Below, piece by piece: positions 1 to 64,000 of a stretch of 64,000 nucleotides of DNA. This DNA comes from Methylopila sp. Yamaguchi (GTDB taxonomy: Bacteria > Pseudomonadota > Alphaproteobacteria > Rhizobiales > Methylopilaceae). The notes beneath the pieces are model-generated. The model had not been told where the DNA came from and ran no database searches. It saw only the letters and a list, made by a program, of their open reading frames with translations. Location of the stretch: NCBI RefSeq assembly GCF_002897035.1, contig NZ_BAUX01000004.1, positions 1 through 64,000 on the forward strand. Reading direction: 5' to 3'. The translations under genes and the position numbers were made by a program. How positions within the stretch are numbered: the stretch's first letter is position 1; every line of letters begins with the position of its first letter.

Positions 1-288
1 GCCCAGGTCCCGGCGGCGGCGCCGCGTCCCTCGGCCTCCGGTGGCTTCGTGGTGCAGGTCACCTCGCAGCGGTCCGAAGCCGAAGCCCGCGCCGCCTACG
101 CCGCGCTCCAGCGCAAGTTCCCCGGCGTGCTCGGCCAGTACGGCGCCAACATCCAGTCGGCGAACGTCGGCGACCGTGGCACGTACTACCGCGTCCGGGT
201 CGGGCCCTTCGCCGACGGCGGCCAGGCCTCGACCGTCTGCAACAACCTCCGCTCCGCCGGCGGCGACTGCGTCGTCTCCCGCAACTGA
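1..288 (+). CDS. SPOR-domain protein, C-terminal fragment
   Basis: The open frame runs in from the left edge, so only the last 95 codons are visible. It starts with an Ala/Pro/Ser-rich linker and ends in a SPOR fold: a first strand FVVQVTS, a long helix, and YRVRVGPF as the central strand, followed by a last helix and a strand carrying two cysteines (TVC and DCVV). SPOR domains bind denuded glycan strands at division septa. In Hyphomicrobiales a membrane-anchored SPOR protein commonly precedes nagZ and scpAB, as here. The membrane anchor and N-terminus are outside the window, so the full length and topology cannot be stated. Confidence 0.88.
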   Translation, partial: AQVPAAAPRPSASGGFVVQVTSQRSEAEARAAYAALQRKFPGVLGQYGANIQSANVGDRGTYYRVRVGPFADGGQASTVCNNLRSAGGDCVVSRN

Positions 289-313
289 CGCCTCCCGTGC
301 GGAGGATTTTGGA

Positions 314-334
314 GGCCGCGCTTAGCGCGCGGCC
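314..334. other. GC-rich hairpin between SPOR gene and nagZ
   Basis: A perfect 8-bp inverted repeat (GGCCGCGC / GCGCGGCC) with the 5-nt loop TTAGC lies 26 nt after the SPOR stop codon. No T-tract follows, so it is not a clear intrinsic terminator. It may stabilise the upstream mRNA or cause a weak pause. Confidence 0.45.
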
Positions 335-352
335 TGAACGGCGGAACCGCTG

Positions 353-1372
353 ATGCCCGCGCGCGCCTTCATCGTCGGATGCACCGGCCTCGCCCTCACC
401 GCCGACGAGCGCGCCTTCCTGCGCGACGCCGAGCCTTGGGGGCTGATCCTGTTCGGCCGCAACGTCGGCGCCCCCGGACAGATCCGCGCTCTCGTCGCCG
501 AGTTCCGCGACGCCGTCGGCCGCGCCGACGCGCCGGTGCTGATCGACCAGGAGGGCGGCCGCGTCCAGCGCATTCGGCCGCCGCTCGCGCTGTCCCACCC
601 GCCCGCGGCGCGCTACGGCGAACTCTACGCCCGCGATCCGGAGGCCGGCGTCGCCGCCGCCCGCATCGGGGCGGAGCTGATGGCCGGCGAGCTCCTTTCC
701 ATGGGCATCACCATCGACTGCCTGCCCGTGCTCGACCTGCCGGTCGACGGCATGACCCAGGCGATCGGCGACCGCGCCTACGCGGACTCGCCCGAGACGG
801 TCGCGGCCCTCGGGCAGGCGGTGGTCGAGGGCATGCTGGCCGCCGGCGTGCTGCCGGTGATTAAGCACATGCCCGGCCACGGCCGCGCCACCGTCGATAG
901 CCACTACCACCTGCCGCGCGTTCAGGCGGATCGGGCGACGCTCGAGGCCCGCGACTTCGCGCCATTCCGGGCGCTGAAGCACGCGCCGGTGGGGATGACC
1001 GGCCATCTCGTGTTCGAGGCCATCGACCCCGAGCGCCCGGCGACGCTGTCCCCGGTCGTGCTGTCCGAGATCGTGCGCGGCCATATCGGCTTCGACGGGC
1101 TCCTTATGAGCGACGACCTCTCCATGAAGGCCCTGTCCGGCCCGGTGGGCGAGAGCGCCGCGGGCGCGCTCGCGGCCGGCTGCGACCTCGCCTTGCATTG
1201 CAACGGGGACATGGGCGAAATGCGGGAGGTCGCGGCTGCGGCGCCGCGGCTCGAAGGCCGCTCGGCCGAACGGGCGGCGGCGGCGCTCGCCCTGATCGCG
1301 ACACCGGCCGGCACCGACCTTGTGGCGCTCGCGGACCAGCGCGACCGCTTGCTCGAGCGCGCCACGGCCTGA
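353..1372 (+). CDS. nagZ: beta-N-acetylhexosaminidase (peptidoglycan recycling)
   Basis: A 339-residue family GH3 enzyme that removes N-acetylglucosamine from GlcNAc-anhydromuropeptides in the cytoplasm, part of cell-wall recycling. Visible motifs are IDQEGGRVQR at about 64-73, KHMPGHG at 171-177 followed by the Asp-Ser-His acid/base loop at 182-184, and MSDDLSM near 252-258 carrying the nucleophilic aspartate. There is no signal peptide, as expected. Length is typical of NagZ. The gene sits between the SPOR gene and scpA, the usual order in Hyphomicrobiales, and scpA follows after 21 nt, so the genes are probably co-transcribed. The ATG at 353 has only a weak Shine-Dalgarno sequence. Confidence 0.96.
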   Translation: MPARAFIVGCTGLALTADERAFLRDAEPWGLILFGRNVGAPGQIRALVAEFRDAVGRADAPVLIDQEGGRVQRIRPPLALSHPPAARYGELYARDPEAGVAAARIGAELMAGELLSMGITIDCLPVLDLPVDGMTQAIGDRAYADSPETVAALGQAVVEGMLAAGVLPVIKHMPGHGRATVDSHYHLPRVQADRATLEARDFAPFRALKHAPVGMTGHLVFEAIDPERPATLSPVVLSEIVRGHIGFDGLLMSDDLSMKALSGPVGESAAGALAAGCDLALHCNGDMGEMREVAAAAPRLEGRSAERAAAALALIATPAGTDLVALADQRDRLLERATA

Positions 1373-1393
1373 CGCCGCCGGAGACCGAGATCC

Positions 1394-2215
1394 ATGGCCG
1401 TTCCCGGCGTGGAAGGGCCTGACCCCATGTTCGAGGCCGACGAGCGGCCCGACGCGCCGCGCGCGGCCTTCGTGGTCGACCTCGACGGCTTCGAAGGCCC
1501 GCTCGATCTGCTGCTCGATCTCGCGCGCCGGCAGAAGGTGGACCTCGCGCGCCTGTCGATCCTGGACCTCGCCGAGCAGTACCTCGCCTTCGTGGAGGCG
1601 GCGCGCGCGGAGCGGCTCGATCTCGCGGCCGACTACCTCGTGATGGCGGCGTGGCTCGCCTATCTCAAGTCCCGGCTTCTGCTGCCCGAGCCGCCGGCCG
1701 ATGACGACGAGCCTCCCGCGGAGATCGTGGCCGCGGCGCTCGCCTTTCGGCTGCGACGCCTGGAGGCGATGCGCGCGGCGGGCGCGGCGCTGGTCGACCG
1801 GCCTCTGCTCGGCCGCGACGTCTTCGTACGCGGGGAGGAGCCGGAGGAGCGCGACGGGCGCCGCCCGCAGTGGACCGCAAGCCTCTACGACCTGCTGTCG
1901 GCCTACGCCCGCCAGCGCGCCCGCACCTTCTCCGCGCCGGTCACCATCGCCCGGCGGCCGCACTGGACGCTGGCCGAAGCCCGCGCCGCGCTCGAGCGCC
2001 TCGTCGGGCCCGCGGCTGACTGGGCGCGTCTCGACGGCTTGCTGCTTGGCTTCATGACGCCGGAACTGCGCGCCTCGGTGCTGGCCTCCGGCCTCGGCGC
2101 GTCGCTCGAGCTGGCGCGGGAGGGACGCATGGACCTCCGCCAGGAGCGCGCCTTCGGTCCGCTGTTCGTGCGCTCCGCCAAGCCGCTCGCTCCCACGCCC
2201 CCGGAACGGTCGTGA
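1394..2215 (+). CDS. scpA: segregation and condensation protein A
   Basis: A kleisin subunit that bridges the heads of SMC and, with ScpB, forms the condensin complex that organises the chromosome. The 273-residue product has the characteristic FEGPLDLLL at 33-41 and the long helix LAADYLVMAAWLAYLKSRLL at about 77-96. The C-terminal part (RPHWTLAEA onward) fits the winged-helix that binds SMC. The start is uncertain: the ATG at 1394 gives a 10-residue longer N-terminus than the ATG at 1427 (MFEADERPD), and the conserved region begins after both. The stop overlaps the scpB start by 4 nt. Confidence 0.95.
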   Translation: MAVPGVEGPDPMFEADERPDAPRAAFVVDLDGFEGPLDLLLDLARRQKVDLARLSILDLAEQYLAFVEAARAERLDLAADYLVMAAWLAYLKSRLLLPEPPADDDEPPAEIVAAALAFRLRRLEAMRAAGAALVDRPLLGRDVFVRGEEPEERDGRRPQWTASLYDLLSAYARQRARTFSAPVTIARRPHWTLAEARAALERLVGPAADWARLDGLLLGFMTPELRASVLASGLGASLELAREGRMDLRQERAFGPLFVRSAKPLAPTPPERS

Positions 2216-2961
2216 CAGAGCGCGACCCGAACAGCCGCTTCGCGCCGAGGGGCGCGAACGAGCCGCCGCTGCCGCTTGAGGGATTCGGCGGCACGTTGAG
2301 CCCGGACGACGTCGCCCGCGCGCCGGAGCTGCACCTGCGGATCCTGGAAGCGGTGCTGTTCGCCGCGCGCGCCCCGGTGGAGGAGACGGCGCTCGCCGCG
2401 CGTCTCCCCGAGGGCGCGGACGTGCGCGCCGCGCTGCGGGTGCTGGCCCATCGCTACGCCAGCCGCGGCGTGAACCTCAGGAGAGTCGATCGGGCCTGGG
2501 CCTTCCGCACCGCGCCGGATGTGGCGGCGTCGCTGTCTGAGGCGATCGTCGAGCCGAAGAAGCTCTCGCGCGCCGCGATCGAGACCCTCGCCATCATCGC
2601 CTACCACCAGCCGACGACGCGGGCCGAGATCGAGGAGATCCGCGGCGTCGCGACCTCCAAGGGCACGCTCGACGCGCTGCTGGAGGCCGGCTTCGTGCGC
2701 CTGCGCGGGCGACGCCGCTCTCCGGGACGCCCGGTCACCTTCGGCACCACCCCGGGCTTCCTCGATCACTTCGGCCTTGAACAGGTCTCCGACCTCCCCG
2801 GCCTTGACGAACTGAAGGCGGCGGGGCTTCTCGACGCCCGGCTCCCGCCGGGGCTCGCCATGCCGCAGCCGTCGGACGATCCCGGCCTTGCGCCGGACGA
2901 GGAGCCGCTGGGCGCGGACGATCCGTTCGCCGCGCTCGAGATCGGCGACGGGGAGGAATGA
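2212..2961 (+). CDS. scpB: segregation and condensation protein B
   Basis: Partner of ScpA in the SMC condensin complex. The 249-residue protein carries two winged-helix domains. The hallmark LSRAAIETLAIIAYHQPTT at about 118-136, followed by RAEIEEIRGV, is diagnostic. It starts with GTG, whose TGA is the scpA stop (GTGA overlap), so translation is probably coupled. The acidic C-terminal tail (DEEPLGADDPFAALEIGDGEE region) is poorly conserved in the family. Its own stop overlaps the next gene in the ATGA pattern. Confidence 0.95.
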   Translation: MTERDPNSRFAPRGANEPPLPLEGFGGTLSPDDVARAPELHLRILEAVLFAARAPVEETALAARLPEGADVRAALRVLAHRYASRGVNLRRVDRAWAFRTAPDVAASLSEAIVEPKKLSRAAIETLAIIAYHQPTTRAEIEEIRGVATSKGTLDALLEAGFVRLRGRRRSPGRPVTFGTTPGFLDHFGLEQVSDLPGLDELKAAGLLDARLPPGLAMPQPSDDPGLAPDEEPLGADDPFAALEIGDGEE

Positions 2962-4115
2962 CCGATGCAGGCCCCAAGCGAACGACGCGCGGCGACCGAG
3001 CGGCGGCGACCGGCGCCGGTCCTGCGATGAACGCCGTTGCGTCCGCCGCGCGTCCGCTCGTTCCCCGGGCCGATCCCGCGGCGCTCGCCTTCGACGACGT
3101 CTTCCACGCCTATGGCCGCGCCGTCGCCGTCGACCACGTGTCGCTCGAAGTCCGACCCGGCGCGGTGGTGGCGCTGCTCGGGGAATCCGGCTGCGGCAAG
3201 ACCACGCTGCTGCGCATCGCGGCGGGCGTCGAGCGGCCGGGCGGGGGCGCGGTGCGGCTGGACGGGCGGGTGGTCTCGGCCGGGCCGGACTACCTGCCGC
3301 CGGAGAGGCGCGGCGTCGGGCTGATGTTCCAGGACTACGCCCTGTTCCCCCATATGACCGTGCTTGCCAACGTGCTGTTCGGGCTCAAGACCCTGCCGCG
3401 CGCCGAGGGAGACGCGCGGGCGAGGGCGGCGCTCGCGCGCGTCGGGATGTCGGCCCATCTCGGCCGTTATCCCACGGAGCTGTCCGGCGGGCAGCAGCAG
3501 CGCGTTGCGCTCGCGCGCGCCATCGCCCCGCGGCCGCGGGTGCTGCTGATGGACGAGCCATTCTCCGGCCTCGACAAGCGCCTGCGCGACGCGGTGCGCG
3601 ACGAGACCGTCGCCGTGCTGCGCGAGACCGGCGCGACGGCGATGATCGTCACCCACGATCCGGAGGAGGCGATGCGCATGGCCGACGAGATCGTGCTGAT
3701 GCGGGAAGGGCGCGTGGCGCAGGCCGGCGCCCCGGAGGCGCTTTACCGGACGCCCGCGGATCTCTTCGTCGCGCGCTTCTTCTCGGAGCTCAACGAACTG
3801 CCCGCGGTCGTGCGCGCGGGCCGCGCCGCCTGCGCGCTGGGCGACCTCCCCGCGGCCGGCGTGCCGGACGGCCCGGCGGTGGTCGCGGTGCGGCCGCACG
3901 GTCTGCGCATCGGCGTCCGAGGCGAGGGGACGCCTGCGCGAATCGTCGCGCGCCGATTCCTGGGCGAAGCGGAGCAGATCGATCTCTTAGTCGATGGTCT
4001 AACGAAGCCGCTCAGGGCGCGGGCGCGTCCCGGCGGAGACGCATCGCCGGGAACTGACGTCGGCGTGACATTCGATACGTCGGAAAGTCTTGTGTTCGTT
4101 GCACGCGGCGCCTAG
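2958..4115 (+). CDS. ABC transporter ATPase, FbpC/PotA-like, with TOBE tail
   Basis: A 385-residue ABC ATPase with every catalytic motif: Walker A GESGCGKTT at about 75-83, Q-loop FQDYALFPHM, signature LSGGQQQRVALARA, Walker B VLLMDEPFSGLD and H-loop IVTHDPEEAM. The last 100 residues, including VVAVRPHGLRIG, resemble a TOBE domain as found in iron(III), spermidine/putrescine and molybdate importer ATPases. No permease or binding protein is nearby, so the substrate and partners are unknown. The start overlaps scpB by ATGA, which gives a basic 23-residue leader; the internal ATG at 3027 (MNAVASAARP) is a plausible shorter start. FbpC-like is the best guess. Confidence 0.88.
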   Translation: MTDAGPKRTTRGDRAAATGAGPAMNAVASAARPLVPRADPAALAFDDVFHAYGRAVAVDHVSLEVRPGAVVALLGESGCGKTTLLRIAAGVERPGGGAVRLDGRVVSAGPDYLPPERRGVGLMFQDYALFPHMTVLANVLFGLKTLPRAEGDARARAALARVGMSAHLGRYPTELSGGQQQRVALARAIAPRPRVLLMDEPFSGLDKRLRDAVRDETVAVLRETGATAMIVTHDPEEAMRMADEIVLMREGRVAQAGAPEALYRTPADLFVARFFSELNELPAVVRAGRAACALGDLPAAGVPDGPAVVAVRPHGLRIGVRGEGTPARIVARRFLGEAEQIDLLVDGLTKPLRARARPGGDASPGTDVGVTFDTSESLVFVARGA

Positions 4116-4117
4116 TT
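4090..4117 (+). promoter_or_regulatory. possible sigma-70-type promoter before tatA
   Basis: TTGTGT at 4090-4095 and CTAGTT at 4112-4117 are separated by 16 nt, inside the end of the ABC ATPase gene and about 80 nt before the tatA start. The match is moderate and rests on sequence alone. Confidence 0.3.
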
Positions 4118-4196
4118 TCCGGAACACGACAGGCGGCGCGCCGCCGGACGCTCGCGTGCGGGCGAGGTCCTGACTGCCGCTTCGAAAGGAAATGTC

Positions 4197-4436
4197 ATGA
4201 GTCTCACGCATTGGTTGGTCGTCGCCGTGCTGGTGATGCTGCTGTTCGGTCGCGGCAAGATTTCTGAGCTCATGGGCGACATGGCCAAGGGCATCAAGAG
4301 CTTCAAGAAGGGCCTCGCCGAGGACGACGACGTCGCCGAGGGCATGTCCCAGTCCCGGCCGGCGCAGCCGATCGAGCATCGCGCGGACGCCCAGGTTCGT
4401 CCCGGCGTCGGCAGCGTCGACGGCAGCAAGTCCTGA
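4197..4436 (+). CDS. tatA: Sec-independent translocase subunit TatA
   Basis: Small pore-forming subunit of the twin-arginine translocase, which exports folded proteins across the inner membrane. The 79 residues contain one N-terminal membrane helix (about 5-17, [16 protein letters not shown]), the hinge [13 protein letters not shown] and an amphipathic helix with [14 protein letters not shown], all typical of TatA. A good ribosome-binding site (GAAAGGAA) lies just before the ATG. tatB follows after an 87-nt gap. Clients in this window include UrtA and the second ABC binding protein, both with twin-arginine signals. Confidence 0.96.
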
Positions 4437-4523
4437 CGTCCAAGTCCTGACGTCGAGGTCTCCGCGGCGGCGTCCACCGCGCGCTGTGCCTCGGCTGAGC
4501 GCCCCTGACGGGGGCTGAGCCTC

Positions 4524-5099
4524 ATGTTCGACATCGCCTGGTCCGAGTTTCTGGTCGTCGCGGTCGTGGCGCTCGTCGTCGTGGGGCCGAAAGACCTTCC
4601 TGCGTTGCTGCGCAACGTCGGGCGCATGGTCGCGACCGTGCGGCGCATGGCCGGCGAGTTCCAGACCCAGTTCAACGACGCCATGCGCGAGGCCGAACTG
4701 GACGACCTCAAGCGCGAGGTGAGCGGCCTGAAGGACATTGCGTCCAAGGCGACGTCCTCGCCGAACCCGTTCCAGATCGCCCGCGACGAGATCCGCAAGG
4801 CGGTCGACGCAAAGCCGGCCGCGCCCTCGGCGCTGGCGGGCGAGGCGGCCGCGTCCTCCCTGGTCGACGATCAGCCGATTCCCTCCGCGCTCGCGCCGGC
4901 TCCGACGAACGACGACGCCGAGACCGGCCCGGACGTCGTCGCGTCCGGCCTGTCGGGGATCGAGACCCCCGCCGGGCCGAATGGCGCTGGGCCGCATACT
5001 CCCGGACCCGACGCTGCAGGGCCTGTGGACGCCGAGCCTGCTCACGCGCCGTCCCCCGCGCCAGCCGAACCTCCTCATTCTTCGAGCGCCGCTTCGTGA
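4524..5099 (+). CDS. tatB: Sec-independent translocase subunit TatB
   Basis: TatB receives twin-arginine substrates together with TatC. The 191-residue protein begins MFDIAWSEFLVVAVVALVVVGP, the single membrane helix, followed by the signature GPKDLPALLRNVGR at about 21-34 and an amphipathic helix. The last 100 residues are a low-complexity Ala/Pro-rich tail, which is common in alphaproteobacterial TatB and is not needed for recognition. The stop codon overlaps the GTG start of tatC. Confidence 0.95.
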   Translation: MFDIAWSEFLVVAVVALVVVGPKDLPALLRNVGRMVATVRRMAGEFQTQFNDAMREAELDDLKREVSGLKDIASKATSSPNPFQIARDEIRKAVDAKPAAPSALAGEAAASSLVDDQPIPSALAPAPTNDDAETGPDVVASGLSGIETPAGPNGAGPHTPGPDAAGPVDAEPAHAPSPAPAEPPHSSSAAS

Positions 5100-5887
5100 G
5101 CCAAGCCGACATTGACTCCACCAAGGCGCCGCTGATCGAGCACCTGATCGAGCTGCGCTCGCGGCTCATTCGCTCGATTCTCGCCTTCGCGATCGCTTTC
5201 GGCGTCTGCTTCGCCGTCGCAGGGCACATCTTCAACCTGCTGCTCGTGCCCTACGAGATCGCCGCCGGCTCGGCCGAGGCGATCCGGCTGCAGTACACGG
5301 CGCCGCAGGAGTACTTCATCACGCAGATCAAGCTCGCCATGTTCGGCGCGGGCTTCATCTCGTTCCCGATCGTCGCGAACCAGATCTACAAGTTCGTGGC
5401 GCCCGGCCTCTACAAGAACGAGCGCTCGGCCTTCCTGCCGTATCTCGTGGCGACGCCCGTGCTGTTCCTGATGGGCGCGGCTTTCGTGTATTTCGCCGCG
5501 ATGCCGCTTGCGATGCGGTTCTTCCTGTCGATGCAGCAGGCGGGCGGCGACGGCCACGCCTCGATCGAGCTGATCGCCCGTACCAGCGAGTACCTCTCGC
5601 TGGTCATGACGCTGATCTTCGCCTTCGGCATCTGCTTCCAGACGCCGGTGATCCTGACGTTGCTCGCCCGCGCCGGCTTCATCGACTCGCAGTGGCTGAA
5701 GGACAAGCGGCGCTACGCCATCGTGGCGGTGTTCGCGATCGCCGCGGTGCTGACGCCGCCCGACGTGATCAGCCAGGTCGCGCTTGCCGTGCCGACGATC
5801 CTTTTGTACGAGGCCTCGATCGTCGTCGTGAAAATGGTCGAGAAGAAGCGGGCGGAGGCTGAGAAGGCCGAAGGTTCGCCGGACTAG
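5096..5887 (+). CDS. tatC: Sec-independent translocase subunit TatC
   Basis: TatC is the core receptor for twin-arginine signal peptides. The 263-residue protein has six predicted membrane helices and an N-terminal cytoplasmic segment with the conserved APLIEHLIELRSRL. Further family features are the YEFVAPGL-like segment (YKFVAPGLYKNERS) and FGICFQTPVILTLL. It starts with GTG in a 4-nt overlap with tatB, giving MSQADIDSTKAP. The charged C-terminus (VEKKRAEAEKAEG) is cytoplasmic. Confidence 0.97.
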   Translation: MSQADIDSTKAPLIEHLIELRSRLIRSILAFAIAFGVCFAVAGHIFNLLLVPYEIAAGSAEAIRLQYTAPQEYFITQIKLAMFGAGFISFPIVANQIYKFVAPGLYKNERSAFLPYLVATPVLFLMGAAFVYFAAMPLAMRFFLSMQQAGGDGHASIELIARTSEYLSLVMTLIFAFGICFQTPVILTLLARAGFIDSQWLKDKRRYAIVAVFAIAAVLTPPDVISQVALAVPTILLYEASIVVVKMVEKKRAEAEKAEGSPD

Positions 5888-5960
5888 GCCGGGGGCGTTC
5901 TCGCCTCCGACGCGATGACGCCGGTTGGTTGAGATTTCAAACCCTTAGGTCCGTTTCTCC

Positions 5961-7238
5961 ATGCACGACATCCGCCTGATCCGCGACGATCCCGAGAGCT
6001 TCGACCGGGGGCTCGCGCGGCGCGGGCTGACGCCGCTGAGCGGCCGGCTGATCGCGCTCGACGAACGCCGCCGCGAGGTCATCGGCCGCCTGCAGGCGAT
6101 CCAGGAGCGCCGCAACGCCGCCTCCAAGGAGGTCGGCCAGGCCAAGGCGCAGAAGGACGAAGCTCGCGCCGCCGCGCTGATCGAGGAGGTGGCGAAGCTC
6201 AAGCTGGACGCGCCCGCGGCGGAGGCCGAGCAGAAGGCGGTCGAGCTGGAGCTCGAGGCGACGCTGGCCGAAATCCCGAACATCCCGTTCGACGAGGTGC
6301 CGGACGGCCCCGACGAGACCGCGAACGTCGAGCTCCGTCGTGTCGGGACCCCGCGCGAGATCCACGACCCCAAGGCGCACTACGATCTCGGCGAGGCGCT
6401 CGGCCTGATCGACTTCGAGGCCGCCTCGCGCATGTCCGGGGCGCGCTTCGCCGTGCTCAAGGGCCAGGTGGCGCGGCTCGAGAGGGCGCTCGCGGGCTTC
6501 ATGCTCGACCTCCACACGACGGAGCACGGCTATACGGAGATCGCGCCGCCGCTGCTGGTGCGCGATGAGGCGATGTTCGGCACGGCGCAACTGCCTAAGT
6601 TCGCCGACGACCAGTTCCGTACGAGCTTCGATTTCTGGCTGATCCCGACCGCCGAGGTCTCGCTGACGAACCTCGTGCGCGAGCAGATCCTGTCGGAGGA
6701 GGAACTGCCACTGCGGGTCACGGCCGGCACGCCCTGCTTCCGCGCAGAGGCGGGGGCCGCGGGCCGCGACACGCGCGGGCTGATCCGCCAGCACCAGTTC
6801 ACCAAGGTCGAACTGGTCTCGGTCACCACGCCGGAGAAGAGCCTCGAGGAGCACGAGCGCATGCTCGCCTGCGCCGAGGAGGTGCTGAAGCGTCTGGAGC
6901 TGCCGTTCCGCACCATCACGCTCTGCACCGGCGACATGGGCTTCTCCTCGCGCAAGACATACGACATCGAGGTCTGGCTGCCGGCGCAGAAGACCTACCG
7001 CGAGATTTCGAGCTGCTCGGTCTGCGGCGACTTCCAGGCGCGGCGCATGAACGCGCGCTACCGCCCCGCGGACAGCAAGGGGCCCCGCTTCGTTCACACG
7101 CTGAACGGCTCCGGCGTCGCCGTCGGTCGCGCGCTGGTCGCGGTGCTGGAGAACTACCAGCAGGAGGACGGTTCGATCGCCGTGCCCGCCGCGCTGCAGC
7201 CCTATATGGGCGGGCTGACGACGATCGGGCGGGCGTGA
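5961..7238 (+). CDS. serS: seryl-tRNA synthetase
   Basis: Class II synthetase that charges tRNA(Ser). The 425-residue protein has an N-terminal long coiled-coil tRNA-binding arm (about 30-110, rich in Glu, Lys and Ala), then the catalytic domain. Motif 2 is [20 protein letters not shown], which contacts ATP and serine, and motif 3 is [19 protein letters not shown] near the C-terminus. Length is standard. It follows tatC by 73 nt and precedes surE by 43 nt, an order common in alphaproteobacteria. Confidence 0.98.
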
Positions 7239-7281
7239 TGGCGCTCGCCGACGCACGCACCGACCGGAGAGCCGCCTGCGC

Positions 7282-8049
7282 ATGAGAATTCTCCTCACCA
7301 ACGACGACGGCATCCACGCCGAGGGCCTCGAGGCGCTGGAGCAGATCGCGCGCGAGCTGACCGACGACGTCTGGGTCGTCGCGCCGGAGACCGACCAGTC
7401 CGGCGCCTCGCATTCGATCTCGCTCAGCGACCCGCTGCGGCTGCGCCAGATCGGCGAGAAGCGCTTCGCCGTGCGCGGCACGCCGAGCGACTGCGTGATC
7501 ATGGGCGTGCGGCACGTGCTCTACGACGCGCGGCCGGACCTGATCCTCTCCGGCGTCAACCGCGGCCAGAACGTCGCCGAGGACGTCACCTATTCCGGCA
7601 CCATCGCCGGCGCCATCGAGGGCACGCTGCTCGGCGTGCCGTCGATCGCTCTGTCGCAGAACTACGACCGCACCCGCGACCTCGAGGACATGTACGCCTC
7701 GGCGCGGGTCCACGGCGCCGAGGTCGTCCGCCGCGTCATCAAGGCGGGCTTCGCGCCCGACCGGCTGGTCAACGTCAACTTCCCCGGCTGCGCGCCGGAG
7801 GAGGTCCAGGGCGTCGCCGTCTCGTCCCAGGGCAAGCGCAACCAGGAGCTTCTGCGGATCGAGAAGCGCGAGGACGGGCGCGGGCAGCCTTACTTCTGGA
7901 TCGCCTTCGGCCGGGCGCCGGTGGAGGCCGGAGAGGGCACGGACCTCGCCGCGATCCGCGACCGCCGGATTTCGGTGACGCCGCTGAAGATCGATCTGAC
8001 GGACCACGACACCTTCGACGGCCTGCGCGCCGCCTTCGCCGACGCTTGA
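7282..8049 (+). CDS. surE: 5'/3'-nucleotidase SurE
   Basis: Metal-dependent survival protein that dephosphorylates nucleoside monophosphates and polyphosphate. The 255-residue protein opens with [16 protein letters not shown], giving the metal ligands Asp8 and Asp9. The other conserved ligands are Ser40 in DQSGASHS and Asn93 in SGVNRGQN. The product lacks a signal peptide and has family length. pcm starts 7 nt after its stop; surE and pcm are an old conserved pair, both linked to stress and stationary-phase survival. Confidence 0.97.
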
Positions 8050-8056
8050 GCAGTCG

Positions 8057-8719
8057 ATGACCGAGGGGCGCGACGAGGCCGAACGCACCCGCCGCGCCGA
8101 GCTCGTGCTCAAGCTGCGCTCGCGCGGCGTCCGCGACATGCGCCTCCTGCGCGCGATCGAAATGATCCCGCGGACGCTGTTCGTGCGGGCCGAGCACGCC
8201 GACGTCGCCTACGCCGACCGCGCGCTCCCGATCGCCTGCGGGCAGACGCTCGAATCGCCGTTCCAGATCGCGGCGACGACCGAGGCGCTCGGCGTCGGGG
8301 AGGCCGACGTCGTGCTCGAGGTCGGCTGCGGCACCGGCTACCAGACGGCGATCCTCGCCAGCCTCGCGAGCCGCGTCGTCGCGATCGACCGCTGGCGCGG
8401 GCTCGTCGAGGCGGCGGAGAAGCGCCTCGAGCGGCTCGGAGGCGCGCCGAACGTGGCCTTCGTCGCCGCTGACGGCCTCCAGGGCCGCGCGCCCGAAGCG
8501 CCGTTCGACCGCATCCTGATCTCGGGCGCGGTGCTCGCCCCGCCGTCGGCGCTGCTCAACCAGTTGAAGCCCGGCGGCGTGATGGTCGCGCCGATCGGGC
8601 AGGGCGCCCGCCTGCGCCTCACCCGCTTCCGCAAGGGCCCGAACGGGGACGTCGAGGACAGCCTCATCGGCTTCGTCCGGGCGTCTCCCATGACTCCCGG
8701 CCGAGCTGCGGCTCTCTGA
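8057..8719 (+). CDS. pcm: protein-L-isoaspartate O-methyltransferase
   Basis: Uses S-adenosylmethionine to methylate isoaspartyl residues and so start repair of aged proteins. The 220-residue protein shows the SAM-binding motif LEVGCGTGYQTAILA at about 95-109, the conserved acidic post-I segment VVAIDRW, and the substrate loop PIACGQTLESPFQIA near 60-74. It directly follows surE. A degenerate intergenic repeat lies downstream. Confidence 0.96.
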   Translation: MTEGRDEAERTRRAELVLKLRSRGVRDMRLLRAIEMIPRTLFVRAEHADVAYADRALPIACGQTLESPFQIAATTEALGVGEADVVLEVGCGTGYQTAILASLASRVVAIDRWRGLVEAAEKRLERLGGAPNVAFVAADGLQGRAPEAPFDRILISGAVLAPPSALLNQLKPGGVMVAPIGQGARLRLTRFRKGPNGDVEDSLIGFVRASPMTPGRAAAL

Positions 8720-8740
8720 AAGGCGATCCGCCAGCTTGCG

Positions 8741-8862
8741 CCGTCCCTTCTCCGTTGCGGAAGAAGGCGGCGCGAAGCGCTGGGCGAGGGGGCGTCCTAA
8801 ACATCGACGAGGGCGTCCCAGACGACCCCACCCTTGCCCTCTTCCGCAGGGGGAGCCGGGGA
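8741..8862. repeat. degenerate intergenic palindromic repeat (type 3) after pcm
   Basis: CCTTCTCCG-TTG-CGGAAGAAGG near 8748-8769 forms a stem-loop. It is followed by an 80-nt stretch ending CCACCCTTGCCCTCTTCCGCA-like with GGGGGAG, which is a partial inverted image of the first arm. This resembles the abundant CTCCCC-type intergenic repeats known from Hyphomicrobiales genomes. It may also act in ending pcm transcription. Only one copy is seen here, so its repeat status rests on resemblance. Confidence 0.4.
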
Positions 8863-9045
8863 CCGCGACGGCGCGCTGCGATCGGCATCGCGGAGCGTCG
8901 CGCCGTCGCCCGCCCTCCATCGCTCGCCCCATTGTGAAAAGACTTGCGGCGCCTTCGTGGCTTTTCGCCTTGAAGCTAACCGTATGTTTACCTCAACGGC
9001 TCTTTACTACGTTCATGTTGGTCGAAGTCGTTGCGAGTGTCCCAC
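8863..9045 (+). other. upstream region of the LytM lipoprotein gene
   Basis: Together with the repeat before it, this completes a 326-nt gap between pcm and the lipoprotein gene. The last 110 nt turn AT-richer (GCTAACCGTATGTTTACCTC region), as expected for a promoter. A TTGAAG at 8970-8975 could be a -35 element, but I do not see a convincing -10 partner. No reading frame here has coding character. Confidence 0.35.
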
Positions 9046-10587
9046 ATGCGTAATGTCGTTCCGTGCCTCCGCGCCAAGCTGCTGGCGCGGGCCGCTCTCA
9101 TCGCCTTCGCCGCCAGCGGCGTGGCCGCCTGCAGCTCGGACTCCAGCCGCTTCGGGGAGTCCCCGTTCTCCAACCCGTTCGCGTCGGCCTCGTCCTCGGA
9201 GCCGACGTACCGGGCCCCGGCCGAGCCGCGCTACACCGGCACGGTCCAGGCGGCTCCCACCAGCCGCATCGAGCGGGCGCCGCTCGGCGCGCCGAGCCCC
9301 GCCCAGTCCGCGCCGATGCGCGGCTTCGGCGGCCAGCAGAGCCACAACCAGCCCCGCTCCGGCTCCTATGAGCCGCAGAGCACCGGCTCCATCCCGTCGG
9401 TGTCCCGCACCGCGATCGCCCGCCCGGCGCCGTCCGTCTCCGCGGCGTCCTCCAACTGGAGCGCCGAGGGCGGATCGACCGTCACGCTCGCACAGGGCGA
9501 GAGCGTCCACACCCTGTCGCAGCGCTATGGCGTGCCGGCGAGCGCCATCATGCAGGCGAACGGCCTGTCGAGCGCCAGCGCCGTCGGCCCCGGCTCCCGC
9601 GTCGTGATCCCGGTCTACTCCAGCGGCGGCTCCCGCATGGGCGCATCGGCCCCGGTCGTCGAGGCTCCCCGCGTCGCCGCGGCCCCTCAGACCGTCGAGG
9701 CTCCCCGCATGGCGGCGGCGCAGGCTCCGGCCCGCGGCGGCGTTCACACGGTCGCCCCCGGCGAAACCCTGTCCTCCGTCGCCCGCCAGTACAACGTCAG
9801 CCGCACGGCTCTGGCCGAGGCCAACAACATCTCCTCGGACACCATGGTCCGCAGCGGCCAGAAGCTCTCGGTGCCGGGCGCCGGGCAGCAGATGGCGGCC
9901 GTGAAGCCGGTGGCGCCGGTCGCTCCGCCGGCAGCCGTCAACGGCCGCGAGCCGAAGATGCAGTTCGTCCAGGGCGCCCAGCCCAAGGGCGCGGCTCCCG
10001 TCGCCGCCCCGGTCGCGCCCGTCGCGGCCCCGGCGGCCCGCACGGCCCAGGCCGCGCCGGCGCTGAAGCCGAGCGTCCCCGGCGCCGAGCCGCAGGCCCG
10101 CGCCTTCGCCGGCGCGCCGACCAAGCCGAGCGCCGCGCCTGAGCCGTCCGAGCAGGTCAAGACCGCGTCGATCAAGGTCGACGCCACCCCCGAAGCGGCG
10201 CCCTCGGGCCCGTCCTTCCGCTGGCCGGTCCGCGGCCGCGTGATTTCCGGCTACGGCTCGAAGGCGAGCGGCGCGACCAACGACGGCATCAACCTCGCGG
10301 TGCCGGAAGGCACCGACGTGAAGGCCTCCGACGACGGCGTGGTGGCCTACGCCGGCAACGAGCTGAAAGGCTTCGGCAATCTCGTGCTGATCCGCCACTC
10401 CAACGGCTGGGTCACGGCGTACGCGCACAACAGCGCGCTGGAAGTGAAGCGCGGCGAAACCATCCGCCGCGGCCAGGTCATCGCGAAGTCCGGCTCGACG
10501 GGCAACGTGACCTCGCCCCAGCTCCACTTCGAAGTCCGCAAGGGCGCCCAGGCGGTCGACCCGATGCAGCACCTCGCCGGCATCTAA
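9046..10587 (+). CDS. LysM/degenerate-LytM lipoprotein (NlpD/DipM-like division factor)
   Basis: A 513-residue lipoprotein with lipobox GVAAC (Cys at about 26), an Ala/Pro/Ser linker, two LysM modules (VTLAQGESVHTLSQRYGVP and HTVAPGETLSSVARQYNVS) and a C-terminal M23/LytM domain. The zinc ligands look lost: where active M23 enzymes have H-x3-D and HxH, this protein reads NDGINLAVP and QLHFEVR. NlpD, EnvC and DipM share such loss and activate cell-wall amidases rather than cutting glycan themselves. The ATG at 9046 is preferred over the TTG at 9031 because it starts the signal peptide directly. A good terminator follows. Confidence 0.9.
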   Translation: MRNVVPCLRAKLLARAALIAFAASGVAACSSDSSRFGESPFSNPFASASSSEPTYRAPAEPRYTGTVQAAPTSRIERAPLGAPSPAQSAPMRGFGGQQSHNQPRSGSYEPQSTGSIPSVSRTAIARPAPSVSAASSNWSAEGGSTVTLAQGESVHTLSQRYGVPASAIMQANGLSSASAVGPGSRVVIPVYSSGGSRMGASAPVVEAPRVAAAPQTVEAPRMAAAQAPARGGVHTVAPGETLSSVARQYNVSRTALAEANNISSDTMVRSGQKLSVPGAGQQMAAVKPVAPVAPPAAVNGREPKMQFVQGAQPKGAAPVAAPVAPVAAPAARTAQAAPALKPSVPGAEPQARAFAGAPTKPSAAPEPSEQVKTASIKVDATPEAAPSGPSFRWPVRGRVISGYGSKASGATNDGINLAVPEGTDVKASDDGVVAYAGNELKGFGNLVLIRHSNGWVTAYAHNSALEVKRGETIRRGQVIAKSGSTGNVTSPQLHFEVRKGAQAVDPMQHLAGI

Positions 10588-10612
10588 CGCCGCGCTCCGA
10601 TCCGACATTGCG

Positions 10613-10652
10613 AACCCGGGCGGCCGAGAGGCCCTCCGGGTTTTCGCGTTTT
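10613..10652 (+). terminator. intrinsic terminator after the LytM lipoprotein gene
   Basis: AACCCGG at 10613-10619 pairs with CCGGGTT at 10636-10642. An inner stem GGCC-GAGA-GGCC sits at 10622-10633, and a T-rich run TTTTCGCGTTTT follows. It lies 26 nt after the stop codon. Confidence 0.75.
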
Positions 10653-10789
10653 CAAGGCCCAGGCCCGCGGATTGATTCAGATCGCGCCGTCATGCCCGCG
10701 CTTTTGTGTGGCCATGACGCGCTCGCGGCGCGCTAGAGGGCCCGATCGTGGATACCCCGCTCCGCCGGGAGTCCCGGTGGCCCCGCGCG

Positions 10790-11653
10790 TCAGTCCCCCA
10801 GCCGCCCCGCAAGATCCTGGACGAACTGCCACGCCACGCGGCCGGAGCGGGAGCCGCGGGTGGTGGACCATTCCAGCGCCTCGCGCCTGAGCTGCTCCGG
10901 ATCGGCGGTCAGCCCGAGATGGTCGACGTAGCCCTTCACCATGGAGAGGTACTCGTCCTGGCTGCAGCGGTGGAAGCCGAGCCAGAGGCCGAAGCGGTCC
11001 GAGAGAGAGACCTTCTCCTCCACCGCCTCGCCCGGGTTGATCGCGGTCGAGCGCTCGTTCTCGATCATCTCGCGCGCCAGCAGGTGGCGGCGGTTCGAGG
11101 TCGCGTAGAGCAGCACGTTCGCCGGCCGGCCCTCGACGCCGCCGTCGAGCACGGCCTTCAGCGACTTGTAGGAGGTGTCCTCGGCGTCGAACGACAGGTC
11201 GTCGCAGAACAGAAGAAAGGGGTAGGGCGCCGGCCGCAGCAGGCCCATCAGGACCGGGAGCGATTCGATGTCCTCGCGGTGGATCTCGACGAGCTTCAGC
11301 GGCGCCTTGCCCTCGGCGACCAGCGTGGCGGAGACGGTCGCATGCGCGGCCTTCACCAGCGAGCTCTTGCCCATGCCGCGCGCGCCCCACAGCAGGGCGT
11401 TGTTCGCCGGCCGCCCCCGCGCGAAGCGCAGGGTGTTGTCGAGAAGCTGGTCGCGGACCCGGTCGATGCCCTTCAGCAGCACGAGGTCGACGCGCGAGAC
11501 CGCCGGCACCGGCTGCAGCCGCGTTTCGCCTGCGTTCCACACGAAGGCGTCCGCGGCGTCGAAGTCCGGCGTCTGCGCCTTCGGCGGCGACAGCCGGTCG
11601 AGCGCCTCGGCGATGCGCAGCAGCAGCGCGTCGCGGGTGTCGGTCGCGGGCAT
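10790..11653 (-). CDS. DUF815 family AAA+ ATPase
   Basis: A 287-residue P-loop ATPase of the DUF815 family (AAA+ fold). It carries Walker A GARGMGKSSLVKA at about 83-95, Walker B LLFCDDLSFD near 142-151 and a sensor-like YATSNRRHLL. Its cellular role is not established. It is often found near yajC-secDF in alphaproteobacteria, as here, where it is divergent from yajC. The start at 11653 (MPATDTRDAL) is chosen as the nearest ATG to conserved sequence; a GTG at 11674 would add seven residues. Confidence 0.88.
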   Translation of the reverse strand: MPATDTRDALLLRIAEALDRLSPPKAQTPDFDAADAFVWNAGETRLQPVPAVSRVDLVLLKGIDRVRDQLLDNTLRFARGRPANNALLWGARGMGKSSLVKAAHATVSATLVAEGKAPLKLVEIHREDIESLPVLMGLLRPAPYPFLLFCDDLSFDAEDTSYKSLKAVLDGGVEGRPANVLLYATSNRRHLLAREMIENERSTAINPGEAVEEKVSLSDRFGLWLGFHRCSQDEYLSMVKGYVDHLGLTADPEQLRREALEWSTTRGSRSGRVAWQFVQDLAGRLGD

Positions 11654-11822
11654 GGAGTAGAACGGATCGGACACGGAGCTTGCCTCTGGGTTACGGGGCG
11701 CGAAGCCTGCGGCCGTCGTTATCGCGGGGCGGGAGACGCGTCCACAACGGCGCGGGCATGGCGGCTCCCCGGCCGCCGCCTGTTCGACGAAGGGCGCAGG
11801 CGCGTCCCATCCGACCCGTGAT

Positions 11823-11850
11823 TTGATTTCGTAAGGCCCGTGGCTATAGT
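11823..11850 (+). promoter_or_regulatory. probable promoter for yajC-secDF
   Basis: TTGATT at 11823-11828 and TATAGT at 11845-11850 are separated by 16 nt, about 100 nt before the yajC ATG. This is a good match to a housekeeping promoter and lies in the divergent gap with the DUF815 gene. Confidence 0.55.
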
Positions 11851-11947
11851 CCGCGCGCTTTCGCCGGGGCGCGCGCTCCGGCTTTTCCGCGAAGGTTGAA
11901 GCCGGCTCCCCTGAGCGAGGCGCAAAACCCCGCCACCGGAGCCTAAG

Positions 11948-12289
11948 ATGTTCAGCACTCCCGCTTTCGCCCAGGCCGCCACGGGGGCTCCCGGCGGCAC
12001 GGACTTCCTGATCCAGATCCTGCCCTTCCTGCTGATCTTCGTGATCATGTACTTCCTGATTCTGCGTCCGCAGCAGAAGCGGGTGAAGGCGCATCAGGAG
12101 ATGATCAAGAACGTTCGCCGCGGCGATACGATCGTGACCTCCGGCGGGCTGATCGGAAAAGTGATTAAGGTCACTGACGATTCCGAGGTGCAGGTCGAGA
12201 TCGCCGACAACGTGCGCGTCCGCTTGTCCCGCGCGATGATCGCCGAAGTCCGCGCCAAGGGCGAACCCGTGAAGACCGACGCGGCCTGA
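11948..12289 (+). CDS. yajC: preprotein translocase accessory subunit YajC
   Basis: Small inner-membrane partner of SecDF. The 113-residue protein has one membrane helix (about 20-40, FLIQILPFLLIFVIMYFLIL) followed by the hallmark RPQQKRVKAHQEMIKNVRRGD and the motif TSGGLIGKV. A short Ala-rich N-terminus lies outside the membrane. secD follows after 42 nt in the same direction, so the three genes probably form one operon from the promoter at 11823. Confidence 0.97.
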   Translation: MFSTPAFAQAATGAPGGTDFLIQILPFLLIFVIMYFLILRPQQKRVKAHQEMIKNVRRGDTIVTSGGLIGKVIKVTDDSEVQVEIADNVRVRLSRAMIAEVRAKGEPVKTDAA

Positions 12290-12331
12290 TCGTCATCGAT
12301 CGGGCTTGAGACGGCGAGGCCGCGCGACAGC

Positions 12332-13951
12332 ATGCTCCACTTCTCCACCTGGAAGACGGCCGCCATCGGCGCCCTCTGCCTGCTCGGCGTCATCTTCGCG
12401 CTGCCGAACGTGCTGCCGCAGTCCGTGCGCGATAGCTACCCCAGCTGGTTCCCGGCCCGCACCATCGTGCTGGGCCTGGACCTGCAGGGCGGCTCGCAAC
12501 TGCTTCTCGAAGTCGACGGCGAAGCTCTGAGGAAGAGCCGCGCGATCGGCCTCCAGGAAGAGGCGCGGCGCGTGATGCGGGAAGCCCGCATCGGCACGAC
12601 CGGGATCGACCTCAACGGCATGACGGTCGCCGTCACGCTGCGCGATCCCAACGATCTGGCGAAGGCGCAGGAGCGGCTCCGCACGCTCGCCCAGCCGATC
12701 GGAAGCTCGGCGTTCTCGCCGGGGACCGGTCAGCTCGACCTCGAGGTCGGACAGCGCAACGCGAACGTCGCGACCGCGACGCTGACCGATCAGGGGCTCC
12801 AAGCCCGCGTCCGTCAGGCGGTCGACCAGTCGCTCGAGGTCATCCGCCGCCGCGTCGACCAACTCGGCACGGTCGAGCCTTCGATCCAGCGCCAGGGCGC
12901 CGACCGCGTGCTCGTGCAGGTGCCGGGCCTCGCCGATCCCCAGCGGCTGAAGGACATCCTCGGCCAGACCGCCAAGCTCGAGTTCCGGCTCGTCGACCCG
13001 AACTTCCCCATCGGCCAGCCGCCGTCGGGACCGCTGCCGGCGGGTTCGGAGCTGATGTACGAGGGCGGGAGCGAGGGCAATCCGGGAATCCCCGTGGTGG
13101 TCGAGCGCCGCGTCATCGTCTCCGGCGAGGACCTGACCGACGCCCAGCCGGGCTTCGACCAGAACAACCGGCAGCCGATCGTCTCCTTCAAGTTCAACAC
13201 CCGCGGCGCCCAGGCCTTCGCCCAGGTGACGCGCGAGAACGTCGGGCGACCCTTCGCGATCGTGCTGGACAACAAGGTGATCTCCGCGCCGCGGATCAAC
13301 GAGCCGATCACCGGCGGCTCCGGGCAGATCTCGGGCAACTTCACCGTGGAGAGCGCGAACGACCTCGCGGTGCTGCTGCGCGCCGGCGCGCTGCCGGCTC
13401 CGCTGAACGTGGTCGAGGAGCGCACCGTCGGCCCCGGCCTCGGCCAGGACTCGATCACCGCGGGCACCCGCGCCACCTGGGTCGCCGCGATCTTTGTGAT
13501 CGTGTTCATGTTCGCGACCTACGGCGTGTTCGGCTTCTTCGCGAACATCGCGCTCGTCGTGCACGTGGTGTTCATCTTCGCGCTGATGTCGCTGCTCGGG
13601 GCCACGCTGACCCTGCCCGGCATCGCCGGCATCGTGCTGACCATCGGCACGGCGGTCGATTCCAACGTGCTGATCTACGAGCGCATCCGCGAGGAGTTCC
13701 GCGCCGGGCGCAGCATGGTCTCGGCGATCGAGAGCGGCTTCAAGCACGCCTTCGCGGTCATCGTGGACTCGAACTCCACCATGGCGATCGCGGCCATCAT
13801 CCTGTTCCTGCTGGGATCGGGCCCCGTCCGCGGCTTCGCGGTGGTGTTCCTGCTCGGTATCCTCACGACCGTGATCACCGCCGTCACCATGACGCGCCTG
13901 ATGATCGCGCTGTGGTACCGCCGCACCCGTCCCACCACGATGCCGTTCTGA
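12332..13951 (+). CDS. secD: protein translocase subunit SecD
   Basis: SecD uses the proton-motive force, with SecF, to pull exported proteins through SecYEG. The 539-residue protein has an N-terminal helix and the conserved GLDLQGGSQLLLEVD at about 49-63. A large periplasmic P1 domain follows, and then five clustered membrane helices. The helix-4 region GTAVDSNVLIYERIREE, with its proton-relay aspartate, is intact. Spacing to secF is 13 nt. Confidence 0.98.
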   Translation: MLHFSTWKTAAIGALCLLGVIFALPNVLPQSVRDSYPSWFPARTIVLGLDLQGGSQLLLEVDGEALRKSRAIGLQEEARRVMREARIGTTGIDLNGMTVAVTLRDPNDLAKAQERLRTLAQPIGSSAFSPGTGQLDLEVGQRNANVATATLTDQGLQARVRQAVDQSLEVIRRRVDQLGTVEPSIQRQGADRVLVQVPGLADPQRLKDILGQTAKLEFRLVDPNFPIGQPPSGPLPAGSELMYEGGSEGNPGIPVVVERRVIVSGEDLTDAQPGFDQNNRQPIVSFKFNTRGAQAFAQVTRENVGRPFAIVLDNKVISAPRINEPITGGSGQISGNFTVESANDLAVLLRAGALPAPLNVVEERTVGPGLGQDSITAGTRATWVAAIFVIVFMFATYGVFGFFANIALVVHVVFIFALMSLLGATLTLPGIAGIVLTIGTAVDSNVLIYERIREEFRAGRSMVSAIESGFKHAFAVIVDSNSTMAIAAIILFLLGSGPVRGFAVVFLLGILTTVITAVTMTRLMIALWYRRTRPTTMPF

Positions 13952-13964
13952 GGGGCGCCCGGTC

Positions 13965-14921
13965 ATGCGTTTGATCCGACTGTTCCCCGACGACAGCAAG
14001 TTCCGCTTCGTCCGCTGGCGGGTGCTGAGCTTCCCGTTCTCGGCCTTCATCACCGTCACGACGGTGGTCCTGTTCCTGACCGTCGGCCTCAACTTCGGCA
14101 TCGACTTCACCGGCGGCACGCTGATGGAGATGCAGGCGAAGTCCGGCCAGGCCGACCTGGCGGCCGTGCGCTCCACCGCGCATTCGTTCGAGGTCGGCGA
14201 AGTCGAGGTGCAGGAGTTCGGCCAGGGCGGGCAGGTCTCGGTGCGCTTTCGCACCCAGCCTGGCGGCGAGGGAGCGCAAAGCGCGCTCGTCCAGAAGGCC
14301 CGCGCGGCGTTCCAGAACGACTACGAGATCCGCCGGGTCGAGACCGTCGGCCCCCGCGTGTCGGGCGAGCTGGTGCAGTCCGGCACGCTCGGCGTGGTGC
14401 TCTCGATCGTCTCGGTGCTGGTCTACCTCTGGTTCCGGTTCGAGCTGAACCTCGCCATCGGCGCGGTCATCGGCACGCTGCACGACATCGTGCTCACGGT
14501 GGGCTTCTTCCTGATCACGCGGGAAGAGTTCAACATGACCTCGATCGCGGCGATCCTCACCATCGTGGGCTACTCGCTGAACGAGACGGTGGTGGTGTTC
14601 GACCGCACGCGCGAGCTGCTGCGGAAGTACAAGAACATCCCGACGGAGGAGCTGCTCGACCTGTCGATCAACTCGACCATGTCGCGCACCGTGATGACCG
14701 CAACGACGACGGCGCTGTCGCTGCTCGCGCTGGTGCTGTTCGGCGGCCAGGCGATCCAGGGCTTCGCCAACGTGATGCTGTTCGGCGTCCTGATCTGCAC
14801 CTACTCGGCGATCTTCGTCTCGACCCCGATGCTGATCTATCTCGGGGTGAAGACCTCGGCGCGCGCAGCCGCGGACGCAAAGGCGGAGGCCGACGCCAAG
14901 GCGGCGCAGGTTCGCGCCTGA
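13965..14921 (+). CDS. secF: protein translocase subunit SecF
   Basis: SecD partner, 318 residues with six membrane helices and a smaller periplasmic domain. Visible hallmarks are GLNFGIDFTGGTLMEM near 44-59 and GYSLNETVVVFDRTRELLR near 202-220, with the conserved NxTVVVFDR motif. The C-terminal tail is an Ala/Lys-rich cytoplasmic stretch. The next gene starts 4 nt after the stop, so read-through into the Mth938 gene is likely. Confidence 0.98.
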   Translation: MRLIRLFPDDSKFRFVRWRVLSFPFSAFITVTTVVLFLTVGLNFGIDFTGGTLMEMQAKSGQADLAAVRSTAHSFEVGEVEVQEFGQGGQVSVRFRTQPGGEGAQSALVQKARAAFQNDYEIRRVETVGPRVSGELVQSGTLGVVLSIVSVLVYLWFRFELNLAIGAVIGTLHDIVLTVGFFLITREEFNMTSIAAILTIVGYSLNETVVVFDRTRELLRKYKNIPTEELLDLSINSTMSRTVMTATTTALSLLALVLFGGQAIQGFANVMLFGVLICTYSAIFVSTPMLIYLGVKTSARAAADAKAEADAKAAQVRA

Positions 14922-14925
14922 GTCG

Positions 14926-15309
14926 ATGGCGGCCTCCGACGACGGTCGCCATCTGCCTGGCGCGCATCTGATCGACGCCTACGGCGGCGGCGGCTTCCGG
15001 TTCGCCGACCTGTCCCATCGGGGCTCGCTGCTGGCGCTGCCGTCCGGCATGTGGGCTTGGCCCGTCGCCCACGCGTCCGAGCTCGACGAGGCGGCCTTCG
15101 CGCGGGTCATCGCGGAGGCCGATGGGATCGACACGCTGCTCGTCGGAACCGGGGGCGACATCGCGCCGTTGCGTAAGCCCGTGCGCGAGGCGCTGCGCGC
15201 CGCCGGGCTGGTGGTCGAGACCATGGCGACCGGCGCCGCGGCGCGGACCTGGAACATCCTGATCGCGGAGAAGCGCCGCGTGGCCGCGGCGCTGATCGCC
15301 GTCGCCTGA
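14926..15309 (+). CDS. Mth938-like protein (NDUFAF3 homologue)
   Basis: A 127-residue Mth938/DUF498 protein. Family features are the segment HLIDAYGGGGFRFADLSHRGSL split around a small beta-sheet and the TLLVGTGGDIAPL motif near 70-82. The mitochondrial homologue NDUFAF3 helps assemble respiratory complex I. Position directly after secF is a long-noted synteny of the family. No catalytic residues are known. The 4-nt spacing to secF implies co-expression. Confidence 0.9.
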   Translation: MAASDDGRHLPGAHLIDAYGGGGFRFADLSHRGSLLALPSGMWAWPVAHASELDEAAFARVIAEADGIDTLLVGTGGDIAPLRKPVREALRAAGLVVETMATGAAARTWNILIAEKRRVAAALIAVA

Positions 15310-15335
15310 CGCGGGCTGGGGCCGGAGAGCCGCCT

Positions 15336-16199
15336 TTGACCGAGCCGTCCCAAGACCTGTCGAAGGACCCGGTGGGGAGCCTCGTCCGCGATCTGGACTT
15401 CGACCGCTACGCGGCGAGCCTGTTCGCGCCCGCCGCCGCCCGGCCGCATCTCGTCGCGCTTGCGGCCTACGACCTCGAACTCGCCCGGGTGCGCGACGTC
15501 GTCTCCGATCCTATGCCGGGCGAAATCCGTCTGCAGTGGCGGCGCGACGCGCTGGCCGAACCTGAGCGCGCCGACGCCATGGCGGACCCGGTCATGCGCG
15601 CGCTCGAAGCCGCCATCCGCCACGGCGCCCTGCCGCGGCAGGCTTTGGACGGGCTGGCCGAAGCCCGCATCGCGGATCTCTACGACGATCCGATCGCTTC
15701 GGTCGACGAACTGACCGCCCGCCTCGGCGAGACCCACTCCGTCCCGCTTCGCCTCGCGACGTTGATCCTCGCGGGCGGCAAGGACCCCGGCGGCGCCGAC
15801 GTCGCCGGCCATGGCGGGGTGGCGCTCGGCCTCACGCGGCTGCTGTCGGGGCTCCCGGCGCAGGCCGCGCGCGGACAGCTGCTGCTGCCGACCGACCGCA
15901 TGGCGGCGCATGGCGTGCGGCGGGAGGACGTGATCGCCTGGCGCGCAAGCCCTGGCCTCGCGGCCTTGCTCCGGGAGCTGTCCAGCCTCGCCCGCGGTCA
16001 TCTCGCGAGCGCCCGGGCCGCCTTCGACTCGCTGGAGCCCGTCGCGGCGCCGGCCTTTCTCCCGCTCGCCCTGATCGAAGGCGATCTGAAAGCCCTCGAC
16101 CGCCGGGCCGACCAGCCGTTCGCCCCCCGCGCGCGGCCGGCGATCTGGCTCAGGCTGCTCCGCCTGTGGCGGGCGAGCAAACGCGCGCGGCCGTTCTGA
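15336..16199 (+). CDS. squalene/phytoene synthase family protein (NDUFAF6-like)
   Basis: A 287-residue all-helical protein of the trans-isoprenyl synthase fold. It shows DLELARVRDVVSDPMPGEIR and LQWRRDAL near 47-74, as in the NDUFAF6 (complex I assembly) branch. The paired Asp-rich DxxxD motifs of true carotenoid or hopanoid synthases are not clear, so enzymatic prenyl coupling is doubtful. It lies just after the NDUFAF3-like gene. No ATG precedes the conserved part; the TTG at 15336 with GGAGAG upstream is the likely start. It converges with the LOG gene, 9 nt between stops. Confidence 0.85.
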   Translation: MTEPSQDLSKDPVGSLVRDLDFDRYAASLFAPAAARPHLVALAAYDLELARVRDVVSDPMPGEIRLQWRRDALAEPERADAMADPVMRALEAAIRHGALPRQALDGLAEARIADLYDDPIASVDELTARLGETHSVPLRLATLILAGGKDPGGADVAGHGGVALGLTRLLSGLPAQAARGQLLLPTDRMAAHGVRREDVIAWRASPGLAALLRELSSLARGHLASARAAFDSLEPVAAPAFLPLALIEGDLKALDRRADQPFAPRARPAIWLRLLRLWRASKRARPF

Positions 16200-16208
16200 C
16201 GAACCGCC

Positions 16209-16814
16209 TTACAGCCGCTCGAGCGCTTCTTCGTCCTCTTCCGGGCCGAGCGCCTCGAGCACCGGAACAGCGGCCTCGAGCATCGGGAGAATGTCCTCGA
16301 TCTTGCTCGCGACGACATACGGCACATCGAGGCCCTGGCGGATGAAGCCTTCGGTCTGCATGTGCTCGATCAGCGTCAGCAGCGGCGTCCAGAAGCCGTC
16401 GAGGTCGGCGATCAGGATCGGCTTGTCGTGGCGGCCGAGCTGCGCCCAGGTGAGCTGCTCGACCAGCTCCTCGAGCGTGCCGACGCCGCCGGGCAGCGCC
16501 ACAAAGGCGTCGGAGCGCTCGAACATCAGGCGCTTCCGCTCATGCATGTCAGCCGTCACCACGAGCTCCTGGACGTCGCCGAGCATCACCTCGCGATCGA
16601 CCAGGAACTGCGGAATGATCCCCGTGACGTGGCCGCCATTGGCGAGCGTGGCGCGCGCGACGGCCCCCATCAGGCCGATGTTTCCGCCGCCGTAGACCAG
16701 CCGGACCCCGGCTTTGGCCAGCGCAACCCCCAGCGCCGTGGCGTTTTCGATGTGTTCGGGGCGGGCGCCGGGGCTGGAGCCGCAATAGACGCAGACAGTC
16801 TGGATTCGGTTCAT
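16209..16814 (-). CDS. LOG-family nucleotide 5'-monophosphate phosphoribohydrolase
   Basis: A 201-residue Rossmann-like protein of the LONELY GUY/YvdD family, which splits nucleoside 5'-monophosphates (in plants releasing active cytokinin) into base and ribose 5-phosphate. The diagnostic PGGVGTLEE and the preceding MHERKRLMFERSD are both present, with the N-terminal nucleotide motif VCVYCGSS and GGGNIGLMGAVA. The start at 16814 (MNRIQTVCVYCGSS) is preferred to an ATG 69 nt upstream because the family begins here. The physiological substrate cannot be told from sequence. Confidence 0.9.
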   Translation of the reverse strand: MNRIQTVCVYCGSSPGARPEHIENATALGVALAKAGVRLVYGGGNIGLMGAVARATLANGGHVTGIIPQFLVDREVMLGDVQELVVTADMHERKRLMFERSDAFVALPGGVGTLEELVEQLTWAQLGRHDKPILIADLDGFWTPLLTLIEHMQTEGFIRQGLDVPYVVASKIEDILPMLEAAVPVLEALGPEEDEEALERL

Positions 16815-17014
16815 GCTTTGGATTTGGGGGTTGGACCATGGCGGGGTCAAGACGATCCGGCGAGGATCGCGCCGCTGTTTCATCGCTTGATCAGCGAGAC
16901 CAAAGAGTCGTGCACGCAGAACTAAGCCGTTGTAGGACAGTGCGATTGAAGTCTGTGTGACGGTCCGGCGGGGTGCAGCGGCCGCCCGCGGGACGTCGGG
17001 GACGTGTGGGGACG

Positions 17015-18391
17015 ATGGATCAGGCGGTGAAACGGGGCTTTGCGGCCGGCTTCGTCGTGGTGGCGGTGGCGGTCGCCGTCTATGGCTGGCAGCGCGCCTC
17101 CGCTCCGACCCCTCCGGCCCGGCAGGCCGAGCGGCCGGCCGATCCCGGTCCTGCGCCCGCGCCCGGCGCCCCCTCCGCCGCGCTCAAGCCGCAGCCTGAC
17201 GCGCCGGCCGCCGCGCCGAAGGTTCCGGAGATTCCAGCGCTTGTGACGCCGCCGGGCGGGACCGCGGCCGCCCCGTCGCCGACCGCTCCGGCGGCCCGCG
17301 CGCCGGCGGATCCCGCCAAGCCCTCGTTCGACGTGGTGCGTGTGGAGCCGTCGGGCGAGATGGTGGTGGCCGGGCGCTGCGTCGCGAACTGCGCGGTCGC
17401 GCTCACCGCGAACGGCAAGACGCACGAGAGCGCCAAGGCCGACGCGCAGGGCCAGTTCGCCATGACGCCGGCGCCTTTGCCGCCCGGCGATTACCAGATC
17501 GGCCTGACGGTGACGCAGCCGGACGGGAAGACCATCGTCTCGGATCAGACCCTCACCGTGTCGGTGCCGAAGCCGCCGTCGAAGGACGTCGTGGTGGTGC
17601 TGAACAAGCCCGGCGCGCCGTCGCAGATCCTGCAACGCCCGGAAGCGCCTCCGGCCGAACCGAAGGTGGCCGCCGCAGCCGACCCCGCCCGCGCGCCGGC
17701 TTCGACGCCGTCCGCGGCGCTGACGGACGGCCCCCGCGCGTCAGCCGGGGGCAAGCTCGCGATCATCGCGGTCGAGACCGAGAACGGCCGGTTCTTCGCG
17801 CAGGGCTCCGGGCCGGCGGACGGCCGCCTGCGGCTCTACCTCAACAATGCGCCCGTCGCGTCGGCCACCATCGGCGGCGACGGCCGCTGGTCGCTCCGCG
17901 TCGAGCGCGGCCTGGCGCCAGGCTCCTACGTCGTCCGCGCCGACCAGCTCGATCCGAAGAGCGCGCGGGTCGTCGCCCGCGCCGAGGCGACCTTCACTTA
18001 CGCCGGACCGCCCACGGCGGGCGCGCCCCTCGCCAACGCCGCCCCGGCGGGCCAGCCCTCGGGAGCCCAGCGTTCTGAAGCCCAGCCGTCAGCAGGCGCA
18101 GCCCCCGGCGCTGCGACCTCGGAGGCTCCCCAGACGGCGGCGGCGACGCCGGCTCCCCCTGCCTCCGACGCCGCGAACCCAGTGGTCGGCGCCATTGGCG
18201 CGGTGAAGGTCGAGCGCGGCGACAGCCTCTGGCGCATCTCGCGCTCGAACTACGGCGCCGGCGCGCGCTACACCGTCATCTATCAGGCGAACGACGGCCA
18301 GATCCGCAATCCGAATTTGATCTATCCTGGCCAAGTCTTCGTACTTCCGAACGAATCCGCTGACGGACAGACGCCGCCGGCGCGCCCCTGA
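17015..18391 (+). CDS. LysM-domain cell-envelope protein
   Basis: A 458-residue protein with one N-terminal membrane helix (GFAAGFVVVAVAVAVYGW, about 7-24). Two Ala/Pro-rich linkers surround an Ig-like segment (VVAGRCVANCAVALTANG with a likely disulfide) and a second beta-rich domain (GPADGRLRLYLNNAPVASA). The C-terminal LysM is VERGDSLWRISRSNYGAGAR to YPGQVFVLP and should bind peptidoglycan. This architecture is widespread in Hyphomicrobiales but has no assigned function. The ATG at 17015 is chosen over a GTG at 16973. It is divergent from the LOG gene. Confidence 0.85.
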   Translation: MDQAVKRGFAAGFVVVAVAVAVYGWQRASAPTPPARQAERPADPGPAPAPGAPSAALKPQPDAPAAAPKVPEIPALVTPPGGTAAAPSPTAPAARAPADPAKPSFDVVRVEPSGEMVVAGRCVANCAVALTANGKTHESAKADAQGQFAMTPAPLPPGDYQIGLTVTQPDGKTIVSDQTLTVSVPKPPSKDVVVVLNKPGAPSQILQRPEAPPAEPKVAAAADPARAPASTPSAALTDGPRASAGGKLAIIAVETENGRFFAQGSGPADGRLRLYLNNAPVASATIGGDGRWSLRVERGLAPGSYVVRADQLDPKSARVVARAEATFTYAGPPTAGAPLANAAPAGQPSGAQRSEAQPSAGAAPGAATSEAPQTAAATPAPPASDAANPVVGAIGAVKVERGDSLWRISRSNYGAGARYTVIYQANDGQIRNPNLIYPGQVFVLPNESADGQTPPARP

Positions 18392-18522
18392 CGGCGGCGG
18401 GCCGCTGACCGCGAGACGGACCGGCCGCTTGCGGTTCGGCGTCGCGCGCCCTAACTCCGGCCTCACATGACCTTCGTAAACGCCTCTTTCCCCCGGCCGC
18501 CGTCGCGCTCCGGCCGCTCTGC

Positions 18523-20496
18523 ATGAGCGGGCTGGATCCGGCCGGGACGAAAGTGCGCGCGGAAGGCTTCGCCTTCTTCCGGACCATGCGCGTCCTGCAG
18601 CCCTTCATGTGGCCCGGCGACCGGCCGGACCTGAAACGGCGCATCGCGTTCGCGGTCGTGCTTCTGGTGCTGACGAAGCTCGTCACCGTCATCGTGCCCT
18701 ACGGCTTCAAATGGGCGACCGACGCCTTGACGCGGATCGCGAACGGCGAGGCCGCGCCGGCCGGCGATGGCTTCGCCGCCTTCGCGCTCGGCGCGCCGAT
18801 CGTGATGGTGGTGGCCTACGGGATCGGCCGCGTGTCCATGGTGGGCCTCGCGCAGCTCCGCGACGGCATCACCGGGGCGGTCGTCATGCACGCCGTTCGC
18901 AGGCTTGCGCTGCTGGTGTTCCGGCACATCCACCGCCTGTCGCTGCGGTTCCATCTCGGCCGGCGCACCGGCGCCATCAGCCGCATCGTCGACCGCGGCC
19001 GCAACGCCATCGAGACGCTGACCCGCACCGCGCTGCTGACCGTCATCCCGACGATCCTCGAGCTCGCGCTGGTGCTGGGCGTGCTCGCCTACCAGTTCGA
19101 CTGGGTCTACGCGGCGGTCGTGGGCGCGATGGTCGTCGTCTACATCGGCTTCACCTACATGGCGACCGAGTGGCGGCTGGGCATTCGCCGGGCGCTGAAC
19201 GAGAACGACACCGACGCCAGCGCCAAGGCGATCGACAGCCTGCTCAATTACGAGACGGTGAAGTACTTCGGCAACGAGGAGCGCGAGGCCGCCCGCTACG
19301 ACCGGGCGATGGGCCGCTACGAGGCCGCCTCGATCCGCGCCTACACCTCGCTCGCCTGGCTCAACACCGGGCAGGCGCTGATCTTCACCGCGGGACTGAC
19401 GATCTGCATGGTCATGGCGGTGGGCGACATCCGCGCGGGCCGCAACACGGTCGGCGACTTCGCGCTGATCAACGCCATGATGATCCAACTCTACGTGCCG
19501 CTGAACTTCATGGGGTTCATCTACCGCGAGATCAAACAGTCGGTCACCGACCTCGAGCAGATGTTCAAGGTGCTCGGCGAAGACCCGGAGATCGCGGACG
19601 ATCCCGACGCCCGCCCGCTCGCCGTCTCCGGCGGGACGATCCGCTTCGAGAACGTGTCCTTCGCCTACGATCCGGAACGGCCGATCCTGAAGGACGTGTC
19701 GTTCGAGGCGCCGGCCGGCAAGACGATCGCGATCGTCGGGCCATCGGGCGCGGGCAAGTCCACGATCTCGCGATTGCTCTACCGATTCTACGAGGTCGGG
19801 TCCGGCCGCATCACCATCGACGGGCAGGACATCCGCCGGGTGACGCAGGAGAGCCTGCGCGGCGCGATCGGCATGGTCCCGCAGGACACGGTGCTGTTCA
19901 ACGACACCGTCCGCTACAACGTCCGCTACGGCCGCTGGGACGCGAGCGACGCCGAGGTCGAGGAGGCGGCCCGGCTCGCCCAGATCGACGGTTTCATCCG
20001 CACCATGCCGAAGGGCTACGAGACGGAGGTCGGCGAGCGCGGCCTGAAGCTTTCCGGCGGCGAGAAGCAGCGCGTCGCGATCGCCCGCACCATCCTCAAG
20101 GCGCCGCCGATCCTGATCCTCGACGAGGCGACCTCGGCGCTGGACAGCGCAACCGAGATGGAGATCCAGGACGCGCTGGAGAGCGTCGCCCGCGGGCGTA
20201 CCACGCTGGTCATCGCGCACCGGCTGTCGACCGTGGTCGCGGCCGACGAGATCCTGGTGCTGGAGGCGGGGCGGGTCGCAGAACGCGGGACCCATGCGGA
20301 GCTGCTCGAGAAGGGCGGTCTTTACGCGAGCCTGTGGAACCGCCAGCGCGAGGCCGATCAGGCGCGCGAGCTGCTGGCGCGGATGGGCGAGGACGGGCCA
20401 TCGCGCGGTGACGCCGGAGCCGGGGAAGCGCCAGCGCCGCGGAGGCCGGCGGTCGAGGCCCTGGACGAGGATCTTCGGCCCGACGCCGCGGAATAG
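18523..20496 (+). CDS. atm1: Atm1-type ABC exporter (fused permease-ATPase)
   Basis: A 657-residue half-transporter with six N-terminal membrane helices (about 40-310) and a C-terminal ATPase. It has Walker A GPSGAGKST, signature LSGGEKQRVAIART, Walker B ILILDEATSALD and H-loop IAHRLSTV. The segment NYETVKYFGNEEREAARYDRA is characteristic of the Atm1/HMT1 group, which exports glutathione-linked metal or sulfur species. The transported compound cannot be fixed from sequence alone. It stands alone, 131 nt after the LysM gene. The C-terminus has a disordered Ala/Pro tail. Confidence 0.92.
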   Translation: MSGLDPAGTKVRAEGFAFFRTMRVLQPFMWPGDRPDLKRRIAFAVVLLVLTKLVTVIVPYGFKWATDALTRIANGEAAPAGDGFAAFALGAPIVMVVAYGIGRVSMVGLAQLRDGITGAVVMHAVRRLALLVFRHIHRLSLRFHLGRRTGAISRIVDRGRNAIETLTRTALLTVIPTILELALVLGVLAYQFDWVYAAVVGAMVVVYIGFTYMATEWRLGIRRALNENDTDASAKAIDSLLNYETVKYFGNEEREAARYDRAMGRYEAASIRAYTSLAWLNTGQALIFTAGLTICMVMAVGDIRAGRNTVGDFALINAMMIQLYVPLNFMGFIYREIKQSVTDLEQMFKVLGEDPEIADDPDARPLAVSGGTIRFENVSFAYDPERPILKDVSFEAPAGKTIAIVGPSGAGKSTISRLLYRFYEVGSGRITIDGQDIRRVTQESLRGAIGMVPQDTVLFNDTVRYNVRYGRWDASDAEVEEAARLAQIDGFIRTMPKGYETEVGERGLKLSGGEKQRVAIARTILKAPPILILDEATSALDSATEMEIQDALESVARGRTTLVIAHRLSTVVAADEILVLEAGRVAERGTHAELLEKGGLYASLWNRQREADQARELLARMGEDGPSRGDAGAGEAPAPRRPAVEALDEDLRPDAAE

Positions 20497-20798
20497 CCGG
20501 TTGCGGCGTCGAAGCCTTGCCGCCACTCTGCAGCCGCGCTGCGCCGACTCTCAGACGGCGGCCGCTGATTCAGCTTTGCGCGGGATTTGGATAGGAACGT
20601 CCGCGACGCGCGCGCCTCGAGACGCCCGCTGACGCGGGCTCTTCAGCATGACGGGGTTTCCGGTTCTAGGATGCCGGTTCTAGAACGTTCTCTTGCTGGG
20701 CAGCCGACCGCAGGTCGGCGTCTCAAAGCACGCCCTCCATGTGTGCGCGTCTCAATCTCCGGCGCATCCCGAAACGCCAAGCCCGACCGAGCCCTTCC
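20497..20798. other. 302-nt gap between the Atm1-type gene and glmU
   Basis: The right half is filled by a copy of dispersed repeat type 1 (20615-20733). The left part (20497-20614) shows no coding frame or clear terminator; CTGATTCAGCTTTGCGCGGG at 20567-20586 is ordinary sequence. The short Arg-rich reading frames across it lack codon bias and start signals. Confidence 0.5.
20615..20733. repeat. dispersed palindromic repeat, type 1, copy A
   Basis: The element opens CCTCGAGACGCCCGC and forms the stem GCCCGC-TGAC-GCGGGC (20624-20639), then TTCAGCATGACGG. Its second hairpin GCCGACC-GCA-GGTCGGC (20703-20719) leads to GTCTCAAAGCACGC, the inverted form of the GCGTGCTTCGAGAC end seen in copy B. 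The same signature occurs near 48298 and 62175. Confidence 0.65.
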
Positions 20799-22160
20799 AT
20801 GACCGCATCCGCCCGTAGCTGTCTCACGATCGTCCTCGCCGCGGGCGAGGGCACGCGGATGCGCTCCGACGTCCCCAAGGTGCTCCACAAGGTCGCCGGC
20901 CGCTCGCTGCTGGGCCACGTGCTCGCGACGGCGCTCGCCGCCGGCTCCGACGCGCTCGCCGTCGTGGTGGGGCCCGGCCGCGAGGACGTCGCGGCCGAGG
21001 TCGCGGCGCTCGCGCCCGGCGCGCCTGTGTTCGTGCAGACCGAGCGGCGCGGCACGGCGCATGCGGTGCTCGCGGCGCGCGAGGCGCTGGCGGGCGGCTT
21101 CGACGACGTGCTCATCGTCTACGGCGACACGCCTCTGGTGCGAGCCGAGACGCTGAAGCGCCTGCGCGCGCCGCTCGCCCACGGGGCGGGCGTCGTGGTG
21201 CTCGGCTTCGAGGCCGGAGACCCGACCGGCTACGGGCGCCTCATCTCCAACGGACCAAATCTGGTCGCCATCCGCGAGGAGAAGGACGCGAGCGACGAGG
21301 AGCGCGCGATCAAGCTCTCCAACGGCGGGCTGATGGCGATCTCCGGCGCCCACGCGCTGGCGCTGCTCGAGGGCGTTGGAAACGCCAACGCAAGGGGCGA
21401 GTTCTACCTGACCGACGTGGTGGAGGGCGCCGTCCGTTCCGGCCTCGCGGTCGCGGTCGAGGCGGCGCCGGAGGCCGAGGTGCAGGGCGTCAACGACCGC
21501 GCCCAGCTGGCGGCAGTCGAGGCTGAGCTGCAGCGCCGGCTGCGCGCGGCGGCGCTCGCCGGCGGCGCCACGCTGATCGCGCCCGAGACCGTGTTCTTCG
21601 CCCACGACACCCGGCTCGGCCGCGACGTGGTGGTGGAGCCGAACGTGGTGTTCGGACCAGGCGTGGCGGTCGCCGACGGCGCGGTCATTCACGCCTTCAG
21701 CCATCTGGAAGGCGCCGAGGTCGGCGCCGGCGTCTCCGTCGGCCCCTTCGCGCGGCTCCGGCCCGGCGCGCGGCTGGCGGCGAAGTCCCGCGTCGGCAAC
21801 TTCGTCGAGGTGAAGAACGCTGAGGTCGGCGAGGGCGCCAAGCTCAACCACCTCACCTACGTGGGCGACGCGGAGGTCGGCCCGCGCGCGAACCTCGGCG
21901 CCGGCACGATCACCTGCAATTACGACGGGGTGTCCAAGTTCCGGACCGCGATCGGCGCCGACGCCTTCGTCGGCTCGAACTCGACGCTGGTCGCGCCCGT
22001 CACGATCGGCGACGGCGCCTATGTCGGCGCCGGCAGCGTGATCGTGGAGGAGGTGCCCGCCGGCGCCCTCGCCATCGGCCGCGGCCGGCAGGTCACCAAA
22101 GAGGGCCGCGCGGCGACGCTCAGGGCGGCGCAGAAGGCGAAGAAGAAGGCTGGCGCTTAG
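20799..22160 (+). CDS. glmU: bifunctional UDP-GlcNAc pyrophosphorylase / GlcN-1-P acetyltransferase
   Basis: Makes UDP-N-acetylglucosamine for peptidoglycan and lipopolysaccharide. The 453-residue enzyme has an N-terminal uridyltransferase with [20 protein letters not shown] at about 13-32 and YGDTPLV at about 101-107. The C-terminal left-handed beta-helix of hexapeptide repeats includes [21 protein letters not shown] and [17 protein letters not shown]. The ATG at 20799 is preferred to an upstream in-frame ATG at 20739, which would add an Arg-rich leader overlapping no conserved sequence. It pairs with glmS downstream. Confidence 0.97.
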
Positions 22161-22162
22161 AG

Positions 22163-22275
22163 CGCGTCGTCCCGGCCGAAGAGCCGGGATCGTCATCCAA
22201 CCAAGGCGCGCTCCGTGCGCCGTCCGGACAGCGATCCCAGCTCGGCCTGCGGCCGTCCGGGATGAAACGCTCCGC
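22163..22275. repeat. dispersed repeat, type 2 (CGTC-TCCCGGCC), copy A
   Basis: CGTCGTCCCGGCCGAAGAGC with GCCGGGATCG immediately after it forms a short hairpin at 22173-22190. The far end reads GGCCGTCCGGGATGA, roughly its inverted image. A related CGTCATCCCGGCCGAAGCGA is found at 61634. The element fills most of the glmU-glmS gap, and no other feature is evident to 22378. Confidence 0.5.
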
Positions 22276-22378
22276 CACATCCCGAAACCAGCCGTGATTT
22301 CGCGCGGCCTTCAGCCGTCGCTAACGAGAAGCTGATAGAAGCGGGGCGCGGGACGGGTTCAAGGAGCGTGCGGACGGC

Positions 22379-24202
22379 ATGTGCGGCATCGTCGGAATTC
22401 TCGGCAAGGGCGACGTCGCCCCGCTTCTGGTCGACAGCCTCAAGCGGCTCGAGTACCGCGGCTACGACAGCGCCGGCGTCGCGACGCTTGACGACGGCCG
22501 GGTCGTGCGGGAGCGGGCGGAAGGCAAGCTCCGGAACCTCGAGGCCAAGCTGACGGCGACGCCGCTTCCCGGCCGCGTCGGCATCGGCCACACCCGCTGG
22601 GCGACGCATGGCGCGCCGACGGAGGCCAACGCCCATCCGCATGCGACCGACCGCGTCGCCGTGGTCCACAACGGCATCATCGAGAATTTTCGCGAGCTGC
22701 GCGCCGAGCTGGAGGCCGAAGGCGCGACCTTCCAGAGCCAGACCGACACCGAGGTCGTGGCCCACCTCGCCTCGCGCGCGCTCGCGGCCGGCGCAAGCCC
22801 GCGCGAGGCGGTGCGGGCGACGCTCGGGCGGCTGCGGGGGGCCTTCGCGCTCGCCTTCATCTTCGCCGGCGAGGACGACCTGATCATCGGCGCGCGCCGC
22901 GGCAGCCCGCTCGCGATCGGCCACGGCGAGGGCGAGAACTACCTCGGCTCCGACGCCATCGCGCTCGCGCCCTTCACCGACAGCGTGACCTATCTCGAGG
23001 ACGGCGACTGGGTGGCGCTGACGCGCAACGCCGTCGAGATCTTCGACGAAAGCGGCGCGACCGTGCTCCGGGCGGGCACGCGCGCCTCGGCCGCGGCCGT
23101 CGTCGTCGACAAGGGGAACCACCGGCACTTCATGGCGAAGGAGATCGCCGAACAGCCGGAGGTCGTCGGCCACACGCTCGCCCGCTATCTCGACATGGCG
23201 AACGGCCGCATCCGGCTGCCCGAAGGCGGCGACGTCGATTTCTCCAAGCTCGACCGTCTCGCGATCTCCGCCTGCGGCACCGCCTATTACGCCGGCCTCG
23301 TGGCCCGCTACTGGTTCGAGAAGTTCGCGCGGCTTCCCGTCGACATCGACATCGCGTCGGAGTTCCGCTACCGCGAGCCGCCGATGTCGCCGGGCGGCCT
23401 CGCCCTCCTGATCTCCCAGTCCGGCGAGACGGCGGACACGCTCGCGACGCTGCGGCACTGCCGCGCGCAGGGCATGCGCATCGGCGCGGTGGTCAACGTG
23501 CCGACCTCGACGATCGCCCGCGAGGCGGACCTGGTGTTTCCGACCGTCGCGGGCGTCGAGGTGGGCGTCGCCTCCACCAAGGCCTTCACCTGCCAGCTCA
23601 GCGTGCTCGCCGCGCTCGTCGTCAAGGCGGGGCGCGACCGCGGCGTGCTGTCGGAGGAGGACGAGAGCAAGCTCGTCGCCTCCCTCGTCGAGCTGCCGCG
23701 GCTGATGGTCGAGGCGCTCAGGCTGGAGCCGGAGATCGAGCGGCTCGCGCCGGCCTTCGCGAAAGCCCAGGACGTGCTCTACCTCGGCCGCGGCACCAGC
23801 TTCCCGATCGCGCTGGAAGGCGCCCTGAAGCTGAAGGAGATTTCCTACATCCATGCCGAGGGCTACGCCGCGGGCGAGCTGAAGCACGGGCCGATCGCGC
23901 TGGTGGACGAGAACATGCCGGTCGTGGTGCTCGCGCCGTTCGACCACCTGTTCGAGAAGACGGCCTCCAACATGCAGGAGGTCGCGGCGCGCGGCGGCAA
24001 GATCGTGCTGGTGACCGACGAGGAGGGCGCGGCCCACGCCGGCGAAACCTTCGCCACGCTGGTCTGCCCCAAGGCCTACGCCTTCGTGAGCCCCATGCTC
24101 TACGCGCTGCCGATCCAGCTGCTCGCCTACCACACGGCGACGTTCATGGGCACCGACGTCGACCAGCCGCGCAACCTCGCGAAGTCCGTCACGGTGGAGT
24201 GA
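22379..24202 (+). CDS. glmS: glutamine-fructose-6-phosphate aminotransferase (isomerizing)
   Basis: First committed enzyme of hexosamine synthesis: fructose-6-phosphate plus glutamine give glucosamine-6-phosphate. The 607-residue protein starts MCGIVGILG, so the nucleophilic Cys is residue 2 after Met removal. The glutaminase domain shows GIGHTRWATHG and VVHNGIIENF. The two SIS domains show SACGTAYYAGL, SQSGETADT and the C-terminal DQPRNLAKSVTVE, an essentially invariant end. The ATG at 22379 is fixed by the catalytic Cys. Confidence 0.98.
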   Translation: MCGIVGILGKGDVAPLLVDSLKRLEYRGYDSAGVATLDDGRVVRERAEGKLRNLEAKLTATPLPGRVGIGHTRWATHGAPTEANAHPHATDRVAVVHNGIIENFRELRAELEAEGATFQSQTDTEVVAHLASRALAAGASPREAVRATLGRLRGAFALAFIFAGEDDLIIGARRGSPLAIGHGEGENYLGSDAIALAPFTDSVTYLEDGDWVALTRNAVEIFDESGATVLRAGTRASAAAVVVDKGNHRHFMAKEIAEQPEVVGHTLARYLDMANGRIRLPEGGDVDFSKLDRLAISACGTAYYAGLVARYWFEKFARLPVDIDIASEFRYREPPMSPGGLALLISQSGETADTLATLRHCRAQGMRIGAVVNVPTSTIAREADLVFPTVAGVEVGVASTKAFTCQLSVLAALVVKAGRDRGVLSEEDESKLVASLVELPRLMVEALRLEPEIERLAPAFAKAQDVLYLGRGTSFPIALEGALKLKEISYIHAEGYAAGELKHGPIALVDENMPVVVLAPFDHLFEKTASNMQEVAARGGKIVLVTDEEGAAHAGETFATLVCPKAYAFVSPMLYALPIQLLAYHTATFMGTDVDQPRNLAKSVTVE

Positions 24203-24207
24203 CGCGA

Positions 24208-24254
24208 GGCGTCGGCGACCCGGCGGCCGTCGGCGCGCCGTGCATGCCGACGCC
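24208..24254 (+). other. inverted repeat after glmS
   Basis: GGCGTCGGC at 24208-24216 and GCCGACGCC at 24246-24254 are a perfect 9-bp inverted repeat enclosing 29 GC-rich nt. It starts 5 nt after the glmS stop and has no T-tract. It could protect the mRNA 3' end. The rest of the 199-nt gap to wspA shows a modest AT increase near 24255-24340 but no convincing promoter. Confidence 0.4.
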
Positions 24255-24401
24255 GCGGATAGCACAAATGCGATCTTGTCCGTGGGCAATGTCTCAACGA
24301 AGCGGAAACCAATCTGTCTCACGGATCGCTTTTCATCGTGCGCTTTGGGTCTCTCCCGGCGGCGCGCGGCGACCCGCGCCTCTTGATGACGGAACCGCTC
24401 G

Positions 24402-26030
24402 ATGACGAATCTGACCATACGCCAGCGGATCGTGATGAGTTTCCTGGCCGTGCTGGTGGTCCTCACCTGCATGGCGGCTGTCGGCTATGTCGGTCTGGAG
24501 GAGACGAAGCGGCAGGCGACTGCGGTCGAGCGGAACACGGTTCCCGCGCTCACTTCAAGCCTTCGCATGATGGCCGCATGGACGGAGGCGCAAGGGCTGC
24601 TGCGTGATCTGGCGTCGCAGACGACGCCTGCGGAGCGAAGCCGCGTCGCCGACGCCATCCTTGAGAACCGCGCGAACGTCGAGCGCCTGATGTCGACCTA
24701 TCAGGAGACGATCGACAGCGATCAGGACCGCCGCAACTACGAGGCCCTGCGGGACCTTACCGCTCGGTTCTTCCAGCTGGAGGACGCGACGCTGGCCCGG
24801 GCGGCGACCGCCGGCTCGGACGCGGACCTGCGCGCGGCTTTCGCGAGGGAGCTGGAGGGGCCGCTCGCGAAGATCCGCGCCGCGCTCGAAACCACCATTA
24901 GCTTCAACCAAAGCGAGGCCGACCACGAGACGCGGCGAATCGTGTCGGCCGTGTCCGCCGCGGAGCTCGGCCTGGCCGTGGGCTTCCTGATCGCGCTCGT
25001 TCTCTCGATCCTCTGCGGCTATGTCCTCTTCCGGTCGATCACGGTCCCGCTCGGCAAGCTGCTGCGGATGGTCGGCGTCATGCGCGAGGGCGACTTCAGC
25101 GAACGTCTGACGCTCTCCCGCCGCGACGAGTTCGCGACCCTCGCCGACGGCTTCAACGCCATGGCGGACGAACTGGCCACGCTGATCGGCCAGGTCCAAC
25201 GGTCGAGCATCCAGGTCAACACCTCGATCACCGAGGTCGCCGCCACGTCCAAGGAGCAGCAGGCCACGGCGAGCGAGATCGCGGCGACCACCACCGAGAT
25301 CGGCGCGACGGCGAAGGAGATTTCGGCCACCTCGAACGAGCTGGTGCGGACGATGGACGAGGTCTCGGCGGTCGCCGAGCAGACCGCAAACCTCGCGGGC
25401 GGCGGCCAGGCCGGGTTGTCGCGGATGGAGGCCACCATGCGCCACGTCATGGAGGCGGCCGGCGCCATCAACGCCAAGCTCGCGGCGCTGAGCGAGAAGG
25501 CCAGCAACATCAATCAGGTGGTGACGACCATCACGAAGGTCGCCGACCAGACCAACCTGCTGTCGCTGAACGCCGCGATCGAGGCCGAAAAGGCGGGCCA
25601 GCATGGGCGCGGCTTCGCGGTCGTCGCGACCGAGATCCGCCGGCTGGCGGATCAGACCGCGGCGTCGACCTACGACATCGAGCAGATCGTGAAGGACATC
25701 CAGTCCGCGGTCGCCGGCGGCGTGATGGGCATGGACAAGTTCTCGGAGGAGGTGCGGCGCGGCATGCTCGACGTGCAGCAGGTCGGCGACCAGCTGTCGG
25801 AGATCATCCAGCAGGTGCAGGGGCTCGTGCCGCGGTTCGAGATCGCCAACGAGGGCATGCAGGCCCAGGCGGTCGGCGCGAGCCAGATCAGCGATGCGCT
25901 GTCGCAGCTCGGGGAGGCGGCGCAGCAGACGGTCGAGTCGCTGCAGCAGTCCACGCTCGCGATCGACGAGCTTAATCTTGTTTCGACCGGGCTTCGCAGC
26001 TCGATCGTCCGCTTCAAGCTGCGCGCGTAA
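24402..26030 (+). CDS. wspA: WspA-like methyl-accepting chemotaxis receptor
   Basis: Surface-sensing receptor of the Wsp system. The 542 residues contain a first membrane helix (about 11-32), a periplasmic four-helix-bundle-like domain, a second membrane helix (about 187-211), HAMP, and a long cytoplasmic coiled coil. The signalling tip [20 protein letters not shown] is followed by [12 protein letters not shown], and the segment [16 protein letters not shown] closely resembles pseudomonad WspA as I remember it. The protein ends in [11 protein letters not shown] without a CheR-docking pentapeptide, as in WspA. It heads a seven-gene operon. Confidence 0.9.
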
Positions 26031-26046
26031 GCGCCCGGGCCGGCCG

Positions 26047-26511
26047 ATGCTGTTCCTGATGTTCCACATCGGCCGGGATCGCTTCGTCCTCGACGCAGAG
26101 CAGGTCGAGCGGGTGCTGCCGCTGATGGAGGCGAAGAGCCTGCCCGGCGCGCCTCCAGAGGTGGTCGGGATCATCAACTACCGCGGCGCGCCGACGCCTT
26201 TGATCGACCTCAGCCTGCTCGCGCTGGGGCGGCCGTCGGAGCGGGTGATGAGCACGCGCATCATCCTGGCCCGCTATCTCGGGCGGGGGGAGGGCCATGA
26301 GCGGCTGGCGCTCTGCGCCGAGCGGGTGATCAAGACGATCCAGCGCGATCCCGCCGACTTCGTCGCCACCGGCGTCGAGGCCGGCTCGCCCGCCCACCTC
26401 GGGCCGGTCGCCTCCGACGCCGACGGCTTCATCCAGTGGATCCGGGTCGAAGCGCTGCTCGCGGACGAGGTCCGCGACATCCTATTCCAACGGGCGGGAG
26501 AGCCCGCATGA
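26047..26511 (+). CDS. wspB: CheW-like coupling protein WspB
   Basis: A 154-residue CheW-domain protein that couples the receptor to the histidine kinase. It shows the CheW core: FLMFHIGRDRFVLDAEQVERVLP at the N-terminus (two strands), then VVGIINYRGAPTPLIDLSLL, the classic GxxNxRG-type segment. The reading frame is open far upstream, but the ATG at 26047, 16 nt after the wspA stop, starts the domain exactly. The stop overlaps the next ATG (ATGA), indicating translational coupling to wspC. Confidence 0.9.
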   Translation: MLFLMFHIGRDRFVLDAEQVERVLPLMEAKSLPGAPPEVVGIINYRGAPTPLIDLSLLALGRPSERVMSTRIILARYLGRGEGHERLALCAERVIKTIQRDPADFVATGVEAGSPAHLGPVASDADGFIQWIRVEALLADEVRDILFQRAGEPA

Positions 26512-27776
26512 TCCTGGACGAGGTCGGACGGCTGCTTCGCGAGGAGATCGGACTGCACGTCGCGAGCGTCGGCGGTTCGGTGGTGCAGTATGCCGTGAAG
26601 ACGCGCATGGCCGCCTGCGGCTCCCCCGAGCCGCTTGACTACCTGCAGCGGCTTTCGAGCTCGCGGCAGGAGATGCAGGAGCTGATCAACGCGGTCGTCA
26701 TCCCGGAGACCTGGTTCTTCCGGGACCGCGAAGCCTTCGTCGCCATGGTTCGGCATGCGCGGGCGCACCGCCGGGCGGGATCGCCGCTGCGCATGCTCAG
26801 CCTTCCCTGCTCGACCGGCGAGGAACCCTATTCGCTGGCGATGGCGATGTTCGACGCGGGCTTCTCGGCGTCGGACTTCACGATCGACGGCGTCGACATC
26901 TCGACGCGCAACATCGCCGCGGCGACCCGCGCCGTCTATGGCCGGAACTCGTTTCGCGGGGCCGACCTCGCGTTTCGGGACCGCCACTTCGAGGCGGTCG
27001 AGGGCGGGCACCGGCCCAGCGCCGCCGTGCTCGCTCAGGTCAAGTTCAAGGCCGGAAACCTGTTCGACCCCGCCGTGACGCCGCCGGTCGAAGCCTACGA
27101 CGTCATCTTCTGCCGGAACCTCCTGATCTACTTCGACCGCGAACTGCAGCAGCGCTCGATCGGACGGCTTCGGCAGATGCTGGTTCCCGGCGGTCTCCTG
27201 CTGGTCGGCCCGGCGGAGTCGAGCCTGCCGACCCTTCATGGCTTCGTGTCCGCCCGCATGCCGCTCGCCTTCGCCTTCTACAAGCAGCATCCAGCGCCCC
27301 CTGCGGAGCTGAGGCCCAGCCCGCCGCGTCCGCGGCCCGCGGCGCCTCCCCCCGCCGCGGCCGTGCGCCCCGGCGGCGTTCGGGCGCCGGCGGCCCGACG
27401 CGAAGCGTCTTCAAACCCCGGAGCCACGGCGGCGACGCCCGCCGCGGCGAAGGACGCAGCCGAGCTGAGCCTGACGGCGATCCAGCGCGCGGCGGACGCC
27501 GGTCGACTGGACGAAGCCAAGCGGGCGGCCGTCGCGCATCTCGCGGCGTTCGGACCCTCCGCCGACGCCTACTACCTCCTCGGACTGGCCTACGACGCCA
27601 GCGAGGCGATGCCGGAGGCGATCGAGAACTATCGAAAGGCGCTCTATCTTTCGCCAGACCACCGCGAAACGCTGGCGCACCTCGCGCTGGCGCTGGAGCG
27701 CCGGGGCGACGCGGCGGGGGCGAAGGTGCTGACCGATCGCCTCGGCCGCCTTGGCGATAGGAGCCGGAGCCAATGA
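26508..27776 (+). CDS. wspC: CheR-type methyltransferase with TPR, WspC
   Basis: Methylates glutamates of WspA using S-adenosylmethionine. The 422-residue protein has the CheR catalytic domain: VIPETWFFRDREAF near 65-78, the SAM-binding SLPCSTGEEPYSLAMAM near 98-114, and IFCRNLLIYFDRELQQRS around 200. A Pro/Ala-rich linker leads to C-terminal TPR-like repeats (YYLLGLAYDASEAMPEAIE and NYRKALYLSP). This CheR-TPR fusion is typical of WspC. Start ATG at 26508 overlaps wspB; the stop overlaps wspD. Confidence 0.92.
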   Translation: MILDEVGRLLREEIGLHVASVGGSVVQYAVKTRMAACGSPEPLDYLQRLSSSRQEMQELINAVVIPETWFFRDREAFVAMVRHARAHRRAGSPLRMLSLPCSTGEEPYSLAMAMFDAGFSASDFTIDGVDISTRNIAAATRAVYGRNSFRGADLAFRDRHFEAVEGGHRPSAAVLAQVKFKAGNLFDPAVTPPVEAYDVIFCRNLLIYFDRELQQRSIGRLRQMLVPGGLLLVGPAESSLPTLHGFVSARMPLAFAFYKQHPAPPAELRPSPPRPRPAAPPPAAAVRPGGVRAPAARREASSNPGATAATPAAAKDAAELSLTAIQRAADAGRLDEAKRAAVAHLAAFGPSADAYYLLGLAYDASEAMPEAIENYRKALYLSPDHRETLAHLALALERRGDAAGAKVLTDRLGRLGDRSRSQ

Positions 27777-28399
27777 CCGGCGCGAGCGGAGCCGGCAAGC
27801 GAGACGCCGTTCCAAAGACCGCCGGAGGCGAGACGGCGGGCGGGCTGCTCGAGCGTCCGCTTCCGACGGGATACCTCGAGGAATGGGCGCGCCATTTCGC
27901 CGAAGGCGCAAGCGAGGGCGCTGCGGAAGAGGAGGGCGACGCCCGCGCGGCGCTGCTGTTCCGCATCGGCGACGAATGGCTGGCCCTGCCGACCGATCAC
28001 CTTCACGAGGTCGCGCAGCCGCGGCGGACGCACTCGCTTCCGCACCGGCGGGACGAGCTGGTGCTGGGCATCGTCAATGTTCGCGGCGAACTGCTCGTCT
28101 GCGTGTCGCTGGCGGCCCTGTTGGGGATCTCCGCGGCCGGAGCCGTCGAGGCCGGCGAACGGTCCAGGGCCGGGCCGCGGCTTGTGGTGATCGGGCGCGA
28201 CGGCCACCGCGTAGCCTTTCCGGTGGACGAGGTCCACGGCGTCCACCGCTACGTCGCGCGCGACGTCGTCACCTTGCCGGCGACGATCGGCAAGGCCGTC
28301 TCCTCCTACGCCGTGGAGCTGATCTCCTGGAACGGCCGCGCGATCGGCCGATTGGACGACGCGCTGATCCTCGAGACCCTCGATCGGAGCATGTCGTGA
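27773..28399 (+). CDS. wspD: CheW-like coupling protein WspD
   Basis: Second CheW adaptor of the system, 208 residues. The N-terminal 50 residues are variable. The CheW domain then reads ALLFRIGDEWLALPTDHLHE, VLGIVNVRGELLVCVSLAAL and VAFPVDEVHGVHRY. WspB and WspD are thought to couple WspA to WspE, with WspD the more CheW-like. The start ATG overlaps wspC (ATGA) and the stop overlaps the GTG of wspE, so the block wspB-E is one translationally coupled unit. Confidence 0.9.
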   Translation: MTGASGAGKRDAVPKTAGGETAGGLLERPLPTGYLEEWARHFAEGASEGAAEEEGDARAALLFRIGDEWLALPTDHLHEVAQPRRTHSLPHRRDELVLGIVNVRGELLVCVSLAALLGISAAGAVEAGERSRAGPRLVVIGRDGHRVAFPVDEVHGVHRYVARDVVTLPATIGKAVSSYAVELISWNGRAIGRLDDALILETLDRSMS

Positions 28400-30642
28400 G
28401 CGGCGAGGATCTCAGCCAGTTTTCCATGCTGGACCTCTTCCGCGCCGAGCTCGACTCGCAGTCGCTGGCGCTGACGTCCGGCCTCCTCGCCCTCGAGCGC
28501 GACCCGGTCGCCCCCGATCATCTCGAAAGCTGCATGCGCGCCGCGCATTCGCTGAAGGGGGCCGCGCGCATCATCGACCTCGATCCGGCCGTCCGCGTCG
28601 CCCACGCCATGGAGGAATGCCTCGTCGCGGCTCAGCACGGCCGCCTGCGCCTCACGCGCGACCACATCGACGCGCTGCTGAAGGGCGTCGACGTGCTCGC
28701 GGTCGCAGCCTCCGAGCCGCCGGCCGGAGGAGTGGGCGCGGAGCCGCAGATCGCCCTGTTTTTGCAGGCGCTGGAGCAGGCCTCGAACGGGGGAGCGGCG
28801 GCGGACTCCGCGCCCTCCGGCGAGCCTCAAGGTCAGAGGGCGCCGACACCGCCGGCGCTTTCCGTCTTGGAGCCTGCGCAAAGCGCGGCCGGCTCGGACC
28901 GCATGGTCCGCATCACCGCCCAGGCGATGAACAGACTGCTGGGGCTTGCGGGCGAATCGCTGATGGAGGCGCGCCGTTTGCGCCCCTTCGCAGACCGCCT
29001 GGTGCGCCAGAAACGCCGTCACCGCGACCTCGCCAAGGCGGTGGACGGGCTGCGCGCGGCGCTCGGGCCGATCGATCCGGACGACCGGACCGGACGGGCG
29101 CTCGCCGAGGTGCAGGACAAGCTCGCGCAGAGCGAGGACTTCTTCATCGAGCGCCTCGCCGAGCTCGACTCCATCGACCGGCGCGCGACCGATCTCGCGA
29201 ACCGGCTCTACACCGAGACCCTGTCGAGCCGCATGCGTCCCTTCGAGGACGGAGTTCGGCACTTCTCGCGCGCCGTACGCGACCTCGCGCGGTCGCTGGG
29301 CAAGGAGGCGCGGCTGGAGATCGTCGGCGGCGGCGCCGGCATCGACCGCGACATCCTCGACCAGCTCGACGCGCCTCTCGGCCACCTCTTGCGCAACGCC
29401 GTCGACCACGGCCTCGAGACTCCGGAGGAGCGCGTCGCGGCGGGCAAGCCCCGGGAGGGCGTGATCCGGCTCGAGGCCCGGCACCACGCCGGACTGCTCC
29501 AGGTGATCGTCGCCGACGACGGCCAGGGCGTCGACGTCGAGCGGGTGAGGGCCGCCGTTCTGGCGAACAGCCTGGTGACCGAGGAGACGGTCGGCGACCT
29601 CGGCGAAGCGGAGCTGCTCGAGTTTCTGTTCCTGCCCGGCTTCTCCATGAAGACGACGGTCAGCGACGTCTCCGGCCGCGGCGTAGGGCTCGACGCCGTG
29701 CAGAGCATGGTCAAGCAGGTCCGGGGACTGACCACGGTGTCGTCCACTCCCGGCGAGGGCGCCCAGTTTCAGCTGCAGCTTCCGCTGACGCTTTCGGTGA
29801 TCCGGACCCTTCTGGTGGAGATCGCCGACGAGCCCTACGCGCTCCCGCTCGCGGGGATCACCCGCACGCTGAAGCTTCCCCGCGCGGACATCGAGCTGCT
29901 GGAGGGCCGGCCGCATTTCCGCTTCGGGGACCGGCAGGTCGGGCTGATCACCGCGCACGAGATCCTGGGCCGCGGCGAGGCCCGATCGGACGCAGCCGAA
30001 TTGCCCGTCGTCGTGCTCGGCGACGGCGAGACCTCCTATGGCCTGATCGTGGACCGCTTCCTTGGGGAGCGGGAGCTCGTCGTGCGGCCGCTCGACCCGA
30101 GGCTCGCGAAGGTCAAGGACATCAGCGCGGCCGCGCTGATCGAGGACGGCTCTCCGGTGCTTATCATCGACGTCGAGGACCTGCTGCGCTCGGCGGAGAA
30201 GATCGCGTCCTCCGGCCGGCTCCGCACGCTGCAGCGCGCCGCGACCGCGACGGACCGCGCGCGGCGCAAGCGCGTGCTGGTCGTGGACGACTCGCTCACG
30301 GTCCGCGAACTCGAACGGAAGATCCTCGACCACCACGGCTACGAGGTGGAGGTGGCGGTCGACGGCATGGACGGCTGGAACGTCGTGCGCTCCGAGCCGT
30401 TCGATCTGGTGGTGACCGACATCGACATGCCCCGCATGGACGGCATCGAACTCGTCACGCTGATCAAGCGCGACGCGCGGCTGCGGAGCGTGCCCGTGAT
30501 GATCGTCTCCTACAAGGACCGCGAGGAGGACCGCCGGCGCGGCCTGGACGCGGGCGCGGACTACTACCTCACCAAAGGCAGCTTCCACGACGACACGCTG
30601 ATCCACGCCGTGGTCGACCTGGTCGGACCGGCGTCGGGGTGA
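28396..30642 (+). CDS. wspE: hybrid CheA-type histidine kinase/receiver WspE
   Basis: Kinase that phosphorylates WspR and WspF. The 748-residue protein has an N-terminal Hpt domain with the phosphoaccepting His51 in AAHSLKGAARII. A dimerisation region follows, then a HATPase domain (N-box HLLRNAVDHGLE from about 330, G1 DDGQGVD from about 374, and GRGVGLDAV), a CheW domain (residues about 470-600) and a C-terminal receiver with phospho-acceptor Asp675 in VVTDIDMP. The open frame extends upstream through wspD; the GTG at 28396 (GTGA overlap) is the natural start. MLDLF at residue 11 is an alternative. Confidence 0.92.
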   Translation: MSGEDLSQFSMLDLFRAELDSQSLALTSGLLALERDPVAPDHLESCMRAAHSLKGAARIIDLDPAVRVAHAMEECLVAAQHGRLRLTRDHIDALLKGVDVLAVAASEPPAGGVGAEPQIALFLQALEQASNGGAAADSAPSGEPQGQRAPTPPALSVLEPAQSAAGSDRMVRITAQAMNRLLGLAGESLMEARRLRPFADRLVRQKRRHRDLAKAVDGLRAALGPIDPDDRTGRALAEVQDKLAQSEDFFIERLAELDSIDRRATDLANRLYTETLSSRMRPFEDGVRHFSRAVRDLARSLGKEARLEIVGGGAGIDRDILDQLDAPLGHLLRNAVDHGLETPEERVAAGKPREGVIRLEARHHAGLLQVIVADDGQGVDVERVRAAVLANSLVTEETVGDLGEAELLEFLFLPGFSMKTTVSDVSGRGVGLDAVQSMVKQVRGLTTVSSTPGEGAQFQLQLPLTLSVIRTLLVEIADEPYALPLAGITRTLKLPRADIELLEGRPHFRFGDRQVGLITAHEILGRGEARSDAAELPVVVLGDGETSYGLIVDRFLGERELVVRPLDPRLAKVKDISAAALIEDGSPVLIIDVEDLLRSAEKIASSGRLRTLQRAATATDRARRKRVLVVDDSLTVRELERKILDHHGYEVEVAVDGMDGWNVVRSEPFDLVVTDIDMPRMDGIELVTLIKRDARLRSVPVMIVSYKDREEDRRRGLDAGADYYLTKGSFHDDTLIHAVVDLVGPASG

Positions 30643-30685
30643 GCGCGCGGCGGGGACGGGGGACCGTGGTCTCAGAGGACAGGGC

Positions 30686-31705
30686 ATGAGGATCGGCGTC
30701 GTCAACGACCTGCCGATGGCGGTGGAGCTTCTCCGCCGGATCGTCGCCTCGGCGCCCAGCCTCCAGCTCGCCTGGACCGCGGCCAACGGACGCGAGGCGG
30801 TGGAGGCCTGCCGGCGCGACCGACCGGACCTCGTGCTGATGGACCTGACGATGCCGGAGATGGGCGGCGTCGAGGCGACGCGCCAGATCATGGCTGAGAC
30901 GCCGTGCCCGATCCTCCTGGTCACCGCCAGCGTCGACGCCAATGTGCCGGGCGTGTTCGAAGCCATGGGCCACGGCGCTCTCGACGCGGTCGATCTGCCG
31001 TCGATCGGGCCGGGCGAGGCCTTCGGGGCGCAGGTCTCCCTGCTGCTGGCGAAGATCACGACGATCGGCAAGCTGACGGGCGAGCCTCTCCGGCCGAAGC
31101 GGCGGACGGAGGGCGAGGGCGTCCCCGCGCGCTCGGCGCGCAAGCTCGTCGTCATCGGCGCCTCCGCCGGCGGCCCCGCCGCGGTCGCGACTCTCCTGGG
31201 AGGCTTGCCTGAAGATTTTCCTGCCGCCTTGGTGCTGGTGCAGCACGTCGACGCCAAATTCGCCTCGGGGCTCGCCGACTGGCTGGGGCTGCACACCAAG
31301 CTGAAGGTCCGGCCGGCGCGGGAAGGCGATTGTCCCAAAACGGGAGTTGTGCTCGTCGCCGCGACAAGCGACCACCTTGTATTCAAGTCGTCGTCCGAAC
31401 TAAGCTACGTTGCAGAGCCGCGCGATTATCCGTATCGACCGTCCGTTGACGTGTTCTTCGAAAGCGCTGCAACCAAATGGCAAGGCCAAGTGTTTGGCGT
31501 ATTGCTTACCGGCATGGGCCGGGACGGGGCGCGCGGGCTGAAATCTCTCCGTGACAAAAATCATCTCACTATTGCGCAGGATCAGGCCACCAGCGCGGTC
31601 TACGGCATGCCGAAGGCCGCGGTCGCGCTTGGGGCCGCCGTCGAGATCCTGCCGCTCGGCGCGATCGCCCCGCGGCTGGTTGCGGCCTGCGCGCTGAAAG
31701 CCTGA
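30686..31705 (+). CDS. wspF: CheB-type methylesterase WspF
   Basis: Demethylates WspA and so resets signalling; loss in pseudomonads locks the pathway on. The 339-residue protein has an N-terminal receiver (Asp53 in LMDLTMPEMGG) and a C-terminal methylesterase with catalytic Ser160 in GASAGG, His187 in VQHV and Asp280 in TGMGRDG. All three are present, so it should be active. Oddity: codons for roughly residues 212-298 (31321-31580) are clearly AT-richer than the rest of the gene. The gap from wspE is 43 nt. Confidence 0.92.
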   Translation: MRIGVVNDLPMAVELLRRIVASAPSLQLAWTAANGREAVEACRRDRPDLVLMDLTMPEMGGVEATRQIMAETPCPILLVTASVDANVPGVFEAMGHGALDAVDLPSIGPGEAFGAQVSLLLAKITTIGKLTGEPLRPKRRTEGEGVPARSARKLVVIGASAGGPAAVATLLGGLPEDFPAALVLVQHVDAKFASGLADWLGLHTKLKVRPAREGDCPKTGVVLVAATSDHLVFKSSSELSYVAEPRDYPYRPSVDVFFESAATKWQGQVFGVLLTGMGRDGARGLKSLRDKNHLTIAQDQATSAVYGMPKAAVALGAAVEILPLGAIAPRLVAACALKA

Positions 31706-31716
31706 AAGGCCGCCGT

Positions 31717-32730
31717 ATGACCCAGGAGCAAGATCCCATCGCGATGGTCGTGCCGCCGGCGGCGGACAACTATCTCTCGATGGTGCTGCTGGTGGACGAC
31801 CAGGTGCTCATCTGCGAAGCCGTGCGGCGCGCGCTGGCCGACGAGCCGGACATGGATCTCCACTACTGCACCAATTCCCGGGACGCGGTCCGCACCGCCC
31901 AGGACCTGAAGCCGACGGTGATCCTGCAGGACCTCGTCATGCCGGGAATCGACGGGCTCGATCTGCTCCGAACCTATCGCACGACGCCGTCGCTGCAGGC
32001 CGTGCCGGTCATCGTCCTCTCCGCGAAGGACGAGGCGAGCACCAAGAGCGAGGCGTTCCGAGCCGGCGCGAACGACTATCTCGTCAAGCTCCCCGACCGG
32101 ATCGAGCTGATCGCCCGCATCCGTCACCAGACCCGGGCCTACCTCGACCACGTCCAGCGCGACGCGGCCTACAGCGCGCTGCGCGAGAGCCAGCGCCAGC
32201 TGATGAACGCCAATCTGGAGCTTCAGAGGCTGACCCAGATCGACGGCCTGACCAACCTCGGCAACCGGCGCTACTTCAACGAATACATGCAGGCGGAATG
32301 GCGCCGCGCGCTGCGCAGCGAAACGTCGATCGCGGTGCTGATGATCGATGTCGACCGCTTCAAGGGCTACAATGACGCCTACGGCCACCTCGCGGGCGAC
32401 GAGGTCCTGAAGCGGCTCGCCGCCGTCATCAACACCGGCGCGAGCCGCGCCAGCGACCTCGCGGCGCGCTTCGGCGGCGAGGAGTTTATCGTGGTGCTGC
32501 CGGGGGCGACGATCGCGGGGGCCTGCGCGGTGGCGGAGCGTCTGGTCGAGAGCGTGCGCGCGCTCGGCATCCCTCACGTGGAGGGTCTGGTCACGATCAG
32601 CGTCGGGGTCGCCGCCATGGTTCCGAGCGTCGGGACATCGGCGAGGGACCTCGTCAACGCGGCCGACGTCGCGCTTTTCCGCGCCAAGGAAACCGGACGG
32701 GATAGGGTCGAGCCGCACAGCGAGATCTGA
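31717..32730 (+). CDS. wspR: response-regulator diguanylate cyclase WspR
   Basis: Output of the Wsp system: phosphorylated WspR makes cyclic di-GMP and promotes biofilm formation. The 337-residue protein has a receiver with Asp72 in LQDLVMPGIDG, a helical linker, and a GGDEF domain with intact active site GGEEF at 253-257. The allosteric I-site RASD at 244-247 sits five residues before it, so product inhibition is expected. It ends the wsp operon, 11 nt after wspF. No EAL domain is present. Confidence 0.95.
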   Translation: MTQEQDPIAMVVPPAADNYLSMVLLVDDQVLICEAVRRALADEPDMDLHYCTNSRDAVRTAQDLKPTVILQDLVMPGIDGLDLLRTYRTTPSLQAVPVIVLSAKDEASTKSEAFRAGANDYLVKLPDRIELIARIRHQTRAYLDHVQRDAAYSALRESQRQLMNANLELQRLTQIDGLTNLGNRRYFNEYMQAEWRRALRSETSIAVLMIDVDRFKGYNDAYGHLAGDEVLKRLAAVINTGASRASDLAARFGGEEFIVVLPGATIAGACAVAERLVESVRALGIPHVEGLVTISVGVAAMVPSVGTSARDLVNAADVALFRAKETGRDRVEPHSEI

Positions 32731-32856
32731 GGCGCGCACGCCTCCTGCGCAGTGTCTTCGCCGCGTCGCCATGCCCAACCGCAGCCGCGCCGTTCGCTTT
32801 TGGCCTCGCCGCGCGTTCGTGCTAGGGCTGGATTACGGCTGACAGGGGGCGAAGTC

Positions 32857-33231
32857 GTGGCGGCTTGGCGGAAGACGGGGGGCGCGTTGCGCGGGCTGCT
32901 GCTCGCGTATCTGCTCGTCCTCCAGGCGGCGCTGGGCGGTCTCGCCCTGGGCTCGCAGCCCGTGGTCGCCGCTCCCCGAACGGACGTCCATTGCGGATCC
33001 TTCAGCGGACCCATTGAAGGGTCGGGGAAGGGCCACGCCACGCTCCCCGGGTGCTGCGTCGCCGGCTGCCTGATGCAGGGCGGCGCCATGGCGCCGCCGC
33101 CGTCCTTCCCCGCGACGCCGATCTCCGGCGACGACCAACTCGTCCGAACGCCCGCCGAGGCTCGCGCCGCGGCGCCCGTCAGCCCCGAACGCTCCCCCCG
33201 CAGCACGCGAGGCCCGCCGGCCCTGGCCTGA
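32857..33231 (+). CDS. small cysteine-containing exported protein of unknown function
   Basis: A 124-residue protein preceding a TonB-dependent receptor. The GTG start at 32857 follows a strong Shine-Dalgarno (CAGGGGGCG). The N-terminus is basic, then a hydrophobic helix GLLLAYLLVLQAALGGLAL at about 11-29 suggests a signal peptide or anchor. The mature part holds VHCGSF and a clustered Cys motif PGCCVAGCLMQGG, then a Pro/Ala-rich tail. Small proteins of this style (DUF2946-like) sit beside TonB receptors and metal-uptake genes, but I cannot assign the family with certainty. The codon use is consistent with a real gene. Confidence 0.6.
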   Translation: MAAWRKTGGALRGLLLAYLLVLQAALGGLALGSQPVVAAPRTDVHCGSFSGPIEGSGKGHATLPGCCVAGCLMQGGAMAPPPSFPATPISGDDQLVRTPAEARAAAPVSPERSPRSTRGPPALA

Positions 33232-33330
33232 CGCGCGGTTCCGCCGCGTCTCCTGCCAGCCGTCAGCCCAGCCGCGCGACACGACCGTCCGCGGCCTCGT
33301 GTTCGCGTGGAGCTTCCCGTGCCTTGTCTC

Positions 33331-35562
33331 ATGTCCCCACCGGCGCCCTTCGGCGCCCGGCGACCCGCCTTCATGTCCTCGACCGCCTGCTGCGCGGTTG
33401 TGCTCGCAACCCTCGGCGCCGCCTCGATCTCCGCCGCCTCCGCCGAAGACGCCGGGACGATCGCCCTCGACGAAATCAGCGTCCAAGGCCAAGGCGCCGC
33501 CGTCGACGACGGCTCGCCCGCCCAGATCCTCAAACGGACCACGGAGGCCGCGAGCCGGCTGGGCCTCACCGTGCGCGAGACGCCCGCGACCGTGAGCGTC
33601 ATTACCCAGGACCGCCTGCAGGAGCAGGGCAGCCGCTCCCTGATCGAGGCCTACCAGTCGGCGCCGGGCGTCGTCGCCGGCAACCTGCCGGGCGAGCCCG
33701 GCGTCACCGCCATCCGCGGCTTCTCCCGCGGCGCGGTGGGCTACTCGATCGATGGCGTCCGCTCGATCGACCCTCTGATCGCCTCGCGCAACTACGACGC
33801 TTACAGCTTCGACCGCATCGAGATCCTGAAGGGGCCGGCCTCGGTGGTGAGCGGCTCCGGGGCGCTGGCCGGCACGATCAACCTCGTCACCCGCAAGCCG
33901 GAACTGGGCGTGACCAAGGCCGACGCCCTGCTGAGCTACGGCTCGTTCGACACCCTCCGCGCCGGCGCTTCGTTCAATGCGCCGATTTCCCAGAATGCGG
34001 CCGCGAGCGCGAGCGTGCTCTACGGCCGCTCCGGCGGCTACGTGAACGACACCGACAGCGAGAACGTGCAGGTCACCACCGGCCTTACGCTGACGCCGAC
34101 GGACCGCCTGACCATCACCGCCGCCTTCGACTACTTCCGGGATGATTTCTCGACCGCCTACTTCGGCACGCCGCTGGTGCCGCGGGACGACGCCAAGAAC
34201 CCGAGCGGCGTGGTGTCCGGGAAGGTCGACGACGTCGAGTACGTCCTCGACAAGTCGATCTGGAAGAAGAACTACAACGTCGACGACGGCGTCATGAAGT
34301 CTGACGCGATCTGGGCCCGGACCGGCGCGGCGTTCCAACTCACCGACCAGTGGACGCTGAAGAACGATTTCGCCTTCTACAACGCGAACCGGCTGTGGCG
34401 GAACTCGGAGGATTACACCTACGACCCGACCACGAAAAAGATAAACCGCGAGCTGACGCTGATCAGCCACGATCAGCAGTCCTGGACGAACCGCACCTCG
34501 GCGAACTTCGACGGCGAGATCGGCGGGCGGCGCAACCGCTTCTCCGCAGGCTTTGAATACATGCGGACCGAGTTCGGCTCCCGCCGCCGGTTCGGCTCGA
34601 CGACCCCGGTCGACCCCTACGATCCGGACCGGGGCGACTTCCCTGACAGCACGGTCGGCTTCGGCACGCGTCAGAATTTCGACAGCACGGTCGACAACAC
34701 GGCGGTGTTCCTCGAAAACGCGCTGAACATCACGCCGGAATGGATCGTTGTCGCCGGCCTGCGGCACGACTGGATCGATCTCCATCGGAAGGTCGACGAT
34801 CTCAAAACGGGGAATGCGACCCACTTCGGCAACGACTATTCGTCCACCACATGGCGGCTCGGGACGGTGTACGACCTGACGCCGGAGGTCAGCCTGTTCG
34901 CGCAGTACACCACCGCCATCACGCCGGCCTCCGCGCTGGTGCTGAGCAACGCCACGCGCGCAGGGCTGGACCTGACGACGGGCAAGTCGATCGAGGCCGG
35001 CGTGAAGACCTCGCTGCTGGGGGGGCGGCTCGTTGCGACCGCATCTGTCTACCAGATCGAGCAGCACGACATCGTTCGGACCTACGCCGGCGGACGAACC
35101 GAGCAGGGCGGCGACCAGCGCTCCCGCGGCGTCGAATTCGACGTCTCCTTCGCCGTGACCGAGCAGTGGAGGGTCAACGCCAACGCCTCGATCCTGCAGG
35201 CCGAGTTCACCAAGCTCGAAGAGGGCGGCGCGGACCGCAAGGGCAACCGTCCGCTCAACGTGTTGGAGCAGACGTTCAACCTCTGGACGACCTACCGGCT
35301 GGCCTCGATCCCCGTCACCTTCGGCGCCGGGGTGCGGCATGTCGGCGATTTCTACACCGACAACGCCAACACCATCCGCGTGGACGGCCGCACGTTGCTG
35401 GACGCCTCGATCGCCTACGACGTGCCCGTCGGCGGCACGCTCACCCTGCGCGGCCGCAACCTGACCAACAAGTTCTACGCCGAGTGGTCCGGCTACAGCT
35501 CCACCCAGGTCTACGTCGGCGCGCCGCGCAGCTTCGACGTCACCTACAGCGTGAAGTTCTGA
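33331..35562 (+). CDS. TonB-dependent siderophore receptor
   Basis: Outer-membrane receptor for an iron chelate. The product (743 residues from the ATG at 33331, alternative ATG at 33373, GTG at 33307) has a signal peptide ending near ASAEDAG and a TonB-box-like TIALDEISV. A plug domain follows, with TPATVSVITQDRLQEQG and GFSRGAVGYSIDGVR, then a 22-strand barrel ending SFDVTYSVKF with the terminal Phe needed for outer-membrane insertion. Plug features suggest the hydroxamate/catecholate siderophore class. It is followed 11 nt later by a PepSY protein, a common reductase-like partner. No Fur or Irr box could be recognised upstream. Confidence 0.92.
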   Translation: MSPPAPFGARRPAFMSSTACCAVVLATLGAASISAASAEDAGTIALDEISVQGQGAAVDDGSPAQILKRTTEAASRLGLTVRETPATVSVITQDRLQEQGSRSLIEAYQSAPGVVAGNLPGEPGVTAIRGFSRGAVGYSIDGVRSIDPLIASRNYDAYSFDRIEILKGPASVVSGSGALAGTINLVTRKPELGVTKADALLSYGSFDTLRAGASFNAPISQNAAASASVLYGRSGGYVNDTDSENVQVTTGLTLTPTDRLTITAAFDYFRDDFSTAYFGTPLVPRDDAKNPSGVVSGKVDDVEYVLDKSIWKKNYNVDDGVMKSDAIWARTGAAFQLTDQWTLKNDFAFYNANRLWRNSEDYTYDPTTKKINRELTLISHDQQSWTNRTSANFDGEIGGRRNRFSAGFEYMRTEFGSRRRFGSTTPVDPYDPDRGDFPDSTVGFGTRQNFDSTVDNTAVFLENALNITPEWIVVAGLRHDWIDLHRKVDDLKTGNATHFGNDYSSTTWRLGTVYDLTPEVSLFAQYTTAITPASALVLSNATRAGLDLTTGKSIEAGVKTSLLGGRLVATASVYQIEQHDIVRTYAGGRTEQGGDQRSRGVEFDVSFAVTEQWRVNANASILQAEFTKLEEGGADRKGNRPLNVLEQTFNLWTTYRLASIPVTFGAGVRHVGDFYTDNANTIRVDGRTLLDASIAYDVPVGGTLTLRGRNLTNKFYAEWSGYSSTQVYVGAPRSFDVTYSVKF

Positions 35563-35573
35563 GGGAGGCGACG

Positions 35574-36947
35574 ATGGGCTGGCTCTCGCACCCCGCGACC
35601 TACCGCGCCGTCTGGCGCTGGCATTTCTACGCGGGGCTCATCGTCGCTCCGTTCCTCCTGATCCTCAGCGTGACGGGCGCGATCTACCTCTTCAACGACG
35701 AGATCAACGACGTTCTCCATGCGGAGAAGCGCATCGTGGCGCCACATGCGTCGTCCTTGCCGCTGAGCCGCCTGATCGCAGCCGCCGAGGCGAGCGTGCC
35801 GGGGGGGAAGGCGACGCGCATCGACACCTGGAGCGCGCCTGACCGGAGCGCCGAGGTCTTCGTGACCGGCACGGAGGGACCCCAGCGGCGGGTCTTCGTC
35901 GATCCCGGGACAGGAGCGGCGCTCGGGTCCTACGTCTACGAGCGCACGCTCGTCGGCTTCGCCGACCGCTTCCACGGTTCGCTCATGTTGGGGACCGTCG
36001 GCGACGGCGTGGTGGAGCTCGCCGCCTGCTGGGGCGTCGTGCTGATCGTGACCGGCCTTTACCTCTGGTGGCCGCGGGGCGTCCGCGGCTTCGCGGAGGC
36101 GCTGACGCCGCGGCTCCGCGCGCGCGGCCGCCCGTTCTGGAAGAGCCTGCACGCGGTGATCGGCGTTTGGACCGCGGGGCTGATCCTGTTTCTCATCCTC
36201 ACCGGCCTGCCCTGGGCCAACGTCTGGGGAACGCTGCTTAGGGCGGGGACCGACGTCGCAGGCGTGGGCTATCCCACCAGCCACCGCAGCCACGGCTCCG
36301 TGCCGGCCTCCGGCCAGACCCTGAAGCAGGCGACCGGCGAGACGCCCTGGACCCTCGAAAACGCGCCAATGCCGTCCTCCGGCGACCACGCCGCCCACCA
36401 CGGCGCGGCCCATGCCGCGCCGACGGAGCCTGGGGCGCGGCCGATCGGCGTCGATCGCGCCGCGGAAGTTCTGGCCGGGGCCGGCATGGCGCATCCCTAC
36501 CGGCTGTCGCTGCCGAACGGCCCGACCGGCGTGTTCTCCGCCTACACCTACCCCGACCAGCCGGAGGGGCAGCGCACGATCCAGATCGACCAGTACTCCG
36601 GCCGCATCCTCAACGACGTGGGCTTCCAGGATTACGGGCTGGCGGCGAAGGCGGTGGAGCTTGGCGTCCAGCTGCACATGGGGAACTACTTCGGCCGGGC
36701 GAACCAGATCGTGATGCTGTTCGCCTGCCTCGGCGCGGCCGCGCTTTCGATCACGGGTCCCGTCATGTGGTGGCGCCGCCGGCCGGCGGGCGGCCTCGGC
36801 GCGCCGCGTCCGCTGGCGCCCGCCCGCACGCGGACGGTCGCGCTGATCACGCTCGCGCTCGGCGTCGCGTTCCCGCTGGCGGGCGGGTCGCTGCTGGCGG
36901 CGCTGGCGATCGACCGCTGGGCGGGCAGGCGCCGAGCGGAGGGGTGA
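35574..36947 (+). CDS. PepSY-associated inner-membrane protein (PiuB-like)
   Basis: A 457-residue membrane protein of the PepSY-associated helix family. The first helix reads WRWHFYAGLIVAPFLLILSV with GAIYLF following, the family hallmark; two helices follow near 140-160 and 190-210, and two more lie near the C-terminus. Family members next to siderophore receptors are thought to help periplasmic iron reduction or siderophore handling. A His-rich loop (GDHAAHHGAAHAA) near residue 275 could bind metal. The start at 35574 lies 11 nt after the receptor stop with GAGGGAGG as ribosome-binding site, so the genes are an operon. Confidence 0.88.
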   Translation: MGWLSHPATYRAVWRWHFYAGLIVAPFLLILSVTGAIYLFNDEINDVLHAEKRIVAPHASSLPLSRLIAAAEASVPGGKATRIDTWSAPDRSAEVFVTGTEGPQRRVFVDPGTGAALGSYVYERTLVGFADRFHGSLMLGTVGDGVVELAACWGVVLIVTGLYLWWPRGVRGFAEALTPRLRARGRPFWKSLHAVIGVWTAGLILFLILTGLPWANVWGTLLRAGTDVAGVGYPTSHRSHGSVPASGQTLKQATGETPWTLENAPMPSSGDHAAHHGAAHAAPTEPGARPIGVDRAAEVLAGAGMAHPYRLSLPNGPTGVFSAYTYPDQPEGQRTIQIDQYSGRILNDVGFQDYGLAAKAVELGVQLHMGNYFGRANQIVMLFACLGAAALSITGPVMWWRRRPAGGLGAPRPLAPARTRTVALITLALGVAFPLAGGSLLAALAIDRWAGRRRAEG

Positions 36948-36965
36948 TCACGCCCGGCGCGTCAA

Positions 36966-36995
36966 CCGGCGGTTACCCCGGCGTTAACCCGCCGG
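36966..36995. terminator. hairpin between convergent genes
   Basis: CCGGCGGTTA (36966-36975) pairs with TAACCCGCCGG (36985-36995) with a one-base bulge. It lies between the stop codons of the PepSY gene (+) and the SDR gene (-). It lacks T-runs on either side, but its position suggests a shared transcription end. Confidence 0.5.
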
Positions 36996-37007
36996 CTCGG
37001 CTCGGCG

Positions 37008-37769
37008 TCAGAACTGGACGCCGCGCGTCAACGCGCCGTCGACCACAAGGTTGGAGCCGGTGATGAAGCTCGCCGCGGGGCTCGCGAGGAAGACCGCGGC
37101 GTTCGCCATCTCCTGCGGAGTTCCCATCCGGCCGGTCGGGTTCAGCGCAAGCGCGGTCGCGAACAGCTCCGGATTGCCGGTCTCGATCTGCTCCCAGACG
37201 CCGCCCTTGAAGTAGGTGTTGCCCGGCGAGACGCTGTTCGCCCTGATGTTCTTGGCCGCGAGCTGGTAGGCGACGCCTTGCGTGTAGTGGATCAGCGCCG
37301 CCTTGAACGTGCCGTAGGGACCCGCCGCGAAGTCGATTTCGCGGCCCGAAACGCTCGAGATCGTGACGATCGCCGCGGCGGAGCTCGCCTCCAGATGGGG
37401 CAGGGCGGCGTCCACGAGCCGCACCGTCCCCATCATGTCGGTCGCGAACGACGCCTGCCAGCTCGCCTCGTCGTTCCCGATCGCGAGCGCGCTGACGTTC
37501 GCGACCACGATGTCGACCCCTCCGAATTCCGCCGCCGTCGCCTCCACCCAGGCGGCGACCGCTGCGCCGTCGGCGACGTCGAGCGCCCGGCCGAGCGTCT
37601 TCACGCCCGTCCGGGTGAGCTCCGCCGCGGCGGTCTCGACCTCGGCGGCGTTGCGCGCGCAGATCGAGACGTTGGCGCCCTCGGCGGCGAGCGTCTCGGC
37701 GATGGCGCGGCCGATGCCCTTGGTGCCGCCGGAGACCAAGGCGTTGAGGCCCTTGAGCTTCAGGTCCAT
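37008..37769 (-). CDS. short-chain dehydrogenase/reductase
   Basis: A classical SDR of 253 residues. The cofactor site is SGGTKGIGRA at about 13-22, the NNAG-like motif is VVANVSALA, the catalytic Ser lies in TISSVSG, and the Tyr/Lys pair is YGTFK (Y-x3-K) in GPYGTFKAAL. The substrate is unknown. It follows fmdA by 10 nt on the same strand, at the end of the urtABCDE-fmdA group, so it may handle a product of amide breakdown or simply ride along. Length and motifs are complete. Confidence 0.9.
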   Translation of the reverse strand: MDLKLKGLNALVSGGTKGIGRAIAETLAAEGANVSICARNAAEVETAAAELTRTGVKTLGRALDVADGAAVAAWVEATAAEFGGVDIVVANVSALAIGNDEASWQASFATDMMGTVRLVDAALPHLEASSAAAIVTISSVSGREIDFAAGPYGTFKAALIHYTQGVAYQLAAKNIRANSVSPGNTYFKGGVWEQIETGNPELFATALALNPTGRMGTPQEMANAAVFLASPAASFITGSNLVVDGALTRGVQF

Positions 37770-37779
37770 GGCCGCGCCC

Positions 37780-38718
37780 TCAGATGACGGATTTCGGGAG
37801 CATCATGTGTATGCCCTTGTTGCCGTCGACGAGCTGCGTCACCCGCAGGTTTCCGGCCAGCGAACACAGCATGTAGGCCTGGTTGCGGGACAGGTTCGAG
37901 CGCAGGCAGACGTGGTGCACCATCTCGCGCACGGCCTGCTTGGCCGCGTCGTCCAGGTCCTCGTCGAGGCCGATCGACATCAGGTGGGTCTCGGTCTCGG
38001 CGAAGGGGAAGTCGATCGCCATGTCCTTCCGGACGGTGAGCCGGAACGTGCCCTCGATGCCCATTTCGAGCGCCGTGATGCAGACCTCGCCATCGCCCTG
38101 CACGCCGTGGCCGTCGCCGGCGAAGAACAGCGCGCCCTCGTTGAAGACGGGGAGGTAGAGCGTCGTGCCCTCCTTCAGCTCCTTGTTGTCCATGTTGCCG
38201 CCGAAGGCGCGCGGCACGGGCGAGCCGCAGCGGCCCCAGGCCGGCGGCGGGGCGACGCCCAGAATCCCGAAGAACGGATCGAGCGGCACGTCCACGCCCC
38301 AGGGCAGGGTGCAGACGTTCTTCGCCGGGTCGATCGTCGGGTGGATGGTCTCATAGTCGGTGAACTCGTCCGGCAGCGTGCCCAGCAGCGGCAGGATGGC
38401 GACGAAGCCCCAGTCCATCGTCGGCTTCGCCGAGAGGATCTCCACCTGCAGCGTGTCGCCGGGCTGAGCGCCTTCGACATAGACTGGCCCGGTGATGAAG
38501 TGCGGTCCGCCGCCCTGGGTCAGCGTGTCGAGCGCCGCCATGTAGTCGGCCGGCACGCGCGAGGCGTCGGGCGGGAGGCATTCCTTGCCGCCTGCCGGGA
38601 ACGACGTCAGCGTCACCGTATCGCCCGACGCGATCTTCACGACGGGCTTCAGCGCCGAGTCGAGATAGCCCCAGACCATGTTTTCGGGCGCGGACGAGAT
38701 GACGTGGTGCTTGGACAT
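37780..38718 (-). CDS. fmdA: acetamidase/formamidase family amidohydrolase
   Basis: Hydrolyses formamide or a similar short amide to ammonia and the acid. The 312-residue protein belongs to the acetamidase/formamidase family: the metal- and substrate-site segments include SGDTVTLTSFPAGG, GPVYVEGAQPGDTLQVEIL and FAGDGHGVQGDGEVCITALE, which match the usual HAxQGDGE-type motif. It is on the short side for the family (about 300-400). It lies immediately downstream of urtABCDE on the same strand, 21 nt from urtE. This suggests that the transporter carries a short amide rather than, or as well as, urea. Confidence 0.9.
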   Translation of the reverse strand: MSKHHVISSAPENMVWGYLDSALKPVVKIASGDTVTLTSFPAGGKECLPPDASRVPADYMAALDTLTQGGGPHFITGPVYVEGAQPGDTLQVEILSAKPTMDWGFVAILPLLGTLPDEFTDYETIHPTIDPAKNVCTLPWGVDVPLDPFFGILGVAPPPAWGRCGSPVPRAFGGNMDNKELKEGTTLYLPVFNEGALFFAGDGHGVQGDGEVCITALEMGIEGTFRLTVRKDMAIDFPFAETETHLMSIGLDEDLDDAAKQAVREMVHHVCLRSNLSRNQAYMLCSLAGNLRVTQLVDGNKGIHMMLPKSVI

Positions 38719-38739
38719 GCGTGCCTCGGATGCTTGAAA

Positions 38740-39432
38740 TCAGACGGACATGAAGCGGGAGAGCCGCTCGCGGCTCATCGCGGACTGGGGGCCCTGGTCG
38801 ACGACCTGGCCGCGCGACAGCACGACGAAGCCGTCGGCGACCGCGGCGGCGAAATCGAGATACTGTTCAACCAGCAGGATCGAGAGCGCGCCCTTGAGGC
38901 GCTTCAACACGTCCTCGATGAGCTGGACGATCGAGGGCTGAATGCCCTCGGTCGGCTCGTCGAGGATGAGGAGCTTCGGCTTCGTCGCCAGCGCGCGGGC
39001 GAGCGCCAGCTGCTGCTGCTGGCCGCCGGACAGGGCGCCCCCGCGTCGCTCGGCCATTTCGCCGAGCACGGGGAAGAGCGCGACCATTTCGTCGAAGGCG
39101 GCCTGCGTCGGCCGACCGTGGGCGCGGGCGGCGACCAGGACGTTCTCCCGCACCGTGAGCTCGGCGAAGATCTCGCGGCCTTGCGGAACATAGGCGACGC
39201 CCGCGAGGGAACGGCGGTGGTTCGCGGCCCGCGTCACGTCCAGCCCGTCCAGCGCGATGCGCCCGCGCGTGACCGGCAGCACCCCCGCGAGGCACTTGAG
39301 CAAGGTCGACTTGCCCGCGCCGTTGCGGCCGAGCACCGCAAGGCACTGGCCCGGCTCGACCTCGAAGGAGACGCCCCGCAGCGCCTGGGCGCTGCCGTAA
39401 TGCTGATCGAGTCCGGCGACGGTGAGCTTCAT
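38740..39432 (-). CDS. urtE: urea/short-chain amide ABC transporter ATPase UrtE
   Basis: LivF-class ATPase of 230 residues with Walker A GRNGAGKSTLLKC, signature LSGGQQQQLALARAL, Walker B LLILDEPTEGIQP and H-region LLVEQYLDF. The TEGIQPSIV stretch after Walker B is typical of UrtE. It follows urtD at 6 nt. Together UrtA-E form an ATP-driven high-affinity importer. Confidence 0.92.
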   Translation of the reverse strand: MKLTVAGLDQHYGSAQALRGVSFEVEPGQCLAVLGRNGAGKSTLLKCLAGVLPVTRGRIALDGLDVTRAANHRRSLAGVAYVPQGREIFAELTVRENVLVAARAHGRPTQAAFDEMVALFPVLGEMAERRGGALSGGQQQQLALARALATKPKLLILDEPTEGIQPSIVQLIEDVLKRLKGALSILLVEQYLDFAAAVADGFVVLSRGQVVDQGPQSAMSRERLSRFMSV

Positions 39433-39438
39433 CGCCCT

Positions 39439-40149
39439 CTAGCGCCCCAGATAGACGTCGACGACGGCGGCGTCGGCGCGGGCGCGGGCCATGGAGCCCT
39501 CGAACAGCGTGCGGCCCTCGTGCAGCACCGTCACCCGATCCGAAATCCGCTCGACGAAGTCCATGTCGTGCTCGACCACGATGATCGCGCGCCCGGGGCT
39601 GCGCAGCGCCTTCACGAGCGCCGCGGTGCGCTCCGTCTCCTCGTCGGTCAGGCCGGCCACCGGCTCGTCCAGCATCAGCACCTTCGGCTCTGCGACCACC
39701 ACCATCGCGATCTCCAGCCACTGCTTCTGGCCATGGGCGAGTTCGCCTGCGAGCCGGTCGGCGTCGCCGGCGAGCCCCACCGTCTCCAGCATCCGAGCCA
39801 CCTTCTCCGGCCCGTCGGGAGCGGGCTTGGCTCCGAGGCCAATCGCGACGTTGTCGCGGACGGTCAAAGCCTCGAACACGCTGGGCTTCTGGAATTTGCG
39901 CCGGACGCCGGACCGGGCGATCTCCGCCTCGCTCGCGCGCGTCAGCTCCATGGTCTCGTCGAACAGCACGCGGCCGGCCTTGGCGCGGCTCACGCCCGAG
40001 ATCACGTCGAGCAGCGTGGTCTTGCCCGCGCCGTTCGGCCCTACGACGCCGCGCACTTCGCCGTAGTCGATCGCGAGCGACAGGTCGTTCAGCGCGCGGA
40101 AGCGCCCGAACTCGACGGTGAGCCCCTCGATCAACACCGCTACGGTCAT
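39439..40149 (-). CDS. urtD: urea/short-chain amide ABC transporter ATPase UrtD
   Basis: LivG-class ATPase of 236 residues. Motifs are Walker A GPNGAGKTTLLDV, Q-loop RKFQKPSVFEALTV, the weakened signature LAHGQKQWLEIAM typical of UrtD, Walker B VLMLDEPVAGLT, and H-loop VVEHDMDFV. RRKFQKPSVFE is characteristic of UrtD. It ends in DVYLGR, a common LivG/UrtD terminus. The start ATG at 40149 lies 10 nt after the urtC stop. Confidence 0.93.
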   Translation of the reverse strand: MTVAVLIEGLTVEFGRFRALNDLSLAIDYGEVRGVVGPNGAGKTTLLDVISGVSRAKAGRVLFDETMELTRASEAEIARSGVRRKFQKPSVFEALTVRDNVAIGLGAKPAPDGPEKVARMLETVGLAGDADRLAGELAHGQKQWLEIAMVVVAEPKVLMLDEPVAGLTDEETERTAALVKALRSPGRAIIVVEHDMDFVERISDRVTVLHEGRTLFEGSMARARADAAVVDVYLGR

Positions 40150-40159
40150 GGCGTCATGC

Positions 40160-41269
40160 TCATGGCGTCGCGTCCCTCGCTTCGAGGGCCCGCGAGCGGG
40201 ACAGCAGCGTGGGCTTCCATTTGCCGAGGTCGAGCAGCCCGTTGGGGAAGATCAACGCGACCACGACGACAAGCGCCGCGAGCACGAAGGGCCAGAGCTC
40301 CGGCAGGCTCGCCGACAGCGCGAACTTCACCGCGTTGACCAGCACCGCGCCGATGATCGCGCCGGCGAGGCGGCCGCGACCTCCGATCGCGCACCAGACC
40401 GCGATCTCGATCGAGAGCTCCGGCGAGAGCACCCGCGGATTGATGATGCCGACCTGCGGCACGTAGAGGAGACCCGCGAGCGCGGCCAGCACGGCGGAGA
40501 GGCACCACACCTTGAGCTTCAGCCGCAGCGTCTCGTAGCCGAGCGACCGCAACCGCACCTCGTCGTCGCGCGTCGCGACCAGCAGGCGGCCGAACCGGCC
40601 TATCATCAACAGCCGGCAGGCGACCAGCGCCGCGAGGAGCACGAGAACGGAAGCGAGCGCGAGGCCCTTCGTCACCGCCGGGTCCTGGATGGGAACTCCG
40701 AACACGACCTGAAACCCGGTCATGCCGTTGTTGCCGCCAAAGCCGGTGTCATTGCGGAACATCAGCAGCATCGCGACGTAGACCAGCGCCTGCGTGATGA
40801 TCGCGAAGTAGACCCCGCTGACCCGCGAGCGGAACGAGGCCCAGCCGAACACGAAGGCGACCGCGAAGCTGACGCCCATTGCGGCGAGCAGCGCGACGGG
40901 AAAGCTCTCGAGCGGCCCCCACCAGCCGGGGAGCGCCTTCCAGCCCATGAACTGCACGATGTCGGGCGTGACGCCGGTCTCCGCGACCGAGCGCTCCAGG
41001 AGGTGCATGCCGACGACGTAGCCGCCGATCGCGAAGAACAGGCCATGACCTAGGCTCAGGATGCCGGCGTAGCCCCAGATCAGGTCGAGCGCGAGCGCGA
41101 GCAGCGCGAAGCAGGCGAGTTGGCCGATCGTGTTGACGCGGTAGCCGGACAGGCCGCCCCCGGCCACAACCGCGGCGGTCGCGACGAGCGCCAGCGCCAC
41201 GGCGACGACCATCCGGTCGTCCGCCGCCCGGGCGAGGAGGCTGCGCTTTGGCGCGATCGCCGCGCTCAC
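40160..41269 (-). CDS. urtC: urea/short-chain amide ABC transporter permease UrtC
   Basis: LivM-class permease of 369 residues with about nine membrane helices. Conserved segments are LDLIWGYAGILSLGHGLFFAIG near 70-90, RSRVSGVYFAIITQALVY, and the EAA-like loop ATRDDEVRLRSLGY. The GTG start at 41269 overlaps the urtB stop by 4 nt (GTGA). The WGPLESFPVAL segment between helices is typical of UrtC. It forms the membrane channel with UrtB. Confidence 0.93.
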   Translation of the reverse strand: MSAAIAPKRSLLARAADDRMVVAVALALVATAAVVAGGGLSGYRVNTIGQLACFALLALALDLIWGYAGILSLGHGLFFAIGGYVVGMHLLERSVAETGVTPDIVQFMGWKALPGWWGPLESFPVALLAAMGVSFAVAFVFGWASFRSRVSGVYFAIITQALVYVAMLLMFRNDTGFGGNNGMTGFQVVFGVPIQDPAVTKGLALASVLVLLAALVACRLLMIGRFGRLLVATRDDEVRLRSLGYETLRLKLKVWCLSAVLAALAGLLYVPQVGIINPRVLSPELSIEIAVWCAIGGRGRLAGAIIGAVLVNAVKFALSASLPELWPFVLAALVVVVALIFPNGLLDLGKWKPTLLSRSRALEARDATP

Positions 41270-42876
41270 TTGCGGCGCCCCTTCACGGCGTAGAGGCCCT
41301 CGGGGCGCCACTGCAGGAAGCCGACGATCATCAGCAGGACGATGACCTTGGCGGCGACCGCGCCGTAGAGCGGCTCGATCAGGACGTTGATCTGGCCGAC
41401 GCCGAGCGCGGCCACCACAGTGCCGGCCAGCGTGCCGACGCCGCCGAGCACTACGACCATGAAGCTGTCGATGACGAAGTTGGAGCCCATCTGCGGGTTC
41501 ACGTTGTAGATCGGGCAAAGCGCGAGGCCGGCCAGGCCGGCGAGCCCCGAACCGAGGCCGAAGGCCATCATGTCGACCCGCCGCGTCGGCACGCCGATGC
41601 AGCCCGCCATGGCGCGGTTCTGGGTCACGGCGCGGATGTTCAGGCCAAGCGGCGTGCGCTTCAGCACGGCCCAGGTGGCGACCAGCGTGACGCCCGCGAA
41701 GACGATTGCGAACAGCCGGTTCCAGGTGACGATGAAATCGCCGACGAGCAGCTTGCCGCCGGCGAGCCAGCTCGGGGTGACGAACTGAAGGTTCTGCGTG
41801 CCGACGCCGACCCGCACGAGGTTCACGATCAGCAGGCTTACCGCCCAGGTCGCGAGCAGCGTCATCAGCGGCCGAGTGTAGAGCCGCCGGACGAGCGTCG
41901 CCTCGAGCGCCACGCCGACCGCGGCGATTGCCAGGAACACGACGGGGATGGCGAGGATCAGGTACCAGTCGAGCAGACCGGGGGCGACCGCGCGCAGCGT
42001 CTCCTGCACGGCGTAGGCGACGTAGGCGCCCAGCATGATGAACTCGCCCTGGGCGAGGTTGATCACGCCCATGAGCCCGAAGATGATGGCTAGGCCGACC
42101 GCCGCCATGAACAAAATCGAGGCGAAGGACAGGCCGTTGTAGAGCGTGTTCGCGACGGACGAGACGCGCAGCCAGCGGTCGATCGAGGCGAGGCCGGCGT
42201 CGACCGCCGCGGCGAACACAGGCTCCTTCGCGTAGGCCGGATCGCTCTTGAGCGCCGCGATCTGGGTCTCGGCGCGCCGGCTGGGCTGGGCGGCGATGCG
42301 TTCGATCGCGGCGATCCGCTTGGCGACGTCGGACGAATTGAGCAGCGCGCTCTGGCCGACGCCGAGGATCTGCTCCTTCAGGCCTGCGTCCGGCTCGCGG
42401 GCGGCTGCGGTCTCGAACAGCTCCGGCGGAAGGCTCGCGGCGCGGCGTTCGAGGGCGCGCAGCGCGGCCGCACGTTCACCCGCCGTCGCGCCCGCGAACA
42501 GGGTCGCTGCGGCGCGGGCGGTCTCGACCAGGGGGCGGTTCTTGAGGCTGAGCACCGGCGCGGAGCCGTCCGCCGGCGCGGCCTTGGCGAGCGTGGCCGC
42601 GTCGATGAAGCCGGAGGGGCTTTCGATCGTCGAGGCGCGGGCCCCGCACCGGATCGTCTTGTCGAGCAGGGCGCCGGTCAGCGTCGCCGCCCAGGCTGCG
42701 TCTTCGGGCGTTGCGGAAGAGGCGCCGGCGGTGAGGGTCGCCGCCGCTTCGCTCAGGCCCGCCGCGCCGGAGCACGCCTGGGTCGCGATCTGCGCCCGGT
42801 CGTGGGCGAGGGCGGGGGAGTGCCACGCCGCGGCGAGCGCCAGAAGCAGCAGACCGAGGCGCCGGCCCATGCGCAT
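41266..42876 (-). CDS. urtB: urea/short-chain amide ABC transporter permease UrtB
   Basis: A 536-residue LivH-class permease that, unlike plain LivH, has an N-terminal periplasmic domain of about 230 residues after a signal-like helix (GLLLLALAAAWHSPALA). This extension, with repeated Ala-rich helices, is diagnostic of UrtB. The membrane part begins ANTLYNGLSFASILFMAAVG and contains GVINLAQGEFIMLGAY and NRAMAGCIGVPTRRVD. The start could be 42876 or the Met two residues later; either lies about 15-20 nt after the urtA stop. Confidence 0.93.
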   Translation of the reverse strand: MRMGRRLGLLLLALAAAWHSPALAHDRAQIATQACSGAAGLSEAAATLTAGASSATPEDAAWAATLTGALLDKTIRCGARASTIESPSGFIDAATLAKAAPADGSAPVLSLKNRPLVETARAAATLFAGATAGERAAALRALERRAASLPPELFETAAAREPDAGLKEQILGVGQSALLNSSDVAKRIAAIERIAAQPSRRAETQIAALKSDPAYAKEPVFAAAVDAGLASIDRWLRVSSVANTLYNGLSFASILFMAAVGLAIIFGLMGVINLAQGEFIMLGAYVAYAVQETLRAVAPGLLDWYLILAIPVVFLAIAAVGVALEATLVRRLYTRPLMTLLATWAVSLLIVNLVRVGVGTQNLQFVTPSWLAGGKLLVGDFIVTWNRLFAIVFAGVTLVATWAVLKRTPLGLNIRAVTQNRAMAGCIGVPTRRVDMMAFGLGSGLAGLAGLALCPIYNVNPQMGSNFVIDSFMVVVLGGVGTLAGTVVAALGVGQINVLIEPLYGAVAAKVIVLLMIVGFLQWRPEGLYAVKGRRK

Positions 42877-42890
42877 GCGGACGGCCTCGC

Positions 42891-44141
42891 TCAGCCGAAC
42901 GGGCTCATCGGCACGGGCTTCGGCGTGTCCTTGGACTGCCACAGCACGTCGAAGCCCTGCGCTTCGTTGACCGAGCCGATGAAGACCCCGCGCGAGACGT
43001 AGTTGTTCTCTGCGGTCATCCCGATCTTGTAGCCCGAGGGGCAGTCGAAGCTGAGCCCGGCAAAGGCCTTGCGGACCTCCGGCACGTCGAAGGAGCCCGC
43101 CTTTTTCGCGGCCATCGCCCAGAGGTGGACGGCGTCGTAGGTCGAGACCATCGGATCGATGGCGACGTCGGGAGAGAAGGGCACCTTTTCCTTGGCGACG
43201 AAGTCCTTCCAGCCGGACAGGAACTTGACGTTGGCCTCGCCCTTCGCCTGCTGCAGGTAGGCCCAGCAGTTGAGGTGGCCGACGAGCTTCTTGGTGTCGA
43301 GGCCTTCGAGGTCGGCCTCGACCATGTCGAGGCCGAGGATCGGCACGTCGGTCGCGGTGATGCCCTGGTTCGCGAACTCGCGGAGGAAGTCGGGGATCGA
43401 GGAGCCGACCACGGTCAGCACCACGACGCACTTGCCGCCCGGAGCGTCGGCGAAGGCGCGCACCTGGTTCACCAGGGTCTGGAAGTTCGAGAAGGAGAAC
43501 GGGACGTACTCCTCCTTCCACGCGCTCTCGTCGATGCCCTTGGACTTCCAGTAGCCCTTGAGCTGCTTGTTGATGGTGCGCGGCCAGACGTAGTCCGAGC
43601 CGATCATGAAGAAGCGCTTGGCCTCCACGCCGTCCGGGCTCATGAGGTAGTCAACAGCGGGAAGCACGGAGCTCGCCGGCGGCGAGTTCACGTAGACGAC
43701 GTTCTTGGAGTTCTCGTCGCCCTCGAAGTGCAGAGGGTAGAACAGAAGGCCGTCGTTCTGCTCGACGACCGGCAGCACGGTCTTGCGCGACACGCTGGTC
43801 CAGCAGCCGAACAGCGCCGCGACCTTGGTCTCCGTCAGCATCTGACGACCGACCTGCGCATAGAGCGGCCAGTCGGAGGCGGGGTCCGACGCCACGACCT
43901 CGACCGTCTTGCCGTTCACGCCGCCGGCTGCGTTGATTTCGGCGGCCGCCATCTTGGCCACGTAGTTCAGCCGGCCCTCGAGGTTCGCCATCGTGCCGGA
44001 GGAGGAGAACAGGCAGCCCAGCTTGACGGTGTCGGCGGCGTTGGCGGAGCGGATGAACGCGGGGGCGCCGAGCGGCAGCGCCGCGCCCGCGGCGAGCGCG
44101 CCGGAGGTCTGGAGGAAGGTGCGGCGGGTGAAGATGCTCAT
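42891..44141 (-). CDS. urtA: urea/short-chain amide ABC transporter substrate-binding protein UrtA
   Basis: Periplasmic binding protein, 416 residues. A twin-arginine signal (TRRTFLQTSGALAAGAALPLG, cleavage near SANAAD) means export by Tat. Family features are GCWTSVSRKTVLPVVE and GLLFYPLHFEGDE near 120-145. C-terminal to these lies the usual periplasmic type I fold. It heads urtABCDE-fmdA-SDR. The start at 44141 is fixed by the signal peptide. A palindrome and a weak terminator-like hairpin lie in its leader. Confidence 0.94.
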   Translation of the reverse strand: MSIFTRRTFLQTSGALAAGAALPLGAPAFIRSANAADTVKLGCLFSSSGTMANLEGRLNYVAKMAAAEINAAGGVNGKTVEVVASDPASDWPLYAQVGRQMLTETKVAALFGCWTSVSRKTVLPVVEQNDGLLFYPLHFEGDENSKNVVYVNSPPASSVLPAVDYLMSPDGVEAKRFFMIGSDYVWPRTINKQLKGYWKSKGIDESAWKEEYVPFSFSNFQTLVNQVRAFADAPGGKCVVVLTVVGSSIPDFLREFANQGITATDVPILGLDMVEADLEGLDTKKLVGHLNCWAYLQQAKGEANVKFLSGWKDFVAKEKVPFSPDVAIDPMVSTYDAVHLWAMAAKKAGSFDVPEVRKAFAGLSFDCPSGYKIGMTAENNYVSRGVFIGSVNEAQGFDVLWQSKDTPKPVPMSPFG

Positions 44142-44225
44142 CGGACTGGCCTCGCGACGACGGGATGGATCCGGTCGCCGTGAATTTGGCGACGTCAGGC
44201 AAGCATCGACAAGATCAAATAAAAA

Positions 44226-44240
44226 CGGCGTCCGCCGCCG
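44226..44240 (-). terminator. weak terminator-like hairpin in the urtA leader
   Basis: On the minus strand CGGCG-GCGGA-CGCCG is followed by TTTTTATTT (44217-44225). The stem is only 5 bp, so it may be an attenuator or chance. It is 85 nt before the urtA start. Confidence 0.35.
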
Positions 44241-44271
44241 AAATGAGCATCCGCGCGGCCGACCGCGCCCG

Positions 44272-44287
44272 ATGTCAAAAGTGACAT
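44272..44287. promoter_or_regulatory. operator-like palindrome between urtA and the OrfA-like gene
   Basis: ATGTCA and TGACAT are separated by AAAG, a perfect 6-bp inverted repeat. Its position between divergent genes, one of which encodes a helix-turn-helix protein, suggests a repressor or activator site. The binding protein is unknown. Confidence 0.5.
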
Positions 44288-44516
44288 GCGGCGTCGCGTC
44301 CGGAGCAGGTGGGCGTGAGCGGCGCCGCCTTCCGCTCCCTCTCAGTTTTCCCCAGATACGGACCGTGCGCGTAGATCGAGAAAGGCGCCGGACTCGTGCG
44401 ATCCGGGATTGCGCCGCGCGGGCGGCAGGATCATGCTGCCTTTCAGTTGAGCAGGCCCAAGGGCTGCGCATGACCATCGCCGCCGCCCTGAGACGCCGGA
44501 ACGGAGGCTTGAGACC

Positions 44517-44894
44517 ATGAGCCGTTCGCGTTTGACCGACGAAGAGATCGCCGGGCTGTTGCAGGAGGTCGAGAACGGCGCTCCGCTCGAGGCCGTCTGC
44601 GCAAGCGCCCACGTCTCGATCCGCACGTTCTACCGCTGGAAGCAGAAGTTCGCGGGCCTCGCGCCTGCGGGCGTGCGGCGGCTGAGGGCGCTTAGTCTGG
44701 AGAACCAGGAGCTGCGACGGTTGCTGGCGCAGAAGTCCGCGATCATCGGCGCCCCCCGCGACGTGGATCCTCGCCCGCGCGCGCCGGGCGCCCGGCAGGC
44801 CGACCTTGGAGCCCGCGAGATGCATGGCCTCGGTCTCGGCCGCTTCGCGACCGTCCGGGTCTCGGCGATCGGCGACGCCAAGGCCGCGCGCTGA
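44517..44894 (+). CDS. IS3 OrfA-like helix-turn-helix protein, no transposase partner
   Basis: A 125-residue protein. Residues 1-50 match the HTH_Tnp_1 domain of IS3-family OrfA (MSRSRLTDEEIAGLLQEV, then STFYKWK-like IRTFYRWKQKFAGL). A leucine-zipper helix follows (VRRLRALSLENQELRRLLAQ, about 58-77), as in OrfA. The C-terminal 45 residues are Arg/Ala-rich and do not resemble OrfA. No OrfB with the DDE domain and no terminal repeats are nearby, so it is either a remnant or a domesticated DNA-binding protein. A good ribosome-binding site (GGAGG) precedes the ATG at 44517. Confidence 0.7.
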   Translation: MSRSRLTDEEIAGLLQEVENGAPLEAVCASAHVSIRTFYRWKQKFAGLAPAGVRRLRALSLENQELRRLLAQKSAIIGAPRDVDPRPRAPGARQADLGAREMHGLGLGRFATVRVSAIGDAKAAR

Positions 44895-44917
44895 CGAACG
44901 TCCGCTTGGCCGCCTGG

Positions 44918-45592
44918 TCAGGCCATCGACGCGGTCTCGAGCGCCGCGTCGGCGGAGAGCCGCCCCTTCTCCATGTGCAGCACGCGGTCGGCGAGATCGC
45001 CCATGAACTTGACGTTCTGCTCGACGAGCAGGATCGACAGCCCGAGCGATCGACGCAGCCGCAGCAGCGTCTCCACGATCTCGTCGCGGATCGACGGCTG
45101 GATGCCCTCGGTCGGCTCGTCCAGCAGGATCAGCGACGGCCGTCCGCACAGGCAGCGCGCGAGCGCGAGGATCTGCTGCTCGCCGCCCGAGAGCACGCCG
45201 CCGGCGCGGTCGAGGATCGGCGTCAGGCGCGGAAACCGCTCGATCATGTCGTCGACGATCTCGAGCGGCTGACCAGCGGCGCGCGCGGCGTACTCCATGT
45301 TCTCCCGCGCGGTCAGCGCCGGGAAGATCTGCCGCCCCTGGGACACGTAGCCGAGGCCGCGTCGGGCCCGGCGGAACGGCGGCTCACCCGCGACGTCGAC
45401 GCCCTCGAACACGATCGACCCCCGAGTCGCAGGGATCGCGCCGCTCAGCGCCTTGAGCAGCGTGCTCTTGCCCATGCCGTTGTGGCCGAGCACGCCGAGG
45501 ATCTCGCCCTTGTCGACGGTCAAGGCGACGTCGCGAAGGATGCCGATCTGGCCGTAGCCGGCGGCGAGGTCGGAGACCGTGAGCAGGCTCAT
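44918..45592 (-). CDS. ABC transporter ATPase, LivF/UrtE-like (second system)
   Basis: A 224-residue ATPase with Walker A GHNGMGKSTLLKA, signature LSGGEQQILALARC, Walker B LILLDEPTEGIQPS and H-region LLVEQNVKF. The TEGIQPS stretch again links it to the UrtE branch, but the Walker A has Met where Ala is usual. It is the last gene of the amiC-to-ATPase unit and overlaps the previous ATPase by 4 nt. Confidence 0.92.
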   Translation of the reverse strand: MSLLTVSDLAAGYGQIGILRDVALTVDKGEILGVLGHNGMGKSTLLKALSGAIPATRGSIVFEGVDVAGEPPFRRARRGLGYVSQGRQIFPALTARENMEYAARAAGQPLEIVDDMIERFPRLTPILDRAGGVLSGGEQQILALARCLCGRPSLILLDEPTEGIQPSIRDEIVETLLRLRRSLGLSILLVEQNVKFMGDLADRVLHMEKGRLSADAALETASMA

Positions 45593-46311
45593 GCCGCCTC
45601 CTTTCCGAGGTAGACATCCCGCACGCGGGCGTCGGCCAGCACCTCGGCCGCTGGCCCCTGCGCCAGCACGCGGCCCTGGCTAAACACCGTCACGGTGCGG
45701 GCGATGCGGCGGATGAAGGCCATGTCATGCTCCACCACGATCACGGAGCTCGACCGCGCCAGCTCGACGATCAGATCGCCAAGGCGGTCCACCTCGGCGC
45801 CGGTCATGCCCGCCGCCGGCTCGTCGAGCAGGATCAGGTCCGGCTTCTGGGCGATCACCATCGCCAGCTCGACGAGCTGCCGCTGGCCGTGCGCGAGCCT
45901 GCCGACGACGTGGCCGGCGAGGCGGGAGACGCCCATGCGCTCCAGCGCCTCCTCCGCGCGCCGCCTCGACAAGGTCGGCGGCAGCACGGCGTCGGTCGCC
46001 ACGCGGACGCTCGCCATCGCCGTCAGCCCGTCGAACAGGCTCGGCACCTGCGTCTTCACGCCCACGCCCAGCCGGGCGATGCGCGCGGCGGGCAGGCCCG
46101 CGATGCTGCGGCCGCGCAGCCGCACGTCCCCGGCGGTTGGCTTCAACTGGCCGCAGAGCATCTTGAAGAAGGTGCTCTTGCCGGCTCCGTTGGGTCCGAC
46201 GAGGCAGTGCAGTTCGCCTTCGCCGAGCGAGAAATCGACGCCGGCGACGGCCGTCACGCCGCCGAAACGCATGATGAGGCCCTCGGCTTCGAGGAGGGGA
46301 GCGCCGATCAT
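45589..46311 (-). CDS. ABC transporter ATPase, LivG/UrtD-like (second system)
   Basis: A 240-residue ATPase with Walker A GPNGAGKSTFFKM, signature LAHGQRQLVELAM, Walker B LILLDEPAAGMT and H-loop VVEHDMAFI, ending DVYLGKEAA. The VGVKTQVPSLFDGL Q-loop region is of the UrtD type. The ATG at 46311 overlaps the permease stop (ATGA). Confidence 0.92.
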   Translation of the reverse strand: MIGAPLLEAEGLIMRFGGVTAVAGVDFSLGEGELHCLVGPNGAGKSTFFKMLCGQLKPTAGDVRLRGRSIAGLPAARIARLGVGVKTQVPSLFDGLTAMASVRVATDAVLPPTLSRRRAEEALERMGVSRLAGHVVGRLAHGQRQLVELAMVIAQKPDLILLDEPAAGMTGAEVDRLGDLIVELARSSSVIVVEHDMAFIRRIARTVTVFSQGRVLAQGPAAEVLADARVRDVYLGKEAA

Positions 46312-47369
46312 GGCCGTTCCTCCGCCGGGCGCCGAAGCTCCGCCGCGCCGCGCCCGCGCGTCGCGCGAGCCTTGGCGACCAAGCGTCCTCCGAAGGCGAG
46401 CGCCGTCGGCAGAAGGCCCTGACGAAGACCGAGCACGCAGAGCGTCAGGACGACGCCCATGACCAGGTTCGGATCGAGGACGGCGAAACTCGGTCCCGCG
46501 TCGAGCGAGCCGAGCCCGGTCGACAGCGCCATCAGCAGGAAGCATCCGATCACGGGGCCTGCGAAGGTGCCGAGCCCGCCGACGATCACCCAGATGATCA
46601 CCTGCCCGTTGGTCTGGAGGCTGAACATGTTGGGGCTGACGAAGACGCTGTTGGCGAACAGCACCCCCCCAACGCCCGCGATCGCGCCGCCAAGCGTGAA
46701 GATCCCGAGCTTGTAGAGGCGGGTGTCGTAGCCGAGCAGTTCGGCGCGGCCTTCGTTTTCGCGGATCGCGATCACCGCCCGGCCGAAGCGGGTCGCCATC
46801 GCGAGTTTGCAGATGACGTAACAGGCGAACAGCGCGGCGACCGCGAGCATGTAGATCTGCTCCGGCAGGAAGGGCTCGTCGGGATGGCCCGGCGGCGCGA
46901 GGATCGGGGTGGAGGGGATGCCGTTGAAGCCGCCGAGTGGGGCCGCGCCGATCGTCCATTCCTCGCCCGCGGTCTGGTTGATGAAGCGGTAGAGGATCAG
47001 CGAGACGGTGAGGGTGATCACCCCGAGATAGACGTCCGAGATCCGCCCCCAGAACATGAAGTAGCCGAGCAGGGCGGCGAAGCCCGCGGCGGCCGCGACG
47101 GCGATCACGGCCGCAAGCGGCGTGCTTTCGAGGTTCAGCCCGGCGACCGCGTAGACGTAGCCCGCGAGGCCGAAGAACGCCGCCTGCCCGAAGCTAAGAA
47201 TGCCGGCGTAGCCCCAGATGAGCGCGAGCGAGAGCGCCAGGATCGCGTAGCTCGCGTAGATCGAGCCGTTGATCATGGTCGTCAGTTCGCCTCCCGCCGG
47301 AACGGCCACGAGGGCGTAGAGGGCGGCGGCCCCCACGAGCAGCCAGCCAAGAGCGTCGCGAAGGGTCAC
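46308..47369 (-). CDS. ABC transporter permease, LivM-like (second system)
   Basis: A 353-residue permease with about nine membrane helices. It shows LALIWGYAGILSFGQAAFFGLAG near 55-78 and the cytoplasmic EAA-like loop AIRENEGRAELLGYDTRLYK. The GTG start at 47369 overlaps the upstream permease stop by 4 nt. The tail (about 35 residues, Arg-rich) is cytoplasmic. Confidence 0.91.
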   Translation of the reverse strand: MTLRDALGWLLVGAAALYALVAVPAGGELTTMINGSIYASYAILALSLALIWGYAGILSFGQAAFFGLAGYVYAVAGLNLESTPLAAVIAVAAAAGFAALLGYFMFWGRISDVYLGVITLTVSLILYRFINQTAGEEWTIGAAPLGGFNGIPSTPILAPPGHPDEPFLPEQIYMLAVAALFACYVICKLAMATRFGRAVIAIRENEGRAELLGYDTRLYKLGIFTLGGAIAGVGGVLFANSVFVSPNMFSLQTNGQVIIWVIVGGLGTFAGPVIGCFLLMALSTGLGSLDAGPSFAVLDPNLVMGVVLTLCVLGLRQGLLPTALAFGGRLVAKARATRGRGAAELRRPAEERP

Positions 47370-48232
47370 AGCGACCTCCGAAAAAAGCGGCCCGTAATTC
47401 CCTGCGGCAGCACTCGCAGCAGGAGGACGGCGGCCGCGAGCAGCGCGACCTCGCCGAGCACCGGCGTCATGACGAAGGAGAAGGCGGTGTTGACCGATCC
47501 GAGCAGCGCCGAGGCGCTGAGGGCGCCCGTCAGGATCGCGGTCCCGCCCGAGATCACGGTGATGAAGGCCTTGGCGATGTAGACCGCGCCGATGGAAGGG
47601 GCGACGCCCGTGATCGGCGCGATCAGCGCGCCCGCGAGCCCTGAGATGGCGGCCCCCGTCACGAAGGTCGTGGCGTAGACCTTGGCGGGATCGACGCCGA
47701 GCGCCGCCGCCATGTCGCGGTTCTGCATGGCGCCGCGGGCGATCAGCCCCACCGGGGTTCGCCGCAGCACGAACCACCCGCCGAGGAACAGAAGTGAGGT
47801 CACGCCGGCGGTGAGCAGCTCGTAGAGGCCGATAGCGTAGCCGCCGATCGGGACGCTTCCGAGCGGCGGCGAGATGCCGGAGACGCGGTTGCCGAAGATC
47901 ACCGTGACCACGCCGACCAGCGCAAGGCTAACGCCCCAGGTCGCGAGCATGGTGTCGATCATCCGGCCGTAGAGCCGCCGGATGACGAGGCGCTCCAGCA
48001 CGGCGCCGATCAGGCCGACCGTCACCGGCGCCGCCACGAAGATCGCGAGCCAAAGATTGAGGCCCGCCTGATGCGAGACCAGCGCCGCGTAGCCCCCGAG
48101 CATCAGGAACTCGCCGTGGGCCATGTTGATGATCCGCATCATGCCGAAGATCACCGCGAGCCCCGCGCTGATGAGCGCGAGGTTGGCGATGGTCACGACG
48201 AGCTGCAGGATGACGATGAGCGCGTAGTCCAA
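47366..48232 (-). CDS. ABC transporter permease, LivH-like (second system)
   Basis: A 288-residue LivH permease with eight membrane helices. Hallmarks are GMMRIINMAHGEFLMLGGYA near 30-49 and NRDMAAALGVDPAKVYATTF. Unlike UrtB of the first cluster it has no N-terminal periplasmic extension, so it is not a urea-type UrtB and the substrate probably differs. It follows the binding-protein gene after a 206-nt gap that contains a strong repeat hairpin. Confidence 0.91.
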   Translation of the reverse strand: MDYALIVILQLVVTIANLALISAGLAVIFGMMRIINMAHGEFLMLGGYAALVSHQAGLNLWLAIFVAAPVTVGLIGAVLERLVIRRLYGRMIDTMLATWGVSLALVGVVTVIFGNRVSGISPPLGSVPIGGYAIGLYELLTAGVTSLLFLGGWFVLRRTPVGLIARGAMQNRDMAAALGVDPAKVYATTFVTGAAISGLAGALIAPITGVAPSIGAVYIAKAFITVISGGTAILTGALSASALLGSVNTAFSFVMTPVLGEVALLAAAVLLLRVLPQGITGRFFRRSL

Positions 48233-48297
48233 GGGTAGTCTCCAGAAGGCGGCGGAACTTCAACGCAAGCGACAGGGGCGAACCGCGTCAGCCTGAT

Positions 48298-48412
48298 GCG
48301 TGCTTCGAGACGCCTCGCGGTGCGCGAGGCGTCTCAGCATGAGGAGGGGGAGCCTCTCCGCCACCGAAGGCTCCTCATGCAGAGGAGGCCCTAAGAGCCC
48401 TCTCGACACGCG
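48298..48412. repeat. dispersed palindromic repeat, type 1, copy B
   Basis: Begins GCGTGCTTCGAGACGCCTCG. The inverted repeat GAGACGCCTCGCG (48307-48319) pairs with CGCGAGGCGTCTC (48323-48335) over 13 bp with the 3-nt loop GTG. Then come CAGCATGAGGAGG, a second CTCCTCATGC arm, and a degenerate CTCTCGACACGC end. It sits between the ABC binding-protein gene and the permeases and may tune the level of the downstream genes. Confidence 0.7.
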
Positions 48413-48438
48413 CAGCCGCTTCCGCCGCTGGCTTCGTC

Positions 48439-49683
48439 TCAACTCTTCACGTCTATGACGAACTGCTTGGTCTCGTTTGGGTTCGCCGCCAGGTCGCAGA
48501 CGGCGGCGGTGTCGGCCGGCGGCTGTTGCGGGAAGCTTTCCAGCACGTGGTAGGCGCGGTCCCGCACCTCGGCGATGTAGGTGTCCAGCGTGTCGTGGTG
48601 GGTCTTGGGATCGATCGTGGTCTTGCCCGCGGGGCCCGTGAACGACAGGCCGCCCTCCAGCGCCGGGATGATCTTGTCGCGGTCCACGCTGCCGGCCTTG
48701 GCGGCCGCGGCGGCCCAGAGGTTGACCGCGTGGTAGGTCATCGCCGAAGCCTCGGTCACCGCGTCCGCCTTGTCGCCGAAGCGGTCGGTGTACTTCTTCA
48801 GGAAGGCTTCGTTCTCGGGCGTCTTGAGGCCGTCGAAGTAAGCGTAGGACACCACGATGCCGTCGTGCTCGTCGGGCGAAGTCAGGACCTGTTCGTTGCC
48901 GATGCCGAAGGTGGTTGAGGCCATCGGGATCTTGTCCTTCATGCCGGCGGCGACCCATTGACGGTAGAACGAGTTGTGCGCGGCGCCGACGAGCACCGAC
49001 ATGATCATGTCGGGCTTCGCCGCCTGGATCTTGCGGATCGTCGGGCCGAAGTCGTTGACGTCGAGCGGGAAGAAGTCGGCCTGCGCGACCTCGCCGCCGT
49101 TCTCGGAAGCGAACTTGCGGATCCACTTCGTGGTGATTTGGCCGTAGTTGTAGTCCGCCGCCAGCACGTAGATCGTCTTGGCGTTGAAGCGCTTCATCAC
49201 GAAAGGGGTGAACTTCTGGAGCGTCTGCGCGGGGGTCGAGCCCATGCAGAACACGTTGCGGTCGCAGACGCCGCCCTCGTAGAGCATGTTGTAGAAATAA
49301 GGCGTGCGGAACCTGCGGAGCGTCGGGCGCATGGCCTCCCGCGAGGCTGAGATGATCCCGCCGAACACCACCGAGGCCTTCTGCTTCGTGGCCGCCTCGG
49401 TGGCGTACTGCGTGTAGAGCTGCATGTTGGACTGCGGGTCGTAGTTCTTCAGCGCGATCGGGCGGCCCAGCACGCCGCCCGCCGCGTTGATCTCCTCGAC
49501 CGCGAGGGTGAGGCTGTTGATCATCGGCCGGCCGTAGATGTCGATGCCGCCCGAGGCGTCGTGGATGCCGGCCACCTGTATCGGCTCGGCGGCCGAGGCT
49601 TGGCGGAGGTAAGCGGGGGCAAGGCCCAGCGCCGCCCCCGCGGCGGCGGTCTTGAGAAGCGTTCTGCGGCTGAAATCGGTCAT
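48439..49683 (-). CDS. ABC substrate-binding protein, branched-chain/amide type (second system)
   Basis: A 414-residue periplasmic type I binding protein. The N-terminus SRRTLLKTAAAGAALGLAP is a twin-arginine signal with cleavage near ASAAEP. Domain features include AGIHDASGGIDIYGRPM and VDVNDFGPTIRKIQAA, with FGIGNEQVLTSPDEHDGIV near the ligand cleft. It resembles urea/short-chain amide (FmdD-like) binding proteins but is clearly distinct from UrtA of the first cluster. Its ligand is probably the hyuAB substrate or a related amide; this is inferred from context. Confidence 0.92.
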   Translation of the reverse strand: MTDFSRRTLLKTAAAGAALGLAPAYLRQASAAEPIQVAGIHDASGGIDIYGRPMINSLTLAVEEINAAGGVLGRPIALKNYDPQSNMQLYTQYATEAATKQKASVVFGGIISASREAMRPTLRRFRTPYFYNMLYEGGVCDRNVFCMGSTPAQTLQKFTPFVMKRFNAKTIYVLAADYNYGQITTKWIRKFASENGGEVAQADFFPLDVNDFGPTIRKIQAAKPDMIMSVLVGAAHNSFYRQWVAAGMKDKIPMASTTFGIGNEQVLTSPDEHDGIVVSYAYFDGLKTPENEAFLKKYTDRFGDKADAVTEASAMTYHAVNLWAAAAAKAGSVDRDKIIPALEGGLSFTGPAGKTTIDPKTHHDTLDTYIAEVRDRAYHVLESFPQQPPADTAAVCDLAANPNETKQFVIDVKS

Positions 49684-49816
49684 GGTCGTCCCCTGAGACC
49701 GTCGTGCGACGCGACGTGACGTTTTCGCTCGCCGGGATCGGCCGGCGCCGTACCGCGTTGGCTGGGAAGCGTTCCTCTCGCAGTCCGGGCGGTCTTCGCC
49801 GCCTCGAACGCACGGC

Positions 49817-49853
49817 GCGGAGAGGAGCGGCGCTTGAGGCCGCTCCTCTCCGC
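49817..49853 (-). other. 15-bp hairpin just after hyuB
   Basis: GCGGAGAGGAGCGGC (49817-49831) and GCCGCTCCTCTCCGC (49839-49853) are perfectly complementary, with loop GCTTGAG. On the minus strand it begins 4 nt after the hyuB stop and has no T-tract. It could be an mRNA-stabilising or processing element that sets the ratio of hyuAB to transporter. The following gap to 49684 shows nothing else clear. Confidence 0.6.
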
Positions 49854-49857
49854 GTGG

Positions 49858-51879
49858 TCAGGCCACCTTGAGGGAGACGGTTGCGTCCTGGCCGGGCTGC
49901 ATGCGCTGGCTCCAGTAGGGAGCGGCGCGACGCTTCAGCATGGAGCGGAACTGCTGGGTGGTCTTTTCCAGCAGCTCGCCCGAACCCCAGTTCACGATCA
50001 CCCCATACTGCCGGATGAGGTCGAGCGTGCCGAGCTCGCCCGCCCGGTACTTCGCGGCGATCGCGCCGGCGTCCTCGTCCAGCCATTTGGCGCGGTTGGC
50101 GCGGATGTAGGCGCGCTTGGCGAGCGTGCCCTCGCGGTCGACGACGTATTCGGCGAGGTCGGCGTCGACCTCCTTGACCACGACGCCGTAGTCGATCGCG
50201 GCCCGCTCGATCGAGACGTAGCCGTCCGCTACGTCCTCGCAGACGAGCTGCGGGTCGCGCTCCAGCGGGTCGCCGAGACCGCCGCCGCCGGCCGACGGGC
50301 GGCTGACGAGGTCGCCAGGCGACAGCGGCTCATTCGAGAACATCGAGCCGAGGTAGCGCTCGTTCTCCAGCCCCTCGTTCACCCACACCCCGTGGGGGAT
50401 TGAGGGGAGGCCGCCCCAAAGCCCCCAGGTGATGGAGCGCTCGCGGTCGCAGCAATAGGAGACGACCGTGCGGTCGACCTTGGTGAGGATGACGCCCTTG
50501 TCGACGCCCATGCCGCCGCGGGATTCGCCGGGGCCGCCGCTATCGACGCGGAGTTCGTGGCAGGCGGTGAGCACGGGTGCGAGCCGCTCCTGGCCCTCGA
50601 ACGGCTGGGTGCCGAGCTGCACGCCGAACACCGGGCCGGTCGCCGCCCATCCGTCGCGGCCGTTGCGGGCGCCCCAGCCGCCGACCATCCAGTCGTACCA
50701 CATGAAGTACTTGTGGCCGCCGGAGGCGTCGCGCTTGTCCTGGCCGCCGATCAGCAGGTAGTCGAGGTTGAAGGTGCAGGCCATGGCCCGCTCGGGCATC
50801 ACCTCCGCCCAGAGCTCGAAGATCGAGTTCATGATCTTCTCGAACGGACCCGAGCAGAAGCCCGCCACCGGGGTCGGCCAGGCGGCGTTCACGACCGAGC
50901 CCTCCGGCCCGAGATCCACCGTGACGACCCGGTAGAAACCGGAGTTGAGCGGAATTTCGGGGAACTGCATCTTCGTGCCCGCGACGATCGCGGCGAAGGA
51001 GCCGCCGAAGCAGGCGTTGAGGAAGCAGCGGATGCTGGTCGGGTGCGACTTCGACAGGTCGTAGTGGACGGTGTCGTCCTTGATCGTCATCCGCACGCGG
51101 ATCGGGATTAGGCCTTCGCCGACGCCCGGATCGAGGTCGATGTAGTCCTCGGTCTCCCAGACGCCGTCCGGCAGCGCCGACACCCGCTGGCGGGTCAGCG
51201 TCTCGACGTAGTCCTGCACCGCGCCGAAGGAGGTCTTGATGACGCCGAGGCCGTACTTCTCGATCAGGCGGCAAATCTCCTGTTCGGCGACCTTCGTCGC
51301 CTCGGCCTGTGCCTCCATGTCGCCGATGATGTCGGCTGGCGCTCGGGTGTTGGACGCGATCAGGTTGCAGACGTCGTGCAGGCACTGGCCCTTGCTCCAC
51401 ACCCGGACGGGCGTGATGCGCAGCCCTTCGGCCATGTGGTCGATGGCGTTGACGTTGAACGAGCCCGGCGTCGCCCCGCCGACGTCCGCCCAGTGACCGT
51501 TCGCCTGGGCGAAGCCGAGCAGCTCGCCCTGGTAGAACATCGGCCGCACGATGCGGGTGTCGTTGAAGTGGGTGCCGCCCTGGTAGACGTCGTTCACCAC
51601 GAACACGTCGCCGGGATGGATGTCGCCCTTGAAGGCGTTGATTACGGCCTTCGCGGTGTAGTGCAGCGTGCCGACGTGGGCCGCGATGTCGCCCGAGCCC
51701 TGCATGATCGTGTCGCCATTGGCGTCGCAGAGCGCGGAGGAGAAGTCGCGGGACCAGATCACGAAGGAGTAGCAGGTGCGGAAGATCTGCTCCGCCATCT
51801 GGTCGACGATGTTGACGTAGGCGTTCTTGAGGACCTCGAAGGTGACCGGATCGAGGCCGTGGTCCATGTTAGCGGACAT
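49858..51879 (-). CDS. hyuB: hydantoinase/oxoprolinase-type subunit B
   Basis: A 673-residue HyuB-family protein, partner of HyuA in ATP-dependent opening of hydantoin, 5-oxoproline or related lactam rings. Visible features are FVIWSRDFSSALCDANGD, NDVYQGGTHFNDTRIV near 95-110 with metal-site histidines, NGHWADVGGATPGS, and SAGGGGLGDPLERDP near the C-terminus. It is longer than usual HyuB (about 550) by a C-terminal tail. The start MSANMDHGLDP is 33 nt from the hyuA stop. The exact ring substrate cannot be read from sequence. Confidence 0.92.
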   Translation of the reverse strand: MSANMDHGLDPVTFEVLKNAYVNIVDQMAEQIFRTCYSFVIWSRDFSSALCDANGDTIMQGSGDIAAHVGTLHYTAKAVINAFKGDIHPGDVFVVNDVYQGGTHFNDTRIVRPMFYQGELLGFAQANGHWADVGGATPGSFNVNAIDHMAEGLRITPVRVWSKGQCLHDVCNLIASNTRAPADIIGDMEAQAEATKVAEQEICRLIEKYGLGVIKTSFGAVQDYVETLTRQRVSALPDGVWETEDYIDLDPGVGEGLIPIRVRMTIKDDTVHYDLSKSHPTSIRCFLNACFGGSFAAIVAGTKMQFPEIPLNSGFYRVVTVDLGPEGSVVNAAWPTPVAGFCSGPFEKIMNSIFELWAEVMPERAMACTFNLDYLLIGGQDKRDASGGHKYFMWYDWMVGGWGARNGRDGWAATGPVFGVQLGTQPFEGQERLAPVLTACHELRVDSGGPGESRGGMGVDKGVILTKVDRTVVSYCCDRERSITWGLWGGLPSIPHGVWVNEGLENERYLGSMFSNEPLSPGDLVSRPSAGGGGLGDPLERDPQLVCEDVADGYVSIERAAIDYGVVVKEVDADLAEYVVDREGTLAKRAYIRANRAKWLDEDAGAIAAKYRAGELGTLDLIRQYGVIVNWGSGELLEKTTQQFRSMLKRRAAPYWSQRMQPGQDATVSLKVA

Positions 51880-51912
51880 GGTTCAGCTCCTAGGGTGTGA
51901 GGGCCGGGCCGG

Positions 51913-53970
51913 TCAGGCCAGCGGGATGCGCATGACGAGGGTGAGCGAGCGGTCGACTTCCGCCGTGACGCCGGGCGGCACGATCGTCGTGGAGTCGAGC
52001 TGGTCGATGACAGCGGGGCCGGCCACCCTCATCCCGGACTGGAGCGCCGCGCGGTCGTAGACCGGCGCGTCGATCGCTTCCGGCAACTCGTCGAAGCGGA
52101 CGCGACGGGTCCCGACGGGCGCAGCTTCCGCGTCGATGGGGTCGAAGTCGGCGAACTTCGCCTTCGAGGTGACGCCGGTCGCGATCACGCTGACGCGGTA
52201 GATCTCGACGGGCGCGCCGGGGCGCGAATAGTTGTGCTCGCGACCGTGCTCTTCGTGGAAGTAGGCGATCGACTCGTCGAGCGAGACGACAGGCGAGGCG
52301 ATGTTGATCGACAGCGCGCGCCACTGGCCGTGGTAGCGCATGTCGATCTTGCGCTGGAACACCATGTTTTCTGGCGTTACGCCCTCGGTGACGAGGCGCT
52401 CCCGGCCTTCGATCTCCAACTCGCGGAAGGTGGTCTCGAGGTCGGCGACGTTCACCTCCTCGGCCTTGGCGAGATACATCCGCGAGATGTCGTGCTGGAT
52501 GTCCACCAGCAGGCAGCCGAGCGCCGAGGTGACGCCCGGGTTCGGCGGCACCAGCACGACGGGTATCGCCAAGTCCTTGGCGAGCGCCGCGCCGTGGAGA
52601 GGCCCCGCGCCGCCGAAGGCGACCAGCGCGAAGTCGCGTGGGTCGTAGCCGCGGCGGATCGAGAGCAGGCGGACGGCGTCCGCCATGTTGGCGTTCGCGA
52701 CCTTCAGGATCGCGAGAGCGGCCTCTTCGACCGACATGCCGAGCGGCTCGGCGACGCCCTTACGGATAGCCTCTGTCGCGAGACCCTTATCCAGCGCGAC
52801 CTTGCCGCCGGCGAGCCGATCGCTGAGGCGGCCGAGCACGACGTTGGCGTCGCAGTTCGTCGGGTTCTCTCCGCCGCGGCCGTAGCAGGCGGGTCCGGGC
52901 GTGGAGCCGGCCGACTGCGGGCCGTTGCGCAGCGAGTTGGCGGCGTCCATCCAGGCCAGCGACCCGCCGCCCGCGCCGATCGTCAGCACCTCGATCGATG
53001 GGAAGCAGATCGGGTAGCCGTACTCGACGAACCATTCCTTTGTGACGTTGATTTCACCGTCGTCGCACAGCGAGACGTCAGTCGAGGTGCCGCCCATATC
53101 GAGGCCGATCGAGTTCCTGAACCCGGCCTGCTCGGCGACGAAGCGGCTGGCGATCGCGCCCGCCGCGATCCCGGAGGCGGAGAGACGGGCCGCGTAGCGC
53201 TCCGACATCTTCGCGGTCATCACGCCGCCGCCGGAGTGCAGAAGCAGCACGTCCTCCTTGTAGCCGCCGGCCTTCATGCGGCTTTCGAGGCGGCTGGCGT
53301 ACTGGCCGACGACCGGCGCCAACACCGCGTTCGCGACCGTCGTCGAGAAGCGCTCGTGCTCGAAGATCTCCGGCATGATGTCGCTGGAGATCGAGATCGT
53401 GGCCTCGGGCACGGCCTCCGCCAGGATGTCCCGCATGCGCTGCTCGTTCGCGGGATTGATGAAGGCGTTGGCGAAGCAGATCGCGATGGTCTTCACGCCG
53501 CGCTTCTTGATCACGCGGGCGAGCTCGGCGGCCTCCGCCTCGTCGAGCGGCGTGACGACCTGGCCCGAATAGTCGGTGCGCTCGGTCACCACCAGGCGAT
53601 CGCGACGCCGGATGTAGGGCTTCGCCATCTCCTTGTAGGTGTCCCACAAGTCGTCGCGGTTGCCGCGGCGGATCTCGATGGTGTCGCGGAAGCCCTTGGT
53701 GGTGACCATCACGGCCGGCGGAAAGCGGCGCGTGATCAGGGCGTTGGTGGCGAGCGTGGTGCCGTGCTTGAACAGCAGCAGGTCGTTCAGGTTCACGCCG
53801 CCGGCGTCGATGCCGGCCAGCACGCCGTCAATCGGGTCGGGGGTGGTCGGCACCTTCGCCACATGCATCAGGCCGGTGGCCTCGCTCAGCACGCAGATGT
53901 CGGTGAACGTGCCGCCCACGTCGCAGGCGACGCGCACCCGGCGGTCCTCGGCGTCAATGGCTTGAGTCAT
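51913..53970 (-). CDS. hyuA: hydantoinase/oxoprolinase-type subunit A
   Basis: A 685-residue ATPase subunit of a hydantoinase/5-oxoprolinase/caprolactamase-like enzyme. The actin-like fold motifs are VACDVGGTFTDICVL at the N-terminus, HGTTLATNALITRR near 70-83, GLDMGGTSTDVSLCDDG around 290, and FGGAGPLHGAALAKDL. The ATG at 53970 has a strong ribosome-binding site (GAGGAG). It starts 56 nt after a strong intrinsic terminator that lies between amiR and hyuA. This indicates attenuation control by the upstream AmiR-like protein. Confidence 0.93.
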   Translation of the reverse strand: MTQAIDAEDRRVRVACDVGGTFTDICVLSEATGLMHVAKVPTTPDPIDGVLAGIDAGGVNLNDLLLFKHGTTLATNALITRRFPPAVMVTTKGFRDTIEIRRGNRDDLWDTYKEMAKPYIRRRDRLVVTERTDYSGQVVTPLDEAEAAELARVIKKRGVKTIAICFANAFINPANEQRMRDILAEAVPEATISISSDIMPEIFEHERFSTTVANAVLAPVVGQYASRLESRMKAGGYKEDVLLLHSGGGVMTAKMSERYAARLSASGIAAGAIASRFVAEQAGFRNSIGLDMGGTSTDVSLCDDGEINVTKEWFVEYGYPICFPSIEVLTIGAGGGSLAWMDAANSLRNGPQSAGSTPGPACYGRGGENPTNCDANVVLGRLSDRLAGGKVALDKGLATEAIRKGVAEPLGMSVEEAALAILKVANANMADAVRLLSIRRGYDPRDFALVAFGGAGPLHGAALAKDLAIPVVLVPPNPGVTSALGCLLVDIQHDISRMYLAKAEEVNVADLETTFRELEIEGRERLVTEGVTPENMVFQRKIDMRYHGQWRALSINIASPVVSLDESIAYFHEEHGREHNYSRPGAPVEIYRVSVIATGVTSKAKFADFDPIDAEAAPVGTRRVRFDELPEAIDAPVYDRAALQSGMRVAGPAVIDQLDSTTIVPPGVTAEVDRSLTLVMRIPLA

Positions 53971-54026
53971 CTCTGGCTCCTCATGGCGGGCCGCGGGCGC
54001 CGAGCGCTCCGCAGGCCGTGAAAACG

Positions 54027-54062
54027 AAAAAAGCCGCCGCCAGCGGTGATGCTGGCGACGGC
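54027..54062 (-). terminator. leader terminator (attenuator) before hyuA
   Basis: On the minus strand GCCGTCGCCAGC-ATCACC-GCTGGCGGCGGC forms a 12-bp stem with one G-U pair, followed by TTTTTT (54027-54032). It sits between amiR (94 nt upstream) and hyuA (start 56 nt downstream). The motif GCCAAGGGAGC directly precedes and overlaps its 5' arm, so an alternative hairpin (CGGC/GCCG) would disrupt it. Confidence 0.85.
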
Positions 54063-54075
54063 TCCCTTGGCCGGC
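54058..54075 (-). promoter_or_regulatory. candidate antiterminator hairpin, hyuA leader
   Basis: Minus-strand CGGC-CAAGGGA-GCCG; the right arm is inside the terminator's 5' arm, so the two structures exclude each other. The core GCNAAGGGAGC recurs before amiC. The loop contains AAGGGA, compatible with the A1/G4 loop positions of ANTAR target hairpins. A second hairpin of the usual pair was not identified. Confidence 0.5.
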
Positions 54076-54133
54076 GTCCGCTGGCGGCGATCTCTGGCGC
54101 GCGCGGACCTATCTGTGCGTGGCGTTTCAGGTC

Positions 54134-54148
54134 GGCGCGCACCGCGCC
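54134..54148 (-). other. short hairpin after amiR
   Basis: Minus-strand GGCGCG-GTG-CGCGCC, a perfect 6-bp stem with 3-nt loop, 8 nt after the amiR stop, without a T-tract. It may be part of the leader structure of hyuA. Confidence 0.35.
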
Positions 54149-54155
54149 GGACGTG

Positions 54156-54746
54156 TCAGAAACCCACTAATTCCTCAGCGTTGATGATCGTCTCGCAGAC
54201 GATATCCATCGTAATTCGCGCAGTCATTGCGCGAGCGCGTATGGTTTCATACGCTTCCTGCTCTGATAATCCCTTGCGGGACATCAGTATCTGCTTCGCC
54301 TTCTCAAGCTTCCTGAAGCCCTCTAACCGTGCCTCAAGCTTGCGAACTCTGTCAAGAAGGATTTTCTCCTTTAAAGAAATTGTGTGGGCGATGACGATGC
54401 TGGTCAAAAGACCGAAAGCGCGGATAGGCTTCGTCACGATCGCGGCGGCGCCGGCGCGGGCGATCGCCTCGATCACGGCGGGGCTTTCGAACTCCACGAT
54501 CGCGACCAGGGTCACCCGCGCGTCGCGTTCCGCCAGCGCCTTCAGCAGGACGTGCGTGAAGCCGTCTTGCCGGAACAGCATGAACACGATGTCCGCGTCC
54601 GCCGGGATCGCGTCCCGCGGCGGCCACACGGCTTCGACGTTGCAGCCGATCCGGCGGATCTGATCCACCAGTTCGTCGCGTTCGCGATCCTTCGGGTGGT
54701 AGACCACCACGCGGACGTTTCGAAGGTCGCGGAGGGCCTTCAGCAT
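54156..54746 (-). CDS. amiR: AmiR-like ANTAR antiterminator
   Basis: A 196-residue RNA-binding antiterminator. Residues 1-120 form a pseudo-receiver: the fold is present but the phospho-acceptor region reads IVFMLFRQDG with no proper Asp switch, as in AmiR. A coiled-coil (LLDRVRKLEARLEGFRKLE) leads to the ANTAR domain (KAKQILMSRKGLSEQEAYE and IRARAMTARITMDIVCET). AmiR is held inactive by AmiC and freed by amide binding. It follows amiC with a 5-nt gap. Its ANTAR coding part is visibly AT-richer than surrounding sequence. Confidence 0.9.
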   Translation of the reverse strand: MLKALRDLRNVRVVVYHPKDRERDELVDQIRRIGCNVEAVWPPRDAIPADADIVFMLFRQDGFTHVLLKALAERDARVTLVAIVEFESPAVIEAIARAGAAAIVTKPIRAFGLLTSIVIAHTISLKEKILLDRVRKLEARLEGFRKLEKAKQILMSRKGLSEQEAYETIRARAMTARITMDIVCETIINAEELVGF

Positions 54747-54751
54747 GCCGG

Positions 54752-55921
54752 TCAGCCCCCGGCCGCGCGGGCGGTGACGAGGTTCGGCGCGGGGTCCCAG
54801 TCCGCCAGGCTGTGGTGGATCAGGTAAGGGTCGGGCTTGATCGCCTGCGAGCTCTGCTCGAGCACCTTGAACTGGCCGTCGGCCTCGACGCGACCGATCC
54901 GCGGCCAGAGGTAGGAATGGCCGTTCTCGGCGTCGATCCGGATTTCCCCCTGGGGCGCCGCAAAGCTGGTCTCGCCAAGCGCCGAGCGAATGTCCCGGGG
55001 GTCGACGGACCGGGCGCGTCCGACGGCGTCGAGCGTCATGCGGGTCACGCTGTAGGCGGTCTCCGCCATAGCGTTGAGGCGCTCGTGTACGCCGAAGCGG
55101 GACTGGTAGGCGCGCACGAAGCGTCGGTTTTCGGGGCTGTCGATAGACTGGAAGTAGGTCGCCCCCGTGAGATGCCCGACGGCGAGACCGGCCGGCATCG
55201 ACGCGATCTCGGCCTCGGTGACGGTCAGGCTCGCGATCGTCAGGCTGTCGGTCAGCCCGGCTTCGGCGCACAGCTCGTAGAAGCGCACGGCGGCTTCGCC
55301 GACGACCGTGCAGAACACGACGTCGGGCCTCTTCTTCTTGATGTCCTGGACGATCTGGTCGAGTTCCCGGCGGGAGGCGTCGAGCGGCACGTAGCGCTCG
55401 GCCAGCGTCTGCCCCTTCTGCTCCGCGACCAGGGTCATCATCACCCGGTTGGATTCGACCGGGAAGGTGTAGCGGGTGCCGACGAGGTAGAAGCTCTTGC
55501 CGGCGTTGAGGATCAGGTGCCGCGCCAGCAGCAGGATGTGCTGGTTCGGCACCGCCCCGCCGTAGATCACGTTCGGCGAGTATTCGAAGCCCTCGTAGGG
55601 CGCGGCGTAGGCCAGCACCGCCGCGCGCCGCTCGACGATCGGCACCACCGCCTGACGCGTGTTGGTCATGTAGCAGCCCACGAGCAGGCCGGCGCCGTCC
55701 TCGTCCAGCATCCGCTCTGCGAGGCTCGCGAACCGGGCCGGGTCGGACTGGGCGTCGTAGGTCACAGGAACGACCTCCCGGCCCGCCACGCCGCCGGCGG
55801 CGTTGATCTCCTCGAGCGCGAGCAGCGTCGCGTTGAGCTGGGTGCGCTCGAGATAGGCCGTCGGGCCGGTCGCCGAGTACAGCGCCCCGACGATCAACGG
55901 CTTGGTGGTGTCGAACGCCAT
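54752..55921 (-). CDS. amiC: AmiC-like cytosolic amide-sensing binding protein
   Basis: A 389-residue periplasmic-binding-protein fold with no signal peptide (starts MAFDTTKPLIVGALYS), so it stays in the cytosol as a sensor. Close to AmiC and UrtA: GCYMTNTRQAVVPIVERRAA near 85-104, GGAVPNQHILLLARHLI and GTRYTFPVESNRV. It is expected to bind and silence the ANTAR protein encoded next, releasing it when a small amide or lactam is bound. The ATG at 55921 lies 20 nt after the T-tract of a strong terminator. An ATG 21 nt upstream would lie in the T-tract flank and is unlikely. Confidence 0.9.
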   Translation of the reverse strand: MAFDTTKPLIVGALYSATGPTAYLERTQLNATLLALEEINAAGGVAGREVVPVTYDAQSDPARFASLAERMLDEDGAGLLVGCYMTNTRQAVVPIVERRAAVLAYAAPYEGFEYSPNVIYGGAVPNQHILLLARHLILNAGKSFYLVGTRYTFPVESNRVMMTLVAEQKGQTLAERYVPLDASRRELDQIVQDIKKKRPDVVFCTVVGEAAVRFYELCAEAGLTDSLTIASLTVTEAEIASMPAGLAVGHLTGATYFQSIDSPENRRFVRAYQSRFGVHERLNAMAETAYSVTRMTLDAVGRARSVDPRDIRSALGETSFAAPQGEIRIDAENGHSYLWPRIGRVEADGQFKVLEQSSQAIKPDPYLIHHSLADWDPAPNLVTARAAGG

Positions 55922-55940
55922 GCTCTTCCGCCTCAAGCAC

Positions 55941-55986
55941 AAAAAAAGGGAGCTCCCGCCGGGCAGAACCGGCGGGAGCTCCCTTT
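55941..55986 (-). terminator. leader terminator (attenuator) before amiC
   Basis: An 18-bp perfect stem: minus-strand AAAGGGAGCTCCCGCCGG, loop TTCTGC, CCGGCGGGAGCTCCCTTT, followed by a T-run ending at 55941. The amiC start is only 20 nt beyond the T-run, too close for a promoter in between. GGAGC-AAAGGGA-GCTCC just upstream overlaps its 5' arm. It may also end the upstream GGDEF-EAL gene. Confidence 0.85.
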
Positions 55987-55994
55987 GCTCCTGA
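55980..55994 (-). promoter_or_regulatory. candidate antiterminator hairpin, amiC leader
   Basis: Minus-strand GGAGC-AAAGGGA-GCTCC, a 5-bp stem whose right arm is inside the terminator's 5' arm. It shares GCNAAGGGAGC with the hyuA leader, which supports a common recognition element. Confidence 0.5.
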
Positions 55995-55999
55995 TCCGA

Positions 56000-56027
56000 C
56001 GCTAGGCGCCCCGCCGCACGCCGTCAA
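56000..56027 (-). promoter_or_regulatory. possible promoter for the amiC operon
   Basis: On the minus strand TTGACG (56022-56027) and CTAGCG (56000-56005) are 16 nt apart. The -35 is good, the -10 mediocre. Transcription would begin near 55993, just before the candidate antiterminator, so nearly the whole leader is the hairpin pair. Confidence 0.4.
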
Positions 56028-56057
56028 CGCCAAAGTTGGCGGGAGCGGCGCGCCCCG

Positions 56058-58046
56058 TCAGCGGCGCGGCGCCGGACGGCCGGGGAGGGCTCTCGCATGC
56101 GTGCGCGCCCACCGCAGAGCTTCGTTGCGTGGCATGGGGCGGGCGATGAGGTAGCCCTGGAACGCCTTGCAGCCCAGGTCCCGCATCGTCTCGAGATCGT
56201 CCTGATGCTCGATGCCTTCGGCCACGACCTCGAAGCCCAGCGGCCCCGCGAGGCTGAGGATCGCCAGCACCAGGCTGCGGTTCTCGGCGGACCGGGAGAC
56301 GCCCTCGACGAAGATGCGGTCGATCTTCACCCGGTCCACCCGTAGCCGCCGAAGCGCCCCGAGCGAGGAGTAACCCACGCCGAAGTCGTCGATCGCCACG
56401 CTGACGCCGGCCTCCGACAGGGCGGCGAGCTTGCCGCGCACCGCCTGGATGTCGAGGGCGGTCTCCTCCGTAATCTCGATCTCGAGCATGGCCGGCGGAA
56501 CGCCGCGCGCCTTCAGGCCCTTCAGCACGAGCTCGTCCACGGCGATCTGCGACATCTCCCGGGGCGAGACGTTCATGGCGACGCGAGCGTCCGCGAGGCC
56601 GATCTCACGCATGGCGAGAATGGTGACGCAGACGTCGCTCAGGATGAAGCGCAGGAGTTGCTCGCCGAAGCCCGCAAGCGAAGCCGAAGCGATCAGGTCC
56701 GGAGGCGAGATCCAGCCGTGGCGCGGGTGGCGCCAGCGGGCGAGCGCTTCGAAGCCTCCGAAGCGCGCGCCCCCGTCGATCATGACCGGCTGATACCAAA
56801 CTTCGAGACCACCCTCGGCCAGAGCCTTTCCTAGGTCTCGCTCGATGTCCCGGCGCATCGCGAGATGGTGCGCAAGCTCCGCGTCGAACACGTAGCACCG
56901 GTTCCGGCCAGCGAGCTTCGCCGCGTAGAGCGCGGCGTCCGCCGAGATCAGCATCTCGTCGATCGCCGGCGCCGTCGACACATGAACGCCGATGCTGACG
57001 CCGATGCGGCCCGCGTCGAAGGCCGCGAAGGGGATCGCGATGGCGGCGATCAGCTCGTGCGCGAGGAGCGTCGGATTGACGTCGACGAGGCCCATCTCGA
57101 ACAGCACGGCGAACTCGTCGCCGCCGAGGCGCGCCACGGCGAAGGAACTGGGAAGCGACAATTGCAGGCGGCGGGCGACCTCGATCAGCACGTTGTCGCC
57201 TGCCTTGTGGCCGTAGGTGTCGTTGACCGCCTTGAAGCCGTCGAGATCGAGCAGCAGCAGGCTCATCGGCGATTGCGCGATCGCCGCCCGGCGTTCCGCC
57301 TCCTCGAGGAAGCCGCTGCGGTTGAGCAGGCCCGTCAGCGCGTCGCGGGAGGCGCGGCGGGTCATCTCCTCGGCGATCTCGGTCGCCGCCACGTGCGCGC
57401 CTTCGAGCGACGTCGCAAGAGAGGTCGCTTCGTTCTTCAGCCGGCTGGTCTCCCGCATGAGACCTTCGCCCTCCCGGCAGGCCCTTATGAGGGCGGCGAG
57501 ATAGAGCACGACCGTCGCGCCCAAACATATGCGGTCGAAGCCGCCCGCGTAGAACAGGCAACCCGCCGCCGACAGAAGCGGCGGCGTGATGAAGCCGATC
57601 GGGATGCGCGCATAGGCGAAGCCGTGCGTGACGGCGCCTGCGGTGATCCCGCACACGACGATGAGGTAGAATAGGGTCTGCGGCGAGGTGTAGCCGGCGC
57701 AAAGCGTGGGGATGAAAGCCCACACCAAGCCGGACGACAGCGCGGCCGCGGAGTGCAATTTAAGACGTCGATCGACGACGGCCGGGTTTGTCGTCTCCGC
57801 CAGTCGGCAGAGCATCATGCGGAAGCTGTTGGGGACGCAGGACGCGGCGAACCAGATCAGCCCGGCCTTGGTCTGGCCGGAGTTCCAGGCGACCAAAGCG
57901 GAGGTGATCCCCAACACGACGTTGACGGGGATCGACAGAAGCACGCTGCGCCGTACGGCGGCGAGCTGGTCGGACCGGATCAAGTGGGGGAGGGTGGTCG
58001 CGGCGCCCTTCGCACCGAGCGATAAAGGTCGTCCCGCACCGACCAT
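56058..58046 (-). CDS. membrane GGDEF-EAL cyclic di-GMP enzyme
   Basis: A 662-residue protein with an N-terminal membrane region of about five or six helices (about 30-200), a GGDEF domain with intact RLGGDEFAVLFEM, and an EAL domain. EAL signature residues are all visible: GFEALARWRHP, NVSPREM, LEIEITEE, IDDFGVGYSSL, VAEGIEHQ and QGYLIARPM, so the phosphodiesterase should be active. The GGDEF lacks an RxxD inhibition site. The start at 58046 (MVGAGRPLS) has a good GAGGA; an ATG at 58094 would add 16 residues. It is upstream of amiC on the same strand. Confidence 0.92.
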   Translation of the reverse strand: MVGAGRPLSLGAKGAATTLPHLIRSDQLAAVRRSVLLSIPVNVVLGITSALVAWNSGQTKAGLIWFAASCVPNSFRMMLCRLAETTNPAVVDRRLKLHSAAALSSGLVWAFIPTLCAGYTSPQTLFYLIVVCGITAGAVTHGFAYARIPIGFITPPLLSAAGCLFYAGGFDRICLGATVVLYLAALIRACREGEGLMRETSRLKNEATSLATSLEGAHVAATEIAEEMTRRASRDALTGLLNRSGFLEEAERRAAIAQSPMSLLLLDLDGFKAVNDTYGHKAGDNVLIEVARRLQLSLPSSFAVARLGGDEFAVLFEMGLVDVNPTLLAHELIAAIAIPFAAFDAGRIGVSIGVHVSTAPAIDEMLISADAALYAAKLAGRNRCYVFDAELAHHLAMRRDIERDLGKALAEGGLEVWYQPVMIDGGARFGGFEALARWRHPRHGWISPPDLIASASLAGFGEQLLRFILSDVCVTILAMREIGLADARVAMNVSPREMSQIAVDELVLKGLKARGVPPAMLEIEITEETALDIQAVRGKLAALSEAGVSVAIDDFGVGYSSLGALRRLRVDRVKIDRIFVEGVSRSAENRSLVLAILSLAGPLGFEVVAEGIEHQDDLETMRDLGCKAFQGYLIARPMPRNEALRWARTHARALPGRPAPRR

Positions 58047-58176
58047 GCGATGATCCTCAACGACGAGAGCCGGGACCGTCCGCCCACGACTCATTCGTCA
58101 GGACCATCCTGCGCTGGAGTTAACAGCCTCGCAACGCCGCGGAAAGAACACTATGTCGTCGTGGCGAAAGGGAAAA
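58047..58176. other. 130-nt gap between the GGDEF-EAL gene and the DUF454 gene
   Basis: Both flanking genes are on the minus strand. AACTATGTCGTCGTGG-like ordinary sequence lies here; AACAGCCTCGCAACG is the only AT-richer patch. No clear promoter or terminator is visible. Confidence 0.3.
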
Positions 58177-58590
58177 TCACCGTTCGCCAGCGCGAGGCCG
58201 GGACGGGCGGGTGCCGACGTAAAGCGCTCCCGCCGCGACCAGTGCGAGCGTCGATCCGATCGCGATCGGCGGCGCGCCTGACACGCTCACCAGCACGACC
58301 GAAAGCCCCATGCCGGCGAAGGCTAAAACCTTGGCCCTCAAGGGGATTGCCCGGTCCCGGCGCCACGCGACCACGGTCGGGCCAAGTCTGGGATGCGCCA
58401 GCAGCCAGGCTTCGAGGCGTGGCGAGCCGCGCGCGAAACATCCCGCCGCAAGGATGAGAAAGACCGTTCCGGGCATCACCGGCAGGATCAGCCCTGCGAC
58501 CCCAAGTCCCAGCAAGGCGAACCCGAGCACAAGCCAGAGGACGCGCGCCGCGCGGCTTCCCGACGTCGCTCCTCCCTCGTTTCGCCCCAT
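58177..58590 (-). CDS. DUF454 (YbaN-like) membrane protein
   Basis: A 137-residue inner-membrane protein of the YbaN family of unknown function. The N-terminal half carries VLWLVLGFALLGLGVAGLIL, the family core PVMPGTVFLILAAGCFARGS, and the segment RLEAWLLAHPRLGP. Two further membrane helices follow (AKVLAFAGMGLSVVLVSVSG and TLALVAAGALYVG). The start at 58590 (MGRNEGG) is chosen because the frame upstream lacks conserved sequence. It is divergent from the DUF502 gene by 90 nt. Confidence 0.88.
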   Translation of the reverse strand: MGRNEGGATSGSRAARVLWLVLGFALLGLGVAGLILPVMPGTVFLILAAGCFARGSPRLEAWLLAHPRLGPTVVAWRRDRAIPLRAKVLAFAGMGLSVVLVSVSGAPPIAIGSTLALVAAGALYVGTRPSRPRAGER

Positions 58591-58680
58591 CGTCGCTCCA
58601 CATGCTATGAGACTGTTTGTGCGTTGCGAAAGCGTCGGCGGCAAGCCGGCGCGCGCGCGGATCACGGAGCGCCTGAGCGC

Positions 58681-59436
58681 ATGAAGGAAAAGCTCGACGC
58701 GACGCTCGCCGCACTGGCCGAGCCGCAACCGGCGCCGAAGCCGAAGGGCGCGGCGCGCATCCGAACCTACTTTCTGACTGGCCTAGTCGTCGCCGGACCT
58801 GTGGCGATCACGATCTGGATCACGCTCTGGCTGATCGGCCTGATCGACGGCTGGGTGAAGCCGCTGATCCCGCCCGCCTGGAACCCCGACAGCTATCTGC
58901 CGGTCGCGGTGCCCGGCTTCGGCGTGCTGGCGGCGTTCCTCGGGCTCACGATTCTCGGCTTTCTTACCGCGAATCTCGTCGGCCGCACCGTGGTGCAGTC
59001 GGGCGAGCAGGTGCTGAACCGCATGCCCGTGGTGCGCTCGCTCTACAAGGGCGTGAAGCAGATCTTCGAGACCGTGTTCAAGCAGGACGGCACGAGCTTC
59101 CGTCGCGTGGGCCTGATCGAATGGCCGGGGCCGGGCATGTGGTCGCTCTGCTTCATCACCGAGCCGGCGCGCGGGGCTCTCGCGGAGGGGCTGCCAGGTC
59201 CCGAGCACCTCTGTCTGTTCGTGCCCTGCACGCCGAACCCGACCACCGGCTACCTGGTGATGATGGAAGCCTCGAAGGTGACGGAGATCGACGTCTCCAC
59301 CGACGACGCGTTCAAGCTCATCATGTCCATGGGCATCATTCAGCCCAACGGCGCGGCCCCGGCCGCGCCCCCGACGATCGCGCCGAACATGCCCGGCGGT
59401 GAAAAGCCGGAGCTTTCAGCGCCGGTCGCGGGATAG
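58681..59436 (+). CDS. DUF502 membrane protein
   Basis: A 251-residue protein of the DUF502 family. The first helix is TYFLTGLVVAGPVAITIWIT (about 30-49), and the second is FGVLAAFLGLTILGFLTANLVG. A conserved region follows with NRMPVVRSLYKGVKQIFETV and PCTPNPTTGYLVMME. Function is unknown. In this group of bacteria it commonly neighbours recG, sdhE and mfd, as here. The start ATG at 58681 has no strong Shine-Dalgarno. It converges with recG, 43 nt between stops. Confidence 0.9.
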   Translation: MKEKLDATLAALAEPQPAPKPKGAARIRTYFLTGLVVAGPVAITIWITLWLIGLIDGWVKPLIPPAWNPDSYLPVAVPGFGVLAAFLGLTILGFLTANLVGRTVVQSGEQVLNRMPVVRSLYKGVKQIFETVFKQDGTSFRRVGLIEWPGPGMWSLCFITEPARGALAEGLPGPEHLCLFVPCTPNPTTGYLVMMEASKVTEIDVSTDDAFKLIMSMGIIQPNGAAPAAPPTIAPNMPGGEKPELSAPVAG

Positions 59437-59479
59437 CCGGCTCTCCTTGTCCCGGCCTTGGGGGGCAGCGGAAGGTCCG

Positions 59480-61582
59480 TCACCCCGCCCGAAGCAGGCG
59501 CACCGCCGCGTCGCGCTCGAACAGGTGCAGCAGCAGGCGCAGCGCGGCCCCGCGCTCGGAGGTCAGGTTCGGATCCTTCGCCAGCACCAGCCCGGCGTCG
59601 TCGTGGGCGATGCGCACCAACTCGGCGTGGCGCTCCATGCGGGCGAAGCGGAACACCGCCATGCCGGACTGCCGCGCGCCCAGCACCTCGCCTTCGCCGC
59701 GCAGCTCCAGGTCCTTCTCGGCGATGACGAAGCCGTCGTCCGTCGCCTTCATGGTCTCAAGCCGCTGCTTCGCCGTCTCGCCCAGCGGCTCCTTCCACAG
59801 CAGCAGACACATGGACCTGTCAGCTCCGCGGCCGACGCGCCCGCGGAGCTGGTGAAGCTGGGACAGACCGAAGCGTTCGGCGTGCTCGATCACCATGATC
59901 GTCGCCTCCGGCACGTTGACGCCGACTTCGATCACAGTGGTGGCGACCAGGATCGCGGTCCGTCCCTCCACGAAGGCCGTGACGGCCGCGTCCTTCTCCG
60001 CGCCCTTCATCTTGCCGTGCACGAGGCCGACGCGGCCGGGAAAGACCTCGGCCAGCGCGGCGAACCGGTCCTCCGCCGCGGCGACGTCGAGGGTCTCCGA
60101 CTGCTCCACGAGAGGGCACACCCAATAGACCCGCGCTCCGCTCGCGATCGCCCGGCCGACGCCGGCGACGATCTCGTCCAGACGGTCGAGATTGAACAGC
60201 CGGGTCTCGATCGGCGTTCGCCCCGGCGGCTTTTCATCGAGGATCGAATGGTCCATGTCGCCGAAGGTGGTCAGCACCAGCGTGCGCGGGATCGGCGTCG
60301 CGGTCATCACCAGCACGTCGACGGCGTTCCCCTTCGAGGCGAGGGCGAGCCGCTGGCGGACGCCGAACTTGTGCTGCTCGTCGACGATCGCGAGCGCAAG
60401 ATCGCGGAACGCGACCTCGTCCTGGAACAGCGCGTGGGTGCCGACCAGAAGGTCGATCTCGCCCGCGGCCAGGCGCTCGAGCAGCCGCGCGCGCTCGCGG
60501 CCCTTCTCGCGGCCCGTCAGGAGCGCCACCGTCATGCCGCCAGCAGCCGCCAGCGGCTCCAGCGTCGCCAAGTGCTGCCGGGCCAGAATTTCTGTCGGGG
60601 CCATCAGCGCGGCCTGCCGCCCAGCCTCGACGGCGGCCGCCGCGGCAAGCAGCGCCACCACGGTCTTGCCCGAGCCGACGTCGCCTTGAAGCAGGCGCAG
60701 CATCCGCATGGGCGCCCCCAGATCCGCATAGATCGCCTCGAGCGCGCGGGCTTGCGCGCCCGTGAGCCGAAAGGGCAGGGCGGCGGTGATCTTCGCCGCG
60801 ATCCGACCGTCGCCCACGGTCGCGCGGCCGCTCGCCCGCTTCATGTGCGCGCGCACCATCTGCAGCGCGAGCTGGTTGGCGAAGACCTCGTCGTAGGCGA
60901 GGCGCGTCAGCGCCGGCCCGTCCGCGGAGACGTCTCCGGGAGTCATCGGGCGGTGAAGGGCGTTCAGGCTCGCGGCGAGGCTGCCGAAGCCGCGGCGCGC
61001 GACGAAGGCGGGATCCTGCCACTCGGGCAGCGCCGGGAGGCGTTCGAAGGCCGCGCGGGCGATGCGGGCGACCAGGTTGTGGTTCAAGCCCTCGACCAGC
61101 GGGTAGGTGGGCTCCACCGGCGGCAGCTTGGCGAGGCCTTCGGCGTCGAGGACATGGGCGGGGTGCACCATCTGCACCATGCCGTCGAACAGCTCGGGAT
61201 TTCCCGAGATCCAGCGGGTTTCGCCAAGCGGCAGCAGACGCTCGATGTAGGCTTCTTGCGCCTTGAAGAACACGAGCGTCATGGCGCCCGTCGCGTCCGC
61301 CACCACCACGCGGTGCGGCGCGCGGGGGGAACGTCCCGGCTGGTGGCGCTCCACCACCACCTCGACGGTCGCGATCTCCCCGGGAACCAGTTCCGCGATC
61401 GTCGGTCGCGCACGGCGGTCGATCGCGCCGGTCGGCGCATGGAACAGAACGTCGACCACGCGCGGCGCCCCGCCGGCGGCCGAAGTCCCGAGCAGTCGCG
61501 TCAGCGCCTTCGCGACCTTCGGCCCGACGCCGGGCAGAGAGGTCACGTCGGCGAACAGGGGATCGAGCCGGGAATCGCGCAT
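59480..61582 (-). CDS. recG: ATP-dependent DNA helicase RecG
   Basis: Double-strand branch-migration helicase that rescues stalled replication forks. The 700-residue protein has the N-terminal wedge/OB-fold (LFADVTSLPGVGPKVAKAL), then the helicase core: Walker A GDVGSGKTVV, motif II VDEQHKFGV (DEQH), motif III MTATPIPRTL, and the C-terminal half with VGVNVPEATIMVIE and HQLRGRVGRG (QxxGRxGR). The TRG region LELRGEGEVLGARQSG is present. Full length. Confidence 0.97.
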   Translation of the reverse strand: MRDSRLDPLFADVTSLPGVGPKVAKALTRLLGTSAAGGAPRVVDVLFHAPTGAIDRRARPTIAELVPGEIATVEVVVERHQPGRSPRAPHRVVVADATGAMTLVFFKAQEAYIERLLPLGETRWISGNPELFDGMVQMVHPAHVLDAEGLAKLPPVEPTYPLVEGLNHNLVARIARAAFERLPALPEWQDPAFVARRGFGSLAASLNALHRPMTPGDVSADGPALTRLAYDEVFANQLALQMVRAHMKRASGRATVGDGRIAAKITAALPFRLTGAQARALEAIYADLGAPMRMLRLLQGDVGSGKTVVALLAAAAAVEAGRQAALMAPTEILARQHLATLEPLAAAGGMTVALLTGREKGRERARLLERLAAGEIDLLVGTHALFQDEVAFRDLALAIVDEQHKFGVRQRLALASKGNAVDVLVMTATPIPRTLVLTTFGDMDHSILDEKPPGRTPIETRLFNLDRLDEIVAGVGRAIASGARVYWVCPLVEQSETLDVAAAEDRFAALAEVFPGRVGLVHGKMKGAEKDAAVTAFVEGRTAILVATTVIEVGVNVPEATIMVIEHAERFGLSQLHQLRGRVGRGADRSMCLLLWKEPLGETAKQRLETMKATDDGFVIAEKDLELRGEGEVLGARQSGMAVFRFARMERHAELVRIAHDDAGLVLAKDPNLTSERGAALRLLLHLFERDAAVRLLRAG

Positions 61583-61848
61583 GCGGTTTCAGGGAAAGCC
61601 GAGCCCGGCGGGGAAGGCAAGGGACAGCGGCGCCGTCATCCCGGCCGAAGCGAACGCAGGGCCGGGATCGTTCCGCCATCCGGGTGAAGGGACCTCGGCA
61701 ACATTCTCTGATGAGCATCCCCGAGCGGTCTGCGGCCGTCCGGCACGACGGCAGCCGTTCTCAAAGCTGACATGCGGCGCCGTGGCTGCTAGGACCACCG
61801 CGGCGCGGACATATATCGAACGAGCGTCCAGCAACCCGCGAGGCCGCG
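61583..61848. other. 266-nt gap between recG and sdhE
   Basis: Divergent region. Its left part holds dispersed repeat type 2 (61630-61690). The right part (61740-61848) contains the sdhE upstream region; TGACATGCGGCGCCG and ATATATCGAAC near 61810-61820 are AT-richer and could hold a promoter, but no clear hexamers are seen. Confidence 0.4.
61630..61690. repeat. dispersed repeat, type 2, copy B
   Basis: CGTCATCCCGGCCGAAGCGA (61634-61653) followed by GCAGGGCCGGGATCG forms a short stem; CCATCCGGGTGAAGG closes it. It shares TCCCGGCCGAAG and GCCGGGATCG with the element after glmU. Confidence 0.5.
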
Positions 61849-62151
61849 ATGACAGGCACGACACGCACCGGAGAGGGTCTCGACCCCCGCCGACGCCGTG
61901 CGCTCTACCGCTCCTGGAGGCGCGGCACCCGCGAGATGGATCTGCTGATGGGTCGCTTCGCCGACGCCGAGATCGACCGGCTCACGGAGGATGAACTCGA
62001 CGTCTACGAAAAGCTGATCGAGGTTCCGGACCGCGACCTGTTCGCCTGGATCTCGAACAATGAAGCCGTCCCCGGGAATTACGACACGCCCGTCTACCGC
62101 CGCCTGCTGGCGTTCCACCAGGCCTTTCCGACGACCGAGCACATCGGGTGA
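61849..62151 (+). CDS. sdhE: succinate dehydrogenase FAD assembly factor
   Basis: Small protein (100 residues) of the SdhE/SDHAF2 (DUF339) family that helps attach FAD to succinate dehydrogenase. The essential RGxxE motif is at 25-29 (WRRGTREMD), followed by the conserved MDLLMGRFAD and LLEVPDRDLF-like (LIEVPDRDLFAWI). It sits between recG and mfd, as widely seen in Hyphomicrobiales. The start at 61849 gives family length. Confidence 0.95.
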   Translation: MTGTTRTGEGLDPRRRRALYRSWRRGTREMDLLMGRFADAEIDRLTEDELDVYEKLIEVPDRDLFAWISNNEAVPGNYDTPVYRRLLAFHQAFPTTEHIG

Positions 62152-62174
62152 GGAGTTGCGGCCCAAGGCCTACT

Positions 62175-62265
62175 GCGTGCTTTGAGGGCATGAGGGGGTC
62201 AGGCGTCGTGTCGATCCCACCCTCTCGTGCTGAGGAGCAGCCGCCCGCTTCGTTACGAAGCACGC
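62175..62265. repeat. dispersed palindromic repeat, type 1, copy C
   Basis: Terminal inverted repeats GCGTGCTT (62175-62182) and AAGCACGC (62258-62265) enclose GAGGGCATGAGGGGG and CGTGCTGAGGAGCAG, degenerate versions of the internal segments in copies A and B. It lies between sdhE and mfd. Confidence 0.6.
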
Positions 62266-62292
62266 ACCGCCTCTCCGCCCTTAAGCGACATC

Positions 62293-64000
62293 ATGACCCT
62301 GAAGCCTGACGCCCTGCTGACTCTTGCGCCCGCCACCGTCACCAATGTGCCGGATGGGTTCGACGCGCTGATCCTGGCGGACCTCGCCCGAGCGGCGCGC
62401 GGCAAGCGCCACGACGCCCCGGGCGTGGTGCTTGTGGCGCGCGACGGCGCGCGGCTCGCGGCGCTGGAGCGGGCGCTCGCCTTTATGGCGCCGGACGTGG
62501 AGCTGCTGGTGTTCCCCGCCTGGGACTGCCAACCCTATGACCGGGTGTCGCCCAACGCCGCCGTCGTCGCCCAGCGCACGACCACGCTCGCCCGTCTCGC
62601 GCGGACCCGCGGCGGCGACGCGCCGCGGCTCGTTTTGACCACCGTCAACGCCGCGCTCCAGCGCATCGCGACGCCGGAAAGCGTCGCGCGCCAGAGCTTT
62701 TCGGCGGCGCCTGGCAATATAGTTGACCTTAAGGCTCTCGCCGAATGGCTTGAAATCAACGGTTTTTTGCGCTCCTCGACTGTCCGGGACTACGGCGAAT
62801 ACGCCATCCGCGGCGGCATCGTGGATCTGTTCCCCGCCGGGCACGCGGAGCCGATCCGGCTCGACTTCTTCGGCGACACGCTGGAGTCGATCCGGCCGTT
62901 TGATCCGGAGACTCAGCGGTCCACCGGACAGTTGCGCGCGCTCGACCTCGTGCCGATGTCCGAGGTGCAGCTCACGTCCGAGACCATCCGGCGATTCCGC
63001 CAGTCCTACGCGGCGACCTTCGGCGCGCCGGGCCGGGACGACCAGCTCTACGCCGCGATCAGCGAGGGCCGGCGCTACGCTGGGCTTGAGCACTGGGCGC
63101 CGCTGTTCCACGACGGGATGGCGACGCTGTTCGACCATCTGGCCGACGCCCGCTTCGTGCTGGATCCGCTGGCCGAGGACGCCGCCGGCGAGCGTCTGGC
63201 GCTGATCGCCGACTACTACGACGCCCGCGTCACGCAGGCGAAGCAGGACAAGAGCGGCGGCGCCTACAAGCCGTTGAAGCCTGACGCGCTCTATCTCGCG
63301 CCCGCCGAATGGCGCGCGCGCCTTGACGAAATGGCGCCGCTGAAGCTGACGCCATTCGCGCTGCCGGAAGGCCAGGGCGGCAAGATCTATGACGCCGGAG
63401 CCCGCGCCGGCCGCAGCTTCGCCGCCGAGCGCGCGGACGAAAACGCCAACGTCTTTGACGCCGTCGCCGAGCACATCCGCGCGCTGAAGGAAGACGGCAA
63501 GCGTGTCGTCGTCGCCGCCTGGAGCGAGGGCGCGCGCGACCGGCTCGGCACCGTTCTCGGCGACCACGGGCTGAAGGCGACCCGCAACGTCGCAAGCTGG
63601 CGCGACGCCATGGCGCTTCCGAAGGACGCGGTGGCGCTGGGCGTGCTCGGGCTGGAGCAGGGCTTCGAGACCGACGAGGTCGCAGTCGTCGCCGAGCAGG
63701 ACATTCTCGGCGACCGTCTGGTGCGGGCGAAGGCCAAGCGCCGCCGCCCCCAGGATTACCTGACGGAGGCGGCCGGCCTCGCCGCGGGCGACCTCGTGGT
63801 GCACGTCGACCACGGCATCGGGCGCTTCGTGGGGCTGAAGACCATCGAGGCCGCGGGCGCCCCCCACGACTGCGTCGAGCTGCACTACGCCAACAACGAC
63901 AAGCTGTTCCTGCCGGTCGAGAACATCGAGCTGCTGACGCGCTACGGCTCCGAGGAGACCGAAGCCGTGCTCGACCGGCTCGGCGGCGCCGGCTGGCAGT
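62293..64000 (+). CDS. mfd: transcription-repair coupling factor, N-terminal part
   Basis: Mfd removes RNA polymerase stalled at DNA lesions and recruits UvrA. The frame is open from the ATG at 62293 to the window edge, about 569 codons of a protein that is usually near 1150 residues. The UvrB-like first domain shows VELLVFPAWDCQPYDRVSPN near 75-94 and DYGEYAIRGGIVDLFPAG around 165-182. The RNA-polymerase-interacting (CarD-like) domain begins near residue 495 (AAGDLVVHVDHGIGRFVGL) and ELHYANNDKLFLPVENI follows. The translocase motor lies beyond the window. A short AT-rich patch is seen at 62700-62780. Confidence 0.96.
   Translation, partial: MTLKPDALLTLAPATVTNVPDGFDALILADLARAARGKRHDAPGVVLVARDGARLAALERALAFMAPDVELLVFPAWDCQPYDRVSPNAAVVAQRTTTLARLARTRGGDAPRLVLTTVNAALQRIATPESVARQSFSAAPGNIVDLKALAEWLEINGFLRSSTVRDYGEYAIRGGIVDLFPAGHAEPIRLDFFGDTLESIRPFDPETQRSTGQLRALDLVPMSEVQLTSETIRRFRQSYAATFGAPGRDDQLYAAISEGRRYAGLEHWAPLFHDGMATLFDHLADARFVLDPLAEDAAGERLALIADYYDARVTQAKQDKSGGAYKPLKPDALYLAPAEWRARLDEMAPLKLTPFALPEGQGGKIYDAGARAGRSFAAERADENANVFDAVAEHIRALKEDGKRVVVAAWSEGARDRLGTVLGDHGLKATRNVASWRDAMALPKDAVALGVLGLEQGFETDEVAVVAEQDILGDRLVRAKAKRRRPQDYLTEAAGLAAGDLVVHVDHGIGRFVGLKTIEAAGAPHDCVELHYANNDKLFLPVENIELLTRYGSEETEAVLDRLGGAGWQ

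Follow-up and report, generated by a model that had tools for sequence, protein, structure and literature searches.

In the 64,000-nucleotide stretch of Methylopila sp. Yamaguchi DNA analysed here (the window), antitermination of the AmiC/AmiR type controls, with a probability that we put at roughly 80%, a hydantoinase/caprolactamase-like operon together with its ABC transporter. In this methylotroph-type bacterium, an RNA-binding sensor pair appears to govern the cyclic-amide-type utilisation operon by overriding two stop signals, one in the leader of amiC and one in the leader of hyuA (Table 1). One leader seems to manage with one hairpin, compared with two in known examples. The sequence-only reading of the window had proposed a strong intrinsic terminator in each leader, a small hairpin that overlaps each terminator in a mutually exclusive fold, and an AmiR-like ANTAR protein encoded between the leaders. 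All of these were found, and the anatomy, conservation, covariation and promoter-like placement of the leaders were determined.

Table 1. Features of the amiC-amiR-hyuA locus and the genes downstream of it
Feature	Position	Strand	Basis or remark
Predicted amiC promoter TTGACG-N17-TAGCGT	55999..56027	-	sequence prediction
amiC leader hairpin P2 GGAGC[AAAGGGA]GCTCC	55975..55991	-	predicted 5' end of RNA
amiC leader intrinsic terminator	55945..55986	-	18-pair stem; U run 55947-55941
amiC, AmiC-type ligand sensor (Peripla_BP_5/6)	54752..55921	-	Pfam; PDB 1pea
amiR, AmiR_N + ANTAR antiterminator	54156..54746	-	Pfam; PDB 1qo0 AmiR, 6wsh EutV
hyuA leader hairpin P1	54076..54108	-	RNAalifold on 8 leaders, pair counts, mismatch-tolerant scan
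hyuA leader hairpin P2 CGGC[CAAGGGA]GCCG	54059..54073	-	GGC/GCC core and G4 in 8/8 loci
hyuA leader intrinsic terminator	54032..54063	-	U run to 54027
hyuA, hydantoinase/oxoprolinase A family	51913..53970	-	Pfam
hyuB, hydantoinase B family	49858..51879	-	Pfam; downstream of hyuA in 8/8 loci
ABC transporter genes, urea/branched-chain type	44918..49683	-	NCBIfam relatives, all below cut-offs
ABC transporter binding protein	49683-48439	-	Pfam
ABC transporter permease	48232-47366	-	NCBIfam relatives below cut-off
ABC transporter ATPase	45592-44918	-	NCBIfam relatives below cut-off

The AmiR protein carries an AmiR_N pseudo-receiver and a C-terminal ANTAR domain (PF21332, 1.8e-37; PF03861, 2.3e-13). 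It matches the AmiR of PDB 1qo0 at 5e-28 and is also related to EutV (6wsh), while AmiC matches the AmiC of PDB 1pea with an E value of 5.4e-88; no signal peptide was seen in AmiC on inspection by eye. The NCBIfam entries closest to hyuA and hyuB are the caprolactamase CapA and CapB, respectively, each with a score below its cut-off. Judging by strand and spacing, the ABC transporter genes are probably the remainder of the controlled operon.

Eight orthologous amiC-amiR-hyuA loci were compared. This set is small and includes three near-identical loci; a ninth locus, L058, was left out of the counts as it comes from the same genome as L062. The search for more orthologues gave one in 111 genomes in the genus of the L059 genome and one in three in that of the L119 genome; both were already in the set, which therefore remains eight. 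P2 is retained in both leaders of all eight loci (8/8 amiC and 8/8 hyuA), as the proposed conservation check required, and 16 of the 16 hairpins carry the loop G4. The 11-mer of the sequence-only reading, shared by the two window leaders, is common to both leaders in just two of the seven other loci (L061 and L062). The feature kept in all loci is the hairpin with G4, not the 11-mer. An 18-mer extending the shared motif, GCNAAGGGAGCYNYCGCC, is matched exactly at only two places in the 4,421,505 bases of the genome, namely in these leaders; allowing up to two mismatches gives 39 matches, and the reversed control gives 60.

The frequency of such hairpins was assessed at 95 control terminators, which came from the window and a further 400 kb of this genome and did not include those of amiC and hyuA. 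A hairpin of at least 4 bp with a 6- or 7-nt loop lies over the left arm in 35 of them (14 with G4, two with both A1 and G4), and one of at least 5 bp in 15 (four with G4, none with both). A small hairpin overlapping a terminator is thus weak evidence by itself. What goes beyond chance is the pair of matches of the 18-mer together with the persistence of the hairpin in eight loci with compensatory changes. The shuffle controls were modest: on four measures, 5 to 23 of 500 shuffles attained the observed value, and for the number of pair types 465 and 444 of 500 did so. It should be noted that the loop Gs of P2 also pair in the terminator, and therefore their conservation has two possible causes. 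P2 folds at -5.3 to -8.8 kcal/mol, far weaker than the terminator folds at -31.6 to -40.0 kcal/mol (7/8).

The amiC leader terminator has the longest stem among the ten terminator-like sites at 45-64 kb, and the leader folds at -40.0 kcal/mol. Its P2 shares nucleotides with the terminator and excludes it in all eight loci. The P2 stem is 5-6 bp long throughout (-6.9 kcal/mol in the window); seven of the P2 hairpins were found by script and the one in L063 by alignment, because the terminator loop there was too long for the script. The covariation proposed as a check was observed: all 35 cells of the stem are paired and two of the five pairs show double changes. The same stem slid along the alignment was 31-54% paired, a control biased toward a structure derived from the same sequences. 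The loops carry G4 in 8/8 loci and A1 in 6/8, and for L119 the energy model gives a 5-nt loop.

In all eight loci TTGAC starts 36-38 nt upstream of amiC P2, and a TAGCNT-like -10 (TAACCT in L063, GAGCTT in L059) follows 17 nt after it, or 18 in L063. This promoter-like TTGAC-N17/18-TAGCNT is predicted to set the start of the amiC RNA at P2 in every locus. The sequence-only reading had overlooked this predicted promoter, which would make the amiC leader single-hairpin, as well as the P1 hairpin of hyuA.

A mismatch-tolerant scan of the 100 nt upstream of amiC P2 found no P1 in six of the eight loci; L064 gave a single match that lies across the -35 at a distance of 43 nt, and L059 a single match at 94 nt. 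At its hyuA-like position P1 occurs in none of the eight amiC leaders, whereas the same scan found it in all eight hyuA leaders. This tolerant scan is the fair test for the absence of P1 at amiC. That scanning for such hairpins works is shown by the loci with sibling AmiR proteins, where standard A1/G4 dual hairpins are present. The earlier remark that the usual partner hairpin was not found stands for amiC and is corrected for hyuA.

The P1 of hyuA has an outer stem GTCCGC/GCGGAC and an inner hairpin GCGCC[AGAGATC]GCCGC (54100-54084) with one C.C mismatch, whose loop (54095-54089) carries A1 and G4. A simple hairpin scan missed it because of the C.Y mismatch. P1 and P2 together form the RNAalifold consensus of the eight leaders when the right arm of the terminator is excluded. 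The outer stem of P1 covaries as well (double changes in 3/6 pairs), and the inner hairpin lies 27-31 nt ahead of P2 in all eight leaders; the tolerant scan gave G4 in 8/8 and A1 plus G4 in 7/8. P2 again has nucleotides in common with the terminator, and the two folds exclude each other. Its core GGC/GCC is invariant and is therefore uninformative on covariation either way. Over both hairpins, G4 is present in 16 of 16 loops and A1 in seven (7/8 in P1 and 0/8 in P2, where C or T is found). The loops are 6 or 7 nt in the chosen register and often smaller in energy folds: the energy model closes P2 to a 5-nt loop with bases 1 and 7 paired in five of the six leaders folded, and several P1 loops also shrink. 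The "7-nt loop with G4" is therefore our register. Taken singly, the hyuA leaders show no unusual stability (z of -0.19 in the window and -2.66 at best). On its sequence, the hyuA leader is a dual-hairpin ANTAR architecture with relaxed loops. No suitably spaced TTGAC that could give hyuA its own promoter was seen by eye ahead of P1, so that this leader probably forms part of the amiC transcript. Taken together, these results support the reading of the locus as an ANTAR antitermination switch.

The proposed mechanism borrows its AmiC-AmiR step from the P. aeruginosa system. When the ligand is absent, AmiR would be held by AmiC and the terminators would form in both leaders. Once AmiC senses its ligand, for which a small amide, a lactam or a ureide is the probable candidate, AmiR would be released and active. 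We infer that the ANTAR domains of AmiR would then contact the hairpin loops via G4 and stabilise P2, so that terminator formation would be prevented in each leader and transcription would read through into the operon. At hyuA this would involve the classical arrangement of P1 and P2, and at amiC only P2 with its 5-6 bp stem at the extreme 5' end of the RNA. Through the amiC switch, AmiR would control its own synthesis.

Eleven RNA-contact residues of EutV, taken from an extract of PMC8934654, were mapped by us onto AmiR via the PDB alignment. The equivalents of K149, E160, Y164, R168, M172 and R175 are retained in 8/8 AmiR orthologues and that of K147 in 6/8; R142, N173 and R177 are retained in none, and K143 only as K or R. 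According to the same extract, EutV Y164 stacks on G4.

We tentatively read the amiC leader as a natural single-hairpin ANTAR antiterminator, in which the RNA begins at P2 and a longer P2 stem replaces the recruitment hairpin; the odds of this fall a little short of even. The main competitor holds that AmiR targets the hyuA leader only, and that the 5' hairpin and the terminator of the amiC leader, with no ANTAR protein bound, keep the expression of amiC-amiR low and constitutive. This would suit the lack of P1 at its expected place in all eight amiC leaders, the basal expression that any regulator needs, and the requirement of EutV for P1 in antitermination in vivo (extract of PMC3369931). 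However, the 5' arm of amiC P2 lies outside both promoter and terminator and yet covaries with the 3' arm, its G4 loop is retained in all loci down to 62% AmiR identity, and a nearly identical loop is present in hyuA P2 of this genome. We consider the hyuA-only alternative unlikely, though still a serious one.

The genome encodes five ANTAR genes, and the loop consensus deviates from the classical A1, so that the leaders might respond to another ANTAR protein or be a ligand-binding RNA. We regard this as improbable. A model of the hyuA leader (R1) gave matches of E 1e-12 or better only in five of 13 genus genomes, namely those with this amiR; the many weak further matches in these 13 genomes reached E 0.0035 at best and none was convincing. 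As R1 was built from these loci, this is co-occurrence and not an independent test. Moreover, no Rfam family reached its gathering score over 53800-56300; the best matches, ctRNA_pGA1 (28.5 bits) and microRNA families, were taken for long-hairpin artefacts. In favour of the AmiC/AmiR circuit itself, all six genomes with a hyuA of 84-100% identity have this amiR adjoining. Among 12 distant hyuA relatives (58-69%), ten have no terminator in the 400 nt upstream, and none has a terminator overlapped by P2 there. A tblastn search with AmiR against plasmids gave 218 records, all below 60% identity, and therefore no orthologue on plasmids. The last alternative is that the terminator in the amiC leader simply belongs to the 3' end of the upstream GGDEF-EAL gene, which has the same orientation and whose end, at 56058, is 72 nt away. 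This has very little probability and is already contradicted: the gene lies ahead of amiC in only three of the eight loci, as seen in the 1.4-1.9 kb upstream of amiC that were covered in the seven other loci, while the terminator is present in all eight, and the conserved promoter-like sequence lies between the gene and the terminator.

If the AmiC/AmiR circuit proposed here is correct, AmiR control extends to a hydantoinase/caprolactamase-like operon. According to an extract of Walshe et al. 2022 (PMC8934654), one hexaloop is the minimal ANTAR binding motif, co-transcriptional antitermination still requires two hairpins, and the role of single hexaloops was left open. For that question, the conserved one-hairpin and two-hairpin leaders of this locus, which probably answer to the same AmiR, would form a natural matched pair. 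The invariant G4 and relaxed position 1 fit the structure described in that extract, where contacts are made to G4 but not to A1. A truly single-hairpin amiC leader would contradict the EutV-derived rule of two hairpins for co-transcriptional antitermination, and would suggest a two-tier circuit, in which AmiR acts loosely on its own genes and tightly, through the dual hairpin, on the catabolic genes behind them. A search among CC-licensed papers turned up neither this locus nor any natural antitermination leader that lacks P1.

Like the AmiC/AmiR system of P. aeruginosa (PDB 1pea, 1qo0), the locus combines an AmiC-type sensor with an AmiR carrying an ANTAR domain, serves a nitrogen-compound operon and, like the amiE leader (extract of PMC3369931), has an attenuator with an overlapping terminator. 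It differs from the amidase system in its hydantoinase/caprolactamase-like target and in the presence of two leaders within the locus, of which the amiC leader is without P1. In addition, the regulator genes here have their own attenuator, which those of the amidase operon are not known to have.

With the dual-hexaloop leaders of EutV/EutW (extracts of PMC3369931 and PMC8934654) the hyuA leader shares P1 and P2, G4, the exclusion of the terminator by P2 and, in the window, a spacing of 10 nt between the inner P1 stem and P2, compared with 5-12 nt in eut leaders. Unlike in the EutV/EutW system, AmiR_N replaces the phospho-receiver, the hyuA P1 is extended by an outer stem and its inner stem contains a C.Y mismatch, the loops are 6 or 7 nt with C or T for A1 in hyuA P2, and amiC lacks P1.

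A screen of 216 terminators in 75 non-orthologous loci gave 13 with an A1/G4 P2, of which seven were retained; in most of the 75 loci no such leader was seen in the stretches examined. Six candidates (L069, the second L081 site, L085, two in L179 and L196) were dropped by eye as likely chance. They scored 14-16.5 and had poor U runs or were distant from gene starts, and L085 and L196 were without P1. With L120 added by eye, the sibling AmiR leaders were those of L067, L072, L081, L082, L185, L186, L136 and L120. As in the orthologous loci, their P2 overlaps the terminator. A P1 hexaloop is present in every one of the eight leaders. In six, a hairpin begins 8-11 nt past the -10, and P1 fills there the slot of amiC P2.

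Finally, the amiC leader resembles the single-hexaloop sites in the extract of Walshe et al. (PMC8934654), namely the extra hexaloop of EutX, a sequestering RNA, and some Mycobacterium tuberculosis stem-loops, in offering one G4 loop as a possible ANTAR target. The M. tuberculosis stem-loops lie at ribosome binding sites or in 5' UTRs, whereas the amiC hairpin overlaps a terminator.

The strong minus-strand terminator and the overlapping AAGGGA hairpin that the sequence-only reading had described in the leaders of amiC and hyuA were both seen in the sequence. The positions of these elements, including the small terminator-overlapping hairpin (P2), are listed below together with the genes of the locus.

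Features of the amiC-amiR-hyuA locus and its leaders in the window
Feature	Position	Strand	Remark
GGDEF-EAL gene	58094-56058	minus	
amiC leader P2, GGAGC[AAAGGGA]GCTCC	55991-55975	minus	overlaps 5' base of terminator
amiC leader terminator	55986-55945	minus	18 pairs
amiC	55921-54752	minus	AmiC-type
amiR	54746-54156	minus	AmiR-type ANTAR
hyuA leader P2, CGGC[CAAGGGA]GCCG	54073-54059	minus	overlaps 5' base of terminator
hyuA leader terminator	54063-54032	minus	13-nt arms
hyuA	53970-51913	minus	
hyuB	51879-49858	minus	
ABC transporter, urea/branched-chain type		minus	

The motif GCNAAGGGAGCYNYCGCC matches the whole genome exactly at two places, both in these leaders, and tolerance of up to two mismatches raises the count to 39, versus 60 for a reversed control pattern. 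Taken alone, overlap of a terminator by a small hairpin is not rare: such a hairpin (loop of 6-7 nt, at least 4 bp) was present at 35 of 95 control terminators, with G at loop position 4 from the 5' side (G4) at 14 and with both G4 and A at position 1 (A1) at two.

The structural-database relatives of the window proteins include P. aeruginosa AmiC (PDB 1pea, 5.4e-88) for AmiC, and AmiR (1qo0, 5e-28) and EutV (6wsh, 2.8e-9) for AmiR. The NCBIfam models nearest to HyuA and HyuB are the caprolactamase subunits CapA and CapB, with scores below the cut-offs. The genome encodes five ANTAR-domain proteins, at least two of which adjoin ANTAR-type leaders.

Orthologous amiC-amiR-hyuA loci were found in seven further genomes, giving eight loci with AmiR proteins 62-98% identical. 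They are sporadic: the window's genus has them in 5 of 13 genomes, and L059's genus in 1 of 111. Genome G007, which carries the contig of locus L058, also belongs to the window's genus, and the AmiR of that locus is 97% identical. The amiC P2 stems read GGAGC/GCTCC, GGAGC/GCTCT, AGAGC/GCTCT or GGAAGC/GCTTCC, and the loops AAAGGGA, AAGGGA, GAAGGG, AAAGAG, AATGGG or CAAGGGG. Examined for conservation and covariation, as had been proposed, this stem pairs throughout (standard pairs in 35/35 cells of seven distinct rows) and covaries, with double changes at two of five pairs; pairing falls to 31-54% once the partner arm is slid. The shuffle control was modest (19/500 for pairing and covariation, 444/500 for pair-type count). 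As the 5' arm lies outside both promoter and terminator, its covariation supports P2 itself.

In all eight loci TTGAC starts 36-38 nt upstream of amiC P2, and a TAGCNT-like -10 ends 7-9 nt before it, a placement that predicts an RNA start about 0-3 nt from P2. A mismatch-tolerant scan of the 100 nt upstream found no A1/G4 hairpin in six of the eight loci; the other two gave hairpins 43 nt upstream, over the -35 (L064), and 94 nt upstream (L059). The amiC leader lacks the upstream partner hairpin (P1) of ANTAR dual-hairpin leaders. The P2 stem has 5-6 bp in amiC leaders, 3-5 bp in hyuA leaders and 3-5 bp in seven script-found sibling leaders (those of paralogous AmiR systems); that a stronger amiC P2 compensates for the absent P1 is suggested rather than shown. 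The possibility that the amiC terminator is the 3' end of the GGDEF-EAL gene was ruled out because, in the stretch compared, that gene precedes amiC in only three of eight loci.

P1 was present in all eight compared sibling leaders, a set chosen from 13 listed sites after dropping six as likely chance (two of these without P1) and adding L120 by eye. In L067, L072, L081, L082, L185 and L186 (three similar pairs), the -10 is followed after 8-11 nt by P1, which lies 8-12 nt from P2. In L136 P1 follows the -10 by 14 nt and precedes P2 by 54 nt; in L120, which has no promoter assigned, an atypical pentaloop P2 comes 9 nt after P1. Since P1 is promoter-proximal in the siblings, the amiC P2 occupies their P1 slot. 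L136 stands beside another ANTAR gene of the window's genome (contig C1), with P1 GGGC[AAAGAT]GCCC and P2 GGC[AGCGAC]GCC; its spacer far exceeds the usual linker and contains a GGCGCGG/CCGCGCC hairpin.

The absence of a partner hairpin, noted in the sequence-only reading for both leaders, holds for amiC and fails for hyuA. RNAalifold, applied to the eight hyuA leaders with the terminator right arm excluded, gave a consensus of two hairpins, P1 and P2 (GGC/GCC). P1 comprises an outer stem, an inner GCG, a C.Y mismatch, a C-G pair and a loop ANNGNT with an optional C; the loop begins with G in L059. The outer stem varies in sequence between lineages and keeps its pairing, with double changes in three of six pairs; in L119 it pairs fully only in a one-shifted register, assigned by eye and counted as breaks. 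On one alignment (A3), 91.8% of cells pair versus 28-56% in slid controls, which are biased toward a structure derived from the same sequences. Shuffles matched the observed pairing in 5/500, the covariation score in 14/500, the double-change pairs in 23/500 and the number of pair types in 465/500. Six singly folded leaders were not exceptionally stable (z -0.19, the window, to -2.66). The mismatch-tolerant scan placed the inner P1 27-31 nt upstream of P2 in 8/8 leaders, with G4 in all and A1 plus G4 in seven. Directly 5' of P1 lies a short A/T-rich element, GCACAGATAG (54118-54109, minus), represented elsewhere by CACATAA, CATATC, ACATATC, ACATTC and ACATATTT; no TTGAC stands at a suitable distance from it in the eight leaders.

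Across 13 genomes of the genus, strong matches to the hyuA leader RNA model came from the five with amiR and from no others; the loci of those five are among the model's sources. Among 12 hyuA homologs of 58-69% identity, two had a terminator-like site within 400 nt upstream, and none had a P2-overlapped terminator there. One of the two, L205 (G048), has a more distant amiC-amiR-hyuA arrangement (hyuA 68%, amiR 31%), where an A1/G4 hexaloop hairpin, CGTCGC[AAAGAT]GCGATG, followed directly by TTTTTG, lies about 241 nt upstream of hyuA, soon after promoter-like sequence.

G4 occurs in 24/24 loops (eight loci, three of them near-identical, by three hairpins), and A1 in 7/8 P1, 6/8 amiC P2 and 0/8 hyuA P2 loops. 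In the structure of EutV with RNA (PMC8934654), Tyr164 forms a stack with G4, and A1 makes no specific contact. By our own mapping from the PDB-match alignment, equivalents of Tyr164, Met172, Glu160, Lys149, Arg168 and Arg175 are retained in 8/8 AmiR orthologues, and Lys147 in 6/8; Lys143 corresponds to K or R, and no orthologue keeps Arg142, Asn173 or Arg177. The P2 loop Gs, and not those of P1, are also paired within the terminator. It should be added that the energy model often pairs across loops, which shortens several P1 and hyuA P2 loops, as well as the L119 amiC P2 loop, to 4-5 nt.

AmiC likely controls the release of AmiR; the released protein would probably bind the hairpin loops via G4 and, in stabilising P2, would likely allow read-through of both terminators. 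P2 folds at -5.3 to -8.8 kcal/mol versus -31.6 to -40.0 for the terminators (seven of eight leaders folded), so that protein binding or co-transcriptional kinetics must shift the balance. On present evidence the amiC leader would act like an ANTAR antiterminator and, as it lacks P1, is classed as a variant rather than a standard member. The sequence comparison places the hyuA leader as a putative ANTAR dual-hairpin member with loop position 1 relaxed. Its inner P1 stem lies 10 nt from P2 in the window; in eut leaders this gap is 5-12 nt (PMC3369931).
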